Assembly: GCF_004354085.1 (NCBI RefSeq)
Contig: NZ_SMSE01000002.1
Coordinates: 62,001-126,000 of the forward strand
Direction: 5' to 3'
DNA length: 64,000 nt
Source: Seongchinamella unica
GTDB lineage: Bacteria > Pseudomonadota > Gammaproteobacteria > Pseudomonadales > Halieaceae
The notes below the pieces were generated by a model, which searched no databases, was not told the origin of the DNA, and saw only the letters and a program-made list of their open reading frames with translations. The translations under genes were made by a program, and so were the position numbers. Below, one piece after another: positions 1 through 64,000 of this stretch; position 1 is the first letter of the stretch, and each line of letters begins with the position of its first letter.

Positions 1-201
1 TATGTCAGCGTAGACAATCAGAGTGCCCTCGAGCAGATCCTTTCCCGCGTTGAACAACTGGGCGGTCGGGTACTGGTACCGGCAACCGGGCGTTTGCAGG
101 GTGGCGGGTCGGTGGCATTGATCGCCGGACCCTCAGGCGCCGGTATTGCATTACAGACATGGCCGCAGCAGACGGTGAGCGTCGCCGGGGAGGCCTGGTA
201 A
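1..201 (+). CDS. C-terminal part of a VOC/glyoxalase-fold protein (5' truncated by window)
   Basis: The frame is open from base 1 and ends at TAA 199-201, giving 66 residues. The readable part has the pattern typical of the last beta-alpha-beta-beta unit of vicinal-oxygen-chelate proteins: a helix with EQLGG, a strand RVLVPATG, and a closing strand SVALIAGPSGAGIALQ, which resembles the usual end of such modules (IxDPxGaxxgLw). The metal-binding residues cannot be judged because the N-terminal part lies outside the window. Its stop codon overlaps the start of the next gene (TAATGA), so the two are probably co-transcribed. The family call rests on pattern only. Confidence 0.55.
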   Translation, partial: YVSVDNQSALEQILSRVEQLGGRVLVPATGRLQGGGSVALIAGPSGAGIALQTWPQQTVSVAGEAW

Positions 202-386
202 TGAAACAAACGCTGCTACGCTATTGTCTGGCCGCCGCCCTGGCTTGCCTGACGGCGAGCCTGAGCGGCTGCTCAGATCCGAATATTTACGGGAGCATCG
301 GTATCTCCAGCGGCTACGGCGGTTATTACGGTGGCCACGGACCGCATGTGAGGACCAGCATCTCCATTGGCGGGCGCATACGCTAA
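201..386 (+). CDS. small glycine/tyrosine-rich lipoprotein
   Basis: A 61-residue protein that starts at the ATG overlapping the upstream stop codon. An in-frame start further upstream is possible but would place extra charged residues before the signal peptide. Residues 1-24 form a lipoprotein signal ending in LSGC, with Cys24 as the lipidation site. The mature part is short and rich in Gly, Tyr and Ser (SSGYGGYYGGHG), ending in ISIGGRIR. Such short Gly-rich lipoproteins are common in Gammaproteobacteria and usually uncharacterised. Asp at position +2 after the Cys (SD) is not immediate, so sorting to the outer membrane is likely. No function can be assigned. Confidence 0.6.
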   Translation: MKQTLLRYCLAAALACLTASLSGCSDPNIYGSIGISSGYGGYYGGHGPHVRTSISIGGRIR

Positions 387-450
387 ATCGCGACGCACAC
401 GCCTGCATGAGAGTTCGCCGCGCCACATGGCAGGTATCCTGGTCCCGCAA

Positions 451-867
451 TCAGGCGGCGACGTCCCGGCTGGCCTCGATCATCACATCAGCCAGGGTGG
501 TGTAGGCGATGGTCCACGCTTCTTCCACCTCTTCGGTGAAGGCGTCTCCGAGCCCCTGGCCCAGGGTCCACAACAGGGCAGCGCCCACCGTGTCGTAGTC
601 ATCTTCCTTTACGCCGTAGCCAACGTGGCGCTGGCCAAGTTGCTGAACGGCGGGGACGATGGTGTCCAGTCGATCCAGTGACGCCACTGCGGTATTGAGC
701 ATGGACATCAGCATCTTGCCCTGTGACTTCATATCGCCCTTGAACAGGGCCTTGTATTTCGGCTCGAGTTCGAACAGCCTGCCGTAGAAAAGCGCCGCCG
801 CCTGTTGCGATATCGGGGCGACCTGTGCCCAACTGCTCTTTACCAGGCTGATTTGCTGAGGTGTCAT
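451..867 (-). CDS. single-domain bacterial globin
   Basis: The 138-residue product is a complete 3-on-3 globin without the reductase domain of flavohaemoglobins. Phe42 (LF) fits position CD1, Gln49 fits the distal E7 position and His81 in GQRHVGYGV fits the proximal haem ligand F8. The sequence around His81 resembles neuroglobin-like and Vitreoscilla-type globins (RHxxYGVKxxxY). Gln at E7 is typical of bacterial globins and favours ligand stabilisation by hydrogen bonding. Likely roles are oxygen binding or NO detoxification, but a partner reductase is not adjacent. A strong ribosome binding site (AGGAGA) lies just before the ATG. The gene is monocistronic, facing away from the P-type ATPase. 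Confidence 0.88.
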   Translation of the reverse strand: MTPQQISLVKSSWAQVAPISQQAAALFYGRLFELEPKYKALFKGDMKSQGKMLMSMLNTAVASLDRLDTIVPAVQQLGQRHVGYGVKEDDYDTVGAALLWTLGQGLGDAFTEEVEEAWTIAYTTLADVMIEASRDVAA

Positions 868-1492
868 TTCATTCTCCTGTCTGCGAATTGAGCTCGGTGC
901 CGGTGGTGAATCTTGGCGTGTAATCTACCGCCACTTCACTACCGGCGACGCGATCACGTTGTTTTACCACTGCCTGATCCACGTATTGTTCCTGACAAAA
1001 CCCAAAAAAGGCACCCTCTCTACCCCGGGCCAGGCCGCGGGGGAGAGGGCGCCAGTGCCCTGGATGGTAACTTTACAGCTGTAACAGCCCGCGCTTTAGC
1101 AGCGCGGGTACTCAGCTAGCAGCATGATTCGTGCCATGTTCACAATCCCCCGGAAACAGTGACTTTGTCGCCCACGGGAAGCCCGCTGGGTGGCTCTTTT
1201 CGAAGCGCTTGCACTACCCGGGTGCCAAAAACATTCCATTTTGGCGCGGGGAGGGCACTCGATAACGGGATTGTGGTGCTGCGCGATAGGAGGGAGAGAC
1301 CGGTTTGTCAGCAGGCCTCGGCAATCTGTGGCAAGTCCGGGCTTGAAAGGCGGCAGGGTTTTGCTGCCTGCTTGCTGGAGAATTCTCTGGCCGAGAGAAG
1401 CCTGCTGTAATCGCCGCTCTCTTGATCTGGTGCATTTGTGTTGTAACAGCCATCGGATAATCTGCATCTGCGAATGAATCAGGGAAGCGAAG
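868..1492. other. 625-bp non-coding stretch between globin and P-type ATPase
   Basis: I find no convincing gene here; short open frames lack ribosome sites and recognisable products. Two hairpins are visible. One is an imperfect stem at 1014-1049 with arms CCCTCTC..CCCG and CGGGGGAGAGGG. The other is a perfect 8-bp stem at 1088-1108 (CCCGCGCT-ttagc-AGCGCGGG). Neither is followed by a T tract, so they are not clear terminators. The region must hold the divergent promoters for the globin and the ATPase; the 3' end has a purine-rich ribosome site (GGGAAGCGA) before the ATPase ATG. Confidence 0.5.
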
Positions 1493-4213
1493 ATGAGCAG
1501 GACATGGTACGGGCTGCAGACGGACGCGGTAATGGATGCGCTTGAGACTGGCCCGCAGGGCCTTCAGCAGGACATGGCAAGCGAGCGCCTGCAAGAATAC
1601 GGTGCCAATGAAATAGCATTCAGGAAGACCCCGGCCTGGGTGCGATTCCTGCGCCAGTTCAACGATCCCATGGTGATTATTCTGCTGGTCACGGCCCTGG
1701 TCACCGGCATTTTGACCGCCTTGGGCAGCCATATGCTGCCGGACACCATCGTGATTGCCAGCGTCGTCCTGCTCAACGCCATTCTGGGCTTTGTCCAGGA
1801 AGGCAAGGCAGAGGGCGCCCTGGAAGCACTGCGAAACATGATGGTCCAGGAGGCACTGGTGGTGAGAGCCGGCGACCAGCGGCGCATCCCGGCGCGGGAA
1901 CTGGTGCCCGGTGACCTGGTGGTGCTGGAGGGCGGAGACAAGATTCCCGCCGATGTACGCTTCATCGAAGTCGCCAACATCCACGTGGATGAATCGTCTC
2001 TCACCGGCGAGTCGGTGCCGGTGCAGAAGAAAGTGGAAGCTATTGCGGGTGAAGACCTGGTGCCGGGAGACCAGGCCAATATGGGATTCTCCGGCACCTA
2101 TCTCACCCAGGGAACCGCCCGTGCGATAGTGGTGGAAACCGGCAGGAACACGGTTTTCGGACGGATCGCCGACATGGTGAAAGCGGCCGACAGCGGGATG
2201 ACGCCCCTGCAGCGTAAAATGCAGGAGTTTGTTCACACCCTGATTATCGCCATCCTGGTGGTGGGTGCTTTCAACTTTGCCTATGGCATTTACCTGGGCT
2301 ATGACACCGCTTACAGCTTCCTCGGCGCAGTGTCGCTGGTGGTGGCGGCTATCCCGGAAATGTTGCCTGCGCTGGTGACTTCAATTCTGGCCCTGTCGGG
2401 GATGGTGATGGCCGGGCGCAAGGCACTGATCCGCAAGTTGCCTGCGGCGGAGACCCTGGGGGCGACCTCGGTTATCTGCTCCGACAAGACCGGCACCCTG
2501 ACCGAAAACCGTATGACCGTGAGTCGCGTCTACGCCGGGGCTGAAATCTATGGGGTTACCGGTACCGGCTACGACATTGAAGGCGAGTTTCTCATCGAGG
2601 GCCAGCCCGTGTCACCCGCGGAGCGCCCTGCGCTGATGCAACTGCTGGCCTGCGGCTTTTATTGCAACAATGCCCACCTCAGTGGCGAAGGCGGGACCGG
2701 TGACCCCACCGAACTCGCCCTGCGCATCTCCGGCGCCAAAGCGGAACTGGTGGTAGACGGTGAGCGGCGGCTGGAAGAGATTCCCTTTGACTCCTCTGCC
2801 AAGTACATGGCGGTACTGGTGGAGAGGGACGGCAGGCATCAGGTACTGGTAAAAGGCGCGCCGGAGGTGGTGATCGGGATGTGCTGTAGCCGCCTTGCCA
2901 CCGACGGCAGCAGCGTGGCACTGGAGCAGGAGCAGGCACTTGCCACGGCCAGGCTGTTCGCCGGGGACGCCCTGCGCACCCTGGGGTTTGCCTTCAGGGA
3001 ACTGCCCGCCAGCCAGCAGGACCTGCGTCACGAGGATCTTACCGATCTCTGCTTTCTGGGGCTGCAGGGTATGATCGACCCGCCCAAGCGTTCGGCGATC
3101 GAGGCGGTGGCCGCCTGCAAGGGCGCCGGCATCCGCACAGTCATGATTACCGGGGATCACCCGGCCACGGCCCAGGCGGTGGCCGCACAACTGGGAATCG
3201 ATGCCGGTCGGGTGCTTACCGGTGCCGAGCTCAATCCCCTGACCGAGAGCGAGCTGGAAGATGCGGCAGCAACGGTGTCGGTATTTGCCCGGGTCGCACC
3301 GGAACACAAGAAAGCCATTGCCGAGGCCCTGCAGGCGCGAGGACTGGTAGTGGCCATGACCGGCGACGGGGTCAATGACGCCCCGGCGTTGAAGGCGGCC
3401 GATATCGGCGTGGCCATGGGCATCAGCGGTACCGAGGTGGCCAAGGAGTCCGCGGACATGGTGCTGGCGGACGACAACTTCGCTACCATTGTGGCGGCGG
3501 TGGAGGAGGGCCGTCACGCCTGGAACAACCTGCAGAAGGCCATTCTTTATACCCTGCCCACCAACGCGGCCCAGGCCCTGCTGATCATGGGAGCGATTCT
3601 CGTGGCGGCTTTCATCCCCCTGTTCGCCGAACGTTTCGTGCTGGAGCCGGTGCAGATCCTGTGGATCAACCTGCTGGATTCCGTGCTGCTGACCATGCCG
3701 CTGATGATGGAGTCCAAGGAAAAGGGACTGCTGGACGCGCCGCCGCGTGAGCCCGGGGCGCATATCATCAATGCCCTGTTTATGCAGCGTCTGGTGCTGA
3801 TGGGGCTGGCCATTTCGGTACCCGGTTTCCTGATTTACTATCACTTTGGTGCCGCTGCGATCGCGGCGGACGGGACAGTGGATACTCTGCTGCTGACCCA
3901 GGCCCAGACCGCAGCTTTCTGGGCAATTCTGCTCGCCCACTTCGGCTATGTGATTTCGGCGCGGTCGGTGTACGCCTCCGCCTTCAGCTTCAGCCCGTTT
4001 TCAAATCGCTGGCTGTTGGCGGGTATTGCCCTGAGCATAGGTATTCGCCTGATTCCCACCCTGGTGCCTTCGGCGGCGGCGCTGTTCCGGACCGCGCCCT
4101 TCCCGGCCGAGTGGTGGCCGCTGATACTGCTGTGCTTCCTGCCCAGTTTTACCGCCATCGAACTGGACAAGTTGTGCCGCAGGCGGTTTGGCAGGGGGGG
4201 GCACTCACGTTGA
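1493..4213 (+). CDS. P2-type cation-transporting ATPase
   Basis: This 906-residue integral membrane pump has the full P-type ATPase layout: N-terminal cation ATPase domain, TGES actuator loop at 171-174, TM4 motif PEMLP at 288-292, phosphorylation site D331 in DKTGTLT, nucleotide-binding KGAPE, hinge TGDGVNDAP at 623-631, and a C-terminal membrane bundle of about six helices. Overall order and length match P2A (SERCA/PMR1-like) and Na/H-type P2 pumps. TM6 reads WINLLDS at 724-730, in place of the calcium-pump NLVTD pattern, so the transported ion is uncertain (Ca, Na or Mn are options). It is followed 72 bp later by the polyamine deacetylase gene in the same direction; no shared function is evident. 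Confidence 0.9.
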   Translation: MSRTWYGLQTDAVMDALETGPQGLQQDMASERLQEYGANEIAFRKTPAWVRFLRQFNDPMVIILLVTALVTGILTALGSHMLPDTIVIASVVLLNAILGFVQEGKAEGALEALRNMMVQEALVVRAGDQRRIPARELVPGDLVVLEGGDKIPADVRFIEVANIHVDESSLTGESVPVQKKVEAIAGEDLVPGDQANMGFSGTYLTQGTARAIVVETGRNTVFGRIADMVKAADSGMTPLQRKMQEFVHTLIIAILVVGAFNFAYGIYLGYDTAYSFLGAVSLVVAAIPEMLPALVTSILALSGMVMAGRKALIRKLPAAETLGATSVICSDKTGTLTENRMTVSRVYAGAEIYGVTGTGYDIEGEFLIEGQPVSPAERPALMQLLACGFYCNNAHLSGEGGTGDPTELALRISGAKAELVVDGERRLEEIPFDSSAKYMAVLVERDGRHQVLVKGAPEVVIGMCCSRLATDGSSVALEQEQALATARLFAGDALRTLGFAFRELPASQQDLRHEDLTDLCFLGLQGMIDPPKRSAIEAVAACKGAGIRTVMITGDHPATAQAVAAQLGIDAGRVLTGAELNPLTESELEDAAATVSVFARVAPEHKKAIAEALQARGLVVAMTGDGVNDAPALKAADIGVAMGISGTEVAKESADMVLADDNFATIVAAVEEGRHAWNNLQKAILYTLPTNAAQALLIMGAILVAAFIPLFAERFVLEPVQILWINLLDSVLLTMPLMMESKEKGLLDAPPREPGAHIINALFMQRLVLMGLAISVPGFLIYYHFGAAAIAADGTVDTLLLTQAQTAAFWAILLAHFGYVISARSVYASAFSFSPFSNRWLLAGIALSIGIRLIPTLVPSAAALFRTAPFPAEWWPLILLCFLPSFTAIELDKLCRRRFGRGGHSR

Positions 4214-4285
4214 TATCGGGGCGTTCCCCTGCGAACATCGACCTGGCCTGTTGGGGCACCAGTACGCCAACCAGTGAGATGAAAA

Positions 4286-5314
4286 ATGCTAACGGTTTAC
4301 AGTGAAAAACACGCACTGCACAATCCCCGGGGCGAGCTCTGCGGCGGCGAACTGGTCGTCCCCTTTGAGTGCCCGGCCAGGGTCGAACACATTTTGCAAC
4401 GGGTCAAAAAGGTTGCTTTGGGCGACATCATCGCACCGGGTAATTTCGGTATCGAGGCGGTGGCCCGTGTTCATGATCCGGCTTATGTCCGCTTCCTCGA
4501 ATCCTGCTGGCGCCAGTGGTCCGCTGCCGGGTACCGGGGGGACGCCATTGCCACGGTATGGCCGGCACGGGGTATGCAGCAGCGTATTCCAGAGCATATC
4601 GAGGGCAAGCTGGGCTACTATGCGCTGGCCTGTGAAACCGCCATTACCCGTGGCACCTGGGAGGCGGCCCGTGCCAGTGTGGATGTGGCGCTCACCGCCC
4701 AGGCGGCGCTGCGCGATGGAGAGCGGGCGGCCTTTGCTCTGTGTCGCCCGCCCGGTCATCACGCGGCCGCGGACCTGTTCGGAGGCTATTGCTTCATCAA
4801 TAACGCCGCCGTCGCCACTCAGGCCTTTATCGACCAGGGGGCTGAACGAGTCGCCCTGCTCGATGTCGATTTTCATCACGGTAACGGCAGCCAGGCGGTT
4901 TTCTACGATCGTTCGGACATCATGTTTCTTTCCCTGCACGGCGACCCCAAATACGCATTCCCGCACTTTCTGGGCTACGCCGACGAAACCGGCTGTGGGG
5001 CTGGCGAAGGCTACAATCACAACTACCCGATGGGGCCCGGCACCTGTTTCAGCACCTGGGGCGAGGCGCTGGCCGATGCCTGCCGTAACATTCGCAATTA
5101 CGCGCCGGATGCACTGGTCGTCTCCCTGGGTGTCGATACCTTCGAGCACGACCCGATCTCCTTCTTCAGGCTGACCAGCGAGGATTTCAGGCGCTACGGT
5201 GCGACCATTGCAAGGCTGGATCTGCCCACCCTTTTTGTCATGGAAGGTGGTTATGCCGTCGATGAAATCGGCATCAATGCGGTGAACGTCCTCGAGGGAT
5301 ACGAGGGGCGATGA
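4286..5314 (+). CDS. aphA: acetylpolyamine amidohydrolase (histone-deacetylase fold)
   Basis: The 342-residue enzyme belongs to the arginase/deacetylase fold and aligns almost without gaps to my recollection of the Mycoplana ramosa acetylpolyamine amidohydrolase. Even the residue numbers coincide: tandem His158-His159 in RPPGHH, zinc ligands Asp195 and His197 in DVDFHH, Asp284 in SLGVDTFEHDP, and catalytic Tyr323 in MEGGY. The N-terminal start (MLTVYSEKHALHNPRGEL) is the expected start of that subfamily. Such enzymes remove acetyl groups from acetylputrescine, acetylcadaverine or acetylspermidine, letting the cell use or recycle polyamines. It lies in the cytoplasm. No polyamine uptake or oxidase genes are adjacent in this window. 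Confidence 0.92.
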   Translation: MLTVYSEKHALHNPRGELCGGELVVPFECPARVEHILQRVKKVALGDIIAPGNFGIEAVARVHDPAYVRFLESCWRQWSAAGYRGDAIATVWPARGMQQRIPEHIEGKLGYYALACETAITRGTWEAARASVDVALTAQAALRDGERAAFALCRPPGHHAAADLFGGYCFINNAAVATQAFIDQGAERVALLDVDFHHGNGSQAVFYDRSDIMFLSLHGDPKYAFPHFLGYADETGCGAGEGYNHNYPMGPGTCFSTWGEALADACRNIRNYAPDALVVSLGVDTFEHDPISFFRLTSEDFRRYGATIARLDLPTLFVMEGGYAVDEIGINAVNVLEGYEGR

Positions 5315-5325
5315 CGCCAGCTGTT

Positions 5326-6540
5326 TCAGGGGATCGAGTGTTGCCCGGCGCGCCGCGATAACCAGCCGATTGCCAGCAGCGCCAGCATCGCAAACCCCGT
5401 CAGTACCAGCGCCAGGGGAAACAGGTCCCCCAGTCCTCCCATGACGACCGCGCCCGCCGCGGGCGCACCCATGGCGATCATGGTCCACAGGCTGAGTACC
5501 CGGCCGCGAAAATGTTCGTCAACCAGCAACTGCGCCAGGGCCTGGTTGCTGGTGCCGGCAATGGTGGTAATCAGGCTGATGCCGCCAATGACGATCGAGA
5601 CGGCGCGCACATCGGCAAACCAGCCCAGCACCGCGACCAGCAATGCACCCAGGGCGAGGCTCAGGATCATCAGCCTGAACAATCGGGGCTCACTTCCCCC
5701 CTGGCGGCTCACCACCAGACCACCCACGATGGAGCCGATCCCGGCACAGGCGGTCAGCTTGGCCAGGGTTGCCGAGTTGCCGTCGAGCAGCAGTCCCGAC
5801 ACCGCAGGCAGTAACTCGATCACGGTTCTGCCCAGCAGGGCGTTGACCAGGGTGAAGGCCAAAACCAGGCGCATGGCGCTGTGGGCGCGGGTGTAGCGCA
5901 GTCCATCCGCCAGTTCCCGGAAGAATCCGGTCCTGGCGCGGGTGGAGCGCTCTCCGATCCGGTCCGGTATGAATACCAGGAAGGGCAGGGCCCCCAGCAT
6001 TAATGCCGCGCCGCTGACATAGGCCACTGCCGGCGAGGCGGTATGCAGCAGCCAGGCCCCCAGCGCCGGACCCAGGATTCTCGAGGTATTGAAGACAATG
6101 GCTGAATAGCCAATAGCGCTGGGCAGTGATTCCCGGGGCACCAGCAGCGGCACCAATGCCAGGCGGATGGGCGTATGGGCCGAAGTGGCAACGCCCAGTG
6201 CCAGTGCAATGGTGAGCAACACAGGCAGGGTGAACACCCCGCTATACACGGCCGCACCGGCAACGCACGCCAGTCCCGCGTGGGCGCTTACCGTGAGCAA
6301 CTGGCCGTTACGCGGGTTGATCCGGTCTGAAACAATGCCGAATAGTGGGGACAGCACCAGTGCCGGCGCCAGCATCAAGCCGGCGGTGGCGCCCACCCAG
6401 GTGGCGGAGTGGGTCAGGTCCCAGGCGCTCCAGCCGAGCAGAAAGCGCAGTATCCAGCTGCCCAGGGTCGAGAAAATGGCAGAGGGAAAATAATGGCGGT
6501 AGGCGCGTGAACGAAAGGCAGAGAGGTGGGCAGAGGGCAT
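5326..6540 (-). CDS. MFS transporter, EntS-like
   Basis: A 404-residue inner-membrane protein with about twelve hydrophobic segments. The layout is that of the major facilitator superfamily group near EntS (MFS_3): short N-terminus FRSRAYRHYFPSA, TM1 with STLGSWILRF, and the loop GIVSDRINPR matching the MFS motif A (GxxxDRxxxR) between TM2 and TM3. Family members export siderophores, macrolides or other small molecules; the substrate here cannot be read from sequence. The gene converges on the polyamine deacetylase with an 11-bp gap, so a shared terminator region must be very short or lie within coding sequence. The start ATG at 6540 gives the usual family length. Confidence 0.85.
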   Translation of the reverse strand: MPSAHLSAFRSRAYRHYFPSAIFSTLGSWILRFLLGWSAWDLTHSATWVGATAGLMLAPALVLSPLFGIVSDRINPRNGQLLTVSAHAGLACVAGAAVYSGVFTLPVLLTIALALGVATSAHTPIRLALVPLLVPRESLPSAIGYSAIVFNTSRILGPALGAWLLHTASPAVAYVSGAALMLGALPFLVFIPDRIGERSTRARTGFFRELADGLRYTRAHSAMRLVLAFTLVNALLGRTVIELLPAVSGLLLDGNSATLAKLTACAGIGSIVGGLVVSRQGGSEPRLFRLMILSLALGALLVAVLGWFADVRAVSIVIGGISLITTIAGTSNQALAQLLVDEHFRGRVLSLWTMIAMGAPAAGAVVMGGLGDLFPLALVLTGFAMLALLAIGWLSRRAGQHSIP

Positions 6541-6613
6541 GGGTACACCCTAGCGGAAAGCACGGGTCAAGCGCTACATGGTTTGCAGTCCCGGCGGGTA
6601 TCCGTTGCGTCGA

Positions 6614-7153
6614 TCAGGCGATTTCCGCGATGTTGCCGGGCACCGACTCGGCCCCCAGTTCCTTGAGCGCCCGTCGTAATTCGTACTGCTCGCTGACATC
6701 GTGAAGCTTGATCACCAGCACTACTTCGTCATTATGCCGCAGCCGGGTGCGGGCGCCAGCCCCGGCCGGCCGCCAGGACAGCATGCCCATGACTGTGATC
6801 ACCAGGGCCGCACCGATGGGAATGGCCAGTAGCGCCCCCGCCAGCTCCCGGGAGATGACGCCGTTACTGTAAAGCAGGTGCATGAGAACAATCCCGGCGG
6901 CGATCAGGACGAAGGCGACCAGGGTGCGCATCAGTTGGCGTTTTTGCAGCGTGCGGCCACTGGCGTTGAACGCGAAGCGATTGCGGTGGGTGGCAGCGCT
7001 GTCCTGCTCAAGCGTGGCGAAGCTGATCTGGGAGGGTTGCAGCCCATGACGCAGACAGAGGGCGGTAGCGGCGCGGCGGGCGCTGCCACCATCCGCAAAG
7101 ATGGCCTCCACCCGGGAGGGAAAGTCCTCATCCAGTAGCGTGCTGTGTTGCAT
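6614..7153 (-). CDS. small integral membrane protein, uncharacterised
   Basis: 179 residues. The N-terminal half is soluble and includes an ALCLRHGL-PSQISF segment that looks like a short helical domain. Two adjacent hydrophobic helices (about 75-92 and 103-122) follow, and then a C-terminal cytoplasmic or periplasmic tail with VVLVIKLHDVSEQYELRRALKELG, which resembles a small beta-alpha ligand or ferredoxin-like half-domain. The same general layout (soluble, two TM, GxE-type tail) is known among uncharacterised Gammaproteobacterial proteins related to stress-response general stress protein families, but I cannot name it with confidence. It lies 73 bp upstream of the MFS gene in the same direction and may share its transcript. 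Confidence 0.65.
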   Translation of the reverse strand: MQHSTLLDEDFPSRVEAIFADGGSARRAATALCLRHGLQPSQISFATLEQDSAATHRNRFAFNASGRTLQKRQLMRTLVAFVLIAAGIVLMHLLYSNGVISRELAGALLAIPIGAALVITVMGMLSWRPAGAGARTRLRHNDEVVLVIKLHDVSEQYELRRALKELGAESVPGNIAEIA

Positions 7154-7166
7154 GGGTTACCCCTGC

Positions 7167-7192
7167 CTCATGAAAAGCCTGCCTGTCATGAG
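7167..7192. promoter_or_regulatory. inverted repeat in the divergent 7153/7383 intergenic region
   Basis: Perfect 7-bp arms CTCATGA and TCATGAG with a 12-bp spacer lie only 14 bp upstream of the minus-strand membrane-protein start and about 190 bp before the first ABC permease gene. Spacing of about 19 bp between arm starts, roughly two helical turns, suits a dimeric regulator. The remaining intergenic bases (7193-7382) show no other clear element. This is a candidate operator only. Confidence 0.25.
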
Positions 7193-7382
7193 ACTACTCC
7201 GAAATCAGGACAGAGTGAAGCCACGGCCATTGTCGCAGGGTCGGTCGACCAGCGACACCGCTTTCGCCACACCGGGCTTTGTGGCACCATCAGGCGGGTA
7301 CGAGCATCAACCAATGCGAGATCAAGCCTCCATGCAGGGATGGGCCTCTCAGCCGCTGCGCCACCGTGGGGCTGACAGCTAA

Positions 7383-8405
7383 ATGCGCGACTATTTTCTT
7401 CGGCGATTATTGTTGGTGATACCCACTTTGCTGGGTATCACCGTGATTGTGTTTGCCGTTACCCGGCTGGTCCCCGGCGGGCCGCTGGAGCGGGCCATCA
7501 TGGAGGCCCAGCAGCTGGACGCGGCCTCGGGCATGTCCAGCCAGGCGGCAGGTCAGGGTATGGCCATTTCTGAGGCGCAACTGCAGAAGCTGAGGGAATA
7601 CTACGGCTTCGACAAGCCACTGCTGGCCAGTTACGTCGACTGGTTGGGCAAGGTGCTGCGGGGCGACCTGGGTACCTCCTACCGCTACAACGAACCGGTT
7701 TGGGATGTGATCAGTGACCGTTTCCCGGTCTCCCTGTACTACGGCCTGACGACACTGGTACTCACCTACCTGGTCTGTATTCCCCTCGGGGTGGTCAAGG
7801 CGATCAAGCACCGCACGGTGATCGATAATGCCACCTCGGTACTTATTTTCATCGGCTACGCGATTCCCGGTTATGTGCTGGGGTCCCTGCTGTTGCTGTA
7901 TTTTTCGGTCCGCCTGGAGTGGTTCCCGATGGGCGGTTTCGTCAGTTACAACTTTGAGGATCTGAGTTTCGGGGAGAAGGCCGCAGATCTCCTCAGTCAC
8001 TCGGTGTTGCCCCTGATCTGTTACATGGTCGGCTCATTCGCGGTAGTGACCATGTTGCTCAAGAACCACCTGATGGATAACCTGGCAGCGGACTACATCC
8101 GCACGGCCATCGCCAAGGGCGTATCCTTCCGCCAGGCGGTTACCCGCCATGCCATGCGCAATTCGCTGATTCCCATCGCCACCACCTTCGGCCAGAACAT
8201 CACCCTGCTGGTGTCCGGCTCATTCCTGATTGAGACCATATTTGATATCGATGGTTTCGGCCTGTTGGCCCTGACCGCCATCGTCGACCGGGATTACCCG
8301 GTGGTGATGGGCGTGGTGTTCCTCAGTTCCCTGTTGTTGCTGATTGGCAATATCCTCTCGGACCTGCTGGTAGCGCTGGTCGATCCGCGCATCCGCTTCC
8401 ATTAG
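7383..8405 (+). CDS. yejB: peptide ABC transporter permease, YejB-like
   Basis: 340 residues with six predicted membrane helices and the DppB/OppB-type N-terminus MRDYFLRRLLLVIPTLLGIT. A long periplasmic loop between TM1 and TM2 (about residues 30-95) and the cytoplasmic EAA region (DYIRTAIAKGVSFRQAVTRHAMRN, in part) that contacts the ATPase are both present. Length and insertion pattern fit YejB of the microcin C/oligopeptide importer rather than DppB. It forms the transmembrane pore with the downstream permease; the gap is 15 bp. It is the first gene of a five-gene unit (permease, permease, binding protein, ATPase, ATPase) spanning 7383-13424. Confidence 0.88.
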   Translation: MRDYFLRRLLLVIPTLLGITVIVFAVTRLVPGGPLERAIMEAQQLDAASGMSSQAAGQGMAISEAQLQKLREYYGFDKPLLASYVDWLGKVLRGDLGTSYRYNEPVWDVISDRFPVSLYYGLTTLVLTYLVCIPLGVVKAIKHRTVIDNATSVLIFIGYAIPGYVLGSLLLLYFSVRLEWFPMGGFVSYNFEDLSFGEKAADLLSHSVLPLICYMVGSFAVVTMLLKNHLMDNLAADYIRTAIAKGVSFRQAVTRHAMRNSLIPIATTFGQNITLLVSGSFLIETIFDIDGFGLLALTAIVDRDYPVVMGVVFLSSLLLLIGNILSDLLVALVDPRIRFH

Positions 8406-8420
8406 GGCAACCATCGACTG

Positions 8421-9488
8421 ATGTTCAAGTTCAACCCCCAGACCCTGAAGAAACTGCACCGCTTTCGCGAGATCAAGCGCGGCTATTACAGTTTCCTGAT
8501 TCTGGCGGGCATGCTGCTGGTACTGGCCTTTGGCGAACTGCTGGTCAACAGCCGGGCGATCGTGGTCAAGTACGAGGGCCAGTGGTATTTCCCCACCTAC
8601 ACCGCCTTCTACCCCGGTACCGACTTTGGTTTTGATTACAGCTATGAGGTGAATTACCGCGATCTGCGTGACAGGTTCGCCGAGGAGGGCAGCGACAACT
8701 GGCTTATCATGCCCCCGGTGCCTTATAACGCCTTTGAAAACAACGGTCACGGCGGCGTCTTCCGGCCCACCCCGCCTTCAGCTGAAAACCAGCATTACCT
8801 GGGGACGGACACCACCAGCAGGGACATTCTGGCGAGACTGTTCTACGGAACCCGTATTGCGCTGGTCTTTTCCCTCGCTTTTACGGCCTGGGTTTACCTC
8901 ATCGGCATTTCGGTGGGCTGTGCCATGGGCTATTTCGGCGGTGTATTCGACCTGTTATTCCAGCGAATTATTGAAATCTGGTCCAACATTCCGTTCCTGT
9001 ACATGGTGATCATCGTGTTCTCGGTGATTCCCTCCACCCTGTCCATTCCGGCGCGCATCGGTATTCTGCTTGCGGTGATGGTGCTGTTTTCCTGGACGGG
9101 GATGACCTACAACATGCGCACCGAGACCTACAAGGAAAAGGCGCGGGACTACGTCGCCGCCGCCCGTATTCTGGGGGCCTCCGATACCCGCATCGTGTTC
9201 CGCCATATTCTGCCCAATGTGCTCGCCACCCTGGTAACCTTTATGCCCTTTGTGGTGGTTTCGGCGATCGGCGCCATTACCGCACTCGATTTTCTCGGCT
9301 TTGGGCTGCCGCCACCCACCCCCAGTCTGGGTGAGTTGTTAAAGCAGGGGACCGCCAATCTGCGCACCGCCCCCTGGATCGTCTCGGCCGCCTTTGTCAC
9401 CCTGGTGTTCCTGCTGACGCTGATCACCTTTATCGGCGAGGCCGTGCGCGAATCCTTCGACCCGAAAAAATTTACTGTGTATCGCTGA
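8421..9488 (+). CDS. yejE: peptide ABC transporter permease, YejE-like
   Basis: 355 residues. The N-terminal region (FNPQTLKKLHRFREIKRGYYSF, partial) and a long periplasmic stretch before TM2 with GTDTTSRDILARLFYG match YejE, the DppC-type partner permease. The EAA loop AARILGASDTRIVFRHILPN is present near 255-280 and ends in the usual P-N. The long insertion containing WYFPTYTAFYPGTDFGF is typical of YejE rather than DppC. It should pair with the preceding permease in the inner membrane to import oligopeptides. The gene ends 13 bp before the binding-protein gene. Confidence is high for the family and moderate for the exact substrate. Confidence 0.88.
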   Translation: MFKFNPQTLKKLHRFREIKRGYYSFLILAGMLLVLAFGELLVNSRAIVVKYEGQWYFPTYTAFYPGTDFGFDYSYEVNYRDLRDRFAEEGSDNWLIMPPVPYNAFENNGHGGVFRPTPPSAENQHYLGTDTTSRDILARLFYGTRIALVFSLAFTAWVYLIGISVGCAMGYFGGVFDLLFQRIIEIWSNIPFLYMVIIVFSVIPSTLSIPARIGILLAVMVLFSWTGMTYNMRTETYKEKARDYVAAARILGASDTRIVFRHILPNVLATLVTFMPFVVVSAIGAITALDFLGFGLPPPTPSLGELLKQGTANLRTAPWIVSAAFVTLVFLLTLITFIGEAVRESFDPKKFTVYR

Positions 9489-9501
9489 GGATGTACTGGT
9501 T

Positions 9502-11478
9502 ATGACTGAAATGATGTTCCGACGTCTGCGGCTGCTGTGCTTTGCTGCACTCTCTGTTGGTCTGCTGGCTGCCTGCGGTGGCGGGGACGACGCGGCAACG
9601 CCGCAACAGAGCGCTGCGCCGATTGATAACAGTGAAGAGGTGCAGGCCTATTACGCGGCTAATCCCGACTTCTTCAGCTTCAAGATGCCAGCCGATATAC
9701 CGCAGGGGCTGGACTGGCAAAACGGCTCAGGCCTCGCGGAAATGGGTTCGCCGGAGGCGAAGAAGGGTGGCACCGAGTACCGGGCGCTGCAGGATTTCCC
9801 GCGCACCCTGCGCATAATCGGCCCGGATTCCAACGGCGGTTTCAGGGGGATGTTGCTGGACGACGTCACCGTTCCCCTGGGCTTCCGCCATCGCGAGTAC
9901 TTTGACTTTATCCCCGGGCTGGCCGATGCCTGGGCCCGGGGAGAGGACGGCAAGACGTTTTATATCAAGCTGGACCCCAGGGCCACCTACTCGGACGGGG
10001 TTCCGGTGACGGTCGACGACTACATGTTCATGTTCTGGATGTTCCGTTCTCCCTATGTGACGTCACCCTGGTACAACAATTTCTACAGCACCATGTTCAC
10101 CAACATTACCCGCTACGACGATTACACCATGTCGATCAGCATCCCGGCCTCCAAGCCGGACGGCGAGGCCCGGGTGCTGGGCCTGCGCCCAATGCCGCGG
10201 CATTTTTACAAGGAGGTGGGTGAGGACTTTGTCGATCGCTACCAGTGGCGTTTTGCGCCGACCACGGGGCCTTACGTGATTGAGGATGGCGACCTGAAAA
10301 AAGGCCGTTCCATCACCCTCACGCGCATCCCCGACTGGTGGGCCAAGGACAAGAAGCACTGGCGCTATCGCTTCAATGCCGACAAGGTCCGCTTCACGGT
10401 GATCCGCGATACCGAGAAAATATTCGAGGCTTTCCGCCGCGGCGACCTGGACCAGTCCGGTCTCAACCTGGCCGAATACTGGTATGAAAAACTGCCCGAT
10501 GATGCCCCGGAAGTGGCCGCCGGTTACATCAAAAAGGCCGTGTTCTACAATCAACGCCCGCGACCCACCTACGGCCTGTGGATCAATACCGCGCGCCCCC
10601 TGCTGGACGATCAGGATATACGCCTGGGTATCAACCACGCCTCCAACTGGCAACTGGTCATCGACAAATTCTTCCGGGGTGACTACGGTCGCCTGCGTAC
10701 CGAGCATGACGGTTTCGGCGAGTTTACCCACCCGACTCTCAAGGCAAGGGAATTCGATATCGACAAGGCCCAGGCCTATTTTGCCAAAGCCGGCTTCAGC
10801 CAGCGGGGCCCCGATGGCATCCTGGTGAACGAGGCCGGCCAGCGGCTGTCATTTACCCTCTCATCGGGCTACCAGTCCCTCAAGGATGTGCTGACCATCC
10901 TCAAGGAAGAGGCCGCCAAGGCGGGACTGGAGTTTCGTATCGAGCTGTTGGACGGCACTGCCAGCTGGAAGAAGGTGCAGGAGAAGCAACACGATGTTCA
11001 CTTCTCTGCCTTCGGCGTCATCCTCGAGATGTACCCCCGCTTCTGGGAACACTACCATTCCGACAATGCCTACGACCAGGCATTCCTCGAGGATGGCAGC
11101 GTGAATCCGGAGCGCAAGATCAAGACCCAGACCAATAACCTGGAGAGCTTCGCCGATCCCGAAATGGATGTGATGATCGAGCGCTATCGGGCTTCTGATG
11201 ACAAGCAGGAAATGATCGAGCTCGCCCATAACATGTCGGAACTGCACCACGAGCACGGTTCTTTTGTACCGGGCTTCTACCAGGGTTTCTTCCGCGTGGG
11301 CTACTGGCGCTGGATGCAGTACCCGGAGGAGTTCAGCTACAAGCTGGCCCAGGGAGCAAGCGAACTGTTCGTGCACTGGATCGACGAGGATATGAAGCGG
11401 GAAACCCTTGAGGCCCGTAAAACCGGCAAGACCTTCGAGCCTTCGATCAAGGTATACGACCGCTGGAAGGAGGACTAG
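9502..11478 (+). CDS. extracellular solute-binding lipoprotein, YejA-like
   Basis: 658 residues, family SBP_bac_5. A lipoprotein signal ends at LLAAC with Cys25, so the protein is anchored at the periplasmic face of the inner membrane or sorted outward. The mature part has domain I with YSDGVPVTVDDYMFMFWMF (the conserved YaDGxPVTAdDV-like motif) near 170-190 and the C-terminal lobe with FGVILEMYPRFWEHYHS. It is longer than E. coli YejA (about 600 residues). In YejABEF systems this component captures oligopeptides or peptide-nucleotide antibiotics. Placement between permeases and ATPases differs from the E. coli order A-B-E-F. Confidence 0.88.
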   Translation: MTEMMFRRLRLLCFAALSVGLLAACGGGDDAATPQQSAAPIDNSEEVQAYYAANPDFFSFKMPADIPQGLDWQNGSGLAEMGSPEAKKGGTEYRALQDFPRTLRIIGPDSNGGFRGMLLDDVTVPLGFRHREYFDFIPGLADAWARGEDGKTFYIKLDPRATYSDGVPVTVDDYMFMFWMFRSPYVTSPWYNNFYSTMFTNITRYDDYTMSISIPASKPDGEARVLGLRPMPRHFYKEVGEDFVDRYQWRFAPTTGPYVIEDGDLKKGRSITLTRIPDWWAKDKKHWRYRFNADKVRFTVIRDTEKIFEAFRRGDLDQSGLNLAEYWYEKLPDDAPEVAAGYIKKAVFYNQRPRPTYGLWINTARPLLDDQDIRLGINHASNWQLVIDKFFRGDYGRLRTEHDGFGEFTHPTLKAREFDIDKAQAYFAKAGFSQRGPDGILVNEAGQRLSFTLSSGYQSLKDVLTILKEEAAKAGLEFRIELLDGTASWKKVQEKQHDVHFSAFGVILEMYPRFWEHYHSDNAYDQAFLEDGSVNPERKIKTQTNNLESFADPEMDVMIERYRASDDKQEMIELAHNMSELHHEHGSFVPGFYQGFFRVGYWRWMQYPEEFSYKLAQGASELFVHWIDEDMKRETLEARKTGKTFEPSIKVYDRWKED

Positions 11479-11484
11479 GGTTTC

Positions 11485-12459
11485 ATGTCCCTGCTGGAGG
11501 TCGACAACCTGCAGGTGGAGTTCGCCACCGACGAGGGTCGGGTGCGCGCCGTCGATGGGGTCAGCTTCAATATCGAGGCTGGCCAGACTCTGGGAATTGT
11601 CGGCGAATCCGGTTGTGGCAAGAGTGTTACCGCGCTGTCGGTCATGCGTCTGCTACCCCAGCCCATGGGCCAGATTGCCGGTGGCGCTGTCCGCTTCCGG
11701 GGCCGCGAGCTGAGTACGCTGGACCTGGAGGCGATGCGCAAGGTGCGTGGCGCCGATATCGGCATGGTGTTCCAGGAACCGATGACCGCCCTAAACCCGG
11801 TACACACCATCGGCCGCCAGTTGACCGAGGCGATACTGCTGCACAAAAACCTCAAGCCGGCTGCAGCGACCCGCGATGCGGTGCAACTGCTGGACCACGT
11901 GGGCATACCGTCGCCGGACATTCGCATGGGTGAGTATCCCCACCAGTTGTCCGGCGGCATGCGCCAGCGGGTAGTGATCGCCATGGCCCTGGCCTGCAAG
12001 CCGGCACTGCTGATTGCCGATGAACCGACCACGGCGCTGGACGTCACTATCCAGGCGCAGATACTGGAACTGATCAGCGACCTGCAGGCGGAGATGGGCA
12101 TGGCGGTGATGATGATTACCCACGATCTCGGGGTGATCGCCGAAACCTGCGACGAGGTGGTGGTGATGTATGCCGGCCGCATGGCGGAGCAGGGCAGTGT
12201 GTTCGATATATTCGATCGTCCCACCCACCCGTATACCCGGGGGCTGCTGGCCTCCATACCCCGGCTGGAGACGAAGCCCAAATCGCGACTCAGCGTTATC
12301 GAGGGCATGGTGCCCAGTCTTTACGACCTGCCGCCAGGGTGTCGCTTCCAGAACCGCTGTCCACACGCAACGGATGCCTGCGCAGCGGCGGCGCCGGTGA
12401 TCGAAGCGGTCGCCGACGGCCACCGGGTTGCCTGCTGTCGCTGGCGGGAGCTGCGATGA
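11485..12459 (+). CDS. oligopeptide ABC transporter ATP-binding protein, DppD/OppD-like
   Basis: 324 residues. Walker A is GESGCGKS with Lys46, the signature is LSGGMRQRV near 155, and Walker B is [12 protein letters not shown]. The C-terminal oligopeptide-transporter extension includes [11 protein letters not shown], the Cys-containing segment that carries an iron-sulfur cluster in characterised OppD/DppD proteins. It supplies one of two nucleotide-binding subunits for the upstream permeases. The gene starts 6 bp after the binding-protein stop and overlaps the next ATPase gene by 4 bp (ATGA), so translation is coupled. In E. coli YejF both ATPases are fused in one chain; here they are separate. 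Confidence 0.9.
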
Positions 12460-13424
12460 AACCGTTACTCCAGGTCAGTGACCTGCAGATGCACTTCCCG
12501 GTGCGCGAGGGGATACTGCTGCGGGCACGCAAGTTTAACCGCGCGGTGGACGGCGTGTCCCTGCACATCAATCCCGGTGAAACCCTGGGGCTGGTGGGGG
12601 AGTCCGGTTGCGGCAAGTCCACGCTGGGGCGCTGCATCAGCCGCCTGTATACGCCGACCGCGGGCAGCATCCTGTTTGCGGGGCAGGACATCTCCCGGCT
12701 CAGGGGTAAGGCCCTGCTGCCTTATCGTCGTGATATCCAGATGATTTTCCAGGACCCGATGGAGTCCCTGAATGCGCGGCACACGGTGGGCGAAATCCTC
12801 GAGGAACCGCTGGTGATCCATCGTATGGGCGACAAGGCGCAACGTATGGCCCGGGTGCGTCAGCTGCTGGACATTGTCGGTCTCCCCGCGCGCTCGGTCA
12901 CCCGTTATCCCTTCGAGTTTTCCGGGGGCCAGCGTCAGCGTATCGGTATCGCCAGGGCGATCGCGCTGAATCCCCGCCTGATTGTCTGCGACGAACCGGT
13001 GTCGGCGCTCGATGTGTCCATCCAGAGCCAGATTCTTAACCTGTTAAATGATTTGCAGCAGGAACTGGGTCTCGCCTACCTGTTCATCGCCCATGACCTG
13101 GCGGTGGTAAAACACATCTCCGACCGGGTGGCGATCATGTACCTGGGCAATATTGTCGAATACGCCGCCGGTGAGCGGGTCTACAGCGAGCCCGCTCATC
13201 CCTATACGCGATCGCTGATCGCGGCAATCCCGGTCCCAGATCCCCACCGCAAGGCCCAGCGCCAGGTGCTGGCCGGTGATGTGCCGTCGCCGATCAATCC
13301 GCCGGCCGGTTGTCACTTTCACCCGCGCTGTCCCGAGGTGATGGAGCGCTGTCGCAGCGAGGCGCCGGAACTGATAGCGCGGGAGCATGACCACGCCTAT
13401 GCCTGTCATCTGGAACGAGATTAG
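12456..13424 (+). CDS. oligopeptide ABC transporter ATP-binding protein, DppF/OppF-like
   Basis: 322 residues from the ATG at 12456, which overlaps the previous stop codon; an in-frame start further upstream would only read through the end of the preceding gene. It has [12 protein letters not shown], the OppF-type N-terminus, Walker A GESGCGKS (Lys54), signature [14 protein letters not shown], Walker [13 protein letters not shown], and the C-terminal [14 protein letters not shown] cluster-binding segment. It completes the importer as the second ATPase. The stop at 13424 is followed by a patch containing a DUF427 remnant, so the operon ends here. No clear rho-independent terminator is visible after it. 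Confidence 0.9.
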
Positions 13425-13437
13425 TTTTTCGTGCTTG

Positions 13438-13687
13438 CTATCCGCCTGACGTGCCCGGTCCAACCTTGATCGGGCCAGCGATACGGCTGCTCAGCCAACC
13501 GCCATAAGATGCGCCGGCTTGTGGTTCGACTCGCTCTGTGTCCACAAAGCAGGCGATCCTGCCCGGGTAAAAGGACAGCTGGTCGGCAATGTTCCGGAAC
13601 GCACCGATAGCTCCAGACAATGGCGCCTGCCGATGCGGCCTGGCCCCAGAAAGTTATACTGGTCATCGGGCAAAGTTCGCCATACAA
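13438..13687 (-). pseudogene. DUF427-family gene remnant, frameshifted
   Basis: On the minus strand one frame ends with FYPGRIACFVDTERV then EPQAGASYGGWLSSRIAG and PIKVGPGTSGG, which matches the known C-terminus of DUF427 proteins (FYpGrvd..DGErVxPQPGgfYGGWit..ivGPfKGxPGT). Just upstream a different frame carries TFWGQAASAGAIVWSY, which resembles the preceding TRYW..aAWSYP segment. The two halves join only through a frameshift near 13605-13625, and the N-terminal half is missing. I therefore read it as a decayed gene, not a short real one. It lies between the ABC operon and the TetR gene, whose promoter may overlap its 5' end. Confidence 0.6.
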
Positions 13688-13689
13688 TA

Positions 13690-13706
13690 TGACACTAATG
13701 GTGTCA
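13690..13706. promoter_or_regulatory. probable TetR operator (17-bp inverted repeat)
   Basis: TGACACTAATGGTGTCA has perfect 6-bp arms TGACAC/GTGTCA around a 5-bp centre, 36 bp before the ATG of the TetR-family gene at 13743. Position close upstream of a TetR gene and the length fit an autoregulatory operator. A TTATACT element at 13654-13660 could belong to the promoter. Inference from symmetry and position only. Confidence 0.5.
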
Positions 13707-13742
13707 ATAAATACAGTTTACGTACAAGGAAAGTCAGGCGCT

Positions 13743-14330
13743 ATGTCGGAACCCGTAAAACCCGAAGTCGTTGATGGTCGCCGCGCACGCAGCGAACGCA
13801 GCAAGCAGGCCATCATTGATGCGTCACTGGCACTGATGGAAGAGGGTAACCTCATTCCTACCGCGCAACAAATTTCTGATAAGGCGGGGGTGGGTATTCG
13901 CTCTTTCTTCCGTCACTTCGAGGACATGGAAACCCTGTTTGCCACCATCGACGAACAGATTCGGGCGTCTACTGAAGCGCTGTTTCTTGGTGGAGACCGG
14001 GATGGCACCCTCGAAGAACGTATTCTCCATGCGATAGAAAGACATGGGGAGGGCTATGAAAAGCAGCGTAACATGATTCTTTCCACTTCTGCCCAGCTCT
14101 GGCGCTCGGAAACCTTGAGGAGGAATTACGCCCGCTACCAGCGCGGACTGCGTCGCGATCTTGATGACTGGCTGCCGGAACTGAAACAACTAACGCGTAG
14201 TCAGCGAGAGGCGGTAGACGCGATTGCCTCCTTCGAAATGTGGCACCGCCTGCGTTATCACCAGGGTCTGAGCAACAAGTCGACCATAGAAGTCCTGGTG
14301 AGCCTCATTAATTTACAGCTCAAAGGCTGA
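13743..14330 (+). CDS. TetR/AcrR-family transcriptional regulator
   Basis: 195 residues from the ATG at 13743; longer in-frame readings from 13620 run through the palindrome and promoter region and are less likely. Residues about 12-62 form the TetR DNA-binding domain: RARSERSKQAIIDASLALM, then the helix-turn-helix ISDKAGVGIRSFFRHFEDMETLFATI. The C-terminal ligand domain (about 70-195) is unlike any sensor I can name. The 17-bp palindrome immediately upstream suggests autoregulation. The next gene, for a tandem DsbA-like protein, starts 23 bp downstream in the same direction, so the regulator probably controls it. In related marine Gammaproteobacteria such pairs occur among catabolic genes, but the inducer is unknown. 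Confidence 0.88.
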   Translation: MSEPVKPEVVDGRRARSERSKQAIIDASLALMEEGNLIPTAQQISDKAGVGIRSFFRHFEDMETLFATIDEQIRASTEALFLGGDRDGTLEERILHAIERHGEGYEKQRNMILSTSAQLWRSETLRRNYARYQRGLRRDLDDWLPELKQLTRSQREAVDAIASFEMWHRLRYHQGLSNKSTIEVLVSLINLQLKG

Positions 14331-14353
14331 TCGTGCTCTCGGAGGGGTAATTT

Positions 14354-15736
14354 ATGACTGAGCAATTCAAGGATCAGGGTGGCGTGGCCTCCATGGACCC
14401 CAGTCCATTCCACCGCTGGCTCACTTCACGCATCGTACGTCGTATCTGCAGCCCGCAACGACAGCAAAAACAGCGGAAAAAGCTGGAAAAAGCGCGCCTC
14501 AAGGCTGGCGATAAACATGTCGTGGAATACTTCCACCAGGTGGACGATGGCTACAGCCACCTGGCCTCACAGGTCCTGCTTCACCTCGCCCAGCGCTACG
14601 ATATCGAATTGGTCTGTCACCTGGTACGTGGCCCCCAGGGTAAGAATGTAGCAGAGCCAGAGTTACTGTTACGACTGTCCCGTTATGACGCTTTTCATGT
14701 GGCGCCGGAATACGGCCTGCAGTATCCCGAACATCCCCAGCCGCTGGAAGCGTCCATGGTCGATCTGGCGAATGCCATACTGGCGGCACAGGACAACGAG
14801 AGCTTTATCGAGTGTGCGGCACACGTGGGGGATGCACTGTGGTCAGACGATGCACAACGCCTGCAGGGACTGGCAGAAAGCCTGGGCTTCGGCACTGACG
14901 CCGAGCGGGAAGCTCGTCTGGCTTCCGGTATTGCCCGCCGTGCCGAACTCAAGCATTACTCCGGCGCAATGTTCTACTATGGCAATGAGTGGTACTGGGG
15001 AGTTGACCGGCTCTACCATCTCGAGAGCCGCCTGGCCGAGCTCGGGGCCGATCGCGAACCTGGGGAAGCGCTGCTGGTGCCGCGTCCCCCTGTGGAGGCC
15101 GGCCCGCTCAGGGACAATGGCAGCTTGACACTTGAAGTCTATCCCTCGCTGCGCAGCCCCTACACATCCATCGTCTTTGATCGCACGGTCAAACTTGCTG
15201 AGGATACAGGTGTGAATCTGGTGGTGCGCCCGGTACTGCCCATGGTGATGCGCGGTGTGCCCGCCACTCGCGAAAAAGGTTTTTATATCTTTTCCGATAC
15301 GGTGCGCGAGGCCCGTTACGCGGGCGTGCCGTACGGCAATTTCTACGACCCCATAGGCGACCCGGTACGCCGCTGTTATTCCCTCTACCCCTGGGCCTGT
15401 CAGCAGGGCCTGGGTAACGAACTGCTCTCCAGTTTCCTCAATGCTGCTTTCGCCAAGGGCATCAATACCAACAACAACCACGGGCTGCGCAAGGTGGTGG
15501 AGGCCGCTGGCCTGAACTGGCGAGAGGCACGGCAGCACCTGGGTGAGCCTGGCTGGGAAGCGATGCTGGAAGAAAATCGCCTGGCCATGTACGACGCCGG
15601 CCTTTGGGGCGTGCCCAGTTTCCGTCTGCTGGACGAACAGGGTAACCAGATACTGGCTCTCTGGGGGCAGGATCGCCTGTGGCTGTTCGCCCGTGAGATC
15701 CAGCGCCAGCTTGATCGGCGACAGGTCGCGGGTTGA
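14354..15736 (+). CDS. tandem DsbA/2-hydroxychromene-2-carboxylate isomerase-like protein
   Basis: 460 residues containing two thioredoxin-like DSBA modules. The first spans about 53-245 (VEYFHQVDDGYSHLASQ, followed by a helical insertion with YYGNEWYWGVDRLYHLE) and the second about 255-450 (LEVYPSLRSPYTSIVFDR, then GVPSFRLL near the end, the cis-Pro motif). Neither module has a CxxC pair; the second has SPY, as in glutathione-dependent kappa transferases and HCCA isomerases. The protein is probably a glutathione-dependent isomerase or transferase in the cytoplasm; no signal peptide is seen. Start ATG 14354 follows a good ribosome site (GGAGGGG). It shares a transcript with the TetR gene. Confidence 0.8.
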   Translation: MTEQFKDQGGVASMDPSPFHRWLTSRIVRRICSPQRQQKQRKKLEKARLKAGDKHVVEYFHQVDDGYSHLASQVLLHLAQRYDIELVCHLVRGPQGKNVAEPELLLRLSRYDAFHVAPEYGLQYPEHPQPLEASMVDLANAILAAQDNESFIECAAHVGDALWSDDAQRLQGLAESLGFGTDAEREARLASGIARRAELKHYSGAMFYYGNEWYWGVDRLYHLESRLAELGADREPGEALLVPRPPVEAGPLRDNGSLTLEVYPSLRSPYTSIVFDRTVKLAEDTGVNLVVRPVLPMVMRGVPATREKGFYIFSDTVREARYAGVPYGNFYDPIGDPVRRCYSLYPWACQQGLGNELLSSFLNAAFAKGINTNNNHGLRKVVEAAGLNWREARQHLGEPGWEAMLEENRLAMYDAGLWGVPSFRLLDEQGNQILALWGQDRLWLFAREIQRQLDRRQVAG

Positions 15737-15775
15737 CAGTAAGACAGGCTACGGTCTCTCCGCGGGTTCTTAGGT

Positions 15776-15854
15776 AATTGGGGACAGACCACGGTTTATA
15801 TGGCAGAAAAACCGTGACCCAGGAAAACCTTAAAACCGTGGTCTGTCCCCAATT
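15776..15854. repeat. 79-bp MITE-like element with 22-bp perfect terminal inverted repeats
   Basis: The left arm at 15776-15797 begins AATTGGGGACAGACCACG and is exactly complementary to the right arm at 15833-15854, which ends CGTGGTCTGTCCCCAATT. The 35-bp centre contains a further partial copy AAAACCGTG. The GGGGACAGACCACG word is, from general knowledge, common at the borders of small palindromic elements linked to REP-associated (Y1/IS200-type) transposases. No transposase is present here. The right arm is followed by a T run, so for rightward transcription from the DsbA-like gene the folded element could also act as a terminator. Confidence 0.75.
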
Positions 15855-15872
15855 TTTTCGGTTACTGGTTTC

Positions 15873-16943
15873 CTATAGCCCGGCGCTGGTCTTGATGATT
15901 TCCTTCGAGTTGGCCGGTAGCGTGAACGCCACGCCATCCTCGCCGATGGTGTAGTTGGGGAAGATATCTTCAGCTCCGTTCAGGTACAGCAGGTCCTGGC
16001 CCGGAATTACCAGTGGCGGGACAATGTGGTAGTACAGCAGGTGGCCAACACCGGCATCGCGGGCAGTTTCTGCCGCTTCCACCGGGCTGGCGTGGTAATC
16101 GAGGATGTCATAGGTAATCTTGGCCATAATCTGGTTGCCCAGTCTCCTGGCGGTTGCGTTCATCATGTTGACAAGATTGGGGGCAAGAGCCTCATGTACC
16201 AGCAGGTCGATCCCCTCGGAGAATTTCCGGATGTTGGCCTGCTTGGTGGTATCGCCGGTAATCAGCAGAGAACGTCCCTTGTAGCTGAAGCGGTATCCCA
16301 CCGCAGGTTCCACTGGTGAGTGATCCACCGCCAGCATTTCTACCTTGAGTCCTTCACCCTCGTAGACCAGGGTCAGTTCACCCATGGGCGGCTTATCGAA
16401 AGGTATGGCCTGCATGCCGGCGGCACTCATGGGAGCCACGAGGTCGCCGTGATGCTCATGGCGATAGGTAAAATCCTGGGCATAGGCGGCGTTGAATCCG
16501 TCCACCACCCGTTCCACTCCGCGGGGGCCGTAAACGGGAAGGGGAGTCGCGTTATCGCCGCCGGCCCAGCGCAGGGTGCTGATTTCCCCCAGGCCATCGA
16601 TATGATCCGAGTGAAAGTGGGTGAGGAATACGCCTCTCACAGTGCCGGGCTGGTAGCCCATGCGAGCCAGATTGCGGGGCCCGTCAGTGCCGGCATCCAC
16701 CATGAACAGCTGTTTGCCGGCAACCACTGCAACGCAGGGGCCGGAGGCGTTGGGAGCGGGCATGGGGCCGCCGGCACCGCACAGCGCCAGGTGCAGCCCA
16801 TCTTCCAGTTCCGCGACAATGTCAGCGCCCATGCGGGATTCCAGGCCTTTGGCCATTAATCGGGTGGCGATGGTTGCACGCTGGCTGTAGGCGATTGCCG
16901 CCACCGCGGCCAGCAGAGCCAGTGCTATTAACGTCTTTTTCAT
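15873..16943 (-). CDS. periplasmic metallo-beta-lactamase-fold hydrolase
   Basis: 356 residues from the ATG at 16943, chosen because it begins an N-terminal signal/anchor MKKTLIALALLAAVAAIAYS; a longer reading adds 39 residues with no signal. The zinc motif THFHSDHIDG near 115-125 is followed by later ligands (the His in AVDHSPVEPAVGYRF, the Asp in TGDTTKQ, the His in YYHIVPP), the pattern of the RNase Z/arylsulfatase-like branch of the superfamily. It is probably exported and membrane-tethered. The substrate is unknown. A sulfatase remnant lies directly upstream on the other strand. A good minus-strand promoter with an overlapping 30-bp inverted repeat precedes it. Confidence 0.85.
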   Translation of the reverse strand: MKKTLIALALLAAVAAIAYSQRATIATRLMAKGLESRMGADIVAELEDGLHLALCGAGGPMPAPNASGPCVAVVAGKQLFMVDAGTDGPRNLARMGYQPGTVRGVFLTHFHSDHIDGLGEISTLRWAGGDNATPLPVYGPRGVERVVDGFNAAYAQDFTYRHEHHGDLVAPMSAAGMQAIPFDKPPMGELTLVYEGEGLKVEMLAVDHSPVEPAVGYRFSYKGRSLLITGDTTKQANIRKFSEGIDLLVHEALAPNLVNMMNATARRLGNQIMAKITYDILDYHASPVEAAETARDAGVGHLLYYHIVPPLVIPGQDLLYLNGAEDIFPNYTIGEDGVAFTLPANSKEIIKTSAGL

Positions 16944-16980
16944 GGTCGGTCCCTGAGTGCGCCGGCGCGATCTGAGGTTA

Positions 16981-17020
16981 AAGGTATGATATGGCACAAT
17001 TAATGTCAAATTGATGCCAT
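16981..17020 (-). promoter_or_regulatory. promoter and overlapping inverted repeat upstream of the hydrolase gene
   Basis: Reading the minus strand, a perfect -35 TTGACA (17009-17004) is separated by 17 bp from TACCTT (16986-16981). The -35 sits inside an imperfect 30-bp inverted repeat at 16991-17020, with outer arms ATGGCA..CAATT and AATTGATGCCAT that match apart from a one-base bulge. A regulator bound there would cover the -35 hexamer. Seen directly; function inferred. Confidence 0.45.
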
Positions 17021-17162
17021 GCCCTGAAACATGCCCTGTAGAATGTTGATTTGCCCCCAAAATTGACCCACTAACTGGAGTGGAGTGAACCCCTGGAAGT
17101 AGAACGTCTTACCCGCTGTAATTGACCGTCCGTAGCGTCACAGGAGCATTTACATATGCCGA

Positions 17163-17779
17163 GACGACACCGTGGTGGTGTTTACCAGCGACAATGGCGG
17201 CGCTGGTTATATTGGCATCCCGGACGTGAACAGTCCGTTTCGCGGCTGGAAAATCACCATGTTTGAAGGCGTTCTGCGTGTACCGTTGTTTGTGAAATGG
17301 CCGGCCCGAATCACTGCCGGCGGCTCTGTGGATACTCCCGTAGCCCATATCGATATGATGCCCACGCTGGCGGCCGCTGCTGGAGCGCCGCTACCTGAAG
17401 GTGTGATAATTGACGGTGTCGATCTGTTGCCGCTGGTGACAGGGGAGGGGGTGATAACCTGGCCCGCGATATCCTGTTCTGGCAGAACGGCCACTATCAG
17501 GTGGTGCGCCACGGTGACTGGAAACTGCAGGTAAATGATCGTCCCACCGATGGCCTGAAGAAATGGCTTTACAATCTCGCGGTTGATCCCACCGAGCAGA
17601 ATAGCCTTGCGGCGAGCCGTCCGGATAAACGGCAAGAACTGGAGGCATTGCTTGCGGAGCACCAGGCCAGTTCTCGTGGTCCGCTTTATGAGTCCGTGGT
17701 GCAAATGCCGGTGATGGTCGACAAGACACTGGCCGAGAAGTTTGTTGAGGGCGACGAGTACGTTTACACCCCCAACTAA
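17163..17779 (+). pseudogene. C-terminal remnant of a type I sulfatase, frameshifted
   Basis: From about 17163 the frame reads DDTVVVFTSDNGG, the sulfatase signature that holds the Asp-Asn metal ligands. FRGWKITMFEGVLRVPLFVKWP and DMMPTLAAAAGAPLP follow, all standard for the second half of arylsulfatases. Around 17445-17465 the frame breaks, and the remaining C-terminus (DILFWQNGHYQVVRHGDWKLQV) continues in the next frame to TAA 17777-17779. The first half, with the formylglycine motif CxPSR, is absent. The protein cannot be functional as read. A one-base loss near GGGGGTGATAAC would explain the frameshift. Similarity to neighbours in codon style suggests old resident DNA, not recent import. 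Confidence 0.85.
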
Positions 17780-17811
17780 AATCCGGGGCAGGCTGCGACT
17801 TACAAAAAATG

Positions 17812-17837
17812 GTGGTCTGTCACTGGATTCCAGGTGA
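17812..17837. repeat. REP-like palindromic unit, copy 1
   Basis: GTGGTCTGT at 17812-17820 runs into a hairpin TCACTGGATTCCAGGTGA (17820-17837). The same prefix and a related hairpin recur at 20003-20032, and the prefix also forms part of the 15776-15854 element. Two non-homologous genes lie between the two copies. Confidence 0.5.
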
Positions 17838-17885
17838 TACAATGCTGGTCTCCCGCCTGCAGCGATAAATGGACCGTAACGTTTT

Positions 17886-18593
17886 ATGTTTCTCGATTCT
17901 TTCCACAGTAAGGAAAATGGCTTTATTCAAATCACTGCCGACCAGGCCAGTGAATTCGCCAAGGGGATTTCGGATGACTTCAATCCCATTCACGATCCCG
18001 ACTCCAGACGCTTCTGCGTCCCGGGTGATCTGCTGTTCGCGCTGGTTCTTTCCAGCTACGGAATCAGCCAGAGTATGTCCTTCAGTTTCAAGGGGATGGT
18101 TGGCGCCCTGACCCCGCTGGTCTTTCCCGATACCGACGCCTCAAGGCTGGAGATCGTAAACGACAAGGGCAAGGAATTCCTCACTGTCGAGCGCTCAGGC
18201 GAAGTCAGCCGTGACCTGGCATTGATAGAAGCCATGATTCGTAACTATGTCGTTTTCTCCGGGCACAACTTCCCGGGAATTCTCGTTCCCCTGATGGCAG
18301 AGCATAATGTCATGATTAACCCGGCCCGGCCGTTGGTGATTTACGAGGGGATGTCTTTTAACCTGGAGCACCTTGGTTTTGGTAACCCGGAGTTGGAACT
18401 TTCGAAAGCCACCCTCCTGGTATCGGGAAAACGTGGAGATGCAGAATTACATTTCAACATCACCGACGCCGGCCGTCCTGTAGGCACTGGCCTGAAAAAG
18501 CTGGTTCTCAGCGGACTGAGGGAGTATGAGGAGCCCGCGATGCAGGGCATGTGTGACCTTTACCAGGCGCGTAAACAGAGTTACATGAACTGA
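17886..18593 (+). CDS. DUF3581 family protein
   Basis: 235 residues, cytoplasmic. The N-terminus has the hot-dog-like signature FAKGISDDFNPIHD, then RFCVPGDLLFALVLSSYGISQ, as in MaoC-type dehydratase domains where D..NPIH carries the catalytic Asp/His; DUF3581 members from Pseudomonas and Shewanella share these exact patterns. A thioester-related activity is therefore plausible but untested. The rest (about 90-235) lacks a recognisable second domain apart from a repeated strand pattern. It starts 106 bp after the sulfatase remnant, with a palindromic repeat between them, and probably forms its own transcript. Confidence 0.8.
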   Translation: MFLDSFHSKENGFIQITADQASEFAKGISDDFNPIHDPDSRRFCVPGDLLFALVLSSYGISQSMSFSFKGMVGALTPLVFPDTDASRLEIVNDKGKEFLTVERSGEVSRDLALIEAMIRNYVVFSGHNFPGILVPLMAEHNVMINPARPLVIYEGMSFNLEHLGFGNPELELSKATLLVSGKRGDAELHFNITDAGRPVGTGLKKLVLSGLREYEEPAMQGMCDLYQARKQSYMN

Positions 18594-18687
18594 TTGCAGA
18601 GATTCGGTTACCAATCGCATTGGTATAGAGCGCCCTCGGTACAATATCCAGCCACTTATCAATGTCGGGAAATTGAGTCAGATCTGC

Positions 18688-19974
18688 ATGGATGTCAATT
18701 ACGTCAAAGGCGATGTAGCGCCAGGTTTCGAATCGGTTAAAGCACTCTTTACGCAACAAATGTGCACTCTGGCAGAGCAGAATGCCCAACTCTGTGTCTA
18801 TCACCGAGGTAAAAAAGTAGTCGATCTTTGGGCATCGGCTACGGGTAACGAGGATTTCTCAGGCGATTCCCTGGTCAATATTTTCAGTAGTGGCAAGAGC
18901 CTGGAGGCCATTGCCGTCGGTGTGCTGGTCAGTCGGGGGCTTATCACTTATGACGCGAGAATTACGCAATACTGGCCGGACTTCGGCGCCCAGGGCAAGG
19001 AAGGAGTGACTGTTGCTGACCTGATGCGGCATGAGGCTGGCCTGGCGAATTTCGACACGCCGCTGGATGCGGAAGACTTGTTTACCGAAAATATCAAGGA
19101 GAACGCCGTTGGCCGCGTGATTGAACAACAAGGGCTGAGCTACGATTCGGGCGGAAAGCGTGAATATCATGCTATTACACGTGGCTGGATTATCAACGAG
19201 TTGTTTCGTCGGGTTGATCCCGAAGGCCGCACCATCGGCGAGTTTTTGCGACAGGAAATCAGTGGCCCACTGGGAGCGGATGTGATGGTGGGTGTTAATG
19301 AACAGGAACGGCTGCGCATGTTCCCGGTACAGCCCCTTGGCTTAGGTTTCCAGCTGTGGCAGAGCCTGCTGCCGCGCTTCCTGGGCAGGCGCGTATTGCA
19401 CAATGTTTTCCAGTTGCTTGCCCGTATAGGCAAGATGATCCCCTCCTTGATCAAGGGCGCTCGCAGGTCCAGGCCGCCGCCAGCATTTAGAGAGATGACC
19501 GGTCTGGACTATTTCAATGCGCTCGATTTCGGCAGAGGCGAAACCTCTTCCGCCAATGCGACTTGCTCTGCCCGTGGTCTTGCCAGGCTCGGTGCCATGA
19601 TGTCTGCCGGCGGTAAACTTGAAGGGAGGGAGTTCCTCTCCGAGAGCGCCTGGCGGGCACTACACGCGAAACCTGTTGAAGCGAGTATGGGGGCAGTCAT
19701 GCCGACTCGCTTTACCCAGGGCGGGGTTGACTGTTTTCAACCTTGTGACCCCGAATCCCCTCGGCTCGAGCGAGCTTTTAACCAGGGTCGAGAAGGGTTT
19801 TATGGTTGGATGGGTTTTGGTGGCTCCATCTTTCAGTGGCATCCTGAGCATGATATCAGCTTTGCCTTTGTGCCCACGTCGTTACACTACCTGGACTTTC
19901 TCAACGAGCGGGGCAAGTGTTACCAGGCAGAGGTTTTGCGTTGTGTCAGCCGCCTGAAAGCAGGCGTTGTCTGA
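18688..19974 (+). CDS. beta-lactamase-fold serine hydrolase (esterase EstB/LACTB type)
   Basis: 428 residues from ATG 18688; a TTG at 18673 would add five residues and neither has a strong ribosome site. The SxxK nucleophile motif is at S67-K70 in FSSGKSLEAIAVG, and the downstream Tyr motif is in the GGKREYHAITRGWI region (YHA, equivalent to the YxN of class C beta-lactamases). ADLMRHEAGLANFDTPL is the characteristic LLxHxSGL segment. Family members are carboxylesterases or beta-lactamase-like enzymes; no signal peptide is visible, so a cytosolic esterase of lipid or xenobiotic metabolism is most likely. It stands 94 bp after DUF3581. Confidence 0.85.
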   Translation: MDVNYVKGDVAPGFESVKALFTQQMCTLAEQNAQLCVYHRGKKVVDLWASATGNEDFSGDSLVNIFSSGKSLEAIAVGVLVSRGLITYDARITQYWPDFGAQGKEGVTVADLMRHEAGLANFDTPLDAEDLFTENIKENAVGRVIEQQGLSYDSGGKREYHAITRGWIINELFRRVDPEGRTIGEFLRQEISGPLGADVMVGVNEQERLRMFPVQPLGLGFQLWQSLLPRFLGRRVLHNVFQLLARIGKMIPSLIKGARRSRPPPAFREMTGLDYFNALDFGRGETSSANATCSARGLARLGAMMSAGGKLEGREFLSESAWRALHAKPVEASMGAVMPTRFTQGGVDCFQPCDPESPRLERAFNQGREGFYGWMGFGGSIFQWHPEHDISFAFVPTSLHYLDFLNERGKCYQAEVLRCVSRLKAGVV

Positions 19975-20546
19975 ACACGGGCCAGTTCTCGCTTGATAAC
20001 TTGTGGTCTGTTACTGGCTCCAGGCCAGGTAATGTACCCTTGATACCACGCCCGGCGAACAGGGTTTTGACGGCGGCATCCGCTGCTGCGCCTGGGCACA
20101 ACAGTGCTCGCTCTCGACCAAATAGCGCCGGGGTATTTGCTGGCACCTTGGCCGGGCTTCCAGCTTGCGCATAAAGAAAATCATCTCGCTGCCGATGAGC
20201 TGGTGGTCGCCTCTATAGATAGCTTACTCCTGGGCGCGTTCGCGGCTGCAACTCGGCGTTTCCCGCTGCGCCTATGTGCCGGATTTGTTAGCGTGGCAGG
20301 TTTACATAATGGCAGTTTATGTGACAATATGTTTTGATGCTCGCGAGCGCCTGATCATCAGCTGATCGCAACGGATAAACAGCAGCAGCGCAGATCGCAG
20401 CACTGTAACGAATCCGCCTCTATGGACGCGGAAGGAATTTAGAGATGGGTGCGCGTGCTCAGCTGCTCCGATTCGCCCGGATAGCAAAGCTGGAGGCAGG
20501 CGGTGAATGGATTGGTCTCCAGCGAAACAGATAGAGGGACAATAAA
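19975..20546. other. 572-bp intergenic region with repeat and likely operon promoter
   Basis: No supported gene. A REP-like unit sits at 20003-20032. At 20353-20367 there is a small inverted repeat GATCA-TCAGC-TGATC. The region must contain the promoter of the acyl-CoA dehydrogenase operon starting at 20547; I cannot fix its -35/-10. The ribosome site before 20547 is AGAGGGAC. A short open frame at 20104-20337 shows no known family and no ribosome site. Confidence 0.45.
20003..20032. repeat. REP-like palindromic unit, copy 2
   Basis: GTGGTCTGT at 20003-20011 is followed by TTACTGG...CCAGGTAA (20011-20032), a hairpin that mirrors copy 1 at 17812-17837 with changed bases on both sides of the stem (TCAC/GTGA versus TTAC/GTAA). 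Paired changes that keep the stem suggest a maintained structure. Confidence 0.5.
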
Positions 20547-21761
20547 ATGGGTTTTGAAACAAGCGAAAAAGTGATGGCGCTGAACACCAAACTGGAAGTT
20601 TTCATGGATGAACATATTTATCCCCGTGAACACGACTGGAACGAATGGACGCTTAACCAGGACAATCTCTGGGAGACGCCTCCCTGGTTTGACGAGTTGC
20701 GCGAGCTGGCCAAGGCCGAGGGATTGTGGAACCTGTTCCTCCCTCACGAGTATGAGCCCTGGAGCCCGGGTTTGACCAACGTGGAAATTGCGCCGCTTTT
20801 CGAGACCATGAGCAAGGTGATTTGGGCCCAGGCAGTGTTCAATTGCAACGCACCGGATCGCGGCAATATGGAAGTACTGGCGAAGTACGGTACGCAGGAG
20901 CAACAGGAGCAGTGGCTGAAGCCTCTTCTTGCGGGTGAAATCCGCAGCGCCTACGCCATGACTGAACCACAGGTCGCCTCTTCTGATGCCACCAACATGG
21001 AGCTCGAGATAATTCGCGACGGCGACGAATACGTGCTTAACGGGCGCAAGTGGTGGACTACCAATGCGATTAACCCGCGCTGCAAAATCATGCTGGTGAT
21101 GGGTAAATCCAATCCGGAGAACGACCGGCACCGCCAGCATTCGACTATTCTCGTGCCTCGCGACACCCCCGGGGTGAAGCTGGTGCGAGAGCTGCGTGTA
21201 TTCGACAATCTTCACTCGCCTGGCGGTGAAGCGGAATTCCTGTTCGACAATGTCCGGGTGCCGGTGAGCAATATGATCAAGGGCGAGGGCTGTGGTTTTG
21301 AAATTGCCCAGGGCCGGCTTGGCCCGGGCCGATTCCAGTACGCCATGGGCCTGGTGGGTCTGGCCCAGCGGTGCCTGGAACTGATGTGCGCGCGTGCAGA
21401 TGACCGCGTTGCTTTCGGGGAGAAGCTGATCAAGAAAACCAGCGTGCAGCATGAGATCGCCCGCTGTCGCTGTGATATCGAGCAGGCCCGACTGCTGACC
21501 CTGCAGGCCGCCCACGTAATGGACACCCAGGGTATGAAAGCGGCGATACCCTATATCTCCATGGTCAAGATCGTTGCCCCCAATATGGCGCAGCAGGTGG
21601 CCGACCGCGCCATGCAGGTGTTTGGCGGCATGGGTGTGTGTCAGGACACCCTGATCCCCGAGGTATTTACGCTGGCGCGGTTCTCACGCATTGCCGATGG
21701 CCCCGATGAGGTACATATGTCCCAGCTGGGCAAGCTGACCGCGCGAGAACTCAACGGATAA
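20547..21761 (+). CDS. acyl-CoA dehydrogenase, ACAD10/11-like
   Basis: 404 residues with the full acyl-CoA dehydrogenase fold. It has an N-terminal helical domain with PHEYEPWSPGLTNVEIAPL, the FAD/acyl segment AMTEPQVASSDATNMELEI (in the usual place of MTEPxxgSSD), the C-terminal QVFGGMGVCQDTLIPEVF region and the segment IADGPDEVHMSQLG. That last pattern, with DGPDEVH, and the length fit the ACAD10/ACAD11 subgroup, which handles branched or long acyl chains. It is the first gene of a unit running to 25107, so it probably works in the same degradation route as the two downstream dehydrogenases. FAD is the expected cofactor and ETF the electron acceptor. Confidence 0.92.
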   Translation: MGFETSEKVMALNTKLEVFMDEHIYPREHDWNEWTLNQDNLWETPPWFDELRELAKAEGLWNLFLPHEYEPWSPGLTNVEIAPLFETMSKVIWAQAVFNCNAPDRGNMEVLAKYGTQEQQEQWLKPLLAGEIRSAYAMTEPQVASSDATNMELEIIRDGDEYVLNGRKWWTTNAINPRCKIMLVMGKSNPENDRHRQHSTILVPRDTPGVKLVRELRVFDNLHSPGGEAEFLFDNVRVPVSNMIKGEGCGFEIAQGRLGPGRFQYAMGLVGLAQRCLELMCARADDRVAFGEKLIKKTSVQHEIARCRCDIEQARLLTLQAAHVMDTQGMKAAIPYISMVKIVAPNMAQQVADRAMQVFGGMGVCQDTLIPEVFTLARFSRIADGPDEVHMSQLGKLTARELNG

Positions 21762-21778
21762 TCCATGGACACAAAACC

Positions 21779-22009
21779 ATGAGACGTAAAGCACTGATTG
21801 TATTCGCGGTGCTGCTTGCGCCGCTGACGCTGGCCAGCGATATTTCCGGGATTTGGAAGCATGCCGACGAACCGGGCTGGATCGAAATCAGTCTGGAACA
21901 AGGGATAGGCACCGTGGTGCGCAATGACCAGTTTCCCGAACGGGTCGGTCGCGAAATCCTCATTGACTGGCTTAGGGTCGACGCCTTACCTGTCTCCGGA
22001 GACAATTAG
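21779..22009 (+). CDS. small secreted protein, unknown
   Basis: 76 residues starting 17 bp after the acyl-CoA dehydrogenase stop. Residues 1-19 (MRRKALIVFAVLLAPLTLA) form a clear Sec signal peptide with cleavage likely at LA-SD. The mature 57 residues contain SGIWKHADEPGWIEISL and a WLRVD pattern, which recalls the start of DUF2147-like small beta-barrel proteins, but too little is present to assign it. It may be a shortened member of such a family. A periplasmic small protein inside a fatty-acid or steroid degradation operon is unusual. I describe it as hypothetical. Confidence 0.6.
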   Translation: MRRKALIVFAVLLAPLTLASDISGIWKHADEPGWIEISLEQGIGTVVRNDQFPERVGREILIDWLRVDALPVSGDN

Positions 22010-22051
22010 CCTCCACTCACGCTATCACAGCTAACGGTAACAGGAGTTGCC

Positions 22052-22735
22052 ATGATCGATTTGTATACCGCACCCACTCCCAATGGTCACAAGGCATCGT
22101 GCACCCTGGAAGCCCTGGAGATTCCTTACCAGACACATTTCGTTAATATTTCGGAAGGCGAGCAGCGCACGCCTGAATTCCTGAGGCTCAACCCCAACGG
22201 CCGGATACCGGCAATCGTGGACCGTGAAGCGGACAGCTTTCCGGTTTTCGAGTCCGGGGCCATCATGATCTACCTGGCAGAGAAAGCCGGAAAACTGTTA
22301 CCCACCGACTCTCTGGGACGCTCGCGGGTGATTCAATGGTTGATGTTCCAGATGGGCGGTGTCGGTCCAATGATGGGGCAGGCCAATGTGTTTTTTCGCT
22401 ATTTCCCGGAGAAGTTACCGGCGGCCATCGATCGATACCAGAACGAGTGTCGACGCCTGTTTGAGGTTCTGGACGGGCATCTCGCAGAGAATGAATGGCT
22501 GGCCGATGATTATTCCATCGCCGACATCGCCAACTGGTGCTGGGTGCGTACCTACAAGTGGTCAGGCGTCTCTATCGACGGCCTTGATAACCTGGACCGC
22601 TGGTTGCTGGTAATGCGTGACCAACCGGGCATGGCAGCAGGTATTGAGGTACCTTTCAGCCTGGGCAACCTGCTTGAAGATGAGAAGGAGGCCGAGGCCT
22701 TTGCCAACAATGCGCAGAAACTGGTCCAGAAGTAA
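22052..22735 (+). CDS. glutathione S-transferase, nu-class-like
   Basis: 227 residues with the standard two-domain layout: thioredoxin-like N-domain 1-82 ([33 protein letters not shown], and the [14 protein letters not shown] glutathione-binding motif) and an alpha-helical C-domain. TPNGHK at the first helix resembles the TPNxxK active-site pattern of nu-class transferases such as YfcG, in which Thr/Asn take the role of Ser/Tyr. That class has disulfide reductase and peroxidase activity. A ribosome site AACAGGAG lies before the ATG. Between dehydrogenase genes it may protect against or process a reactive intermediate. Confidence 0.9.
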
Positions 22736-22766
22736 ATTCGGACAAACGCCAGATTAAGGAATACCA

Positions 22767-23882
22767 ATGACTGATGCAGTAGATGATCGCTTGTTCGACC
22801 TGACGCTCACCGACGATCAGCGCATGAACCGCGATACGGTGCAGCGCTTTGCCAAAAACGATATTCGGCCGGTGGCCAAGAACGCGGACGAGTCTGCTGC
22901 AACACCGGAAGGATTTTACCAGCGCACGATGGAACTGGGTCTCGCGCTGATGCCGGTGCCGGAGGCGCTGGGCGGCGCGGGTGTCGGTCGCGCCTGTATA
23001 TCCAACGCCCTGAATGCAGAAGACCTGGCCCACGGCGACCTCTCCCTCGCGCTGGGCAGCATTACGCCACTGGCATTCGTGAATACGCTACTGGATCAGG
23101 GGACGGACGCTCAGCGTGAAAAATACTTGCCGCGCTTTTGTGGTGAACACTTTGTCGCAGCCACAACCGCATTGATGGAACCGCGCGCCACCTTCGAGCC
23201 CACCGAGCCTCGAATGACGGCGAAACGGACCGATAACGGTTTTGTTCTCGATGGTGTCAAGTCGCTGGTGCCCCTGGGCGTTAGTGCTGAACTCCTGCTG
23301 GTCGTCGCGCAGCTGGCTACCGAGGGTCCTGCTGCATTTATTGTAGAGGGAACGCCGCAAGGCCTGAGTCGCGAGTTGGAATCCAATATGGGCCTGCGCG
23401 CCGTCGAAACCGCCACCTTGACGTTTGAGCAGGTTGCATTGCCTGCCGACAGCTTACTGGGTGACGGCCTGTTCGATCTGCAACGCTTTATCGATCTGTC
23501 GCGTATTGGCGTTTGTGCTCTGGCGGTGGGCACCTGTCAGGCTGTGCTTGACTATGTGGTGGACTATTGTAACGACAGGGTGGCCTTTGGTGAGCCAATC
23601 ACCCATCGTCAGTCGGTAGCGTTCATGATCGCCGACATGGCGATCGAACTGGAAGCCATGCGGCTGATGACCTGGAAGGCCGCGTCCCGGGCAGAGCAGG
23701 GGATGGACTTTCATCAACAGGCCTACCTGGCCAAGGCGTTCTGCAGCGAACACGCGATGAAGATCGGCACGGACGGGGTCCAACTGCTGGGCGGCCACGG
23801 GTTCTGTCGCGAGCACCCGGTAGAGCAGTGGTACCGTAACCTGCGGGCAATTGGCATTCTTGAAGGCGTCGCCAGCGTCTAA
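22767..23882 (+). CDS. acyl-CoA dehydrogenase-like protein, atypical subunit
   Basis: 371 residues. The three acyl-CoA dehydrogenase domains are recognisable (PVPEALGGAGVG, then GTCQAVLDYVVDYCNDRVAFGEPI, then QLLGGHGFCREHPVEQWYRN). However, the FAD-binding consensus (ITEPxAGSD) is replaced by ALMEPRATFEP at 136-145. The chain stops at LEGVASV, about twenty residues earlier than usual, so the EGTxEIQ tail is cut although the Glu remains. This looks like a subunit specialised to pair with the neighbouring dehydrogenase that starts 28 bp downstream. Actinobacterial steroid degradation uses such heterotetrameric pairs; here the pairing is inference. Confidence 0.82.
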   Translation: MTDAVDDRLFDLTLTDDQRMNRDTVQRFAKNDIRPVAKNADESAATPEGFYQRTMELGLALMPVPEALGGAGVGRACISNALNAEDLAHGDLSLALGSITPLAFVNTLLDQGTDAQREKYLPRFCGEHFVAATTALMEPRATFEPTEPRMTAKRTDNGFVLDGVKSLVPLGVSAELLLVVAQLATEGPAAFIVEGTPQGLSRELESNMGLRAVETATLTFEQVALPADSLLGDGLFDLQRFIDLSRIGVCALAVGTCQAVLDYVVDYCNDRVAFGEPITHRQSVAFMIADMAIELEAMRLMTWKAASRAEQGMDFHQQAYLAKAFCSEHAMKIGTDGVQLLGGHGFCREHPVEQWYRNLRAIGILEGVASV

Positions 23883-23910
23883 TCTGAAACTCTCAGTAGC
23901 GAGCAAAAAA

Positions 23911-25107
23911 ATGATTAATCTGGAAATCTCAGCAGCCCACGAAGAAGTCCTGAAAAACACCAGACTGCTGGCAGAGCACATGATGCGTCCTTATTCGCGC
24001 AAATATGACCGTGAGGAGCATACCTACCCGAAAGAGATGGAAGAGGTCGCCAAGCTGCTGGGCTCGCGTCGCGGGGCGCCACAGGGATCCGCTAAGCCGG
24101 CCGACGGCAAGGTTGTAAATGGCGCCAATATGGGCGCTGTGATCGGTCTTGAAGGCTTGTGCTGGGGTGATGTTGGCTTGTTCCTGGCCATTCCCGGCAG
24201 CGGGCTGGGTAATGCGGCGATCAATGCCGTGGGCACCCCCGAGCAGCGTGACAAGTACGGCAACTCCTATGCGGCCATGTGCATTACCGAGCCGGGTACT
24301 GGCTCTGACTCGGCCAATATTTCCACGACTGCAGTGGCTGACGGTGACGAGTGGGTGCTCAACGGCGAAAAGATCTACGTCACGGACGGTGAGCGTTGCG
24401 ATACACTGGTGGTTTGGGCCACTCTCGATAAGTCGCTGGGCAAGGCGGCGATCAAGTCCTTTATCGTGGAGAAGGGTACACCGGGTTGCGAGGTGGTCCG
24501 GTTGGAACACAAAATGGGCATTCGCGCATCTGACACGGCGGCCATCACCTTCACGGACTGCCGGATTCCTCGTGAAAACATTCTCGGTAGTGCAGAAGTG
24601 GCGGCAACCGCAGAGGCCCGCAAGAAGGCGTTTGGCGGTGTGATGCAAACCTTCGATAATACGCGCCCGCCGGTGGCATCCATGGCCATCGGCACCGCCA
24701 GGGCCGCGCTGGACCTGACCCAGGAAATTCTGGCAAAGGAGGGGGTTGAGCTGAAGTTCGAGAAGTCCCCGGCCAATCTTTCGGCGTTGGAGGCTGACTT
24801 GTACAGAATGGAGGCGGAATGGAACGCTGCCCGCTTGCTGGTGCACAAGGCCGCGTGGATGGCCGACAACAGGATGCCCAACTCCAAAGAGGCATCCATG
24901 TGCAAGGCCAAGGCGGGGCGAATGGGTAACCAGGTGACCCTGCGCTGCGTGGAAATGTGCCAGTCTTTGGGCTACAGCGAGAATGCGTTGCTGGAAAAGT
25001 TTGCCCGGGATTCCAAGATCCTCGATATCTTTGAAGGTACTCAGCAGATACAGCAATTGATTGTGGCACGGCAGGTGCTGGGAAAATCTTCGTCCGAGCT
25101 CAAGTAG
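23911..25107 (+). CDS. acyl-CoA dehydrogenase
   Basis: 398 residues from ATG 23911; a longer reading would overlap the previous gene's end. FAD-binding CITEPGTGSDS lies at 124-134. The catalytic Glu region is intact, ILDIFEGTQQIQQLIVARQ, near the C-terminus. An extra loop after residue 50 (GSRRGAPQGSAKPADG) and an extended region with QEILAKEGVELKFEK are unlike short-chain enzymes. It is the third dehydrogenase of the unit and starts right behind an atypical partner. I expect it to provide the complete FAD and base, with the partner shaping substrate binding. The acyl substrate is unknown; steroid side chains or long-chain acyl-CoAs fit the gene company. Confidence 0.9.
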   Translation: MINLEISAAHEEVLKNTRLLAEHMMRPYSRKYDREEHTYPKEMEEVAKLLGSRRGAPQGSAKPADGKVVNGANMGAVIGLEGLCWGDVGLFLAIPGSGLGNAAINAVGTPEQRDKYGNSYAAMCITEPGTGSDSANISTTAVADGDEWVLNGEKIYVTDGERCDTLVVWATLDKSLGKAAIKSFIVEKGTPGCEVVRLEHKMGIRASDTAAITFTDCRIPRENILGSAEVAATAEARKKAFGGVMQTFDNTRPPVASMAIGTARAALDLTQEILAKEGVELKFEKSPANLSALEADLYRMEAEWNAARLLVHKAAWMADNRMPNSKEASMCKAKAGRMGNQVTLRCVEMCQSLGYSENALLEKFARDSKILDIFEGTQQIQQLIVARQVLGKSSSELK

Positions 25108-25170
25108 GCCTGCAACAGCCAGCGATTGCTATAGGTGAATCCAGCGGCTGCTCGGTGGCCGTTAAATAAA

Positions 25171-25214
25171 TTGCGCACAATATAGTTGCATGCAATTGAT
25201 ATATGGGCTAGTCT
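25171..25214. promoter_or_regulatory. probable MarR-type operators overlapping the promoter of the 25246 transcript
   Basis: A perfect TTGCATGCAA palindrome at 25186-25195 matches the TTGC-NN-GCAA pattern recognised by many MarR-family proteins. A related TTGCGCACAA lies 15 bp upstream at 25171-25180. TTGCAT also fits a -35 with TAGTCT (25209-25214) 17 bp away as -10. An OhrR/MarR-like gene is second in the transcript (25753), so self-control is plausible. Confidence 0.5.
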
Positions 25215-25245
25215 TTCCCCGTCATCAAAGACGGGATGTTTCGTT

Positions 25246-25728
25246 ATGTTACTGAGCCCAATCGGCATCTTTCACACCGTACTTGGCATTGCCGCCATGC
25301 TGGCAGTGGGCGTTTTGCTTGTTCAGGACAAGCGGATCCGCTTGCAACGGCCACTGGCGCGCTTTTACCTGGGCGCCACGGTACTGACTGCCGCCAGTGC
25401 CCTGGTCATTTTCCGCCACGGTGGCCCCAACGCCGCCCACGGCCTGGCGGTATTGACCATTGTTGCTGTACTCTTGGGCATCGCGGCGTCCCGAGTAAGC
25501 TTTCTCGGCGGCCTGCAGAAGTATTTCGTTGCGCTTTGCTTCTCCGTGACTGTCCTGTTTCACCTGCTGCCTACTGCTACCGAAATACTGACCCGCTTCC
25601 CGATGGATGCCCCTATGGTCGGTTCACTGCAGGACCCCCTGCTGCTGAAGACGTTCGCTGTAATCACTTTGCTGTTCTTCATCATGTTGGCCCTGCAGAT
25701 GAACTGGCTGCGCAAGCAATCCGTATAA
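25246..25728 (+). CDS. small polytopic membrane protein
   Basis: 160 residues from ATG 25246; a longer in-frame reading from 25186 crosses the palindromic promoter region and is rejected. Four to five hydrophobic helices are visible, with His in FHTVLGIAAML, HGGPNAAHGLA and FHLLPTATE, a pattern seen in DUF2306-like and haem-binding membrane proteins. Those His residues fall at helix ends and might bind haem or metal, but I cannot confirm this. It is the first gene behind the putative MarR-controlled promoter and ends 24 bp before the marR gene. Confidence 0.7.
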   Translation: MLLSPIGIFHTVLGIAAMLAVGVLLVQDKRIRLQRPLARFYLGATVLTAASALVIFRHGGPNAAHGLAVLTIVAVLLGIAASRVSFLGGLQKYFVALCFSVTVLFHLLPTATEILTRFPMDAPMVGSLQDPLLLKTFAVITLLFFIMLALQMNWLRKQSV

Positions 25729-25752
25729 CCGGCGTTAGATTGGAGAAAACCC

Positions 25753-26196
25753 TTGAAAGCTGAAGAAGCGCTGCGATTTCACAACCAGGTCTGTTTTCCC
25801 TTGTATGCCGCGGCCAACGCAGTGGTGCGAGCCTACCGCCCGTTGCTGCAAGATCTGGATTTAACCTATTTGCAATACATGACGCTGATGTTGCTGTGGG
25901 AGCATAAGCAGATGAGCGTCAAGGCCCTGGGCCAGCAGATGTCACTGGACTCCGGAACGCTGACCCCATTGCTCAAGCGACTTGAGTCCAAGGGTCTGGT
26001 GAGCCGCGCCCGGGATACTGAAGACGAGCGCGTGCGCCTGATCGCGGTGACGCCAGCGGGCATGGCCCTGCGTAATAAAGCGAAAAATATACCTGGCCAA
26101 CTGGCTTGTAGCCTGGGGGTGGATGCCGCCCAGGCAGAGACCATCAAACACACCTGCGAGCAGTTGCTTGCCGTGCTTGCCGACGAGCAGGCCTGA
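25753..26196 (+). CDS. MarR-family regulator, OhrR-like
   Basis: 147 residues with a TTG start after a GGAG site. The winged helix is clear: KALGQQMSLDSGTLTPLLKRLESKGLVSR then the wing RARDTEDERVRLI. The N-terminus NQVCFPLYAAANAVVRAYRPLL matches OhrR, with Cys14 at the position of the peroxide-sensing Cys and tyrosines at AYR and LTYLQY. Known OhrR proteins sense organic hydroperoxides and repress ohr; here no ohr gene is next door, so the regulon may be the adjacent reductase/CMD genes. A TTGC-NN-GCAA palindrome upstream of the transcript is a likely site. Redox sensing is an inference from Cys14. Confidence 0.88.
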   Translation: MKAEEALRFHNQVCFPLYAAANAVVRAYRPLLQDLDLTYLQYMTLMLLWEHKQMSVKALGQQMSLDSGTLTPLLKRLESKGLVSRARDTEDERVRLIAVTPAGMALRNKAKNIPGQLACSLGVDAAQAETIKHTCEQLLAVLADEQA

Positions 26197-26236
26197 AACT
26201 TACCAGTAACCGCCTTGGCGGCAAAGGAGAATTACC

Positions 26237-27412
26237 ATGTCCCAGCAACCCGATCTGGACATCATTGTTTATGGCGCCAGCGGCTTCACCGGCCGCCTGG
26301 TGTGTGAGTACCTGCAGGTCCAGTATGGCGTCGATGGCGATATCAAGTGGGCGATGGCGGGCCGCAGCGAGGCAAAGCTGAAGCAGGTACGCGAGGAGAT
26401 GGGTATCGCTGATGCAGTGCCCCTGGTCGTTGCTGACTCCGCCGACCAGGCTTCGGTGAAGGCCATGGTTGGGCGTACCAAAGTGCTGCTGACAACGGTG
26501 GGCCCTTACCAGCTTTATGGCTCCGATATTGTGAAGGCCTGTGCCGAGGCGGGTACGGATTATGTGGACTTGTGCGGTGAACCCGGCTGGATGCATGAGA
26601 TGATTGCAGCCCATAGCGATGCTGCCCGCGCCAGCGGTGCTCGCATTGTCTTCTCCTGCGGGTTTGATTCCATACCCTTCGACCTTGGTGTGTACTACCT
26701 GCAACAGCTCGCTGCGGCAGATGATCAGGCGCCATTGAACCGGGTGAAAGGTCGGGTTCGCGCAATGAATGGCAGTATGTCCGGGGGGACCCTGGCCAGT
26801 TTCAAGGCAACCATGGCCGCAGCCGGAGAAAATCCCGAACTGGTGAGTGTGTTGATGAATCCCTTTGCCCTGACCGAAGAGTTTGTTGGGCCGGAGCAGC
26901 CCTCGGGTCTTGCACCGCTGCATGAGGATGACCTGGACAGTTGGTCTGCGCCTTTTGTGATGGCGACCATTAATACCAAGAACATTCATCGCTCCAACTA
27001 TCTGCAGGGTCATGCCTATGGCGCAGATTTCGTTTATGACGAGATGTTGCTCACGGGCCCCGGCGAGCAGGGCGAGGCTATCGCCAATGCGGTGGCGAGT
27101 GACAAGTCCATGGCGAAGTCGAAGCTTCAGCCGGGAGAAGGACCCAGTAAAGAGGAACGTGACAACGGCAACTACGACGTGATGTTCGTTGGTTCCAACG
27201 ACTCGGGCTATCAGGTGGTGGCCAGCGTAAAAGGCGACAGGGATCCCGGTTATGGTTCTACCAGTAAAATGATTGCCGAAGCCGCGGTGTGTCTTGCCCT
27301 GAACCCTGAAGCGGCCAGCGGTGGTATTTGGACACCGGCTGCAGCACTTGGCTCGGCCTTGATCGACCGCCTGCAGGACAATGCAGGCCTCAGCTTCCAG
27401 CGTGAGGGCTAA
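26237..27412 (+). CDS. saccharopine-dehydrogenase-like NAD(P)-dependent reductase
   Basis: 391 residues. The N-terminal Rossmann motif is IIVYGASGFTGRLVCEYL (GxxGxxG, residues about 12-18), followed by WAMAGRSEAKL, which is the hallmark of the trans-acting enoyl reductase/saccharopine dehydrogenase-like family. It also has TTVGPYQLYGSDIVKACAEA and DYVDLCGEPGWM. Members such as mycobacterial Rv2449c-type proteins reduce polyketide- or lipid-linked double bonds; bacterial homologues are often of unknown substrate. It lies behind the OhrR-like gene and 5 bp before a Ddn-like gene in the same transcript, so a small redox pathway is likely. Confidence 0.85.
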   Translation: MSQQPDLDIIVYGASGFTGRLVCEYLQVQYGVDGDIKWAMAGRSEAKLKQVREEMGIADAVPLVVADSADQASVKAMVGRTKVLLTTVGPYQLYGSDIVKACAEAGTDYVDLCGEPGWMHEMIAAHSDAARASGARIVFSCGFDSIPFDLGVYYLQQLAAADDQAPLNRVKGRVRAMNGSMSGGTLASFKATMAAAGENPELVSVLMNPFALTEEFVGPEQPSGLAPLHEDDLDSWSAPFVMATINTKNIHRSNYLQGHAYGADFVYDEMLLTGPGEQGEAIANAVASDKSMAKSKLQPGEGPSKEERDNGNYDVMFVGSNDSGYQVVASVKGDRDPGYGSTSKMIAEAAVCLALNPEAASGGIWTPAAALGSALIDRLQDNAGLSFQREG

Positions 27413-27417
27413 CGACA

Positions 27418-27852
27418 ATGGCAACAGCAATTGCTCAATTTGAACAGCAGTTCTTCCGCAGGATCAACGGCGTTGTTGAACCACTGGTCTCGCGCGGCCT
27501 GGGCTCACCGGCCTGGACGCCGGCCAGCCTGATTGTGCTGGAGTCAATCGGCTTCAAAAGCGGCCAGCGCCGCCGCACACCGCTGTGGAGTTTACGCCTG
27601 GGTCCGTATCGCCTGATTTCAACCGCACGCGGCAAGCGTTCTTTCTGGGTCAAGAACCTGAAGCAGCGACCGGCCATAAATTTTTCGCTGGACGGCAGGG
27701 CAGTGGAGGCTGAAGCGATTGTCATCGCCTCCGGGTATGACAACCTCGATGACTGGGACCTCAGTCCGCTTATGAAGCGGACCCTGTCGCTGTTAAAGCA
27801 GCAGGCGGAAAGAGGCTGGGCATTTGCATTACTGGTCCCAACCGATGGCTGA
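27418..27852 (+). CDS. Ddn-like (deazaflavin-dependent nitroreductase fold) protein
   Basis: 144 residues. The split beta-barrel pattern of the Ddn/AclJ family is present: LESIGFKSGQRRRTPLWSLRLGPYRLISTARG, with KSGxxRxTPL as the cofactor-phosphate contact. WVKNLKQRPAINFSLDG matches the WxxNLrxnPxvxv segment. In actinobacteria such proteins use F420, but in proteobacteria they often have no proven cofactor; no F420 biosynthesis gene is in this window. It overlaps the next gene by 8 bp and follows the reductase at 5 bp, so it is part of the 25246-28809 unit. Confidence 0.78.
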   Translation: MATAIAQFEQQFFRRINGVVEPLVSRGLGSPAWTPASLIVLESIGFKSGQRRRTPLWSLRLGPYRLISTARGKRSFWVKNLKQRPAINFSLDGRAVEAEAIVIASGYDNLDDWDLSPLMKRTLSLLKQQAERGWAFALLVPTDG

Positions 27853-28303
27853 CATCAACGCTGATGCTGGCACCTATGCCCGGGCGACACGCAGCCTGGC
27901 GGAGATCGCGCAGCCATTTGCCGCGCTTTATCGCGCCTTCTGGACCCTGGAGTCGTTGCCCGCCGAGACCCTCGAACTGTGTCGCCTGCGACAGGCCCAA
28001 CTGCTGGGGAGTGACCTGGCATGGCGCCATGAGCAGTTTGGCCTTTCTGCTCAACAGCGCGAGGATTTGAAACATTGGCCGAGCAGCCCCGTCTACTCTG
28101 ACGCCGAGAAAGCCTGTCTGGAATTCACCGAGATTCACGCCATGGATGCTCGCGCCATCACCGATGCCCAGGCCGATGCGGTAAAACAGCATTACGGTGA
28201 TGTGGGCCTGGTCGCATTGGTGCAGGCGTTGGGGGTGTTTGACGCGGTCACCCGACTGGGCCTGATCTGGGACCTTGAAACTCTGGAGTTGAACGCGTCA
28301 TGA
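27845..28303 (+). CDS. carboxymuconolactone decarboxylase-fold protein, Cys-less
   Basis: 152 residues from ATG 27845, which overlaps the end of the previous gene by 8 bp. The AhpD/CMD fold is recognisable from LELCRLRQAQLLGSDLAWRHEQ at about 48-69 and from the helix CLEFTEIHAMDARAI later. The place where AhpD-type enzymes carry CxxCxxxH holds S, A and a shifted His, so it lacks the redox Cys pair. The next gene encodes a second CMD-fold protein with Cys residues, and the two overlap by 4 bp. They may form a hetero-oligomer. Confidence 0.8.
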   Translation: MADINADAGTYARATRSLAEIAQPFAALYRAFWTLESLPAETLELCRLRQAQLLGSDLAWRHEQFGLSAQQREDLKHWPSSPVYSDAEKACLEFTEIHAMDARAITDAQADAVKQHYGDVGLVALVQALGVFDAVTRLGLIWDLETLELNAS

Positions 28304-28809
28304 GCATAAAACCACGTGTACAAAGCCCCAGGTCGGACACCGGTAACCTGATTCGGGATTCCGCGCTCGGTCTGGTGCCGGAAACGTTACCACATTACCT
28401 GCAGCTTACGGTGGCGATCTGGGACAAGGGGCCGTTAACGCCGGCGGAAATTGAGCTGGCGCGGCTGCGCAATGCGGGTCACGTGGGCTGTGTAATGTGC
28501 CAGGCGGTGCGCTATGACATCGCGGTGGAGGACGGTCTCAGCGAAGAGGTGGTCAGCAGCATGCGCGCTGAAGATGGCGGCCTGACGGCGCGCCAGCAGA
28601 GCATTGTGCGGTTCGTGGATCACTACCTGCACAATCCCTCTAAACCCGATCCTGAATTACAAACTGCGCTGGATGAACAACTGAGTGAGGTGGAGCAGGT
28701 CCATCTGGCATTGTTGATGGCCTACTTCAATGGCTTTTCCCGCTGCGCGGTGGCTTTGGGTGGCATGCCAGACAGCATGCCGCGAATGGAGATCTCAGTC
28801 CCGCGATAG
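28300..28809 (+). CDS. carboxymuconolactone decarboxylase-fold protein with Cys pair
   Basis: 169 residues, ATGA overlap with its CMD-fold neighbour. The alpha-helical core has ELARLRNAGHVGCVMCQAVRYD, with a Cys pair at 64 and 67 in the AhpD position; the usual His four residues later is Arg71. The segment HLALLMAYFNGFSRCAVALG resembles the C-terminal helix pair of the family. A peroxidase or disulfide-exchange role would fit the OhrR-like regulator of the same transcript, while a decarboxylase role would not need Cys. It is the last gene of this unit. Confidence 0.82.
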   Translation: MSIKPRVQSPRSDTGNLIRDSALGLVPETLPHYLQLTVAIWDKGPLTPAEIELARLRNAGHVGCVMCQAVRYDIAVEDGLSEEVVSSMRAEDGGLTARQQSIVRFVDHYLHNPSKPDPELQTALDEQLSEVEQVHLALLMAYFNGFSRCAVALGGMPDSMPRMEISVPR

Positions 28810-28839
28810 TGCGTGGCCGTTATTGAAGAGCAGAGAGAC

Positions 28840-28968
28840 ATGCAGAGCGATTATCTTCACATGGCCCCTTTACAGAACGCATTCGAAGTCGAGGATATCT
28901 CCGCTCTTTTGGCAGATGACAATCGACCCACGACAATGCTTCTGTTGGCCAGCAATCTTCCGCTATAA
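28840..28968 (+). CDS. possible 42-residue ORF, unsupported family
   Basis: An open frame from ATG 28840 to TAA 28966-28968 follows a purine-rich AGAGAGAC site. Its product contains FEVEDISALLADD and is not recognised. Its last codons overlap the TATAAT of the following promoter, which argues that it may be incidental. I list it because it is the only open frame of any size in the 239-bp gap between 28809 and the aminotransferase. Confidence 0.2.
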   Translation: MQSDYLHMAPLQNAFEVEDISALLADDNRPTTMLLLASNLPL

Positions 28969-29012
28969 TTCCCGGCCTTCGCAGCCGGTGACCTGATCGC
29001 AGGTCCTCCGGC
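28964..29012 (+). promoter_or_regulatory. aminotransferase promoter -10 and leader hairpin
   Basis: A perfect TATAAT lies at 28964-28969; no good -35 is seen (TCTGTT at 28941-28946 has the right spacing). The transcript would begin near 28976 and its leader holds a two-tier hairpin at 28984-29012: GCCGG-tg-ACCTG-atcg-CAGGT-cct-CCGGC. This ends 36 nt before the ATG at 29049. The hairpin could influence translation or mark an RNA-binding site; no T tract follows, so it is not a standard attenuator. Confidence 0.45.
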
Positions 29013-29048
29013 AATGTCGATCCGTCGTGTTATCAGGTGCCTAATGCC

Positions 29049-30236
29049 ATGTTCTCAGAACTAGAACCGCGTCCTGCGGACCCCATTCTTGGCCTTACCG
29101 TTAAGTTCAAGGCCGATAGCAACCCGAAGAAGATTGACCTCGGTGCCGGGATCTACAAGGATGCGCAGGGAAATACGCCGGTACTGGATTGCGTCAAGGC
29201 CGCGGAGCAGATCCGGTTAGACACGGAAACCAGCAAGACCTACATCAACTCCGCCGGGTCGCCCCTGTTCAACGAAAAAATGACCGAACTGATGCTGGGC
29301 GAGCACCGGGTCATCGCGGAAAATCGCATCCGCACGATCTCCACCCCGGGAGGCACCGGCGCCCTGCGAATTGCCGGCGAGTTCATCAGGGCCTGCAAGC
29401 CGGGCACCACCATCTGGGTGAGCAATCCGACCTGGGCCAATCACCAGGGCGTGTTTGCCGCCGCGGGGCTGACGGTAAAAACCTACCCCTACTACGACTA
29501 TGAGAACAAGTGCCTGGACTTCGACGGCATGCTTGAAGCCCTCGGACAGGTGACCGCCGATGATGCGGTACTGATTCACGCCTGCTGCCACAATCCCAGT
29601 GGCATGGATCTGGACCAGCAGCAGTGGCAGCAAGTGGCTGAACTGGCCCGGGAAGTGGGCTTCCTGCCCGTGGTGGACATGGCTTACCAGGGCTTCGGTG
29701 AGGGGCTGGATGAGGACGCCAGTGGCCTGCGCCTGCTGGCAGATGCCGTGGACGAGATGATTATCTGCGGCTCCTGCTCCAAGAATTTTGGCCTGTATCG
29801 GGAGCGGATCGGCGCCTGTTCCATCATCGGCAGGAGCGCCGAGGCGGCGGACATCATCTACTCCGTGCTGCTGCCGACCGTGCGGGTGAACTACTCCATG
29901 CCACCGGCCCACGGCGCCGCCATTGTCGAGACCATTCTCGATTCCAGTGAACTCACCGCTCGCTGGCATGAAGAGCTCAGGGAGATGCGCGACCGCATCG
30001 GTGGTATGCGCCAGCTCCTGGTGGACAAGTTGGCAGAGAAAAGCGTGACTCGCGATTTCAGCTTTATCACCCGCCAGAAGGGCATGTTCTCTTTCCTGGG
30101 GATTGACCAGGCACAGGTGCAGCGGCTGCAGGAGGAGAACAGTATTTATATTGTCGGCTCCAGCCGGATCAGTATTGCGGCAATTGCCCCGGATAACGTG
30201 GACTACCTGGCGGAGAGTATAGCGCGGGTGTTGTAG
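29049..30236 (+). CDS. tyrB: aromatic/aspartate aminotransferase (class I)
   Basis: 395 residues from ATG 29049, whose product begins MFSELEPRPADPILGLT, the near-universal start of AspC/TyrB proteins; an upstream GTG adds four residues only. PLP-dependent fold I features are present: TPGGTGALRIAGEF, HACCHNPSGMDLD, DMAYQGFGEGLDED, and the Schiff-base Lys in CSCSKNFGLYRERIG. The Arg near the C-terminus (GSSRISIAAIAPDN) binds the substrate carboxylate. It converts aspartate, tyrosine or phenylalanine with 2-oxoglutarate. AspC and TyrB cannot be separated from sequence alone, so the symbol is a best guess. Glutamate is the product or donor, and the mutase operon downstream also uses a C5 amino acid, but no direct link is shown. 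Confidence 0.9.
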   Translation: MFSELEPRPADPILGLTVKFKADSNPKKIDLGAGIYKDAQGNTPVLDCVKAAEQIRLDTETSKTYINSAGSPLFNEKMTELMLGEHRVIAENRIRTISTPGGTGALRIAGEFIRACKPGTTIWVSNPTWANHQGVFAAAGLTVKTYPYYDYENKCLDFDGMLEALGQVTADDAVLIHACCHNPSGMDLDQQQWQQVAELAREVGFLPVVDMAYQGFGEGLDEDASGLRLLADAVDEMIICGSCSKNFGLYRERIGACSIIGRSAEAADIIYSVLLPTVRVNYSMPPAHGAAIVETILDSSELTARWHEELREMRDRIGGMRQLLVDKLAEKSVTRDFSFITRQKGMFSFLGIDQAQVQRLQEENSIYIVGSSRISIAAIAPDNVDYLAESIARVL

Positions 30237-30239
30237 CTT

Positions 30240-30373
30240 CCCGCCATCCCGTCATTCCCGCCACCCCGTCATTCCCGCCACCCCGTCATTCCCGCGAAAG
30301 CGGGAATCCAGTGTCTCCAAAACGGCAGCTGTCTCCACCGTCGCTGGATCCCCGCCTGCGCGGGGATGACGGG
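30240..30373. repeat. composite palindromic repeat: 3x17-bp tandem array plus stem-loop element
   Basis: Three tandem 17-bp units CCCGCCAYCCCGTCATT occupy 30240-30290. They run into CCCGC-gaaa-GCGGG (30291-30304), and after a spacer the complementary half CTGGATCCCCGC..GCGGGGATGACGGG closes a long inverted repeat (about 30284-30373) with two internal hairpins. The words GTCATTCCCGCGAAAGCGGGAA are, from general knowledge, a widespread intergenic element in proteobacteria. Here it lies between the aminotransferase and the convergent RraA-like gene and can act as a two-way terminator-like structure. The extra tandem copies of the left half suggest slippage. Confidence 0.75.
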
Positions 30374-30424
30374 AGGGGAACTCCTGAACGACGGTATGGG
30401 TAGTCGAGTATCGTGACGCAGGGC

Positions 30425-30904
30425 CTAATCCACCTGCTGCGGACAAACAATCACCCCGTCCCGGTCCGCGTACAGGTACGCTCCGGGCCTGAACTCAACG
30501 CCGCCAAAGTTGAGCACCGCACCGCGTTCCCCGGTGGTAACCGGAATATACTTGCGCGAACAGGTGCCCAGCGCGAACAGCGCCACCGGAATGTCCGCGA
30601 TCTGCAGGGTATCGCGCACATAGCCATTGATGACGATGCCACTGTAATGGTTCTGGTGGGCGAACTTCATCAGGTTCTCACCCACCACCGCGTAGTAGGC
30701 CGCATCCACATCCACCACCACTACCTTGCCACTGCCGTCTTCATCCCGTAACAGGGTGATCAGGTCGGAGTTGTTCCGGTCGAGCTTTATGGTGATAATC
30801 TCGCCCCGGCATTTTTCCGCGCCACCGTAGTTTTGATAGCCGGGGCCCAATACGTTGGCCTTGTCGCTGTGTTCGTCACAGATGTCGGCGGTGAAAAATG
30901 CCAT
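30425..30904 (-). CDS. rraA: RraA-fold protein (ribonuclease E inhibitor / HMG-CHA aldolase-like)
   Basis: 159 residues from ATG 30904, giving MAFFTADICDEHSDKANVLG, the standard start; a longer reading adds 14 residues upstream. The fold signature is clear: GPGYQNYGG, VVVDVDAAYYAVVGENL and GIVINGYVRDTLQIADI, where Arg and Asp of the GxVRD stretch are the substrate and metal contacts in aldolase members. The segment GVEFRPGAYLYADRDGVIV is typical. Such proteins either regulate RNase E or cleave 4-hydroxy-4-methyl-2-oxoglutarate. The size (159) and sequence are close to true RraA. It is divergent from the mutase operon (138 bp apart). Confidence 0.88.
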   Translation of the reverse strand: MAFFTADICDEHSDKANVLGPGYQNYGGAEKCRGEIITIKLDRNNSDLITLLRDEDGSGKVVVVDVDAAYYAVVGENLMKFAHQNHYSGIVINGYVRDTLQIADIPVALFALGTCSRKYIPVTTGERGAVLNFGGVEFRPGAYLYADRDGVIVCPQQVD

Positions 30905-30992
30905 GGAGAATCCTCTCAACTGATGTTCGCGGGGGAATTCTAGCACCGCGACCCCGTATTCGGCATAAACTTTTGATAGTATTACGTTTTAT

Positions 30993-31020
30993 GGCGCGTT
31001 GGCAGAGCTGGCAACGCGCC
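30993..31020 (+). promoter_or_regulatory. stem-loop in the leader of the mutase operon
   Basis: GGCGCGTTG at 30993-31001 pairs perfectly with CAACGCGCC at 31012-31020, and inner bases extend the stem. It lies 22 nt before the mutase S-subunit ATG, in a gap of only 138 bp shared with the divergent rraA gene. No cobalamin riboswitch (long B12-box fold) fits in this gap, and I see none. Confidence 0.4.
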
Positions 31021-31042
31021 GGATAACCAGGCAGCAAAGCAC

Positions 31043-31456
31043 ATGAAGGTAGTAACCGGCGTAGTGGGTAACGACATCCACGTGGTCGCCAACCGACTGA
31101 TTGACCTCTCCCTGCGCGCCAGGGGCTACGAGGTCTACAACCTCGGGGTAAACACCCACCTGGAGGAATTTTTTGATGCGGTGGTGGAAACCGGCGCGGA
31201 GGTATTGATGATCTCCTCGCTCAACGGTGAAGCCGAGGGCTGGGGCCGGGAGGTCCGGCTGCTCAAGTCGAGGTACAAGACCCTGGACGATGTGGTCCTG
31301 ATGATTGGGGGTAACCTGGTTGTCGGTAGTGGCGACCCCGAGGAAATCGTTGCCCGTTACAAGAACTATGGTTTCGACCTGGTATGCCACCAGGTGGATC
31401 TCAATACCGGGCTGGATATGTTGCAGGAACTGGTCGACCAGAGGTTTCCAGCGTGA
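31043..31456 (+). CDS. glmS: B12-binding small subunit of a glutamate-mutase-type enzyme
   Basis: 137 residues, a single flavodoxin-like cobalamin-binding domain as in the S subunit of clostridial glutamate mutase. The signature DxHxxG-(n)-SxL-(n)-GG is almost complete: D11-I-H13-V-V-A16, then SSLNG and IGGNLVVG. H13 should ligate cobalt from below. Gly of DxHxxG is Ala16 here, a rare change. The small subunit brings adenosylcobalamin to the large subunit encoded next. The genes overlap by 4 bp (GTGA), ensuring equal production. It starts a four-gene unit ending at 35574. The symbol follows the mutase naming and is not glucosamine synthase. Confidence 0.88.
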   Translation: MKVVTGVVGNDIHVVANRLIDLSLRARGYEVYNLGVNTHLEEFFDAVVETGAEVLMISSLNGEAEGWGREVRLLKSRYKTLDDVVLMIGGNLVVGSGDPEEIVARYKNYGFDLVCHQVDLNTGLDMLQELVDQRFPA

Positions 31457-32817
31457 GCCTGCTGCAGGAAGAGAGGGAAATCATACTCAGCAACGAGTAT
31501 GTGGACAGTTTCGATTTTGCCGAAGTCGCAGAATTTGTCAGCAACGCCAGCAAGGAACTGTTTATCTCCCACCATTTTGCCCGCAAGAACAAAATGCTGG
31601 TGCAGCCCCGGGGCGGCTTTCCCACCTACCAGCAGCAATTCGCGCTGTATGAGTACTTTGTCGATGCCAACGTCGACGTGTTGCCGCTGACCATCGACTC
31701 CAACACCCGCCTGAACGACTATGCAACCGCCAAGAAAATGCTGCGGCTCAGCGAAGAGAACGATATGGATATGCTCAACGGCTATCCACTGGTGACACAT
31801 GGCTATCGCACGACCCGCAAGATGATCACCCATTTCGACAAGCCGGTGAGCCTGCGCCACGGTACGCCGGACGCGCGGCTGCTGATCGAGACGGCCATTG
31901 CCTCGGGTATCTTCGAGATCGAGGGCGGACCCATTACCTACCTGTTGCCGTACTCCAAGAATTTCCCGCTGGACAAGGCGTTCCTGTACTGGAAATACGT
32001 TGAGCGGGTGTGCGCGAATTATTCCCAGCTCAATGAGCCCATTAACCGTGAATCCTTTGGCCCACTGACCGCGACCCTGGTGCCGCCATCGATCACCATT
32101 GTTATTCAACTGCTGGAAATGCTGTTGTCGCTGGAGGAGGGGGTGAAGTCATTCTCCGTGTCTTTCGCCCAGCAGGGGTCGATGAACCAGGACATTGTGA
32201 CCGGCGCGGTACTGAAAAAACTCGCCCGCCACTACGCCGGAGAAATCGACTGCGGCGATGCGGCCATCAACCTGGTCTACCACCAGTGGATGGGGGCTTT
32301 CCCCACCAACCAGGATTACGCCGACCAGTTGATCAACCTGTCCACGGTGATTGCCGCCATGGTGGGTGCCGACAAGATTATCACCAAGACGCGACAGGAG
32401 GCCACCGGTATTCCCACCAAGGAGGCCAATGCCAAGACCGTGGCCGATACCCAGTACTGCCTGCGTATTCTCAACGGCCTGCCGAATGTGGTCGATGAGG
32501 AAGAGGAAGAGATGCTGACCCTGCAGGTCACCGCAATCATGGAGGCGGTCTTCAACGATCCTGCAGATACCCTCTGGCGCAAGGTGTTTAACTGTATCAA
32601 GAATGGGATTATCGATGTCCCGTTTTCGCCGCATATTATTAACCAGAATGAAATGATCACCATCCGTGATGCCGGCAAGAATATTCGCATCATTGAACGG
32701 GGCAATGTCCCCATTCCGGATCGTTGTTACGAGTACGATAAATCCCGTTGTGACCTCAGCAAGGACACCACCAGTATCGTCAACGATATCATTCACGATA
32801 TAGGTATCATGCAATGA
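31453..32817 (+). CDS. glmE: glutamate-mutase-type large (epsilon) subunit
   Basis: 454 residues from GTG 31453, after an AGAGG site. Comparison from memory with the Clostridium cochlearium epsilon subunit shows the substrate residues conserved at a constant offset: Arg53 (QPRGG), Arg86 (TIDSNTR), Arg135-His136 (RHGTPD), Glu157 and Tyr163/Tyr167 (EGGPITYLLPY). These form the arginine claw and the base that bind glutamate in the TIM barrel over the B12 corrin. The enzyme should convert L-glutamate to 3-methylaspartate or act on a close analogue through a radical mechanism. Overlap of 4 bp with the following reactivase gene indicates a single transcript. No methylaspartase is encoded nearby. 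Confidence 0.85.
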   Translation: MSLLQEEREIILSNEYVDSFDFAEVAEFVSNASKELFISHHFARKNKMLVQPRGGFPTYQQQFALYEYFVDANVDVLPLTIDSNTRLNDYATAKKMLRLSEENDMDMLNGYPLVTHGYRTTRKMITHFDKPVSLRHGTPDARLLIETAIASGIFEIEGGPITYLLPYSKNFPLDKAFLYWKYVERVCANYSQLNEPINRESFGPLTATLVPPSITIVIQLLEMLLSLEEGVKSFSVSFAQQGSMNQDIVTGAVLKKLARHYAGEIDCGDAAINLVYHQWMGAFPTNQDYADQLINLSTVIAAMVGADKIITKTRQEATGIPTKEANAKTVADTQYCLRILNGLPNVVDEEEEEMLTLQVTAIMEAVFNDPADTLWRKVFNCIKNGIIDVPFSPHIINQNEMITIRDAGKNIRIIERGNVPIPDRCYEYDKSRCDLSKDTTSIVNDIIHDIGIMQ

Positions 32818-34001
32818 GCGGGGCGGATAACAGGTTGCTGATCGACGTGGGCAGTACCTATTTCAAGCTGTGCACGCCGGACAGCATCGAGCAACACTTC
32901 CGCGATTTCAATCGCGATATTCTCGAAGACCTGCGCAACAAGTGCGGCGATACGCTGGAGCGCTTCGGCAAGGACGAGGTCTACATCTGTTCTTCTGCCA
33001 ACGGTGGACTGAGCACCCTCATTATCGGCGTTACCCAGTCCTTTTCCCTCAAGTATGCGACCAATATCGCCTTCAATGCCGGCATCAATATTATCGATAC
33101 CATTCTGTTCCAGAATATCGAGGAATATTCTATTCCCAGCGATCTCATCGACGTGGTGATTATTGTCGGCGGCGTGGATTCCCACTCGGGTCTGTTCTCA
33201 CCGGCGCTGTATGACTATGTGGGCCAATTGCGATACTCAAATGCAGTGTTTGTCGGATCGGCACAGGATGCGCAGCAGGTCAGCCGGAATATCGATCACC
33301 TGGTCGTGTTGCCCAATGTCATTGACGATCGCCTGCACATCGTCGAGGAACACCTGAAGGACTACCTGACCAATCTCTACCAGCAGGATATTGAGGGTAA
33401 GGAGGACATCAAGAACCTCTACCAGATTACCTCCAACCAGATTTTCTCAACGCCTTATATTGTCAACCGGGCGCTGCCCCACATCGAGAGCCGGGTGTCG
33501 GTTGCCAACCCCTTCATACTGCTGGATATTGGTGGCGCCACCACTGATATTCACTATTCCAAGGACCTTGTGGACGAAAATATCGTCACTGAAAACGAGT
33601 ACGACCGGCTGGTGTTCAAACGCCTGGGAGTGTACAAGTCGCGGCAGTCGCTGGTGCTGGCCGCCCAGGCCAACGAGTTTGTCTATGAACTGCTGATGCA
33701 CCTGGGCGCTACCGAGAATATTTACAACGAGGACAGTGACAAGGCCACTCGCATCCTGATGCAACTGGCTATCTTCCTGGTGTTGTACAAGATGTCGCCC
33801 TACGGTGAGGCCTACATCAGCCTGAAATTACTGGCCATCAACTCCATTGTTCTCACCGGCGGCATTACCAAGGTGCTGACGGTCGAGGAAATCCAGACCA
33901 TTATCGCGTTCTTCTATCGCAAGATTCTGAGCTCGGACCATAATCCGGTTGCCGTTCTGGACAGCAACTACGATATCTGGACCCTGGGCACAAAGGTATA
34001 A
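32814..34001 (+). CDS. glmL: GlmL/MutL-like reactivating ATPase of the mutase
   Basis: 395 residues with the actin/Hsp70-like ATPase fold of MutL proteins: LLIDVGSTYFKLC at the N-terminus (phosphate 1), PFILLDIGGATTDIHY (phosphate 2) near 240, and NSIVLTGGITKVLT (adenosine motif) near 345. MutL/GlmL sits between or beside the S and E genes in clostridial clusters and is thought to restore inactivated mutase by exchanging damaged cobalamin; clostridial versions are longer (about 460). The gene overlaps glmE by 4 bp and leaves a 4-bp gap to the ligase gene. Its presence supports a functional adenosylcobalamin enzyme rather than a relic. Confidence 0.85.
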   Translation: MSGADNRLLIDVGSTYFKLCTPDSIEQHFRDFNRDILEDLRNKCGDTLERFGKDEVYICSSANGGLSTLIIGVTQSFSLKYATNIAFNAGINIIDTILFQNIEEYSIPSDLIDVVIIVGGVDSHSGLFSPALYDYVGQLRYSNAVFVGSAQDAQQVSRNIDHLVVLPNVIDDRLHIVEEHLKDYLTNLYQQDIEGKEDIKNLYQITSNQIFSTPYIVNRALPHIESRVSVANPFILLDIGGATTDIHYSKDLVDENIVTENEYDRLVFKRLGVYKSRQSLVLAAQANEFVYELLMHLGATENIYNEDSDKATRILMQLAIFLVLYKMSPYGEAYISLKLLAINSIVLTGGITKVLTVEEIQTIIAFFYRKILSSDHNPVAVLDSNYDIWTLGTKV

Positions 34002-34005
34002 CGTT

Positions 34006-35574
34006 ATGTCGATCAACTGCATCCGCTCCATTCTCGAAGGCGCCGTCGAAACCCACAGCGACAAGACCGCTCTGATCTTCAACGGCAAACGGATCAACTA
34101 CGGCGAGCTGTTCAGCCGGGTTAACCAGGTGGCCTGCTACCTGGATGAACTGGGGCTGCCCAAAAACGCCCGTGTCGGGGTGTATTCCAACAAGGGCATG
34201 GAGCAGGTGATCGCGATACTGGCGATTCTGTCTACCGATTATGTGCTGGTGCCGCTGACCCGACTGCTCAAGCCGGAGCAGGTGGAATACATCATCAACG
34301 ACTGCGGTATCCGCTGCATCATTACCGACCGTATCAAGCTCGAAAGCATTGAGGAAATCGAGTTTGACGGTAAGGTGATTTCCTACGAGAGCGTCGGCAG
34401 GGATGTGGATTCCTTCGAGGAAATCTACAAGTACTACAACAAGCCCTACAGCTGCGATATCAGCGGCCACAATAACGCGGTGATCACCTATTCCTTCGGT
34501 TTGACCGGTACGCCCAAGGGCATTGTGATCTCACACCGCAACCTGATCGATTCCGCACGGGTGGTGTCCCAGTATCTCAAGCTGGAAGAGACTGACGTCA
34601 TATCCGGCATCCTGCTGTTCAACCTCGACTACGGCCTCAACCAGATTTTCTGTGCACTGTACAAAAAGGCCACCCTGGCCCTGCACCGCTTTATTCTGCC
34701 GGATGATTTTTTCAATCACCTGATCGATGACGAGGTGACCATACTGCCGCTGATGCCGGTGAATATTTCCCAGATGTTCGATGATCCCGGCCAGCGCCTG
34801 CCCAGCCCGGAGCTGTTCGACAAATTGAGGATCATTACGTCCTCCGGTGGCAATGTGACCGAACGGATGATTAATGACTGTGAACGGGCCTTTCCCCGTG
34901 CCCGGTTCTTTTCCATGCATGGCCTGACCGAGGCCTTCCGGTCCACTTATCTGGATCCGTCGCAGGTGAAGATTCGACCGGACTCCATCGGCAAACCCAT
35001 ACCGGACGTGGAACTGTACGTCATCAACGAGCAGGGCCGGGAGTGCGCACCGCGGGAAGTGGGCGAATTGATTCACCGTGGCGGCTATATTTACCGGGGG
35101 TTCTGGAACGGCCCGCAGGAAAACGCGCAGCGCTTCAAGTCGATAGAGATTCTCAAGGATGTGATCGACCTGGAGGGCCAGTTGACGGATGAGATCGTGG
35201 TGGCCTCCGGCGATTACGTCTACAAGGACGAAGAGGGGTATTTCTATTTCGTGTCACGTCACGATGACATGATAAAAACCCGCGGTTTCCGGGTGTCACC
35301 CTATGAGATCGAATCCGTGGTGCGTAAAAACCTGCCGCAGATAGACCAGAGCGCGGTTTTCTCCATAGAGAATGAGCTGATTGAGGAGGAAATTGTGCTG
35401 GTGTACTCCTCGGCTCATGAAATCCCCGAGGAGGAAATCCTGTTCGAGCTGAAGCAACACCTGGCCTCCTACATGATCCCCAGCAAGATTGTTTACCGGA
35501 AGTCGCTGCCACTGGTGCAGAGCGACAAGAACCGGGTCAACAAGGAAGCACTGAAGCGGGAAATAACCGGCTGA
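34006..35574 (+). CDS. AMP-forming acyl/amino-acid ligase linked to the mutase
   Basis: 522 residues, ANL superfamily, from ATG 34006 with AAGG before it. The large domain carries LFNLDYGLNQIFCALY and MHGLTEAFRSTYLDP, which resemble the exosortase-associated acyl-CoA ligase group (TIGR03098). The end holds SGDYVYKDEEGYFYF and KTRGFRVSPYEIE (A7/A8). Two core motifs are odd. The A3 loop reads YSFGLTGTPKG at 162-172 (usual YTSGSTGxPKG), and the A10 position that normally holds the catalytic Lys has Arg510 (DKNRVNK; Lys508 is two residues away). It could adenylate the mutase product or a related carboxylate, perhaps for CoA or carrier transfer; no carrier protein is encoded here. Confidence 0.82.
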   Translation: MSINCIRSILEGAVETHSDKTALIFNGKRINYGELFSRVNQVACYLDELGLPKNARVGVYSNKGMEQVIAILAILSTDYVLVPLTRLLKPEQVEYIINDCGIRCIITDRIKLESIEEIEFDGKVISYESVGRDVDSFEEIYKYYNKPYSCDISGHNNAVITYSFGLTGTPKGIVISHRNLIDSARVVSQYLKLEETDVISGILLFNLDYGLNQIFCALYKKATLALHRFILPDDFFNHLIDDEVTILPLMPVNISQMFDDPGQRLPSPELFDKLRIITSSGGNVTERMINDCERAFPRARFFSMHGLTEAFRSTYLDPSQVKIRPDSIGKPIPDVELYVINEQGRECAPREVGELIHRGGYIYRGFWNGPQENAQRFKSIEILKDVIDLEGQLTDEIVVASGDYVYKDEEGYFYFVSRHDDMIKTRGFRVSPYEIESVVRKNLPQIDQSAVFSIENELIEEEIVLVYSSAHEIPEEEILFELKQHLASYMIPSKIVYRKSLPLVQSDKNRVNKEALKREITG

Positions 35575-35619
35575 GGCCCCCCCGGGCTTAAAGCCACTGA
35601 ACGCAATCTGCGGCTCGCT

Positions 35620-35640
35620 GTCTATCTGTAGACCATAGAC
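35620..35640 (+). promoter_or_regulatory. small inverted repeat before msrA
   Basis: GTCTAT and ATAGAC form 6-bp arms with a 9-bp loop, 14 nt before the msrA ATG and after the ligase stop. It could be a leader hairpin or operator; there is no T tract. Confidence 0.25.
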
Positions 35641-35654
35641 AGGGAGATACTGTA

Positions 35655-36233
35655 ATGCGTCGTCTTTTCTTCGCCAGCCTGTTGGCTCTGGCCAGCCTGA
35701 GCGCCAGTGCCGGAACAGCAACCGCCCAGTTTGCCGGGGGCTGTTTCTGGTGCATGGAGTCCGACTTCCAGGACAGGGAAGGGGTGATAGACGTCATTTC
35801 CGGCTTTACCGGGGGCACCCTGAAAAATCCCACCTACAAAGGTAACCACGAGGGACACTTCGAGGCAATCCAGGTCAGCTACGATCCCGAGGTGATCAGT
35901 TACCGGGAACTGCTGGATCTGTTCTGGCTGAGCATCGACCCCTTCGATAATACCGGTCAATTCTGCGACAAGGGCTTCAGCTATCGCAGCGCCGTTTTCC
36001 CGGCCAACGCTGAGGAGAAGGCACTGGTTGAGCAGTCCCTGGCGGCGATAGAGGCACGTTTCCCTGGGCAAAAGGTCTACACGGAAGTGCGTGATGCCGG
36101 CCGATTCTGGCCGGTGGAGGAGTATCACCAGGATTACTATCTGAAAAACCCCGTACGATACAAGTATTACCGCTGGAATTGCGGCAGGGACCAGCGCCTG
36201 GAGGAAATCTGGGGCGCCGCTGCGACGCACTGA
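35655..36233 (+). CDS. msrA: exported peptide methionine-S-sulfoxide reductase
   Basis: 192 residues. A Sec signal (1-24, MRRLFFASLLALASLSASAGTATA) precedes a full MsrA domain that starts with FAGGCFWCMESDF; the catalytic Cys is 30, followed by Cys33. SGFTGGTLKNPTYKGNHEGHFEAIQVSYDP and EYHQDYYLKNP are standard active-site and substrate segments. It repairs methionine-S-sulfoxide in periplasmic or secreted proteins with an exported thiol donor. No MsrB and no DsbD-like donor are next to it. The gene follows the mutase operon by 80 bp with its own ribosome site (AGGGAGATA). Confidence 0.92.
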   Translation: MRRLFFASLLALASLSASAGTATAQFAGGCFWCMESDFQDREGVIDVISGFTGGTLKNPTYKGNHEGHFEAIQVSYDPEVISYRELLDLFWLSIDPFDNTGQFCDKGFSYRSAVFPANAEEKALVEQSLAAIEARFPGQKVYTEVRDAGRFWPVEEYHQDYYLKNPVRYKYYRWNCGRDQRLEEIWGAAATH

Positions 36234-36289
36234 CAGCCAGCACGTGAATTGCTAGTCTCGGAGGGTGGAGTCACACAGGCAGGTCAATC

Positions 36290-36613
36290 ATGGCGGAGAA
36301 GCAGTTTGAGTACGGCCCTGTGGCCAGGGGTGTCTACATGGCGCTGTTGTACTTTGTGTTTCTGGTCGGCTGGCTGGCACCGGGTTGGCTGTTTCCCTAC
36401 GCAGCCTTCCTTATTTTTCTAGGTCTGGGTCTGCGGCCCTTACTGGAATGGACAGGCCTGGCGCAGCGCTGCCAGGACATGACTGCTACGATCGGTGACT
36501 GGCGTTATCGCAAACGCAACCGACAACGGCGAATGGAAATAGCACGCAGGGAAAGGGACAGGAAATATCGGTATTCTCATTACCGTGACCCCCGGCTGCC
36601 ACCCAACTGGTAG
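36290..36613 (+). CDS. small membrane protein with basic cytoplasmic tail
   Basis: 107 residues. Two hydrophobic helices (about 14-33 and 36-54) are followed by a strongly basic tail, DWRYRKRNRQRRMEIARRERDRKYRYSH in part. Positive charge after the helices predicts a cytoplasmic C-terminus. I recognise no domain family. It is monocistronic; a weak ribosome site (CAGG) lies before the ATG, 56 bp after msrA. The small size and charge suggest a membrane scaffold or accessory factor, but this is not demonstrated. No co-directional partner is encoded immediately downstream. Confidence 0.65.
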   Translation: MAEKQFEYGPVARGVYMALLYFVFLVGWLAPGWLFPYAAFLIFLGLGLRPLLEWTGLAQRCQDMTATIGDWRYRKRNRQRRMEIARRERDRKYRYSHYRDPRLPPNW

Positions 36614-36646
36614 CGTTTCCCGGCGTCAATGCGCAAACACTGCCCT

Positions 36647-37279
36647 CTACCCGATTTCTCTGGGAGGGAGGTCAGGCTTGGCGTAGGCCATGCGTTTGTG
36701 CAGCCGCACCGTGTGGTATCGATCCAGGCCCGACAGGGCCACGCTGTCGGCGGTGGCAAGGTCAACCGACCCGTCCTCGCCCATGCTGGCGTCCGGCAAC
36801 TCCAGCGCCAGAATCTCACCGATCAGGAAGTGGGTGCCATTGATCTCCAGCGGCAGATGTTCGCGCAGGCGCATGGCCATTTTGACCCGGGCCTCAGCGA
36901 CCAGCGGTGCCTTGAAATCGGGCCACCACTGGGGGGTGAGTCCGGTCGCCTCAAATTCGCTGGTGTCCCGGTCGTAGCGCGCCGCGGTCTGGTGGGATTG
37001 GGCAACGATGTCCGCGCTGACGTGATTCAGGCTGTAGCAGCCGCTGGCGAGAATGTTGGCCAGTGTGTGCCGCTCGTCGCCCCCAGGGCGGATGACCAGC
37101 CCCAGCAGGGCCGGATTCGAACCCAGGTGAACGGCGGAGCTCATGATGGCCAGGTTGCAGCGCCCCTCGCTGCTGACGGTGCCTACCAGGTTGGCTGACT
37201 TGAAACCCGACAGTGAATTGACCAGGGCCGCCCGTTGCCGGTCCGGCATGGCCTGCAGGTTATCGCTGGTGACTTTCAT
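36647..37279 (-). CDS. flavin reductase-like FMN-binding protein
   Basis: 210 residues of the flavin_reductase/FMN-binding split-barrel family: SLSGFKSANLVGTVSSEGRCNLAIMSSAVHLGSNPALLGLVIRP is the FMN cradle, with the usual ANLVGT-xxxxGxxNxA pattern. Members use NAD(P)H to reduce FMN or bind flavin as monooxygenase partners. It overlaps the upstream DCC gene by 4 bp and so is its translational follower; the DCC partner may supply reducing power. No monooxygenase is next to it. It converges with nothing downstream in this region (the neighbour on the other strand ends 33 bp away). Confidence 0.85.
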   Translation of the reverse strand: MKVTSDNLQAMPDRQRAALVNSLSGFKSANLVGTVSSEGRCNLAIMSSAVHLGSNPALLGLVIRPGGDERHTLANILASGCYSLNHVSADIVAQSHQTAARYDRDTSEFEATGLTPQWWPDFKAPLVAEARVKMAMRLREHLPLEINGTHFLIGEILALELPDASMGEDGSVDLATADSVALSGLDRYHTVRLHKRMAYAKPDLPPREIG

Positions 37280-37656
37280 TGCTGTTGGTTCCCGTTGTTA
37301 CCGTAGAGCCGCCGGTAACGCCACCGCGCCCACCAGCGATACACCGCATCGGCCACCGGCTTTACCACTGGCCAGCGCATCCAGCCGACCAGGTGGCGGT
37401 AGCGGGTGCCCTGCCAGGCCGCAACGTTGGCGTCTACGCCGGTCAGTAGCCTGCCCTCAGCGGTTTTCAGGTGCAGGTTGCGCAGCAGGGTGTCCCGATC
37501 CGGCAGCCCGCGGAAATCGTCTAGCTGGTGGATATCCTGCAGGCGCAGGCCGGTGTCCTTGAACTCGGCAAGGCGGGCCATCTCGCGGGTGCAGAGAGAA
37601 CAATGGCCATCGTAGTAGAGCGTGGACTGTGCACAGTGTTGTCTGTTGTTTTCCAT
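37276..37656 (-). CDS. DCC-family thiol-disulfide oxidoreductase (DUF393)
   Basis: 126 residues with the defining motif YYDGHCSLCTREM at 14-26: an Asp (16) followed by a Cys pair at 19 and 22. The fold is a shortened thioredoxin-like domain. The middle has GLRLQDI and a LTGVDANVAAWQGT segment as in family members. These proteins are predicted disulfide exchange enzymes; the exact partner is not known. It ends in the start codon of the flavin reductase (4-bp overlap), implying a functional pair, perhaps a small redox relay. Confidence 0.88.
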   Translation of the reverse strand: MENNRQHCAQSTLYYDGHCSLCTREMARLAEFKDTGLRLQDIHQLDDFRGLPDRDTLLRNLHLKTAEGRLLTGVDANVAAWQGTRYRHLVGWMRWPVVKPVADAVYRWWARWRYRRLYGNNGNQQQ

Positions 37657-37795
37657 GCTGGTTGTACGGGCTGACCGTCATTATGGATTGCCGCGGCAGG
37701 CATGAAACAGAGCCAACTGCGCCAACAGCGGGGTTCCGATTCCTCGTCTATAGTTTAGAGTCTGATGATCATCGCAATGAATAAGAGGTAAGAAA

Positions 37796-38230
37796 ATGAC
37801 TGAGTATATTCCCCCGACGCTGGACTGGGTGCGCGAGCAGGTCGAACTCTATGAGGGCAGCGGCGGTACCGAAGGCTACTTGCTGGAGGGCACTGACATG
37901 CCCTGCATTATCGTCACCCACAAGGGAGCAAAGACCGGCGGGATACGAAAAATTCCTTTGATGAGAGTGGAAGTCGATGGTTGCTATGTGCTGATCGGCT
38001 CCATGGGTGGTCAGCCCAGGGATCCGGCCTGGGTCAACAACCTGCGGGCCCATCCCGAGGTCACCGTGCGCGACCGCACCGAGGTGTTCGAGATGCGCGC
38101 AAGGGAAGTGACTGACCCTGAGGAAAAGGCCCGTTTGTGGGCGGCCGGCGTCGAGGCTTATCCCCCTTATGATGAATACCAGGCCAAAACCTCGCGGGTC
38201 ATTCCCGTTTTCCTGGCGGAGCCGCGTTGA
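37796..38230 (+). CDS. Ddn-family (F420/deazaflavin-type) oxidoreductase
   Basis: 144 residues. GAKTGGIRKIPLMRVEVDGCYVLIGSMGG matches the cofactor-binding segment KTGxxRxxPL..vxxgdxyxlVaSxGG, and PAWVNNLRAHPEVTVRDR matches WxxNLrAhPevxvr, both hallmarks of the nitroreductase/deazaflavin-dependent family. In actinobacteria the cofactor is F420; in Gammaproteobacteria the partner is not established. AGAGGT before the ATG is a good ribosome site. It stands alone, 119 bp before the wax synthase gene. A second member of the same family is encoded at 27418-27852. Confidence 0.85.
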   Translation: MTEYIPPTLDWVREQVELYEGSGGTEGYLLEGTDMPCIIVTHKGAKTGGIRKIPLMRVEVDGCYVLIGSMGGQPRDPAWVNNLRAHPEVTVRDRTEVFEMRAREVTDPEEKARLWAAGVEAYPPYDEYQAKTSRVIPVFLAEPR

Positions 38231-38349
38231 GCGTTGCCCTCATCCCGGGAAAATGGCCTGGACATTGATCCAGTCGCTATCCAGGGAGCACGATTAGCGC
38301 TACGTTTATCGAGATTCCCAACGTAATCAGTAAGACGGCTGCTACCACC

Positions 38350-39711
38350 ATGGAAAAATTGAGCGCCCAGGACCAGGGCTTTCTGAAAATGGATACGCCC
38401 CGCTGCCCCTTCCACGTGGCGGGACTGATGATTCTAAAAATTCCGGAAAATGCGCCCCGCAATTACATCCGGGGGCTGGTCACGAAATGTGGCCGGCTCA
38501 ACGAGCTGTGGCCGGCCTTCAATCGCAAACTGCGCGACCCGGATGACCTGTCCGGGGCCGTCTGGATTGAGGCCGATGACTACGTGCCCGAGCGTCATGT
38601 CTACCACTACGCGCTGCCGGCGCCGGGGCGGATGCAGGACCTTGTCGCGCTGGCGACCCGCGCGCACGAGCGACCGATGGACCGCTCCCGCCCGCTCTGG
38701 GAAGTGCACGTCGTGGAGGGTCTGGGCGCCAACCGCTTCGCCATTTACTGCAAGGTGCACCACGCCGTGGTGGATGGTGTCGGTGCCATGCAAATGCTGC
38801 AGGGCCTGTTCAGCACCTCGCCCCGGGCACACCTGGAATTCTCGCCCAACGAGCAGCAGGTGACCACCGCCCGCAACTCATCGCTGCTGAAACAACTGGG
38901 GACCATGCGCAGGGGCCTGCTGCGCCAGTATCGCGCGATCCCCGAATTGTCGCGACTGCTGGCGCACATGGGCGCCGACGCGATCGGTGGACGCACCGAC
39001 GCCATGCGGCTGCCGTTTACCGCGCCAAGAACGCGGTTCAACCGGGAAATCGACTCCCGGCGGGCTATCGTACTCTGTGAGCTGCCGCTGGGGCCGGTCA
39101 AGGCCATGGCCCGCAAGGCCGGGGGGTCGGTTAACGATGTCTTGCTGGCCGTATGCGGGGGAGCACTGAGGGCCTACCTGTTGGCGCAAAATGAGCTTTA
39201 CCGCAGTTCACTGGTGGCCGGGATGCCCGTATCCCTGAAAAGTCACGCCGACGATGCCGGCAATAAACTGAGCTACATCATTGCGCCATTTTTCACCAAC
39301 GAGCCAGACGCCCTGAAACGTCTGCAGAGGGTGGTCAAGGTAACCGCCAAAGCCAAGGCGGAATTGTCGCAGATGTCCACTGCGGCGGCGGAAGATTACT
39401 ACGCGCTGATCATGGCCCCGACCATCCTGCTGACCCTGACCGGGAACGCCACCCGGGTGCGTCCGGTTATCAACGCGATTTTTTCCAATGTGCCCGGCAG
39501 CCGGGAAAAACTCTACCTGGAAGGGGCGGAACTGGAGTCCATCTACCCGCTGTCTATCGTCACCGACGCGATGGGACTCAACATTACCGTGCTCAGCCAC
39601 GTCAACAAGCTGTGTATTGCGGTCGCCAGTTGCCCCAGGGACCAGCCGGATATCGAGTCCCTGGGTCCCTTGCTGAAGCAAAGTTACCGCGACTTGCGGG
39701 CGGCCCTGTAG
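38350..39711 (+). CDS. wax ester synthase / diacylglycerol acyltransferase
   Basis: 453 residues of the bifunctional WS/DGAT family. The catalytic HHxxxDG lies at 137-143 (VHHAVVDGVG), and PLWE at 115-118 and the C-terminal NVPG (GSREKLYLEGAELES) are conserved. The enzyme makes wax esters from fatty alcohol and acyl-CoA or triacylglycerol from diacylglycerol, storing carbon as neutral lipid, membrane-associated at the cytoplasmic face. It matches the lipid-oriented gene set of this window (three acyl-CoA dehydrogenases). The start ATG is followed by the usual MEKLSAQDQGFLKMDTP beginning. A single transcription unit seems likely. Confidence 0.93.
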   Translation: MEKLSAQDQGFLKMDTPRCPFHVAGLMILKIPENAPRNYIRGLVTKCGRLNELWPAFNRKLRDPDDLSGAVWIEADDYVPERHVYHYALPAPGRMQDLVALATRAHERPMDRSRPLWEVHVVEGLGANRFAIYCKVHHAVVDGVGAMQMLQGLFSTSPRAHLEFSPNEQQVTTARNSSLLKQLGTMRRGLLRQYRAIPELSRLLAHMGADAIGGRTDAMRLPFTAPRTRFNREIDSRRAIVLCELPLGPVKAMARKAGGSVNDVLLAVCGGALRAYLLAQNELYRSSLVAGMPVSLKSHADDAGNKLSYIIAPFFTNEPDALKRLQRVVKVTAKAKAELSQMSTAAAEDYYALIMAPTILLTLTGNATRVRPVINAIFSNVPGSREKLYLEGAELESIYPLSIVTDAMGLNITVLSHVNKLCIAVASCPRDQPDIESLGPLLKQSYRDLRAAL

Positions 39712-39774
39712 CATGACCTGACGACAGCTTCACAGTTCACTGTCGTTGCCCCATTCGCTGATGGAGGCACACCC

Positions 39775-39945
39775 ATGCTGACAGATAACGAATTCCTGGC
39801 CCGTTTCGAAGCCCCGAGCCTGCCTCACAGGCGCACCAGGGTGTTCTCCGATCCTTCAGCGTTCCTGCTGAAGAGATTGCCGCTATTCGCCAGCGATCAC
39901 GAGAGTCGGGTTAGCTGGCCAAAATTAGCGGTATTTCGGCTATAA
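39775..39945 (+). CDS. short ORF with good ribosome site, possible truncated gene
   Basis: 56 codons from ATG 39775 to TAA 39943-39945, preceded by TGGAGG at the right distance. The first residues [17 protein letters not shown] look like the start of a known family of small proteins (TDxEFLxRFEALTLP) that is normally longer, after which the sequence is unfamiliar. Its stop overlaps the TATAAT before the YebC gene. It may be a decayed gene or a real small protein; the start similarity is from memory and modest. Confidence 0.3.
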
Positions 39946-39946
39946 T
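39941..39946 (+). promoter_or_regulatory. -10 box of the YebC-family gene
   Basis: A perfect TATAAT lies 25 bp before the gene start at 39971, with the ribosome site GCAGGAG at 39958-39964. No clear -35 with 16-18 bp spacing is seen. Confidence 0.5.
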
Positions 39947-39970
39947 CGCCCCTTTTTGCAGGAGTATCCC

Positions 39971-40684
39971 ATGGGCAGAGCCTACCAGAACCGCAAGGAA
40001 TCCATGGCCAAGACCTCGGACCAGAAGGCCCGGGTCTACAGCAAGCATGCGCGGGTGATCTATGTCACCGCCAAGCAGGGTGGCGTGGACCCTGACGGCA
40101 ACCTGGCCCTGCGCTCCGCCATCGAGCGGGCGAAGAAAGACCAGGTCCCCAGCCATGTGATCGACAAGGCCCTGGATAAGGCCAAGGGTAGCGCTGGTGA
40201 GGATTTCGCTCCTGCGCGCTACGAGGGTTTCGGTCCCGGTGGCTGTATGGTCATCGTCGATTGCCTCACCGACAATCCCAACCGCACTATCGGCGACGTG
40301 CGCCAGTGCTTCACCAAGACCAGGGCCAAGATCGGTACCCCGGGCAGTGTCAGTCATTCCTTCGACCACAGCGCGATTTTCGTCTTTGAGGGTGAAGACG
40401 AGGAGGGTGTACTCGAGGCCCTGATGATGGCGGATGTGGATGTTGAGGACATCGAGTGCGAAGGCGGCAGGATTACCGTATTTGCCCCGCACACGGAATT
40501 CGCCAAGGCCCGCCAGGCACTTAACGAGGCGCTGGGCGACATCGATTTCGAGGTTGAGGAAATCCAGTTTGTTCCCCGGGAAACGTCCCCGATTCCCACC
40601 GAAGACGAGCCCATGTTCGAGAAATTCCTGGAAATGCTCCAGGACGTGGAAGACGTGCAGAAGGTCTACCACAACGTCGGTTGA
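39971..40684 (+). CDS. yeeN: YebC/PmpR family protein, YeeN type
   Basis: 237 residues from ATG 39971, giving [27 protein letters not shown]. Compared with YebC (which has the MAGHSKWxNI start) it has the YeeN pattern, with GKxxxNRK and the later [29 protein letters not shown], nearly identical in order to E. coli YeeN (238 residues). The C-terminus ends VQKVYHNVG as expected. YebC-family members bind the ribosome and help relieve stalls at proline stretches and were earlier described as transcriptional regulators. A perfect TATAAT lies just upstream. No partner genes are linked; ruvC, common near yebC, is absent. Confidence 0.9.
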
Positions 40685-40841
40685 TTGTGTTTTGTGCAGA
40701 TAGCGCCTGACAATTGCGCAATTGGGCCTATACTGAGGTAATAATCCGCACCCGTAAATTATTGATTTTTCAATAGAATCAATAAGTTGATCAAGCGGCA
40801 AAGCCCATGCATTTGCCCCGTACCACTGAGAGGTAAGGGAA

Positions 40842-43800
40842 ATGATGCGCGCAGGTAGCACTGGAATTGCAATTGTTATGGCCATTGGATTGGCCATGCC
40901 CCGGGTTACTCACGCCCAGGTTCCCCCCGGCACCAACCAACAGCGGCTGGCAGAGCTGCAACAGGCCCTGAAAGCAAAGGGGGTAGCGGAGAAAGCTGCT
41001 GCCCGCCGTTGGGCCAGCCAGCACGCCATCCCCCTGCGTCGAGAACTCCCCAACGGCAGAACCCTGGAACTGCAGCGAATGGGGCCTCGGGGTCCGGTCT
41101 TTTACATCACCCACAATGTCGATGCGGCGGACTCAATTTCAACCGACGAACTGTGGCCCGGCGGCGGCCTCGGCCTGAGTCTGGCGGGTCAGGGCCTTAC
41201 CCTGGGTGAATGGGACAGTGGTCGGGTTCTGCTGGAACACCCCGATCTCTATGATCGCGCCACCCAGATGGATGAGAATGACGATCCGGCCCCGGTCCAC
41301 AGTGACCACGCCACCCATGTCGCGGGCACGCTCATCGGCAACGGGGGCAGCCAGTATCCGCAGGCCAGAGGCATGGCTGCGGGCGCCTATTTGCAGGCCT
41401 GGGACTGGAACAAGGACCGGGAAGAGATGTCGGCCGCAGCGGCCGGGCTGCTGGTATCAAACCACTCCTACAGCATTGCCGCCGGCTGGATTCCCTATGG
41501 CCAGGCGGAACCGGACAACTGGTGGTGGATCGGTGGCGACGGTGACGAGGACCCCAATTTTGGCTACTACGATGAAGAGGCCCGGGAATTGGACCAGATT
41601 GCCAATGCCGCGCCTTACTACCTGATGGTGAAAGCCGCGGGTAATGATCGTTGGGACATCGGCCCCGAAGCGGGTGAAACCTACACTATCGTCGACCAGG
41701 ACGGGATCAGCCAGGGAACCTCCACCCAGCAGCGGCCCGCGGACTGTGGCCAGACCGGATACGATTGCCTGCCCGGCGCGGTTGTGGCTAAAAACATACT
41801 CACCGTCGGGGCGGTGAACGATGTCAACGGCGGTTACCTGCCGCTGCAGGGGCCGGGCTCGGTACAAATGACCGGCTTCAGCAGCTATGGTCCCACCGAT
41901 GACGGACGCATCAAGCCCGACCTGGTGGCGAACGGCTGGCTGCTGCTGTCCACCTGGGGCGCCCCCAACTACTTTGCGGTGATCGCCGGAACCTCAATGG
42001 CCGCGCCCAGCGTGAGCGGCTCCCTGCTGCTGTTGCAGGAACACTACGAAGACCTGCACGGCAGTGGCAATTTCATGCGCGCAGCCACCCTCAAGGCACT
42101 GGCGATCCACACCGCCGATGAAACCGGACTGGCGGACGGCCCGGATTATGAGTATGGCTGGGGATTGATGAATACGACGAAAGCCGCGCAACTGATCACA
42201 GCGGACGGTAACGGAGACCACCAGATCGTTGAGGGCACAAGGCTCGACCCGTCTGCACCTGACGCTGTGGGATTCAGCGTGACTGAAGAGGGCGCGCGGG
42301 TGCGGGCAACCCTGGTGTGGAACGACCCCGCCGGTACGCCGCCGCCGGCCGCGCTGGACCCGACGGAATCCATGCTGGTCAACGACCTGGACCTGCGTGT
42401 CGTCGGTAACGGCAACACGCACCAGCCCTGGGTATTAAACCCCCTGTCGCCGGCTGCGGCGGCCACTCGCGGTGACAACACCCGTGACAATGTGGAAATG
42501 GTGGAGTTTGTCGCCAGTGCCGGCAACTATTCGGCACAGGTGAGTCACAAAAACAATCTCCAGGGCGGCAGCCAGAACTACTCATTGATCATCTCTGTGC
42601 GGCCACCGGCGCCGGTCTCGTCAGGACTGATCATTGACGAACACTTCGATGCCGGCGTGCAGCCTGCGGGCTGGACCCTGGATACCCAGATGGGGGTGCC
42701 CTGGACATTTCACCTCGACGGCAGTGGCGACTTCGCTAACCAGACCGGGGGTAGTGGCGGTTTTGCCATGATGTACAACAACGGCACCAACAACAGCATC
42801 AGTTCGCTGGTGCTGCCACCGCTGGACCTTAGCGAGAGTGAGTCGGTGACGCTTCGGTTCAGGAGCTACTACTCTTTCACCGATGGGCTGGAGGCGATCA
42901 GCGTCTATACCAGTGCAGATGGCGGCGCGAACTGGAGTCACGCCCAGAGCTTCAGTACGTCCAACCATTTTCCTAGCAGCTACGTACTCGACCTGAGTAA
43001 CAAGGTTGCCGGCGAGGCTGACGCACGGATCAGGTTCCATTTCACCAGCAACTGGAACAACAATGTCGGTTGGAACTGGCAGGTAGACGACGTGGAAGTC
43101 GAGGTCTTCGGCGGCGGCAGTGTCGGTGGCGGGCCACCGCCACCCCTCGAATTGCCGGGCCAGGCCGATATGCCAAGCCCAATTAGCGGAGCCACCGACA
43201 TCGGCACCTCGCCCACTCTCGCCTGGATCTCGGCCCCGACAGCCGACAGCCACAATGTGTATTTTGGCACCAGCCTGGACCTGCAGAACCCGGACTTCCG
43301 CGGCAACCAGGCCGGCACCCAGTTCAGCCCGGGTATCCTCGCCAACAATACCACCTATTTCTGGCGGGTGGATGAGGTCAACCAGGCCGGTACCACGGCC
43401 GGTGTGGTGTGGAACTTCACCACCGAGCCGGGGGATCCGCCGCCACCGGGGCCGATTACGCTGCATGTGGCCGACCTGGAAATGAGCGCCGAACCCCTGG
43501 CGCGCAATCGCTGGCAGGCGAATGTCCGTGTGCGGGTGCTGGATGATGAAGGTACGCCTGTCGCTGCCGCGACGGTAACGGGCCAGTGGAGTGACGGCGC
43601 CAACGGCAGTGATAGCCAGGCCACAGACAGTCTCGGCTGGGCGAGTTTCGGCAAGAGCAACCTGAAATCGGCAGTGGGCAGTGTGACTTTCTCGATAGCC
43701 GATATCACCCACGCGAGCCTCACTTATGCGCCCGGCAACAACGCGGATGCCGACGGGGACAGCAACGGCAGTACGATACTGGTGCCGAAGGACGCGCCGC

Positions 43801-44399
43801 CACCGCCTGCCAATGCGCCGCCCGTTATCAGCATGCTGTCGCCGGTTGAGGGGCAGCAGTTCGCGGCTGGCGCCGAGGTGGCGCTCTCTGCCAATGCTGA
43901 TGACGCCGAAGATGGGGACCTCGATGCGGCTATCAGCTGGACCTCCGGCGGCCAGATTCTCGCCACCGGGCCGACAGGGTCACACCCGTTCGACGAGGGT
44001 GTGCATACAGTGACCGCGTCGGTCACCGACAGCGGGGGTGACAGTGCCAGCCAGAGCGTGACCATTACCGTGGGCAATCCCACGGTAGCCAGCGGCGTGG
44101 TGGTGGACCAGTTGCAGGACCTGAGCATGGGCGGAGCGCGGCGCTGGACGGCAGTTGTGGGTATCACCGTGCGCGATGACCTGGGCAACGCCGTTGCCGG
44201 CGCCACCGTATCCGGAGACTGGAGTGCGGGGGCCAAGGGAGGCGGCAGCTGTGTGACGGGTCCGGCGGGTCAGTGTGAGATCAGCAAGGGCAACAAGGAC
44301 AGTGTGGCCAGCGTGGTGTTCACGGTCACCGGTATCGCCGCCAGCGGCCTGAGCTATGCCGGCGGCGGGCCAGCTTCGATTGAACTGGTGCAACCCTGA
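40842..44399 (+). CDS. large secreted subtilisin-like (S8) protease with Ig-like modules
   Basis: 1185 residues. A Sec signal (1 to about 25, ending THA) is followed by an S8 catalytic domain with D125 (LGEWDSGRV), H156 (SDHATHVAGT) and S385 (GTSMAAPSVSG), the Kp43-like layout. Around 600-760 lies a beta-sandwich (jelly-roll-like) with VDDVEVEVFG, then a fibronectin III-like module to about 870. Two homologous Ig-like domains follow, at about 873-965 and 1085-1180, separated by a PKD/Ig-like domain. Both hold VRDDxG.PVAGATV.G.WS. No LPxTG or PEP-CTERM signal is seen, so type II secretion is likely. The gene is monocistronic and convergent with the next one. Confidence 0.9.
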   Translation: MMRAGSTGIAIVMAIGLAMPRVTHAQVPPGTNQQRLAELQQALKAKGVAEKAAARRWASQHAIPLRRELPNGRTLELQRMGPRGPVFYITHNVDAADSISTDELWPGGGLGLSLAGQGLTLGEWDSGRVLLEHPDLYDRATQMDENDDPAPVHSDHATHVAGTLIGNGGSQYPQARGMAAGAYLQAWDWNKDREEMSAAAAGLLVSNHSYSIAAGWIPYGQAEPDNWWWIGGDGDEDPNFGYYDEEARELDQIANAAPYYLMVKAAGNDRWDIGPEAGETYTIVDQDGISQGTSTQQRPADCGQTGYDCLPGAVVAKNILTVGAVNDVNGGYLPLQGPGSVQMTGFSSYGPTDDGRIKPDLVANGWLLLSTWGAPNYFAVIAGTSMAAPSVSGSLLLLQEHYEDLHGSGNFMRAATLKALAIHTADETGLADGPDYEYGWGLMNTTKAAQLITADGNGDHQIVEGTRLDPSAPDAVGFSVTEEGARVRATLVWNDPAGTPPPAALDPTESMLVNDLDLRVVGNGNTHQPWVLNPLSPAAAATRGDNTRDNVEMVEFVASAGNYSAQVSHKNNLQGGSQNYSLIISVRPPAPVSSGLIIDEHFDAGVQPAGWTLDTQMGVPWTFHLDGSGDFANQTGGSGGFAMMYNNGTNNSISSLVLPPLDLSESESVTLRFRSYYSFTDGLEAISVYTSADGGANWSHAQSFSTSNHFPSSYVLDLSNKVAGEADARIRFHFTSNWNNNVGWNWQVDDVEVEVFGGGSVGGGPPPPLELPGQADMPSPISGATDIGTSPTLAWISAPTADSHNVYFGTSLDLQNPDFRGNQAGTQFSPGILANNTTYFWRVDEVNQAGTTAGVVWNFTTEPGDPPPPGPITLHVADLEMSAEPLARNRWQANVRVRVLDDEGTPVAAATVTGQWSDGANGSDSQATDSLGWASFGKSNLKSAVGSVTFSIADITHASLTYAPGNNADADGDSNGSTILVPKDAPPPPANAPPVISMLSPVEGQQFAAGAEVALSANADDAEDGDLDAAISWTSGGQILATGPTGSHPFDEGVHTVTASVTDSGGDSASQSVTITVGNPTVASGVVVDQLQDLSMGGARRWTAVVGITVRDDLGNAVAGATVSGDWSAGAKGGGSCVTGPAGQCEISKGNKDSVASVVFTVTGIAASGLSYAGGGPASIELVQP

Positions 44400-44407
44400 A
44401 GTCTTCT

Positions 44408-44425
44408 AACCGCGCAGTCGCGGTT
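44408..44425. terminator. hairpin between convergent genes
   Basis: AACCGCG-CAGT-CGCGGTT is a perfect 7-bp stem with a 4-base loop at 44408-44425, filling the 25-bp gap between the protease stop (44399) and the AbgT stop (44425). No T tract follows on either strand, so it may work as a two-way pause or terminator-like structure. Confidence 0.45.
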
Positions 44426-45954
44426 CAGTAGCTGTAACTGGCCTGCAGGCCAAGGGGAATGCCCAGCCCCCAGTAAGCGAGCAGGAACAGTGTCCACAAG
44501 CCGAGGAAGGTCAGGGAGTAGGGCAGCATCATTGCCGTGACGGTACCGATGCCGGTAGTTTTGATATAGCGCTGGCAGTACACCACCACCAGGGGAAAGT
44601 AGGGCATGAGCGGGGTGATGATATTGGTGGTGGAGTCGCCCACCCGGTAAGCCGCCTGGCTGAGGTCCGGAGAGATGCCCAGTTCCATCAGCATGGGCAC
44701 GAAGATCGGTGCCAGCAGGGCCCACTTGGCCGACGCTGAACCCACGAAAAGGTTCAGCAGGCCGGTAAGCAGGATGATGCCGACAATGGTCAGGGCACTG
44801 GGCAAACCAGCCGCTTTCAGCGCCGCCGCGCCCTTCAGCGCCAGCAGCACGCCGAGATTGGACTGGGAAAACGCAAAAATAAACTGGGCGATGAAGAACA
44901 TGATCACCAGGTAGTACGCCATGCTCTGCATGGACTTGCTCATGCCATCGATGATGTCCTTTGCACTGTGCACCGTACCTGCCACGTAGCCATAGACCAC
45001 ACCCGGCAGCAGAAACAAAACGAAAATAAGCGGCACGATAGAACCCATCAGTGGCGCCCCCAACTCGGTGAGTGAGCCGCCCTGGCCACGCCAGGGTGAG
45101 GTCTCTGGCCAGGCGCTGGCCGCCAGCAGGGCAATGGCAATCAGCATGGCAATGAGGGCGGCGCGCAGTCCGCGTGTTTCGTTCTCGGCCAGGCTGTCCA
45201 TGCCGGGCAGGTTTTGCAGGTCGGGGTCGAGCGGTGCGGACTGCAGCCGTGGTTCAACCAGTTTGTCGGTCACAAACCAGCCCGCCAGTATGATCAGGAT
45301 TGAGGACGTGGCGGTGAAGAAATAGTTGTTCAGCGGGTTCAGGGTCACGTCGGGATCCATGATCTGCGCCCCGGACTGGGAGATGCCCTGCAACATCGGG
45401 TCGATGGCCGAGGGCACAAAATTGGCAGAAAATCCTCCCGAAACGCCGGCAAAGGCGGCGGCGATGCCCGCCAGGGGATGGCGCCCTGCCGCGTAGAAAA
45501 TCACCCCGCCCAGCGGTATGACCAGGACATAGCCCGCATCCGCCGCGGTGTGGCTGACAATACCCACCAGTATCAGCATGGGCGTGAGTAACCAGCGGGC
45601 GGTTACGCCGAGCATGGCGCGCAGGCCGGAGTTAATGAATCCGGTATGTTCGGCAACCCCGATGCCCAGCATGGCCACCAGTACCACGCCGATGGGGTGG
45701 AAATGGGCGAAGGTTTTGACCATGGAGGAGAAGAACAACACCATGGATTCGCCCGAGAGCTGGTTCACGACTGCTAGTGGTTCGCCGGTGCGTGGATCGT
45801 TAACGCCCCAGTCGCCATAGGACAGTAGCCAGGAGAGAATCCAGACTACAAACAGCAGGGCAATGAACAGCAGGGTGGGATCGGGAAGTTTATTGCCCAC
45901 CCTTTCCACGGTGGCGAGAGCGCGTTGGCCAAAGCCGGCCTGCTGCTGTGACAT
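44425..45954 (-). CDS. abgT: AbgT-family transporter
   Basis: 509 residues, about 11-13 membrane helices. Family features are VGNKLPDPTLLFIALLF, then HFHPIGVVLVAMLGIGVAEHTG, then PLGGVIFYAAGRHPLAGIAAAFAGVSGGFSANF and DSTTNIITPLMPYFP. AbgT imports p-aminobenzoyl-glutamate, whereas MtrF-like members export sulfonamides; the two cannot be told apart from this sequence. It is placed in the inner membrane and uses the proton motive force. The DUF3833 lipoprotein gene ends 90 bp upstream on the same strand; no aminobenzoyl-glutamate hydrolase genes (abgA/abgB) are present. Confidence 0.9.
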   Translation of the reverse strand: MSQQQAGFGQRALATVERVGNKLPDPTLLFIALLFVVWILSWLLSYGDWGVNDPRTGEPLAVVNQLSGESMVLFFSSMVKTFAHFHPIGVVLVAMLGIGVAEHTGFINSGLRAMLGVTARWLLTPMLILVGIVSHTAADAGYVLVIPLGGVIFYAAGRHPLAGIAAAFAGVSGGFSANFVPSAIDPMLQGISQSGAQIMDPDVTLNPLNNYFFTATSSILIILAGWFVTDKLVEPRLQSAPLDPDLQNLPGMDSLAENETRGLRAALIAMLIAIALLAASAWPETSPWRGQGGSLTELGAPLMGSIVPLIFVLFLLPGVVYGYVAGTVHSAKDIIDGMSKSMQSMAYYLVIMFFIAQFIFAFSQSNLGVLLALKGAAALKAAGLPSALTIVGIILLTGLLNLFVGSASAKWALLAPIFVPMLMELGISPDLSQAAYRVGDSTTNIITPLMPYFPLVVVYCQRYIKTTGIGTVTAMMLPYSLTFLGLWTLFLLAYWGLGIPLGLQASYSY

Positions 45955-46044
45955 GGTTGACCCCTGTTGATTCAGTGAAAGGGCGCCGGCTGGCGTTCAG
46001 GGGCAGTGTAAAGGTCTCGTGAATCGGGGACAATGCAGGTGAGG

Positions 46045-46590
46045 CTAGTTCACGGCCGTGGCCGCTGGCTCACGCTTGATGACCAGCAGCAATTCGCCCA
46101 CCTGGAAGCCGAATTTGGTCAGTCTGGATTCGTTGATCAGGAGGTCCGGGGTGAGCAGGTACATGCGGTCGTCGACGCGCACTTCCAGTGTGTCGCCGCG
46201 GTAGGGCACCTGCAGCACGTAGTCGAGAAAAATACTGTTGCCCGACTGTCGCAGTATGCCGTCGCCGGTGACATCTCCGGCGGTCCCCAGGTAACTGCCG
46301 TCCGGCTGGGGGGTGAGTTTCCAGATCCGTTTTTGGACTTCGCCGTCGTTGAACAGGAAGTCCTCATCCAGCGTCCCGACACCATTTTCCCAGCGGGCGT
46401 CGATGCTCGCGCTGAAGGTACGGATAACCCTGCCAGCGCGATCTTTGACCACCCCGTGAGCGGTCAGGGGACCGTTGAAGAACTGTTCGACCCTGAGTTC
46501 GGGTTCCATCCCGGCATAGTCGGTGACCTGGACCTGGGTACAGGCCGAAAGGGCCAGCAGGCCGGCGGTGAAGAGCAGTGTGCGAATCAT
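46045..46590 (-). CDS. DUF3833 lipoprotein
   Basis: 181 residues from ATG 46590, which begins a lipoprotein signal MIRTLLFTAGLLALSAC; a longer reading adds 23 residues without a role. The lipobox is LSAC with Cys17. The mature part has DUF3833 patterns: EPELRVEQFFNGPLTAHGVVKDRAGRVIRTF and GTLDEDFLFNDGEVQKRIWKL with later DYVLQVPYRGDTLEVRVDDRMYLL. It is a beta-rich periplasmic lipoprotein of unknown function often found in marine Gammaproteobacteria. The gene is 90 bp upstream of abgT and 93 bp from the divergent cupin gene. Confidence 0.85.
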   Translation of the reverse strand: MIRTLLFTAGLLALSACTQVQVTDYAGMEPELRVEQFFNGPLTAHGVVKDRAGRVIRTFSASIDARWENGVGTLDEDFLFNDGEVQKRIWKLTPQPDGSYLGTAGDVTGDGILRQSGNSIFLDYVLQVPYRGDTLEVRVDDRMYLLTPDLLINESRLTKFGFQVGELLLVIKREPAATAVN

Positions 46591-46683
46591 TCCGAATCTC
46601 CTGTTTGTATTGCTTACGGAATACAGACAAAATCCGATCAGTGCAGCCTGGCGTAGCAATCCGGTGAGCCCCTGGAGTCAACG

Positions 46684-47343
46684 ATGCTGAATATGGATTT
46701 TGCCCAGCGGGTGGTCATCGACACCACCCGTCTGGAATGGCAACCGAGCCCCCGGGCTGGCGTATGGCGCAAGCCACTGGCGCGGGAAGAGGTGGAGCGT
46801 GGTCACGCCACCAGCGTGGTGCGGTACGACCCTGGCTCGCGCTTCCATGCCCATGATCATCCCCGGGGGGAGGAGATCCTGGTGCTGGAGGGCACGTTTT
46901 CGGATGAAACCGGGGACTATCCGGCGGGTACCTATTTCCGTAATCCGCAAGGTTTTCGCCACGCACCGTTCAGCGAGGAAGGGTGCGTCATTCTGGTCAA
47001 GCTGCACCAGTTCCAGGACGGTGACCGCGAGCACGTGGTGGTCGACAGCACCAGCGCCGAATGGCGTCCGGGGCTCGGCAGGCTGCAGGTCTTGCCCCTG
47101 CACGAGTACCAGGGGGAGTCCACCGCCCTGGTGCGGTGGCCCGCCGGCGAGCAGTTTCAGCGTCACAGCCACTTTGGCGGCGAGGAAATTTTTGTGATCA
47201 GCGGCGAATTGCGCGACGAGCACGGCATTTATCCGGCGGGAAGCTGGCTGCGCAGTCCTCACCTCAGCGAGCACACCCCCTGGGTGGACGAGGAAAGCCT
47301 GATCTGGGTGAAGGTCGGCCACCTGCACCCGGAGGCGGGATAG
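46684..47343 (+). CDS. double-cupin protein, ChrR-like
   Basis: 219 residues with two tandem cupin barrels. The first has RFHAHDHPRGEEILVLEGTFSDE and FRNPQGFRHAPFSEEGC, which fit the two metal-binding cupin motifs (GxxxxxHxHxxxE and GxxxxPxGxxH). The second has QFQRHSHFGGEEIFVISGELRDE with RSPHLSEHTPW. Such proteins resemble the C-terminal metal-binding domain of anti-sigma factor ChrR or stand-alone dioxygenase-like cupins. No sigma factor gene is nearby, so a ChrR role is not supported. It starts 93 bp from the divergent DUF3833 lipoprotein. Confidence 0.85.
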   Translation: MLNMDFAQRVVIDTTRLEWQPSPRAGVWRKPLAREEVERGHATSVVRYDPGSRFHAHDHPRGEEILVLEGTFSDETGDYPAGTYFRNPQGFRHAPFSEEGCVILVKLHQFQDGDREHVVVDSTSAEWRPGLGRLQVLPLHEYQGESTALVRWPAGEQFQRHSHFGGEEIFVISGELRDEHGIYPAGSWLRSPHLSEHTPWVDEESLIWVKVGHLHPEAG

Positions 47344-47425
47344 GCTTCACTCGCCGGCTCCCCTGGCATACCCTGTGGGTATCAGACTGACATCAATATT
47401 CCACTTTCAGACGCGGACCCCCACC

Positions 47426-48160
47426 ATGCCCCCTGTCGAGCCCATACTGCTGACCACTGTCTACATTTCCACCCTGAAATCCGAGACGCTGTTGAGCAGC
47501 GCGTCGGGTTTTTTCTTTCGTCGCGATGAGCGCCTGTTCCTGGTCACCAACCGTCATGTGTTGCTGGACGAGGCATCGGACCACCGCCCGGACCGTATCC
47601 TGATCCGGGTCTTTACCGATGAAGAAAATCTAGCCACCACGGCGGAATTTTCGATTCCCCTGTACCAGGACGGACAGGCGCACTGGCTGCAGGCCCAGGA
47701 TGCGTCGGGAACCATTGATGTGGTGGCCATCGAACTGGAACAGGGAGCGCTGCCCCAAAGCATGGTGTATCAGGCATTTTCCCCTGACAGCCTGGTAAGC
47801 CCGGAGACGGTGGTGGAAGTGGGCACATCGCTGATGGTCCTGGGTTTTCCCCTGGGCTTCTCCGATACCCTGCACAACCTGCCGGTAGTGCGGCAGGCAG
47901 GACTGGCGTCCCAGTTCGGTCTCCGCTTTCAGGGCATCGGCTATTTCCTCACCGACGCCCGCACTCACCGGGGTATTAGTGGCGGGCCGGTAGTTTTGCG
48001 TGTGCCCGACGGTATTCGCTCCCAGCCGGAGTTTCACTGGCGTCTGCTGGGCATCCACTCCGCCCGCCTGGATGTCGGTTCCAGGGATCTGTCACAGGAC
48101 GAGGCATTGGGCCTCAATACGGCCTGGTACGCGGACGTGTTGCTGGCATTGACCGAATAG
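47426..48160 (+). CDS. trypsin-like serine protease
   Basis: 244 residues from ATG 47426; an upstream in-frame start would add 17 residues with no signal. The catalytic triad of the chymotrypsin fold is visible: His44 (VTNRHVLL), Asp98 (GTIDVVAIEL) and Ser185 (HRGISGGPVV). The signature VLGFPLGFSD is the usual region preceding the Ser loop. No signal peptide or PDZ domain appears, so it is likely cytoplasmic, and in this it differs from HtrA/DegP proteins. Some such proteases occur beside defence or stress modules; nothing of that kind is visible here. It starts 82 bp after the cupin gene. Confidence 0.8.
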   Translation: MPPVEPILLTTVYISTLKSETLLSSASGFFFRRDERLFLVTNRHVLLDEASDHRPDRILIRVFTDEENLATTAEFSIPLYQDGQAHWLQAQDASGTIDVVAIELEQGALPQSMVYQAFSPDSLVSPETVVEVGTSLMVLGFPLGFSDTLHNLPVVRQAGLASQFGLRFQGIGYFLTDARTHRGISGGPVVLRVPDGIRSQPEFHWRLLGIHSARLDVGSRDLSQDEALGLNTAWYADVLLALTE

Positions 48161-48231
48161 GACGATATGCCGGCCTGCCACAGAGCAGGGTCAGTAAGGA
48201 GCGGATGTTCCTGAGCCGGTAGCGCCTTTTG

Positions 48232-50046
48232 TCAGAGTGCACTCAATGCCAGGGCGTCCGTGTCACCCAGCCATGCCTGGCGGAACAGTGTGTCGGCATA
48301 TCCGGCAGCGGCCTTGTTGCCCAGCGCCGCCTCGGCCTCGCGCAACCCATACAACGCCCAGGCATTATTGGGCGCATCAACCAGGGAGCGGATGAAGACG
48401 GCCTCAGCCCGGTGTGCCTGGCCATCCATTAACAGGACGGCTCCCAGCATCTGTCGGACCGGGAAATACCAGAAGGCGGGTTCAGAGTAGAACATCTGAT
48501 CCTGCTGTGCGGTGGCGTTTTCCAGTCGCTGCAGGGCTGAATCGAGCGCACCGTTGCCGATATCCACCCGCGCGCGCACCACTTCGGCGGCAATCTGGGC
48601 GAGGGTCGGTGCCGGCAGGCCATTGGCATCGAGGTCTTGCATCAGCGGGTGATCGGCCAGCGCCTCCGCCGCCTCGGCTTCCCGCAGGGCGGCGCTGGAG
48701 TCTCCCTGCCGGGCCAGGGCCTCACCCCGGGCGTAATGCCACATCGCCTGCAGGTAGGGGAATTCTGCCCCGGGATCAACAAGCCCCATCACCGTGTCGT
48801 GAGCGCCGAACTGGACCCAGGCGAAGTAGGGCGCCACCTTGATGGCCTGCACCCAGGGTGCAAGCCTGACCATTTCTGCGGGCATCCTCTGGTCCAGTTT
48901 TTCTGCCAGTGGCAGCGCGGCCGCCGCGTCCCCCGCCATCTGCGCCGAGGTGAGCGCGGAATGGACGTTGTGGGTGTAGTAGCCGTATTCATAGAGTGCG
49001 CTGGCCTGGGATTCGGCAAAGTAGGCCTCGTTGGCTTCCATGGCCGCGACGTTGACCCGATAGGCGTCGATATAGCGCCCCACCCGGTGGAAGGTGTGGG
49101 ACGGCATGTGCACCAGGTGGCCCGCCGCAGGCGCCAGAGCGCTCAGCCGTTCGGCGCCTGCTTCAGCCCGGTAGGGGTCATTCGATGCCTCGGTGACATG
49201 GATGTAGAGATGGATAGCCGCGGGGTGCTCGGAATCCCGTGCCAGTACTGTCTCCAGCAGCGCCAGGATCTCGGCGGTACGCCCCTTGGGGGTGCGGTTA
49301 TCCGCCTGCCAGTAATCCCAGGGCTGGGCGTCCATCATCGCCTCCGCGGCGAGGGCCAGGATGTTGTTGTCTTCAGGGTAGGCGGCGGCAACCTGTTGCA
49401 TGGCCTTGGCATAGGCGTTGTCATACTGGGCGCGAAGGCTTAAATCCTCACTGCCATAGCGTGACACCAGTGCCTGGATGAGCGCCTGCTCCTTGTCAGA
49501 GACGCCAGCCATCAGCGATGCGGCCCTGCGTGCGGCGGCGTAGGCCAGCGGCGCAGCGTCAGCGTCCATGGGGGCATTGATATTGGGTCCAAGGGCCAGC
49601 GCCTCGCCCCAAAAGCACATGGCGCATTGGGGGTCCAGTTGTTGCGCCCAGCGGAAAGAGCGTATGGCCTCAAGGTGATTGAAGTCGTTGGCAATCCGCA
49701 TACCCTGGTTGAAGTAGGCCTGGACCTGCGGGTCATCGGTGGTAATCGTGAAATCGAATGAGCCCAGGCCCTGCCATAACGGGGGAGCACTGCGCGCCAG
49801 CTCTTCTGCGCTCGCTTCCGCGGCGTGAAGCCGGGCGAAGCGCAGGAATGGAGCACGCCTGGCGGCATAGCCGTCGCTGGTGGAACTGCTGCACAGCTGC
49901 CTGCCGATCTCGACAGGATTGAGCAGTGCCTTGAGATACCCGGCATCGTCGTTGCCAGGTACATTCGGTTGGCGAATCTCCAGCACCAGGCCGCCCATCA
50001 GCGTGGCGGCACCAAGTGCGGTTACCAGCGTTGCTGCAGTTTTCAT
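48232..50046 (-). CDS. exported TPR-like protein with His-rich conserved core
   Basis: 604 residues. A Sec-type signal or anchor (1-22) is followed by a helical-repeat protein, with TPR-like units such as NQGMRIANDFNHLEAIRSFRWAQQLDPQCAMCFWGEALAL in part and ENATAQQDQMFYSEPAFWYFPVRQML near the end. A Cys pair CAMC and histidines in AIHLYIHVTEAS and AAGHLVHMPSHTFHRVGRYIDA could bind metal or haem; these patterns recur in TPR proteins annotated as hypothetical across marine bacteria. Function is unknown. The start has a purine-rich site on the minus strand. The trypsin-like gene converges with it at 72 bp. Confidence 0.8.
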   Translation of the reverse strand: MKTAATLVTALGAATLMGGLVLEIRQPNVPGNDDAGYLKALLNPVEIGRQLCSSSTSDGYAARRAPFLRFARLHAAEASAEELARSAPPLWQGLGSFDFTITTDDPQVQAYFNQGMRIANDFNHLEAIRSFRWAQQLDPQCAMCFWGEALALGPNINAPMDADAAPLAYAAARRAASLMAGVSDKEQALIQALVSRYGSEDLSLRAQYDNAYAKAMQQVAAAYPEDNNILALAAEAMMDAQPWDYWQADNRTPKGRTAEILALLETVLARDSEHPAAIHLYIHVTEASNDPYRAEAGAERLSALAPAAGHLVHMPSHTFHRVGRYIDAYRVNVAAMEANEAYFAESQASALYEYGYYTHNVHSALTSAQMAGDAAAALPLAEKLDQRMPAEMVRLAPWVQAIKVAPYFAWVQFGAHDTVMGLVDPGAEFPYLQAMWHYARGEALARQGDSSAALREAEAAEALADHPLMQDLDANGLPAPTLAQIAAEVVRARVDIGNGALDSALQRLENATAQQDQMFYSEPAFWYFPVRQMLGAVLLMDGQAHRAEAVFIRSLVDAPNNAWALYGLREAEAALGNKAAAGYADTLFRQAWLGDTDALALSAL

Positions 50047-50265
50047 CGGTCTTACCCTCCGGTCTGAAACACCGCGGCGCCAGGGCAGCGGATTTCAGGC
50101 GAACAAAAAAATAATAAAACTCCCGGCGGGTCCTCACCATGATCCGCCGGTGTGGTTTCAGACAGTATAGAAGACCGGTTGGCCTGCGCCAGTCGGCAGC
50201 GGGTTCAACCCGGGTGCATCCGGGGGCTGCAGCGGCACCCTCCGCAGCGCCCAACGGAAAGGTCG

Positions 50266-51180
50266 CTAATGCCAGTAGTATCCGGCCCCCGTGCCCAGGG
50301 CCATGCACAGGAAGCCTGCCAGCGTGGCTGCCTGTGCGGGAATGAGGCGGGCGGTCACCCCGCCGGCCTGTGACAGGCGAATGATTGCAAAGCCCGCCGG
50401 CACTGCCCCCAGCAATCCCCACAACATGCCCCTGGCGCCGTCCAGCGACAGGCTGGCCAGCACCAGTAACAGGTAAGCCGCCGTGACCGTGGTGATATAG
50501 AGCGTCACGGCATTTTCCCGGCCGAGACGCACGACGAGGTTGTCCTTGCCGCTGGCCCTGTCGGCGTTGTAGTCGGGAAATTCATTGATCAGGAGAAAAC
50601 TGGCCACCAGCAGCCCCAGTGCGACGGAGGCGTAAATCAATGCAGTGTTCAGTTCGCCTGTCTGGACAAGGTAGGTTCCGCAAACCACCAGCGGTCCGTA
50701 GGCCACGGCGACAGCCAGTTCGCCCAGCCCGCGATAGGACAGCCGGAGGGATCCTCCGTGGTAGTACCAGGACAGGGCGACACCGATCAGGCCGAAGCCA
50801 AGCACTCGCGGCTCTCGGCAGGCGGAAATCAGCAGCCCGATGGCAATGCCGGCAGCAAAGCCTACGGCGGCGATCAGCCAGCACTGGCGCCTCGTCAGGA
50901 GGTCGTCCACCAGGACCCGCTTGCCCCCGGAAAAGGGACTCCGGTCGGAGGCCGTTACTGCCTGGTCGGTACCGCTGTCGAAGTCCACCACCTCGCCGGA
51001 AGCGTTCTTGCCAACTTCGATAAAAAAAATCCCGAGCACGGTCAGAATCAGCCAGCCGGGGGCCAGGCCGTGGTCTGCTGCAGCGAACAGTGCGGCCATG
51101 GCCATGCCGGCAAAGGAGGCCAGGGAAACCTTTGGGTCGGCAAGACGCCAGATTCCGCGTAGCAGTGGATGTTCGGTCAT
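50266..51180 (-). CDS. UbiA-family prenyltransferase
   Basis: 304 residues, nine hydrophobic helices. Two aspartate-rich motifs of UbiA-type enzymes are present: EVVDFDSGTDQAV near 63-75 and NEFPDYNADRASGKDN near 198-213, which bind Mg and prenyl diphosphate. The pattern (NEFPDYxADrxaGKxNLvVRLG) is closest to MenA/DHNA polyprenyltransferase-like members, but organisms of this type often lack menaquinone, so the accepted ring is uncertain. It may also use other aromatic acceptors. It is followed by no biosynthetic partner; a 219-bp gap (50047-50265) separates it from the TPR gene and shows no further feature. Confidence 0.85.
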   Translation of the reverse strand: MTEHPLLRGIWRLADPKVSLASFAGMAMAALFAAADHGLAPGWLILTVLGIFFIEVGKNASGEVVDFDSGTDQAVTASDRSPFSGGKRVLVDDLLTRRQCWLIAAVGFAAGIAIGLLISACREPRVLGFGLIGVALSWYYHGGSLRLSYRGLGELAVAVAYGPLVVCGTYLVQTGELNTALIYASVALGLLVASFLLINEFPDYNADRASGKDNLVVRLGRENAVTLYITTVTAAYLLLVLASLSLDGARGMLWGLLGAVPAGFAIIRLSQAGGVTARLIPAQAATLAGFLCMALGTGAGYYWH

Positions 51181-51313
51181 GCCGGGATTATGACACGGGG
51201 AGATAAAACCGAGTATCAGTCATCGGCAGAGCGGTCCCACGGGCACGGCGTGTGCTGCGACCCTGTGTCGAATGCGGGTATCGGGATCCATCGTGATTTT
51301 TCGCGCCCTGGAT

Positions 51314-51925
51314 TCAGCTCGATTCTCGAGCGCGGTTCATGGCTGTCTTCCACATTTTGTAGAAGCTCAGGGCCCACAGTGGCGGCTGGGTCATCACCAC
51401 CAGGGCGAGCAATATCTCGGTTGATTCAGCAATAAAGCCTTTATAGGAAAGCCAGCCCGCCAGCGCGGCTGGCGGGGAGTAGAACAGCGTGCCCCACAGG
51501 CAGGGAGCCCAGTCCCTGAACTGCATGTCGAATGGCATGACCTCTGCGAGCATGCTGATGTTGTAAACCACGGCATAGGCGGCCAGGAACATATACAGGG
51601 AGGTGGCAAAGAAAAACCAGTGGTGGGCCTTGCCCACCGAGGAGTTGATGATGAATATGCCAATAGCGAGGGCGAATACGTTGACGCTGTCAAACAGGCG
51701 TGGACGACGGACCTGGGTGATCGCGATAAAACTATAGCCAGTCCAGGCTGCCAGGGTGGTTCCGCTGACGTAGATCGCAATGACCCAGTTAAAGAGTTCG
51801 TTGGACTCGACCGTACGTACCTGGGAAATCACGTCTTCCAGCCCAACCGCCAGCAGTACGCTGATCAGGGTGATGTAAATCGTTGGGAAGCGATCCTCTA
51901 TGCGGGAAATATCCAGCCTGGGCAT
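51314..51925 (-). CDS. integral membrane protein, uncharacterised
   Basis: 203 residues with five to six hydrophobic segments (about 14-33, 46-70, 82-100, 105-130, 145-165, 175-190). Charged loops are short. Segments with FINSSVGKAHHWFFFATSLYMFLAAYAV and TLFYSPPAALAGWLSYKG give no family match that I can name. It stands between the UbiA-like gene (51181-51313 gap) and the transglutaminase gene (51926-52089 gap), all on the minus strand. The His pair in GKAHHWF might bind a cofactor. No function is assigned. Confidence 0.65.
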   Translation of the reverse strand: MPRLDISRIEDRFPTIYITLISVLLAVGLEDVISQVRTVESNELFNWVIAIYVSGTTLAAWTGYSFIAITQVRRPRLFDSVNVFALAIGIFIINSSVGKAHHWFFFATSLYMFLAAYAVVYNISMLAEVMPFDMQFRDWAPCLWGTLFYSPPAALAGWLSYKGFIAESTEILLALVVMTQPPLWALSFYKMWKTAMNRARESS

Positions 51926-52089
51926 GTTGTGTTCCTCGAATCACTGAGCCTGAAAACAGCATAGACCCTATTTCGAGTTTGGCAGCGCGGCTGTTCTGCC
52001 GCCGGTACAACTTCAGGGTGACTAAGGCCCGTAAAATGTGTTGTTGATGCGTGGCGGCCTACTCCGGCGGCGGTCATTGCGATGGTTGA

Positions 52090-52884
52090 TCACGGGGGTG
52101 CCGTCGTTTTCTGGACGTTAACCTCCATCAGTAGCAGCGGGACCGGGTCTCCAAACTGGGTGAACACCGCGACGTCCGCCGCATCACGGCCGTAGGCAAT
52201 CGCCACCCGGCCACCGTCCAGATTGGTCTGGGTCGGGTCAAAGGTGTACCAGCGTCCGCCCACGTAGGCTTCAAACCAGGCATGGAGATCTACCGGGGTT
52301 AGTGGCTCCAGGTAACCGACCACCATGCGCGCAGGAATCGAGAGGGCCCGGGTCAGGGCGATGCCCAGGTGTGCCATGTCCCGGCAAACGGCATCGCTGC
52401 AGCCGTTGACTTCGCGGGCGCTGCGCAGGATCGAACCGCTACCCGGCGTGTAGCGCATGGCCCCCGCCACATAGTCGACAATCCTGCTGACCTGGTCCCA
52501 GCCCGGCAGGCAGCCCGCGGTGATCTCGGACGCCATCGCATAAAAACAATCGGACTCGCAGTAGCGGGAGGGTAGCAGGAAGGGCAGAACATCCTCCGGC
52601 AGGCGCTGGACTTCGACGAACTCGGCGCCCGGGGCGGCATCGGCACCCGCGGGGCACTCAACGTCGGCACTGGCCAGAATGGAGAAAGGACCGGCCGGCG
52701 CCACCATGCGCTGGCACAGGTTGCCAAACGCATCGGTAAACTCGACCGCCGGCACGCTCGGCTCCAGTACATAGCGTTCGCGTCCCACCCATTGTTGCCA
52801 GCCACTGCGGGGCCGCAGCATCAGCAGGAAAGGGGTGGCGACATTGGCGTCGAACATGAGTCGCGTTGATGTGTGCAGCCACAT
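52090..52884 (-). CDS. transglutaminase-like cysteine protease-fold protein
   Basis: 264 residues. The N-terminal domain resembles the bacterial transglutaminase N-module ([17 protein letters not shown], then [24 protein letters not shown]). The catalytic transglutaminase core has Cys167 ([29 protein letters not shown]), His201 ([10 protein letters not shown]) and Asp216 (FDPTQ), the complete papain-like triad. It likely acts as a protease or peptide-modifying enzyme in the cytoplasm; no signal is seen. Partner genes often include alpha-E/circularly permuted ATP-grasp proteins; these are not present, the neighbours being a lipoprotein and a membrane protein. Confidence 0.9.
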
Positions 52885-52930
52885 GGGGTGTATCCTGTCG
52901 CTAAACCCTCAGGGTGACACCGAACAGGGC

Positions 52931-53374
52931 TTAATGCCACTGCAGGCGGGTAATTTGCCACTCCCCGTCGATTTCCCGCCAGCGGGATTCAACCCGGTAG
53001 AAACCCGCCGAATTCGGTATCAGCCTTTCGCCACCGGCCAGGGCGACGTTCGCTGTGGCCTGGGCCAGGGCGGGCTCATAGGGGTCGATCTCTACCTCCA
53101 CCTGCGTCACCACCACGCGAATCCTGTGGTAACGCAGGAAGTACACCGCCAGCGCCTTTTGTGCCCCTTCCTTGTCCATGTCCAACTGGCCTGAGCTGCC
53201 GCCGAGAAAGGACTCGGCAAGCTTGTCCAGCACCCCGCCGGGGCTGCGTTCGGCGAGCGCGGTCTCCAGCTCGCGGATACTCTCGCGCAGCGCCTGTTCC
53301 GGGCCCTGGCGCTGGCCACAGGCGGCGAGCAGCACGACGAACAGGGCGATTGTCGTGGCGAGCGCAGGTTTCAT
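52931..53374 (-). CDS. small lipoprotein with NTF2/SnoaL-like fold
   Basis: 147 residues. The lipobox LLAAC at Cys19 marks a lipoprotein. The mature chain has a helical ALRESIRELETALAERSPGGVLDKLAESF segment followed by FYRVESRWREIDGEWQITRLQW, which is the typical beta-sheet close of an NTF2-like domain. Function is unknown. It lies 47 bp upstream of the transglutaminase gene on the same strand, so they probably share a transcript. The promoter region 53375-53445 is divergent with the DUF2868 gene. Confidence 0.8.
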   Translation of the reverse strand: MKPALATTIALFVVLLAACGQRQGPEQALRESIRELETALAERSPGGVLDKLAESFLGGSSGQLDMDKEGAQKALAVYFLRYHRIRVVVTQVEVEIDPYEPALAQATANVALAGGERLIPNSAGFYRVESRWREIDGEWQITRLQWH

Positions 53375-53445
53375 GGCAGTTAATCCGTCCCCAATGGCGT
53401 TGGTTTAATCTATCATGGGGCACTGGTAATTGAGAGAGAAGCGAT

Positions 53446-54804
53446 ATGCCCGCTCCTGGCGTCACGCCGATCCTGGCTGATATCTATCTGTTGGACAGGC
53501 AGTTGCAGGCCGATCGCCGGCGTTCCCTGGAGCAACTGCAGGAGCGCGACCATGCGATTGGTCGGGAGTGCATGGGCGCGAGTGACACCGCCTGCCTGTT
53601 GCATTGGCGGCAAGCGGTGGCGGAACCATCAGCGCGCCAATCCGTAGGCTGGTTGAATGAGGCCAATGCCGCACTGCTGTTGCGCTTGTTTGCCCTGCTC
53701 GCCGGGGTCCTGGCCATGGGCGGCTTTCTGCTGGCCAGTGAACGGGCACTGGTCAACGTCTTCCTGCTGCTGGTGTTTTTCGTGTTTTTGCCGCTCGCCC
53801 TGTCGCTGGTTTCCGCCTGGGTGATGCTGCTGTCCGCAAGGGGCTCGCCGCCACCGGTTTTTGCCCTCAACCCCGCGCGTTTTGTTGCCCGCTGGGCGGT
53901 ACCTGATGGGAGCTACCTGAAGTCCGGGAGTGGCCCGCTGCGCCTGCTGATACTGAAATACGCCCAGGAATTTGCCCTGATGTTCGCCCTCGGCGTTATC
54001 GCCGCGTTTCTGCTCCTGCTGGCGTTCAACGACTTCAGTTTTGTCTGGGGCTCCACCTTCGGTTTCAGCGACGAGCTTGTGGCTGCGGTGACAGGGGTCC
54101 TGGCTGCGCCCTGGTCATCATCACTGCCCGCTGCAACGGTCACGCCGGAGATCATCAGCGAGACACGCTATCACGCTGCCCAGCTGGATCTGGGGCAGGT
54201 CAGCGCCGCCAGTCGCCGCGGCTGGTGGCCGTTTCTGTTGCTGTGCCTGCTGGCCTATACCCTGTTGCCGCGCCTGCTGCTGTGCCTGGTCGCAAGGCGC
54301 AGTTACCGGCGCGGGCTCAATGCCGCATTCCTGGCGGTGCCGGGTGCAGCCAGTGTTCTGGCCCGCATGCGCGCGCCGGTGGTGAAAACCCGGGCCCTGG
54401 ACGCAGACCACGAGGACCGCCAGGCCAGCCCGGTCATCAGCGAGCAGGGCGCGGTGCTGCTGGAATGGGCCGGTGCGCTCAGCGCCAGTTCCGTGCAGTG
54501 GGAGGTGGCCAGGAAATTGCGCGCTGGCCTGGGTTCCCCCGGCGACGATCTCGACAGCATTGAAACTATCAATCAACTGCGTCCGCCCCACCTGCTGGTG
54601 GCGGTCAAGGGCTGGGAACCGCCCATGGCGGACCTGGCGGACGTACTGGCCGATGTCCGCGAGGTGGACTACTGCACCCTGCAGTTGGTCGCACTGCCCG
54701 GGCGTGAATTGGGCGAGGCCGCATTTCGTGACTGGCAGGCGTTCGCTGACCAATTGCCATTTCGGGTGACGGATGTGGTCGCCCTCGGGGGCGCTGGCCA
54801 ATGA
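53446..54804 (+). CDS. DUF2868 membrane protein
   Basis: 452 residues. The N-terminus (LDRQLQADRRRSLEQLQERDHAIGREC, partial) is soluble, followed by TM helices at about 85-105, 107-127, 175-200 and 260-285, and a cytoplasmic C-terminal domain after 310 with VVKTRALDADHEDRQ and ILEWAGALSASSVQW-type patterns. This fits DUF2868. It overlaps the next gene, a GTPase with DUF3482, by 4 bp (ATGA). The pair occurs together in other Proteobacteria, and a membrane-associated GTPase module is a natural reading, but no mechanism is established. Confidence 0.85.
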   Translation: MPAPGVTPILADIYLLDRQLQADRRRSLEQLQERDHAIGRECMGASDTACLLHWRQAVAEPSARQSVGWLNEANAALLLRLFALLAGVLAMGGFLLASERALVNVFLLLVFFVFLPLALSLVSAWVMLLSARGSPPPVFALNPARFVARWAVPDGSYLKSGSGPLRLLILKYAQEFALMFALGVIAAFLLLLAFNDFSFVWGSTFGFSDELVAAVTGVLAAPWSSSLPAATVTPEIISETRYHAAQLDLGQVSAASRRGWWPFLLLCLLAYTLLPRLLLCLVARRSYRRGLNAAFLAVPGAASVLARMRAPVVKTRALDADHEDRQASPVISEQGAVLLEWAGALSASSVQWEVARKLRAGLGSPGDDLDSIETINQLRPPHLLVAVKGWEPPMADLADVLADVREVDYCTLQLVALPGRELGEAAFRDWQAFADQLPFRVTDVVALGGAGQ

Positions 54805-56222
54805 CCGCAGTGCGCCGGGACAGCCTGCCCAGCTTTGCCGTGGTCGGCCGGCCCAACAAGGGCAAATCGTCCATTGTTGCGACCCTGGCCCGGGACGATT
54901 CGGTGCGCATTGCCGCTCGTGCGGGTTCCACCCGCTCGACCCGGCGCTTTCCCATGCAGGTGGACGGGGAGGTGCTTTACGAACTGATTGATACTCCCGG
55001 GATGCAGCGCTCGCGGCAACTGCTGGCCTGGCTGCAGTCCCACTGCAACGACGCGGCCTCCCGCCCGGCGGCGGTGAAGCGGTTTTTGCAGGAACACGGG
55101 CAGGATGAACAATTCGCCGATGAGTGCCGGGCGCTGCAACCCATTGTCGAGGGTGCCGGCATTATTTATGTGGTCGATGGTTCGGTGCCCTTCGGTGCCG
55201 ATTACGAGGCGGAGATGGAAATCCTTCGCTGGACCGGACGCCCCAGCCTGGCGCTGGTCAACCCCATCGAAAACACCGATTACGTGGAGCAGTGGATTAC
55301 CGGTCTCGGCCAGTATTTCCAGACCGTGCGCAGCTTTGATGCCCATCGCGCCGAACACAGCAAGCAACTGGACCTGTTAACCCTGTTCGGCCACCTTGAC
55401 CCCCAGTGGCGCCAGCCATTGCGGCGCGCGGTGCAGGTACTGGAGGCCGACCGGTTGCGCCAGCACCAGGAGTCCGCCGAGCTGATTGCCGGGCTGATCT
55501 GCGAAGGCCTGACCTACCGCGTTGAGCAGGCGGTGCCGGAAGGGGCGCCGGAGGCACCGGTGCGCCAACTGCTCTTCAGTCGCTACCAGCGGCACCTGAT
55601 CAAGCGCGAGCGGGAGTGCCGTACGCGGGTGGAGGAACTGTTCTACTACCACGGTCTGAACAAGTCCGAGCAGGCCATGGACTTTGCCGAGGACGACTTG
55701 TTTCACCAGCAACACTGGTACCTCTGGGGCTTGAACCGGCGCCAGCTGCTGCTGGCCGCCGGCGCTGCCGGGGGTGTGGCGGGCGGCGGCGCCGGTGTGG
55801 TTGTCGATGGCATGACCGGCGGGCTGCTGGGTGGTCTGGCGACCATGGCGGGGGGCATTGGCGGCGCGATAGCCTCCACCCGCAGTGCCATCAAGTACTC
55901 TGACGATATCGCCCGCTGGTCGGTCAAGGGCATACCGACCGGCGGCAATCGTCTCTCCTATGGGCCGTCGCGCAATGTGAATTTCCCCTTTGTGCTGCTG
56001 GGCCGGGCGATGCAGCATCATCGCCTGATCAGCCAGCGGACCCATGCGGTGCGCGAATCCCTCAAGCTGACGGAGCCTGCCCTGGACTGGTTGAGCGACC
56101 GGGAGCGCCGCCAGCTGGCGCGGGTGTTTGAGGACCTACGTGGCGGCAAACGGCAGCCCGAGCGACGGGCGCAGCTCAGCGCGCTGGTGCAGCAGTGGTG
56201 TCAGCAGGTAGACGCAGGTTGA
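54801..56222 (+). CDS. GTPase with DUF3482 domain
   Basis: 473 residues. The Era-like GTPase domain carries G1 GRPNKGKSS (16-24), G2 Thr in GSTRSTRRF, and G3 LIDTPGMQ near 62-69. The G4 position (NKxD) is replaced by LALVNPIENTDYVEQW, so nucleotide specificity may differ. A DUF3482 segment follows with a long helical part (about 200-300), a Gly-rich hydrophobic stretch AAGAAGGVAGGGAGVVVDGMTGG near 315-340 that looks membrane-inserting, and a helical end. Translation is coupled to the DUF2868 gene. Membrane remodelling or stress signalling is possible; no experimental role is known to me. Confidence 0.88.
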   Translation: MTAVRRDSLPSFAVVGRPNKGKSSIVATLARDDSVRIAARAGSTRSTRRFPMQVDGEVLYELIDTPGMQRSRQLLAWLQSHCNDAASRPAAVKRFLQEHGQDEQFADECRALQPIVEGAGIIYVVDGSVPFGADYEAEMEILRWTGRPSLALVNPIENTDYVEQWITGLGQYFQTVRSFDAHRAEHSKQLDLLTLFGHLDPQWRQPLRRAVQVLEADRLRQHQESAELIAGLICEGLTYRVEQAVPEGAPEAPVRQLLFSRYQRHLIKRERECRTRVEELFYYHGLNKSEQAMDFAEDDLFHQQHWYLWGLNRRQLLLAAGAAGGVAGGGAGVVVDGMTGGLLGGLATMAGGIGGAIASTRSAIKYSDDIARWSVKGIPTGGNRLSYGPSRNVNFPFVLLGRAMQHHRLISQRTHAVRESLKLTEPALDWLSDRERRQLARVFEDLRGGKRQPERRAQLSALVQQWCQQVDAG

Positions 56223-56229
56223 GCAGTCC

Positions 56230-57195
56230 CTAGTGGAATAATTCCAGCAGGCGCTGGTCTATCCAGCCATCCAGGCGCCAGTTCATCAGGAAACCGCAGT
56301 GACCACCGTAGCGCGGCGTCTCTATCTGCAGGGCCGCGGTTTTGGCAATTTTCTCCAGGTCGTCACAGGGAATCATCGGGTCATCCTGGCTGAGAATAAG
56401 GTGCGAGGGAATCTCCAGGCCAGCCAGGGTATCGCCGGTGAGGGCGTAGGCGTCGTAGTAGCTGCGCGGGTCGTCGAAGCCGGTGTAATGGGGGACAAAA
56501 TAGGCGTTCATGTCAGCCAGGGTTGCCATGTCCAGCAGGCTGTCGCCATAGCCGAGCTCGGGAAAGTGCTCCAGCTTGATCGTCAGGGATCGCTTCCAGC
56601 GATGGACGAAGTACTTGTGGTAAATCTGGCTGCCCCGCTCCAGCTCGCCCATGGTGCGCCAGGGATCCAGCACCGGGCATACGGCCACCACCTTGTCCAG
56701 TTGCAGGCCCTGCCGGGGTGCCTGTGCCGCCAGCCGCAGGGCGAAATTTCCGCCCAGCGAGTGTCCCGCGAGAAAGGTCTTCGGCTGCGGGTAACGCTGT
56801 TTGACCTGGATGACCGCATCGATGACTTCCTGCAGCCGGGTTGAGTTGTACAGTTCGGGGTTCAGGGCGTGGCTGGGACCGTGGTCGCGCAGGTGCAGGC
56901 GGAACACCGCAAAGCCGGCCCGGTGCAGCGAGTGGGCGTTGGAGAGCTGGTAGCTGGACTCGGCGTCGCCCTCCCAGCCGTGCAGCAGGATGGCCAGTCC
57001 GCGGGACGGGGCGGGGTGCGGGTTGTAGAGACCGTGCAGCTGGATGCCGTCACTGCACTGCAGGATCACATCTTCAGCCTCAGCCTGCAGATAGCGGGTG
57101 CGGCGCTTCAGCGGCCAGCTGCGCAGTGGCGTGCTTGAAATCAGCGTTTGCACGTGGGCATTGCGCAGCAGCGGTGGTGGGTTGAAGCCGGACAT
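56230..57195 (-). CDS. yheT: YheT-family alpha/beta hydrolase
   Basis: 321 residues from ATG 57195; an upstream GTG lies inside the end of the previous gene. The YheT start FNPPPLLRNAHVQTL and the hydrolase oxyanion region LLHGWEGDAESSYQLSNAHSLH lead to the nucleophile elbow FLAGHSLGGNF and the acid/His region (SQDDPMIP, GGHCGFL). YheT-type hydrolases act on acyl esters or short-chain substrates; the natural one is unknown. It is the last gene of the tdh-kbl-symporter unit, 3 bp after the symporter stop, which hints at a shared job. Confidence 0.88.
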   Translation of the reverse strand: MSGFNPPPLLRNAHVQTLISSTPLRSWPLKRRTRYLQAEAEDVILQCSDGIQLHGLYNPHPAPSRGLAILLHGWEGDAESSYQLSNAHSLHRAGFAVFRLHLRDHGPSHALNPELYNSTRLQEVIDAVIQVKQRYPQPKTFLAGHSLGGNFALRLAAQAPRQGLQLDKVVAVCPVLDPWRTMGELERGSQIYHKYFVHRWKRSLTIKLEHFPELGYGDSLLDMATLADMNAYFVPHYTGFDDPRSYYDAYALTGDTLAGLEIPSHLILSQDDPMIPCDDLEKIAKTAALQIETPRYGGHCGFLMNWRLDGWIDQRLLELFH

Positions 57196-57197
57196 GG

Positions 57198-58745
57198 CTA
57201 CGGCCACCACAGGGCCACGCAGATCGCCAGAATGAGCCCGAACATGGCCAGAAGCTGTAAGGTCGGGCGCCGCGGTAACTGCAGTACTTCAGCGGCCCGG
57301 TCGCCCCTGCCGCCGATGACGCCGGCCGCGAGGGCAATCGACCAGCCCGCCACAAAGCCGGAGACGTTCCACCACAGCCAGGAAACGGACGGCAACAGTA
57401 ACCAGATCAGCAGGTTGCACAGCAGGCCCCCGACGAAGCCGCTGATGGCCGCGCCCTGGCCCAGTTGCGGGCGCAGAATCGCCAGCGTGAACAGCATCAG
57501 CAGCGGGCCGTTGGCCATGGAGCCGACCTTGTTGATCGCCTCCAGTACCGTCGGTGCGATGCGTTCCACCTGGAAGGAGAAGGCAATCGCGAACAGCCCC
57601 CAGGCCACGGTAACCAGCTTTGAGGTGATGAACAGGGAACGCTCCGGCAGCGGCCGGAAGCGGGCGATAAAATCCTCCACGGTACTGGCCGACAGGCTGT
57701 TCAGGGCGGAGTCGATGGAAGACATGGCCGCGGCAAACAGGCCGACGATAGCGAGGCCGGCCAGGCCCGGGGCGAACTCCCGGGCGACGAAGGCGGGAAA
57801 CACCAGGTTGTAGTTGGGCGCGCCGGCCGCGGTGCGGGGCAGGGAACGGATGAAGTCGCCGTGGTCCAGGGCATAGGCGGCCAGTCCCAGCCCCACCAGG
57901 CAATAAGCCAGCACCAGCGGGAATCGCAGTACCCCGTTGAGCACCAGGATCTGCCGCAACTGGTTTTCATCGCGGGCGCTGAGCAGCCGCTGGGCCTGGC
58001 TCTGGTCGCAGCCATAGTAGGCCATGTAGAGAAACAGGCCGCCGAACAACATCGGCCAGAAGCCATAGTTGTTGCCGCTGGCCAGTCCCCAGTCATGCTG
58101 TAGCGGGACCGTACGCTGCTGCAAATCGCCGAAATGGGCGGCCAGTGGCTGCGCCAGCCACAGCAGGGCCACCAGCACCGCAGCCAGCAGCAGGATCATC
58201 TGCAGCACGTCGGAGATGACCACGGCGCGCATGCCGCCCAGAGCATCGTAGGTGACGGTGATGCCCATCAGGATCAGCACCGACCAGGCAAAAGGAATGC
58301 CGGTGACCAGGCCGATGACCGAGGCGACCCCGTACACGGTGACACCGGTGGCGACCCCGCGGAAAAACAGGAAGCAGCCGCTGGCCACCAGCCGGGCCCC
58401 GAGGCCGAGACGCTGCTCCAGATAGGCGTAGATGGAGATAACGCCGCTGTGGAATACGGGCAGGAACAGCACGCACAGGCCCAGCATCGCCAGCGGCACC
58501 GCCAGTTCGTACTGCAACCACAGCAGGCCACCGCCGATCACGAAGCCGACAAAGGCCGGCGCTCCCAGCAGGGAATTGGTAGAGCACTGGGTGGCGACGA
58601 TGGAACTGGCCAGGGCCCAGCCGGGGAGTTTGTGGCCGCCCAGGTAGTAGTCCTCCCTGGATCCCTGTTGGCGGCCCAGGTACACGGCCAGTAACAGCAT
58701 GGCGGCCAGGTAGAGGCCGATAACACTCCAGTCCAGGACAGTCAC
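57198..58745 (-). CDS. sodium:solute symporter (SSS family)
   Basis: 515 residues, 13 helices predicted. The SSS signature is seen in the N-terminus (DYYLGGHKLPGWALASSIVATQCSTNSLLGAPAFVG, with the conserved G-LP-W and ATQCST) and in the later VGLFAAAMSSIDSALNSLSA segment, where Ser/Thr line the sodium site. Placed directly behind kbl (10 bp gap), it probably imports an amino acid or a threonine-derived compound for the catabolic pair. A monocarboxylate or proline-type substrate is possible. It ends 2 bp before yheT. Confidence 0.88.
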   Translation of the reverse strand: MTVLDWSVIGLYLAAMLLLAVYLGRQQGSREDYYLGGHKLPGWALASSIVATQCSTNSLLGAPAFVGFVIGGGLLWLQYELAVPLAMLGLCVLFLPVFHSGVISIYAYLEQRLGLGARLVASGCFLFFRGVATGVTVYGVASVIGLVTGIPFAWSVLILMGITVTYDALGGMRAVVISDVLQMILLLAAVLVALLWLAQPLAAHFGDLQQRTVPLQHDWGLASGNNYGFWPMLFGGLFLYMAYYGCDQSQAQRLLSARDENQLRQILVLNGVLRFPLVLAYCLVGLGLAAYALDHGDFIRSLPRTAAGAPNYNLVFPAFVAREFAPGLAGLAIVGLFAAAMSSIDSALNSLSASTVEDFIARFRPLPERSLFITSKLVTVAWGLFAIAFSFQVERIAPTVLEAINKVGSMANGPLLMLFTLAILRPQLGQGAAISGFVGGLLCNLLIWLLLPSVSWLWWNVSGFVAGWSIALAAGVIGGRGDRAAEVLQLPRRPTLQLLAMFGLILAICVALWWP

Positions 58746-58755
58746 GGGATGGGGT

Positions 58756-59946
58756 TCAGCGTTGCTCGGTAATGGCTTTTGCCCGCCCGAAGGCCTCGAT
58801 GGCCATTTGTACGTCGTCGTCAGTCAGCGCCGCCGACATCTGGGTGCGGATGCGCGCCTTGCCCCGCGGCACCACCGGGAAAGAGAACGCCACCACATAA
58901 ACCCCCTGGGCGAGCATGGCCTCGGCGAACTGTGCCGCCTTGGCCGCGTCGTGGAGCATCACCGGGACAATGGGGTGCTCCCCGGGTAACAGCTCGAAAC
59001 CGAGCTTTTCCAGGCCCTCGCGGAATACCGCCGTGTTGGTTGCCAGCCGCTGGCGCAGCTCCGGTGACTCGCTGACCAGCTCGATGGCCCTGATCGCACC
59101 GGCTACCACCGGCGGCGCCACCGTGTTGGAGAACAGGTAGGGGCGGGAGCGCTGGCGCAACAGGGCCACGATCTCCTGCCTCGCCGCGGTATAGCCACCA
59201 CTGGCACCACCGAGAGCCTTGCCCAGGGTGCCGGTAATGATGTCCACCCGATCCATGCAGCCGCGGAATTCATGGGTGCCACGGCCACCTGCACCGACAA
59301 AGCCGGTGGCGTGACAGTCATCGAAGTGCACCAGGGCGCCGTATTTTTCTGCCAGGTCGCAGATCTCGTCCAGGCGGGCGATGTAGCCATCCATGGAAAA
59401 CACACCGTCGGTGGTGATCAGTTTGAAGCGGGCGCCGGCGACGTCCGCCGCCTTGAGCTGTGCCTCGAGATCGGCCATGTCGTTGTTCCTGTAGCGATAA
59501 CGCTGGGCCCGGCACAGGCGCACCCCGTCGATAATGCTGGCGTGGTTGAGTTCGTCGGAAATCACCGCGTCTTCCGCGCCGAGCAGGGTTTCGAACAGGC
59601 CGCCGTTGGCGTCGAAGCAGGAAGGGTAGAGGATGGTGTCCTCGGTGCCGAGGAAGGTGCTCAGGGCAGCTTCCAGCTGTTTGTGCAGGGTCTGGGTGCC
59701 GCAGATAAAACGTACCGAGGCCATGCCGTAGCCCCAGTCCTCGAGCCCTTTTGCCGCGGCAGCGTTGACCTCCGGGTGCTGCGCAAGCCCCAGGTAATTG
59801 TTGGCGCAGAGGTTGAGCACGTCGCCTTCCTTCACACCCACGTGGGCGCCCTGGGGCGAGGTGATCAGCCGTTCGTGCTTGAACAGGCCCGCTTCTTCAA
59901 TGCCCTTGAGTTCCTGCGCCAGGTGTTCGCCAAAACGATCGTACAT
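58756..59946 (-). CDS. kbl: glycine C-acetyltransferase (2-amino-3-ketobutyrate CoA ligase)
   Basis: 396 residues, almost exactly the length of E. coli Kbl (398). The PLP enzyme of the alpha-oxoamine synthase family shows [36 protein letters not shown], then [19 protein letters not shown] and the Schiff-base Lys in [15 protein letters not shown]. It cleaves 2-amino-3-ketobutyrate, made by Tdh, into glycine and acetyl-CoA. It starts 10 bp after tdh on the same strand, so the two enzymes come from one message. Together they form the threonine-to-glycine route in the cytoplasm. Confidence 0.96.
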
Positions 59947-59956
59947 GTGCTGTTCC

Positions 59957-60985
59957 TTACAAATCCCAGTTGAGGACTACCTTGCTGGCTTCCCCGCTCT
60001 TCATGACATCAAAACCGCGCTGGAAATCGGTGTAGGGCAGGCGGTGGGTGATGACCGGGGAAATGTCCAGGCCCGAGTCGATCATCACTGACATCTTGTA
60101 CCAGGTTTCGTACATCTCCCGCCCGTAAATGCCCTTCAGGGTGAGCATGTTGAAGATCACCTTGTTCCAGTCGATGGCGGTGTCCTCCGCGGGAATGCCG
60201 AGAATGGCGATTTTGCCGCCGTGGCACATGTTATCGATCAACTCGTTGAAGGCCTGCGGATTGCCCGACATTTCCAGCCCCACGTCGAAACCCTCATCCA
60301 TGCCCAGCGCTGTCTGCACATCGGCGATACGCTCGCGGCTGACATTCACGGTGCGGGTGGCTCCCAGGGTTCTGGCCAGTTCCAGCCGCGAATCGATGAC
60401 ATCGGTAATCACCACGTGGCGGGCGCCGGCGTGTTTACATACCGCCGCCGCCATGGCGCCGATCGGGCCGGCACCGGTAATCAGCACATCCTCGCCCAGC
60501 AGGTCGAACTGCAGCGCGGTGTGGGTGGCATTGCCGAAGGGGTCGAACAGGGCGGCAACGTCAAGGTCTATGCCGGGGCTGTGTTCCCAGACATTGGACA
60601 TGGGCAGGGCCACATACTCCGCGAAGGCGCCCGGACGGTCGACGCCGATACCCGAGGTCTGGTTGCACAGATGGCGACGGCCCGCCATGCAGTTGCGGCA
60701 GCGGCCGCAGACCACATGCCCCTCGCCGGAAACCACCTGCCCCGGGTGGAAGTCGTTGACATTGGAGCCGACCTCAACAATCTCGCCGACAAATTCATGT
60801 CCCACCACCATCGGTACCGGGATGGTTTTCTGCGCCCAGGCATCCCAGTTGTAGATGTGCATGTCGGTGCCGCAGATGGCCGTGCGCTTGACCTTGATCA
60901 GGACGTCGTTGATCCCGAGCTCGGGCTCAGGCACATCTTCCAGCCAGATGCCCTCGCGGGCTTCTTTCTTGACCAGTGCTTTCAT
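59957..60985 (-). CDS. tdh: L-threonine 3-dehydrogenase
   Basis: 342 residues, one more than E. coli Tdh. Zinc-dependent medium-chain dehydrogenase: catalytic Cys38 in [23 protein letters not shown] proton-relay region, and the four structural-zinc cysteines in [15 protein letters not shown] (about 93-107). [12 protein letters not shown] is the Rossmann GxGxxG. It oxidises L-threonine to 2-amino-3-ketobutyrate with NAD. Its operon partner kbl follows. A 19-bp palindrome sits 15 bp upstream of the start codon and may carry control by a repressor. Confidence 0.96.
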
Positions 60986-60999
60986 GCTGTGTGTCCATT

Positions 61000-61018
61000 G
61001 AATTCAGATCCTGAATTC
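61000..61018. promoter_or_regulatory. palindrome upstream of tdh
   Basis: GAATTCAG-ATC-CTGAATTC, perfect 8-bp arms around a 3-bp centre, ends 15 bp before the tdh ATG (60985). The symmetry and location fit a repressor site acting at or just after the transcription start. It is not the Lrp-type degenerate pattern, and no regulator gene is adjacent. Confidence 0.5.
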
Positions 61019-61078
61019 TAGACGCAAAAGTGCCCCGGGGCGATGTTGGCCGGGAATGGTGGGTCTTATGGGGAGGTA

Positions 61079-61390
61079 TCAGTCGTTGCCGGAGAGATAG
61101 CGTGCGGATTCCACCCGGCGACTGTGGCCCTTCAAATTGGCGCGGCCCGCTTCGCTGGTGTCGCGGTCACTGGTCCAGGTGCCCTTGTCCTCGCCCGCTC
61201 GGGTACCCTCGCCAAAATTGGTTGGCTCCACCTTGACCTTCTTGCGTTCGCCCGTGGTGGGGCAGGCCTTGTCGGTGAAGGTCTTTTCGCCGCTGACCGG
61301 GTCGGTGCACATAAACACTTCCGCGCCGGACAGCGGCGACGCAGCCAGTAGGGCAGCCAGCATCAGGCCGCGGTAAATCCTTGTTCTCAT
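61079..61390 (-). CDS. secreted DUF4124-type protein
   Basis: 103 residues from ATG 61390, which begins MRTRIYRGLMLAALLAASPLSGA, a Sec signal with cleavage near SGA-EVF; longer readings would have to start in the divergent gene. The mature part has EVFMCTDPVSGEKTFTDKACP, the DUF4124 core (xxYKCxDxxGxxxYsdxPCP) with two Cys. The rest is low complexity, with many charged residues. DUF4124 proteins are small periplasmic proteins of unknown function. The divergent neighbour is the retropepsin-like lipoprotein; the 165-bp gap contains a perfect inverted repeat. Confidence 0.78.
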   Translation of the reverse strand: MRTRIYRGLMLAALLAASPLSGAEVFMCTDPVSGEKTFTDKACPTTGERKKVKVEPTNFGEGTRAGEDKGTWTSDRDTSEAGRANLKGHSRRVESARYLSGND

Positions 61391-61463
61391 AACCTCGCCC
61401 TCGGCGGACAGTCGGGTTTGCAGCTCTACAGTGGCCACTTTCATCCCGCCGGTCGAGGAAAAA

Positions 61464-61479
61464 CTGGAGAAATCTCCAG
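61464..61479. promoter_or_regulatory. inverted repeat in a divergent promoter region
   Basis: CTGGAGA-AA-TCTCCAG has perfect 7-bp arms with 2 bp between. It lies 74 bp from the minus-strand DUF4124 start (61390) and 77 bp from the plus-strand gene at 61556, the middle of the intergenic gap, a place where one factor could control both genes. Confidence 0.35.
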
Positions 61480-61555
61480 AAACTCCCAGGCTCCTGCCAT
61501 CACTGGGCTGGCGGCCCTTCTGTACTTCGGGGAGGGTATTCAGTAACCTGCGCGC

Positions 61556-62185
61556 ATGAAACTCGCCAGTGCCCTGTTGACCCTGTTGCTGCTCTCCGGC
61601 TGCGCCCTGACGCCCGAGTCGGAGCCACCGGCAGAACCGCCGCCCGTTTGCCCTGAGCCGGTGAGCTGTGACGCCTGCCCGGTTGCCCAGTGCCCGGAAC
61701 CGGAAGTGGTGGAAACGGTGAAAATCGTCGAGGTACCGGCGGAGCTGCCGCCAATGGCGACCACCGCTGGAGCCATGCACCTGCCTATTATCGGCGAAGT
61801 GGAGTGGGTGCTGGTGGAACCGGTTGGGCTGCGGCTGGAAGCGCGAATTGATACCGGCGCCGAAACCACCTCCATCCACGCCGAGAATATCCAGCTGCTG
61901 GAAAAGGAAGGGCGCCGCTACGTGCGCTTTGATCTCGAGGACCCGGAATCGGGGGAACGCCTGCCGCAGGAGTTACGGCTGCGCCGCCAGGTGCTGATCA
62001 AGCAGCATGACGATGAACCGGAACGGCGCTATGTGGTGCGCATGTGGCTGACCCTGGGCGAAATGCGCCACCGGGTTGACGTGACCTTGTCGGATCGGGA
62101 TGTGTTCGAGTTCCCACTGCTGGTGGGGCGTAACTTTCTGCTGGATGCGGCGATCGTCGATGTCAGCCGCAGTCATACGCAATAG
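61556..62185 (+). CDS. retropepsin-like protease lipoprotein (RimK-linked Zn/aspartyl protease family)
   Basis: 209 residues. Lipobox LSGC, Cys16, then a Cys/Pro-rich linker (20-60). From about 76 the domain reads PIIGEVEWVLVEPVGLRLEARIDTGAETTSIHAENI; the ARIDTGAETTS segment is the retropepsin active-site pattern (D99, DTGA), and the family is often annotated as an ATP-dependent zinc protease. The genome context is decisive: the next two genes encode a membrane inactive-transglutaminase protein and an ATP-grasp ligase, the known three-gene module. The stop overlaps the next start (TAGTG). A periplasmic face position is likely. Confidence 0.85.
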   Translation: MKLASALLTLLLLSGCALTPESEPPAEPPPVCPEPVSCDACPVAQCPEPEVVETVKIVEVPAELPPMATTAGAMHLPIIGEVEWVLVEPVGLRLEARIDTGAETTSIHAENIQLLEKEGRRYVRFDLEDPESGERLPQELRLRRQVLIKQHDDEPERRYVVRMWLTLGEMRHRVDVTLSDRDVFEFPLLVGRNFLLDAAIVDVSRSHTQ

Positions 62186-63702
62186 TGTTATCCAGTCGCC
62201 TCAAGATTGAGTTGATTGCCGGTGCGCTGATCCTGTTCGGGGTGGGACTTACCGTGTACAAGGTCTTCGCGCTGGGCTTTCCGCTGCTGCCCGGCGAGTA
62301 CCGTGAAGTCTGGACCATCGAAACCAAGATCAGCTTCCAGCCCGAATCCGGGGCGGTGGATGTGAAACTGACCCTGCCGGAACCCGTGGCGGGGTGGGAA
62401 TTGCTGGACGAGCACTTTGCCTCCTCCGGATTCGGTTTTGCGATACGCGGCGAGGAACCGCGACGCGCCAACTGGACCAAGCAGAATCTGCAGCGTGAAA
62501 CCACGCTGTACTATAAATTGCAGGCCTATCGCCCCACCGTTGATGCGCTGCCTGATCGGCCGCCGGAAGCGCTGATGCCTCCCCTGCTGAATCCCGACCA
62601 GCAGGTGGCGATGGAGCGTCTGTTGAATGTGCTGCGGGCGAAGTCCGTCGATGTCGAGAGCTTCACCTCACTACTGCTGGTGGAGATGGGGCCGGAGGGT
62701 AGCGACCCCGACGCCGGCTTTTTGCGCAGTACCTGGGAGGAGGAGTCAGGGGATATCCTGCTGGGAATTCTCGCTCACGCCGGCATCCCGGCGGGCCATT
62801 TGCGGGGTATTCGCCTGGAAGACGGCCGGCGCCGGCAGACTGCCAGCGCCCTGCTGGAGGTGTATGACGGCGACAACTGGCTGGTGTTTGACCCGGAGAC
62901 GGCCAGCCGGGGCCTGCCACCCAACTTCTTCGTCTGGCAGCGAGGTTCGCAAGCGTTGCTGGATGTTGTCGGCGGCAGCCGGTCGCGGCTGGAATTTGCG
63001 CTGGTCAGCAACAGCCTGCCGGCCCGGGCGGTGGTGGCCATGGAACAGCGGCTGGGACGTTACGCCCTGCTGGACTTCTCGGTTTACGCCCTGCCGGTAG
63101 AGCAACAGGGCGTGTTCAAGGGCTTGTTATTGCTGCCGGTGGCTGCCTTGGTCGTGGTGATTATGCGCCTGCTGGTTGGCATCAGCACTTCAGGCACCTT
63201 TATGCCCATCCTGATTGCCATTGCCTTTATCCAGACCACGCTGCTGGTGGGCCTGGGTATTTTCCTGACGCTGGTGGCCGCGGGCCTGTGGATTCGTTCA
63301 TGGCTCAGTCACATGAACCTGCTCCTGGTCTCGCGCATTTCCGCGGTGGTGATTGTGGTGATATTCCTGATGGCAACCCTGGCCCTGGTCAGTTACAAGC
63401 TCGGCCTTGACCAGGTGTTGAGCGTGTCCTTCTTCCCGGTGGTGATACTGGCCTGGACCATCGAGCGGATGTCGATCCTGTGGGAAGAGGAAGGCCCCCA
63501 TGAGGTGCTGGTACAGGGCGGCGGCAGCCTGTTGGTCGCGGTGCTGGCCTACCTGGCGATGTCGAACCGCCTGGTGTCCCACCTGACCTTCAACTTTCCC
63601 GAACTCACCCTGAGCCTGCTGGGCGTTATCCTGCTGTTGGGTAAATATACCGGTTATCGCCTGAGCGAACTCTACCGCTTCCGCAACCTGGGGCGCGACT
63701 GA
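62185..63702 (+). CDS. UUP1-type inactive transglutaminase with 7 TM helices
   Basis: 505 residues from GTG 62185, overlapping the previous stop by one base. One N-terminal TM helix (9-30) is followed by a periplasmic UUP1 domain (about 35-150) and a transglutaminase-like domain (about 155-300). The latter reads FLRSTWEEESGDILLGILAHAGIPAGHLRGIRLE where a true enzyme has Cys, so it is predicted inactive. Seven TM helices occupy about 307-490. The family is encoded next to retropepsin-like proteases and ATP-grasp ligases. The role is probably binding or presentation of a peptide tag or ligand, an inference from the known family association. The stop overlaps the next start (TGATG). Confidence 0.85.
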   Translation: MLSSRLKIELIAGALILFGVGLTVYKVFALGFPLLPGEYREVWTIETKISFQPESGAVDVKLTLPEPVAGWELLDEHFASSGFGFAIRGEEPRRANWTKQNLQRETTLYYKLQAYRPTVDALPDRPPEALMPPLLNPDQQVAMERLLNVLRAKSVDVESFTSLLLVEMGPEGSDPDAGFLRSTWEEESGDILLGILAHAGIPAGHLRGIRLEDGRRRQTASALLEVYDGDNWLVFDPETASRGLPPNFFVWQRGSQALLDVVGGSRSRLEFALVSNSLPARAVVAMEQRLGRYALLDFSVYALPVEQQGVFKGLLLLPVAALVVVIMRLLVGISTSGTFMPILIAIAFIQTTLLVGLGIFLTLVAAGLWIRSWLSHMNLLLVSRISAVVIVVIFLMATLALVSYKLGLDQVLSVSFFPVVILAWTIERMSILWEEEGPHEVLVQGGGSLLVAVLAYLAMSNRLVSHLTFNFPELTLSLLGVILLLGKYTGYRLSELYRFRNLGRD

Positions 63703-64000
63703 TGCTGTTTCGCTCGCCTGCCGCTTTGCGCCGCATGGGTGTGCTGGGTATGAACGAGCGGAATGTCGGTTACATCGGCCGCTACAATCCCCGCCGTAAC
63801 TATCCGCTGGTAGACAACAAGCTGCTCACCAAGAGCCGGGCCCAGTCCCGGGCAATTCCGGTGCCCCAGCTGTATGCGGTAGTGGAATACCAGCACCAGG
63901 TTGCCAGGTCCAATGAGTTGTTGGTGCCTTACCAGGGCTTTGTGATCAAACCTGCACAGGGCAGCGGCGGCCGGGGCATACTGGTTGTGCAGGGCCGGCG
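63702..64000 (+). CDS. alpha-L-glutamate ligase-like ATP-grasp protein, 3' end cut by window
   Basis: At least 99 residues are visible. The N-terminus MLFRSPAALRRMGVLGMNERNVGYIGRYNPRRNYPLVDNKLLTK (shown in part) and PYQGFVIKPAQGSGGRGI, the ATP-grasp phosphate loop with KPxxGSGGxG, identify it as a RimK-related alpha-L-glutamate ligase-like protein of the known protease/transglutaminase/ATP-grasp module. It probably joins glutamate or another amino acid to a peptide or small molecule. Start codon and stop of the preceding gene overlap. The C-terminal two thirds lie beyond base 64000. Confidence 0.85.
   Translation, partial: MLFRSPAALRRMGVLGMNERNVGYIGRYNPRRNYPLVDNKLLTKSRAQSRAIPVPQLYAVVEYQHQVARSNELLVPYQGFVIKPAQGSGGRGILVVQGR

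Follow-up and report, generated by a model that had tools for sequence, protein, structure and literature searches.

A six-gene module built around a probable adenosylcobalamin (AdoCbl) glutamate mutase lies within the window analyzed here (the whole 64,000-nucleotide stretch from Seongchinamella unica). It comprises genes for the mutase S and E subunits, a MutL/GlmL-type reactivase (L) and an ANL-fold protein (A), together with an upstream aminotransferase gene and a divergent RraA-like gene (Table 1). The module appears to spread horizontally between bacteria, many of them marine. We tentatively read it as a glutamate-mutase route to 2-oxobutyrate in which the ANL-like protein is a non-standard 3-methylaspartate handler. 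More doubtful is a fuller version, in which this 2-oxobutyrate gene set is mobile between phyla and carries an ANL-fold protein that no longer adenylates and binds 3-methylaspartate for the B12 enzyme. If the 2-oxobutyrate reading is right, it would nominate genes for a route to the precursor of isoleucine whose basis is a 1962 report, reveal that marine and other bacteria lacking methylaspartase use coenzyme B12, and provide an ANL-fold protein with a changed ATP site but a retained amino-acid pocket.

Table 1. Features of the module and their positions in the window
Feature	Position	Strand	Supporting match or element
Aminotransferase, class-I (aromatic/aspartate type, PRK09257 family), cassette-specific second copy	29037..30236	+	NF006719 565 bits
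RraA-like protein (RraA / HMG-aldolase / oxaloacetate-decarboxylase fold family), divergent from S	30425..30904	-	PF03737
Putative divergent promoter region with two conserved elements	30905..31042	.	ATTCTAGCA at 30937, TTTTGATA at 30971
Glutamate mutase S subunit, B12-binding, ATG start	31043..31456	+	PF02310, NF002612
Glutamate mutase E subunit, GTG start	31453..32817	+	PF06368 388 bits
MutL/GlmL-type reactivase (ASKHA ATPase), short, divergent	32814..34001	+	PF13941 87 bits
ANL-fold protein, amino-acid pocket kept, ATP site altered; ATG start	34006..35574	+	PF00501 210 bits

The original prediction described a unit of four genes (S, E, MutL-like and ANL-like) with 4-base joins, and its coordinates and joins are borne out: S and E overlap by GTGA, E and the MutL-like gene overlap by ATGA, and a 4-base gap separates the MutL-like from the ANL-like gene. 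Across genomes, the S-E-L-A order is complete in 76/80 related loci, and the contig ends first in all four of the others. E adjoins S in 80/80 loci and, where the contig is long enough, L adjoins in 76/76 and A in 73/73. Since this linkage is constant in every locus able to show it, the grouping is not a product of chance. The limit of four genes did not hold, as the aminotransferase and RraA-like genes also belong to the unit: their close copies mark exactly the seven cassette-bearing relatives. Close copies of the aminotransferase (75–100% identity) occur in 7/7 cassette-bearing vs. 0/17 cassette-free relatives (24 tested), and those of the RraA-like protein (72–100% identity) in 7/7 vs. 0/16 (23 tested). 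The RraA-like gene is divergent and within 500 bases in 60 of the 73 loci able to show it. In 6/73, all from one Aliarcobacter/Arcobacter branch, no RraA-like gene was detected nearby; one of these genomes (G318) has RraA-like copies of 51% and 47% elsewhere. The aminotransferase gene was found near the mutase in only 35/80 loci, and no close copy was found in 5/5 Campylobacterota genomes, Vibrio hannami, or a Granulosicoccus genome.

Carriers of S-E-L-A include Gammaproteobacteria and Campylobacterota, along with three betaproteobacterial loci and one Rhodothermales bin, and the E subunit is 79–96% identical across the 80 kept loci. Plasmid-borne close copies were not found among the 30 plasmid records that match E (each <60% identity), and a single-protein query gave no match in viral contigs. 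Base composition gave no clear signal of foreign origin, with G+C slightly low in S-E-L-A (0.525–0.575; 0.581–0.599 in the two upstream genes and 0.574–0.634 in the eight neighbors measured). Conserved elements between the RraA-like gene and S are candidate promoter elements: ATTCTANCA occurs in 39/80 loci vs. at most 3 in shuffled controls (two-base blocks, 200 shuffles), TTTGNTANNAT in 39/80 vs. at most 5, and TTTTGNTA in 33/80 vs. at most 7. No riboswitch emerged from an Rfam scan of the window and four loci out of the 80: the window, L003, L028, and L049 had nothing at gathering score, and L007 had a tRNA as its sole match.

The S and E subunits probably constitute a working AdoCbl glutamate mutase that rearranges glutamate, because the substrate residues and the base-off His are kept and a reactivase-like gene is present; the earlier argument for a working B12 enzyme thus gains support. 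Compared with clostridial GlmE (6h9e), E has 149 identical residues among 401 aligned pairs (37%). It keeps all six glutamate-holding residues originally named (R66/R53, R100/R86, R149/R135, E171/E157, Y177/Y163, and Y181/Y167, window copy first) and two more (K326/K312 and E330/E316). We take these eight residues, whose positions were computed, to be the substrate contacts in the clostridial enzyme. E scores 369 bits against TIGR01503, just below the cut-off of 390, while S passes NF002612 (146 bits, cut-off 110) and does not reach TIGR01501 (90 bits, cut-off 136). In S the motif D-I-H-V-V-A replaces D-x-H-x-x-G, retaining the D and the base-off His, and the change from G to A is invariant and family-wide. 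The MutL-like protein is over the cut-off for PF13941 and below that for the GlmL equivalog NF040745 (70 bits, cut-off 475).

The original prediction took the fourth gene for an adenylating enzyme, a claim not supported as written, since three ATP-site features are altered in every copy showing them; from its sequence we read the protein as not a standard AMP-forming ligase. The P-loop is SFG[LMVI][TS]G in 76/76 ANL-like proteins, with L, M, V, or I in place of the fourth-position Ser/Thr, and the adenine-stacking aromatic before G-x-T-E is replaced by His (H305) in 75/75 rows. At the motif A10 position K is present in 24/75 rows, and neither neighboring lysine is universal (K508 in 57/75, K513 in 70/74), although a nearby lysine could still serve for A10 in most copies. 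Control ligases show the P-loop Ser/Thr, a Tyr/Phe/Trp aromatic, and the A10 lysine in 38/38 each. These changes weaken the proposed AMP-activation of 3-methylaspartate, but the amino-acid pocket is kept, with D208, Y209, S279, and S280 in 76/76 and R312 in 75/75 rows with letters. Identity to the window copy is 69–87% in the 19 other members of one alignment. The protein passes PF00501 (cut-off 29.9 bits), and its C-terminal domain falls below the cut-off for PF13193 (21.3 vs. 24.5 bits). TIGR03098, the exosortase-A ligases, is the closest NCBIfam family, and membership was rejected at 427–428 bits (cut-off 592). Matches in the PDB include VinN (3wvn, E 9e-39), which is outranked by gramicidin and tyrocidine synthetases. 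With VinN placed by correspondence and not itself aligned, its D230, F231, and S299 fall at D208, Y209, and S279 or S280 (the register varies between alignments), and in its K330/R331 loop, a feature of VinN that is one residue shorter, R331 may match R312 and K330 has no match. The predicted AlphaFold model is too poor for use (mean pLDDT 51.8).

The aminotransferase exceeds the NF006719 cut-off of 377 bits and has the PLP lysine K249 and R283 in 35/35 rows with letters, R377 in 36/36, and N186 in all such rows. We take K249, N186, R283, and R377 to be the counterparts of AspAT K258, N194, R292, and R386. Both arginines typical of dicarboxylate enzymes are kept. The RraA-like protein carries the metal/catalytic R-D pair, as we presume the motif to be defined for this family, in 69/69 rows with letters, and an acid stands 21 residues ahead of the R in 70/70 (E in 68, D in 2). 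It just passes NF006875, in which NCBI models RraA as an RNase E regulator (139.5 bits vs. cut-off 136), and does not reach the aldolase model NF009134 (113 bits vs. cut-off 196), so a regulatory role is conceivable. In the Pseudomonas putida HMG/CHA aldolase, the R123K change is reported to lower kcat 181-fold (PMC5065237).

The expectation that no methylaspartase accompanies the mutase is also supported. None was found in the organism's own 99.99% complete genome, where the two matches reach 25.6 and 20.6 bits (cut-off 27). A search of 29 genomes returned only matches of 18.8–29.1 bits, in frames of about 380–520 amino acids and over the cut-off in 7/29, and the three best-scoring are enolases when checked with family models.

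The presence of an aminotransferase and an RraA-like enzyme in the unit suggests an oxo-acid route. E and S with AdoCbl would convert L-glutamate to (2S,3S)-3-methylaspartate, with L reactivating the mutase. Transamination, by the cassette enzyme or in its absence by a housekeeping aminotransferase, would then yield 3-methyloxaloacetate, and the RraA-like enzyme, acting as a metal-dependent decarboxylase, would release 2-oxobutyrate. The ANL-like pocket would suit an amino-dicarboxylate, with D208 for the amino group and R312 possibly for the carboxylate, and the protein may be a dedicated 3-methylaspartate-binding partner with a regulatory or coupling role, or a slow, unusual ligase. The 2-oxobutyrate reading is weakest on what this protein does. 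In favor of this route are the tracking of the mutase by the aminotransferase and RraA-like genes, both arginines, the R-D pair, the lack of a methylaspartase match over the cut-off in the organism's own genome, the published listing of a glutamate-mutase pathway to 2-oxobutyrate, and the altered ANL ATP site. Against it, the ANL-like gene is a constant partner that the route leaves unexplained, the aminotransferase gene was often not found near the mutase, the RraA-like gene was not found near some loci, and the RNase E regulator model passes. Threonine dehydratase is also present: PF00585 is over the cut-off in 14/19 cassette genomes searched, with weak matches in the other five, so 2-oxobutyrate from the module would not be needed, and an isoleucine requirement was rejected as a simple cause.

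An equal rival, held just as tentatively, is that the ANL-like protein does adenylate 3-methylaspartate in the manner of VinN despite its altered ATP site. It would then load CoA, a carrier coded elsewhere, or an amine, leading to some small molecule, and the aminotransferase and RraA-like enzyme would recycle or tailor the oxo-acid. The constant S-E-L-A linkage and the VinN match in the PDB are consistent with this, as is the pocket, in which D208, the bulky Y209, a Ser at the VinN S299 position, and an Arg in the loop after TE are common to exosortase-A-type ligases. In the three exosortase-A-type loci checked, moreover, the ligase adjoins a PLP decarboxylase of TIGR03099 type, which scores over the cut-off in one locus and narrowly below it in the other two. 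The sources describe both the VinN features (PMC11253843) and a VinHI/VinN/VinL/VinO precedent (PMC11284099). Opposing it are the changes to the P-loop, A10 lysine, and adenine aromatic, and no carrier or PLP decarboxylase gene recurs in the cassette loci. A linked PLP decarboxylase was rejected for the cassette: TIGR03099 is over the cut-off in 2/19 cassette genomes, and the weaker matches found in all 19 are probably diaminopimelate decarboxylase or its kin.

It is rather unlikely that the mutase itself is the target of the ANL-like protein, which might for example load substrate or handle cobalamin for E/S/L. In that case the metabolic output would depend solely on the aminotransferase and the RraA-like enzyme, or on housekeeping enzymes. 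The ANL-like gene does immediately follow the reactivase-like gene in every locus whose contig extends that far, and the protein is strongly conserved though its ATP site has changed, but we know of no ANL protein with such a role and the structure model is of no help. Still less probable is that the RraA-like enzyme is a pyruvate aldolase working with the aminotransferase to make a 4-substituted glutamate, which the mutase would rearrange. The co-occurrence of both genes with the mutase would fit, and proteins of this fold that carry the metal motifs are presumed in PMC5065237 to be class II pyruvate aldolases, but part of the cassette genomes lack the aminotransferase, and all eight compared contact residues of E are unchanged, which makes an enlarged mutase substrate unlikely. 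An ordinary methylaspartate route (fermentation or the methylaspartate cycle) with an unlinked methylaspartase has very little probability, for although the mutase family is the same and canonical clusters are known, as in Rhizobium sullae, the own-genome search largely refutes it there and the weak matches in the 29 relatives are of enolase strength.

Searches of one open-access library found no account of this cassette and no paper on methylaspartate mutase with RraA or with an AMP-dependent synthetase, on glutamate mutase with Sulfurimonas, or on exosortase together with ligase, decarboxylase, and carrier; glutamate mutase, 3-methylaspartate, and adenylation came up together in work on macrolactams. 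The original prediction of an undescribed pathway stands only in part. The principle of joining a glutamate mutase to an adenylase is known from vicenistatin, where the sources describe VinH/VinI and the 3-methylaspartate-specific adenylase VinN as established (PMC11284099, PMC10662134) and include a carrier protein, VinL, and a PLP decarboxylase, VinO (PMC11284099). The partner set is what differs. Both systems combine a glutamate mutase with an ANL protein whose pocket has D, a bulky residue, and Ser, whereas the cassette lacks the carrier and PLP decarboxylase, has an altered ATP site, includes an aminotransferase and an RraA-like protein, and has no recurring polyketide genes nearby.

Among other known systems, clostridial GlmS/GlmE/GlmL shares the S and E families, the glutamate-binding residues, and a reactivase-type gene in the operon, while the cassette differs in its more distant E, its lack of methylaspartase, the S motif DxHxxA, and a short, divergent MutL. 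The canonical cluster of R. sullae, with methylaspartase, CoA-transferase, and CoA ester lyase, has the order S-L-E rather than S-E-L-A. The exosortase-A ligases are the closest ligase family (32–36% identity to 12 members) and share the pocket motifs DYG, TNSGG/TSSGG, and GLTEAFRSTYL; unlike the ANL-like protein, which is below the family cut-off, the 12 compared ligases have an unchanged GSTG P-loop and GK lysine. The RraA-like protein shares the fold family and R-D motif of HMG/CHA aldolases and RraA and passes the NCBI RraA model, but mostly has E for D at the first motif position and is distinct from the 33–39% identical RraA paralog of relatives. Finally, PMC7476758 counts at least nine routes to 2-oxobutyrate and includes among them a glutamate-mutase pathway leading on to isoleucine (Abramsky 1962), for which no gene assignment was seen there. 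Its first product, 3-methylaspartate, is the one expected here; the genes of the module may be those of that route.

The four core genes, encoding mutase subunits S and E, the MutL-like L and the ligase-like A, have the layout originally predicted, with short overlaps and a 4-base gap, and family searches agree with that assignment. Both E and L are divergent members of their families, E scoring slightly below the TIGR01503 cut-off and L far below that of the GlmL equivalog. Aligned to clostridial GlmE (6h9e; 149/401 aligned pairs identical), E has all six glutamate-holding residues that had been named for it and also retains Lys326/312 and Glu330/316 (E/GlmE numbering). In S, the base-off motif retains its Asp and His, with Gly replaced by Ala throughout the whole family. 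Residue roles in the cassette proteins are presumed to match those in other enzymes.

Mutase cassette features in the window
Feature	Position	Start or junction	Family search
RraA-like/S intergenic region	30905-31042		
S, B12-binding mutase subunit	31043-31456		B12-binding
E, mutase subunit	31453-32817	GTG start, GTGA overlap with S	Met_asp_mut_E
L, MutL-like	32814-34001	ATGA overlap with E	MutL
A, ligase-like	34006-35574	4-base gap after L	AMP-binding

A single scan of 84,980 species genomes for relatives of E returned 214 stretches, the best 80 of which (79–96% identical) were retained and read. The S-E-L-A order, for which the original prediction proposed a search of genome collections, is complete and on one strand at 76/80 of these loci; at the remaining four the contig stops within or before A. 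Where the contig is long enough, E is accompanied by S in 80/80, L in 76/76 and A in 73/73 loci. Hosts among these best 80 are Gammaproteobacteria, Campylobacterota (22 tree rows), three betaproteobacterial loci and one Rhodothermales bin. An E tree of 81 rows shows little depth. On one of its branches, with full support, the three betaproteobacterial rows adjoin Oceanospirillaceae rows; the row for Rhodothermales falls among Granulosicoccaceae. Single rows prove little, because bins may contain foreign contigs.

Across a class-wide sample, PF06368 reached E 1e-40 or better in just 4/274 genomes, one of which (G042) has a different mutase. In this class relative, L129:7610-10994 holds a gene for a 505-aa mutase-E-like protein that matches the window E at 25% identity across 373 residues; a gene that looks MutL-like by eye and one for a GntR-like regulator follow, amid genes of acyl-CoA type. 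The set probably encodes a B12 mutase. Three plasmids carry further mutase neighborhoods. In Methylobacter sp. YRD-M1 (L177:4877-9236), asparagine synthetase A, a B12-binding protein and a mutase-E match are followed by an EamA transporter, which suggests amidation of a methylaspartate-like product. In Streptomyces sp. NBC_01343 (L179:7540-12458), a cobalamin-dependent protein and methylaspartate mutase precede a substrate-binding protein, aspartate-semialdehyde dehydrogenase and aspartate kinase, suggesting an aspartate-pathway copy that acts on 3-methylaspartate. Roseibium aggregatum (L176:2639-10069) has consecutive genes for an amino acid adenylation protein, an aromatic amino acid lyase, a long methylaspartate mutase E and an amino acid racemase.

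The strongest result of the analysis is the co-occurrence of RraA-like and aminotransferase copies with the mutase. Frame clustering around the 80 loci brought out two more genes that recur widely: an RraA-like one, divergently oriented, at 69 loci, and one for an aminotransferase, lying upstream, at 35. After these comes a cluster seen at 16 loci, on both strands. The RraA-like gene is divergent and at most 500 bases away in 60/73 loci able to show it; another 7 have a match farther away, and in 6/73, all of one Aliarcobacter/Arcobacter branch, none was found near the cassette. Co-occurrence was assessed in relatives of the Seongchinamella unica genome and a few named genomes. The mutase is present in 7/38 relatives and is patchy even within the genus (3/8). 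Among 24 of these relatives, a close aminotransferase (75–100% identity) is present in 7/7 mutase bearers and 0/17 others; the latter have just a 43–49% paralogue, one (an 86% complete genome) lacking any match, and all seven bearers also carry a paralogue (47–53%). Among 23 of the 38 relatives, a close RraA-like copy (72–100%) is present in 7/7 bearers and 0/16 others, which have 33–39% copies only. Two 7-of-23 labels would match by chance about 4 times in a million, assuming independent genomes, which relatives are not.

Farther afield, close aminotransferases (73–91%) occur in 6 of 13 additional cassette genomes; G302 in this set shares its coordinates with G006, and the two are probably one genome. 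Vibrio hannami has copies at 45–49% only and a Granulosicoccus genome one at 42%; at E 1e-60, 5/5 Campylobacterota cassette genomes gave no aminotransferase match. The best RraA-like copies in four Campylobacterota genomes are 50–65% identical, and G315, G317 and G318 from this phylum have a second copy (47–53%); the R-D pair is present in both second copies examined. Two conserved elements lie between the RraA-like gene and S, forms of ATTCTAGCA at 39/80 loci (at most 3 in shuffles of two-base blocks) and of TTTTGATA at 33–39 of 80 (at most 5–7), as would be expected of a divergent promoter.

The predicted AMP-forming ligase activity of A agrees with its AMP-binding family match, but three altered ATP-site features mean that it can no longer be assumed. 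All 76 sequences have the P-loop SFG[LMVI][TS]G, His replaces the aromatic before G-x-T-E in 75/75, and the aligned A10 lysine is present in 24/75, with neighboring lysines in 57/75 and 70/74. In all 38 control ANL proteins (12 exosortase ligases, 11 from other loci and 15 encoded in the own genome), the P-loop position that is [LMVI] in A is Ser/Thr, and the aromatic and the aligned A10 lysine are present. The P-loop lysine is Asn in 5/76 members of the A family and in one control. These changes are no proof that A has lost adenylation, because another lysine close by could take over; the quality of the AlphaFold model was too low for it to be informative.

Among NCBIfam models, A matches TIGR03098 of the exosortase-A ligases best (428 bits, below the cut-off of 592), and no other ANL protein of the own genome comes close to that score (next 249 bits). 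A is 32–36% identical to 12 true exosortase ligases and shares with them, with small differences, the FDYG/LDYG, SGG and GLTEAFRSTYL motifs; its own family is well conserved (19 other members are 69–87% identical to the window copy). With printed PDB alignments converted to what we take to be GrsA numbering, D208 of A aligns with D235, Y209 with 236, and S279 or S280 with 301. The corresponding VinN residues, as reviewed in PMC11253843, are D230, F231 and S299. R312 of A may correspond to VinN R331. From these VinN-like pocket positions, the ligand may reasonably be guessed to be an amino acid bearing a second carboxylate.

One tentative reading is that glutamate is converted to 3-methylaspartate, which transamination and decarboxylation would turn into 2-oxobutyrate. 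The cassette aminotransferase has both dicarboxylate arginines and the RraA-like protein has the R-D pair; some RraA-like proteins decarboxylate oxaloacetate. Metal motifs occur in most homologs with the RraA fold, which are believed to act as class II pyruvate aldolases; in the P. putida enzyme, R123K lowers kcat 181-fold (PMC5065237). A glutamate-mutase pathway to 2-oxobutyrate is listed in PMC7476758, resting on a 1962 report. The RraA-like protein just passes the NCBI RNase E regulator RraA model (139.5 bits, cut-off 136), which counts against its putative enzyme role. We hold the 2-oxobutyrate route to be doubtful, on a level with VinN-like activation, because it offers no clear role for the constant A gene and because most of the cassette bearers searched have threonine dehydratase.

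Activation of 3-methylaspartate by A in the manner of VinN is likewise possible but doubtful. The predicted pairing of mutase and adenylation has a precedent, since VinH/VinI make 3-methylaspartate, VinN loads it onto VinL and VinO decarboxylates it (PMC11284099 and PMC10662134). Relatives of A also adjoin a TIGR03099-type PLP decarboxylase in the three loci checked (622, 456 and 455 bits; cut-off 478); these loci (L120:7623-10444, L121:8949-11764 and L130:7169-10019, in G186, G297 and G156) lie outside the B12 cassette. However, frame clustering around the 80 loci found no recurring carrier or PLP decarboxylase gene, and TIGR03099 is above cut-off in just 2/19 cassette genomes. Compared with the vicenistatin system, the cassette has an aminotransferase and an RraA-like protein instead of a carrier and a PLP decarboxylase.
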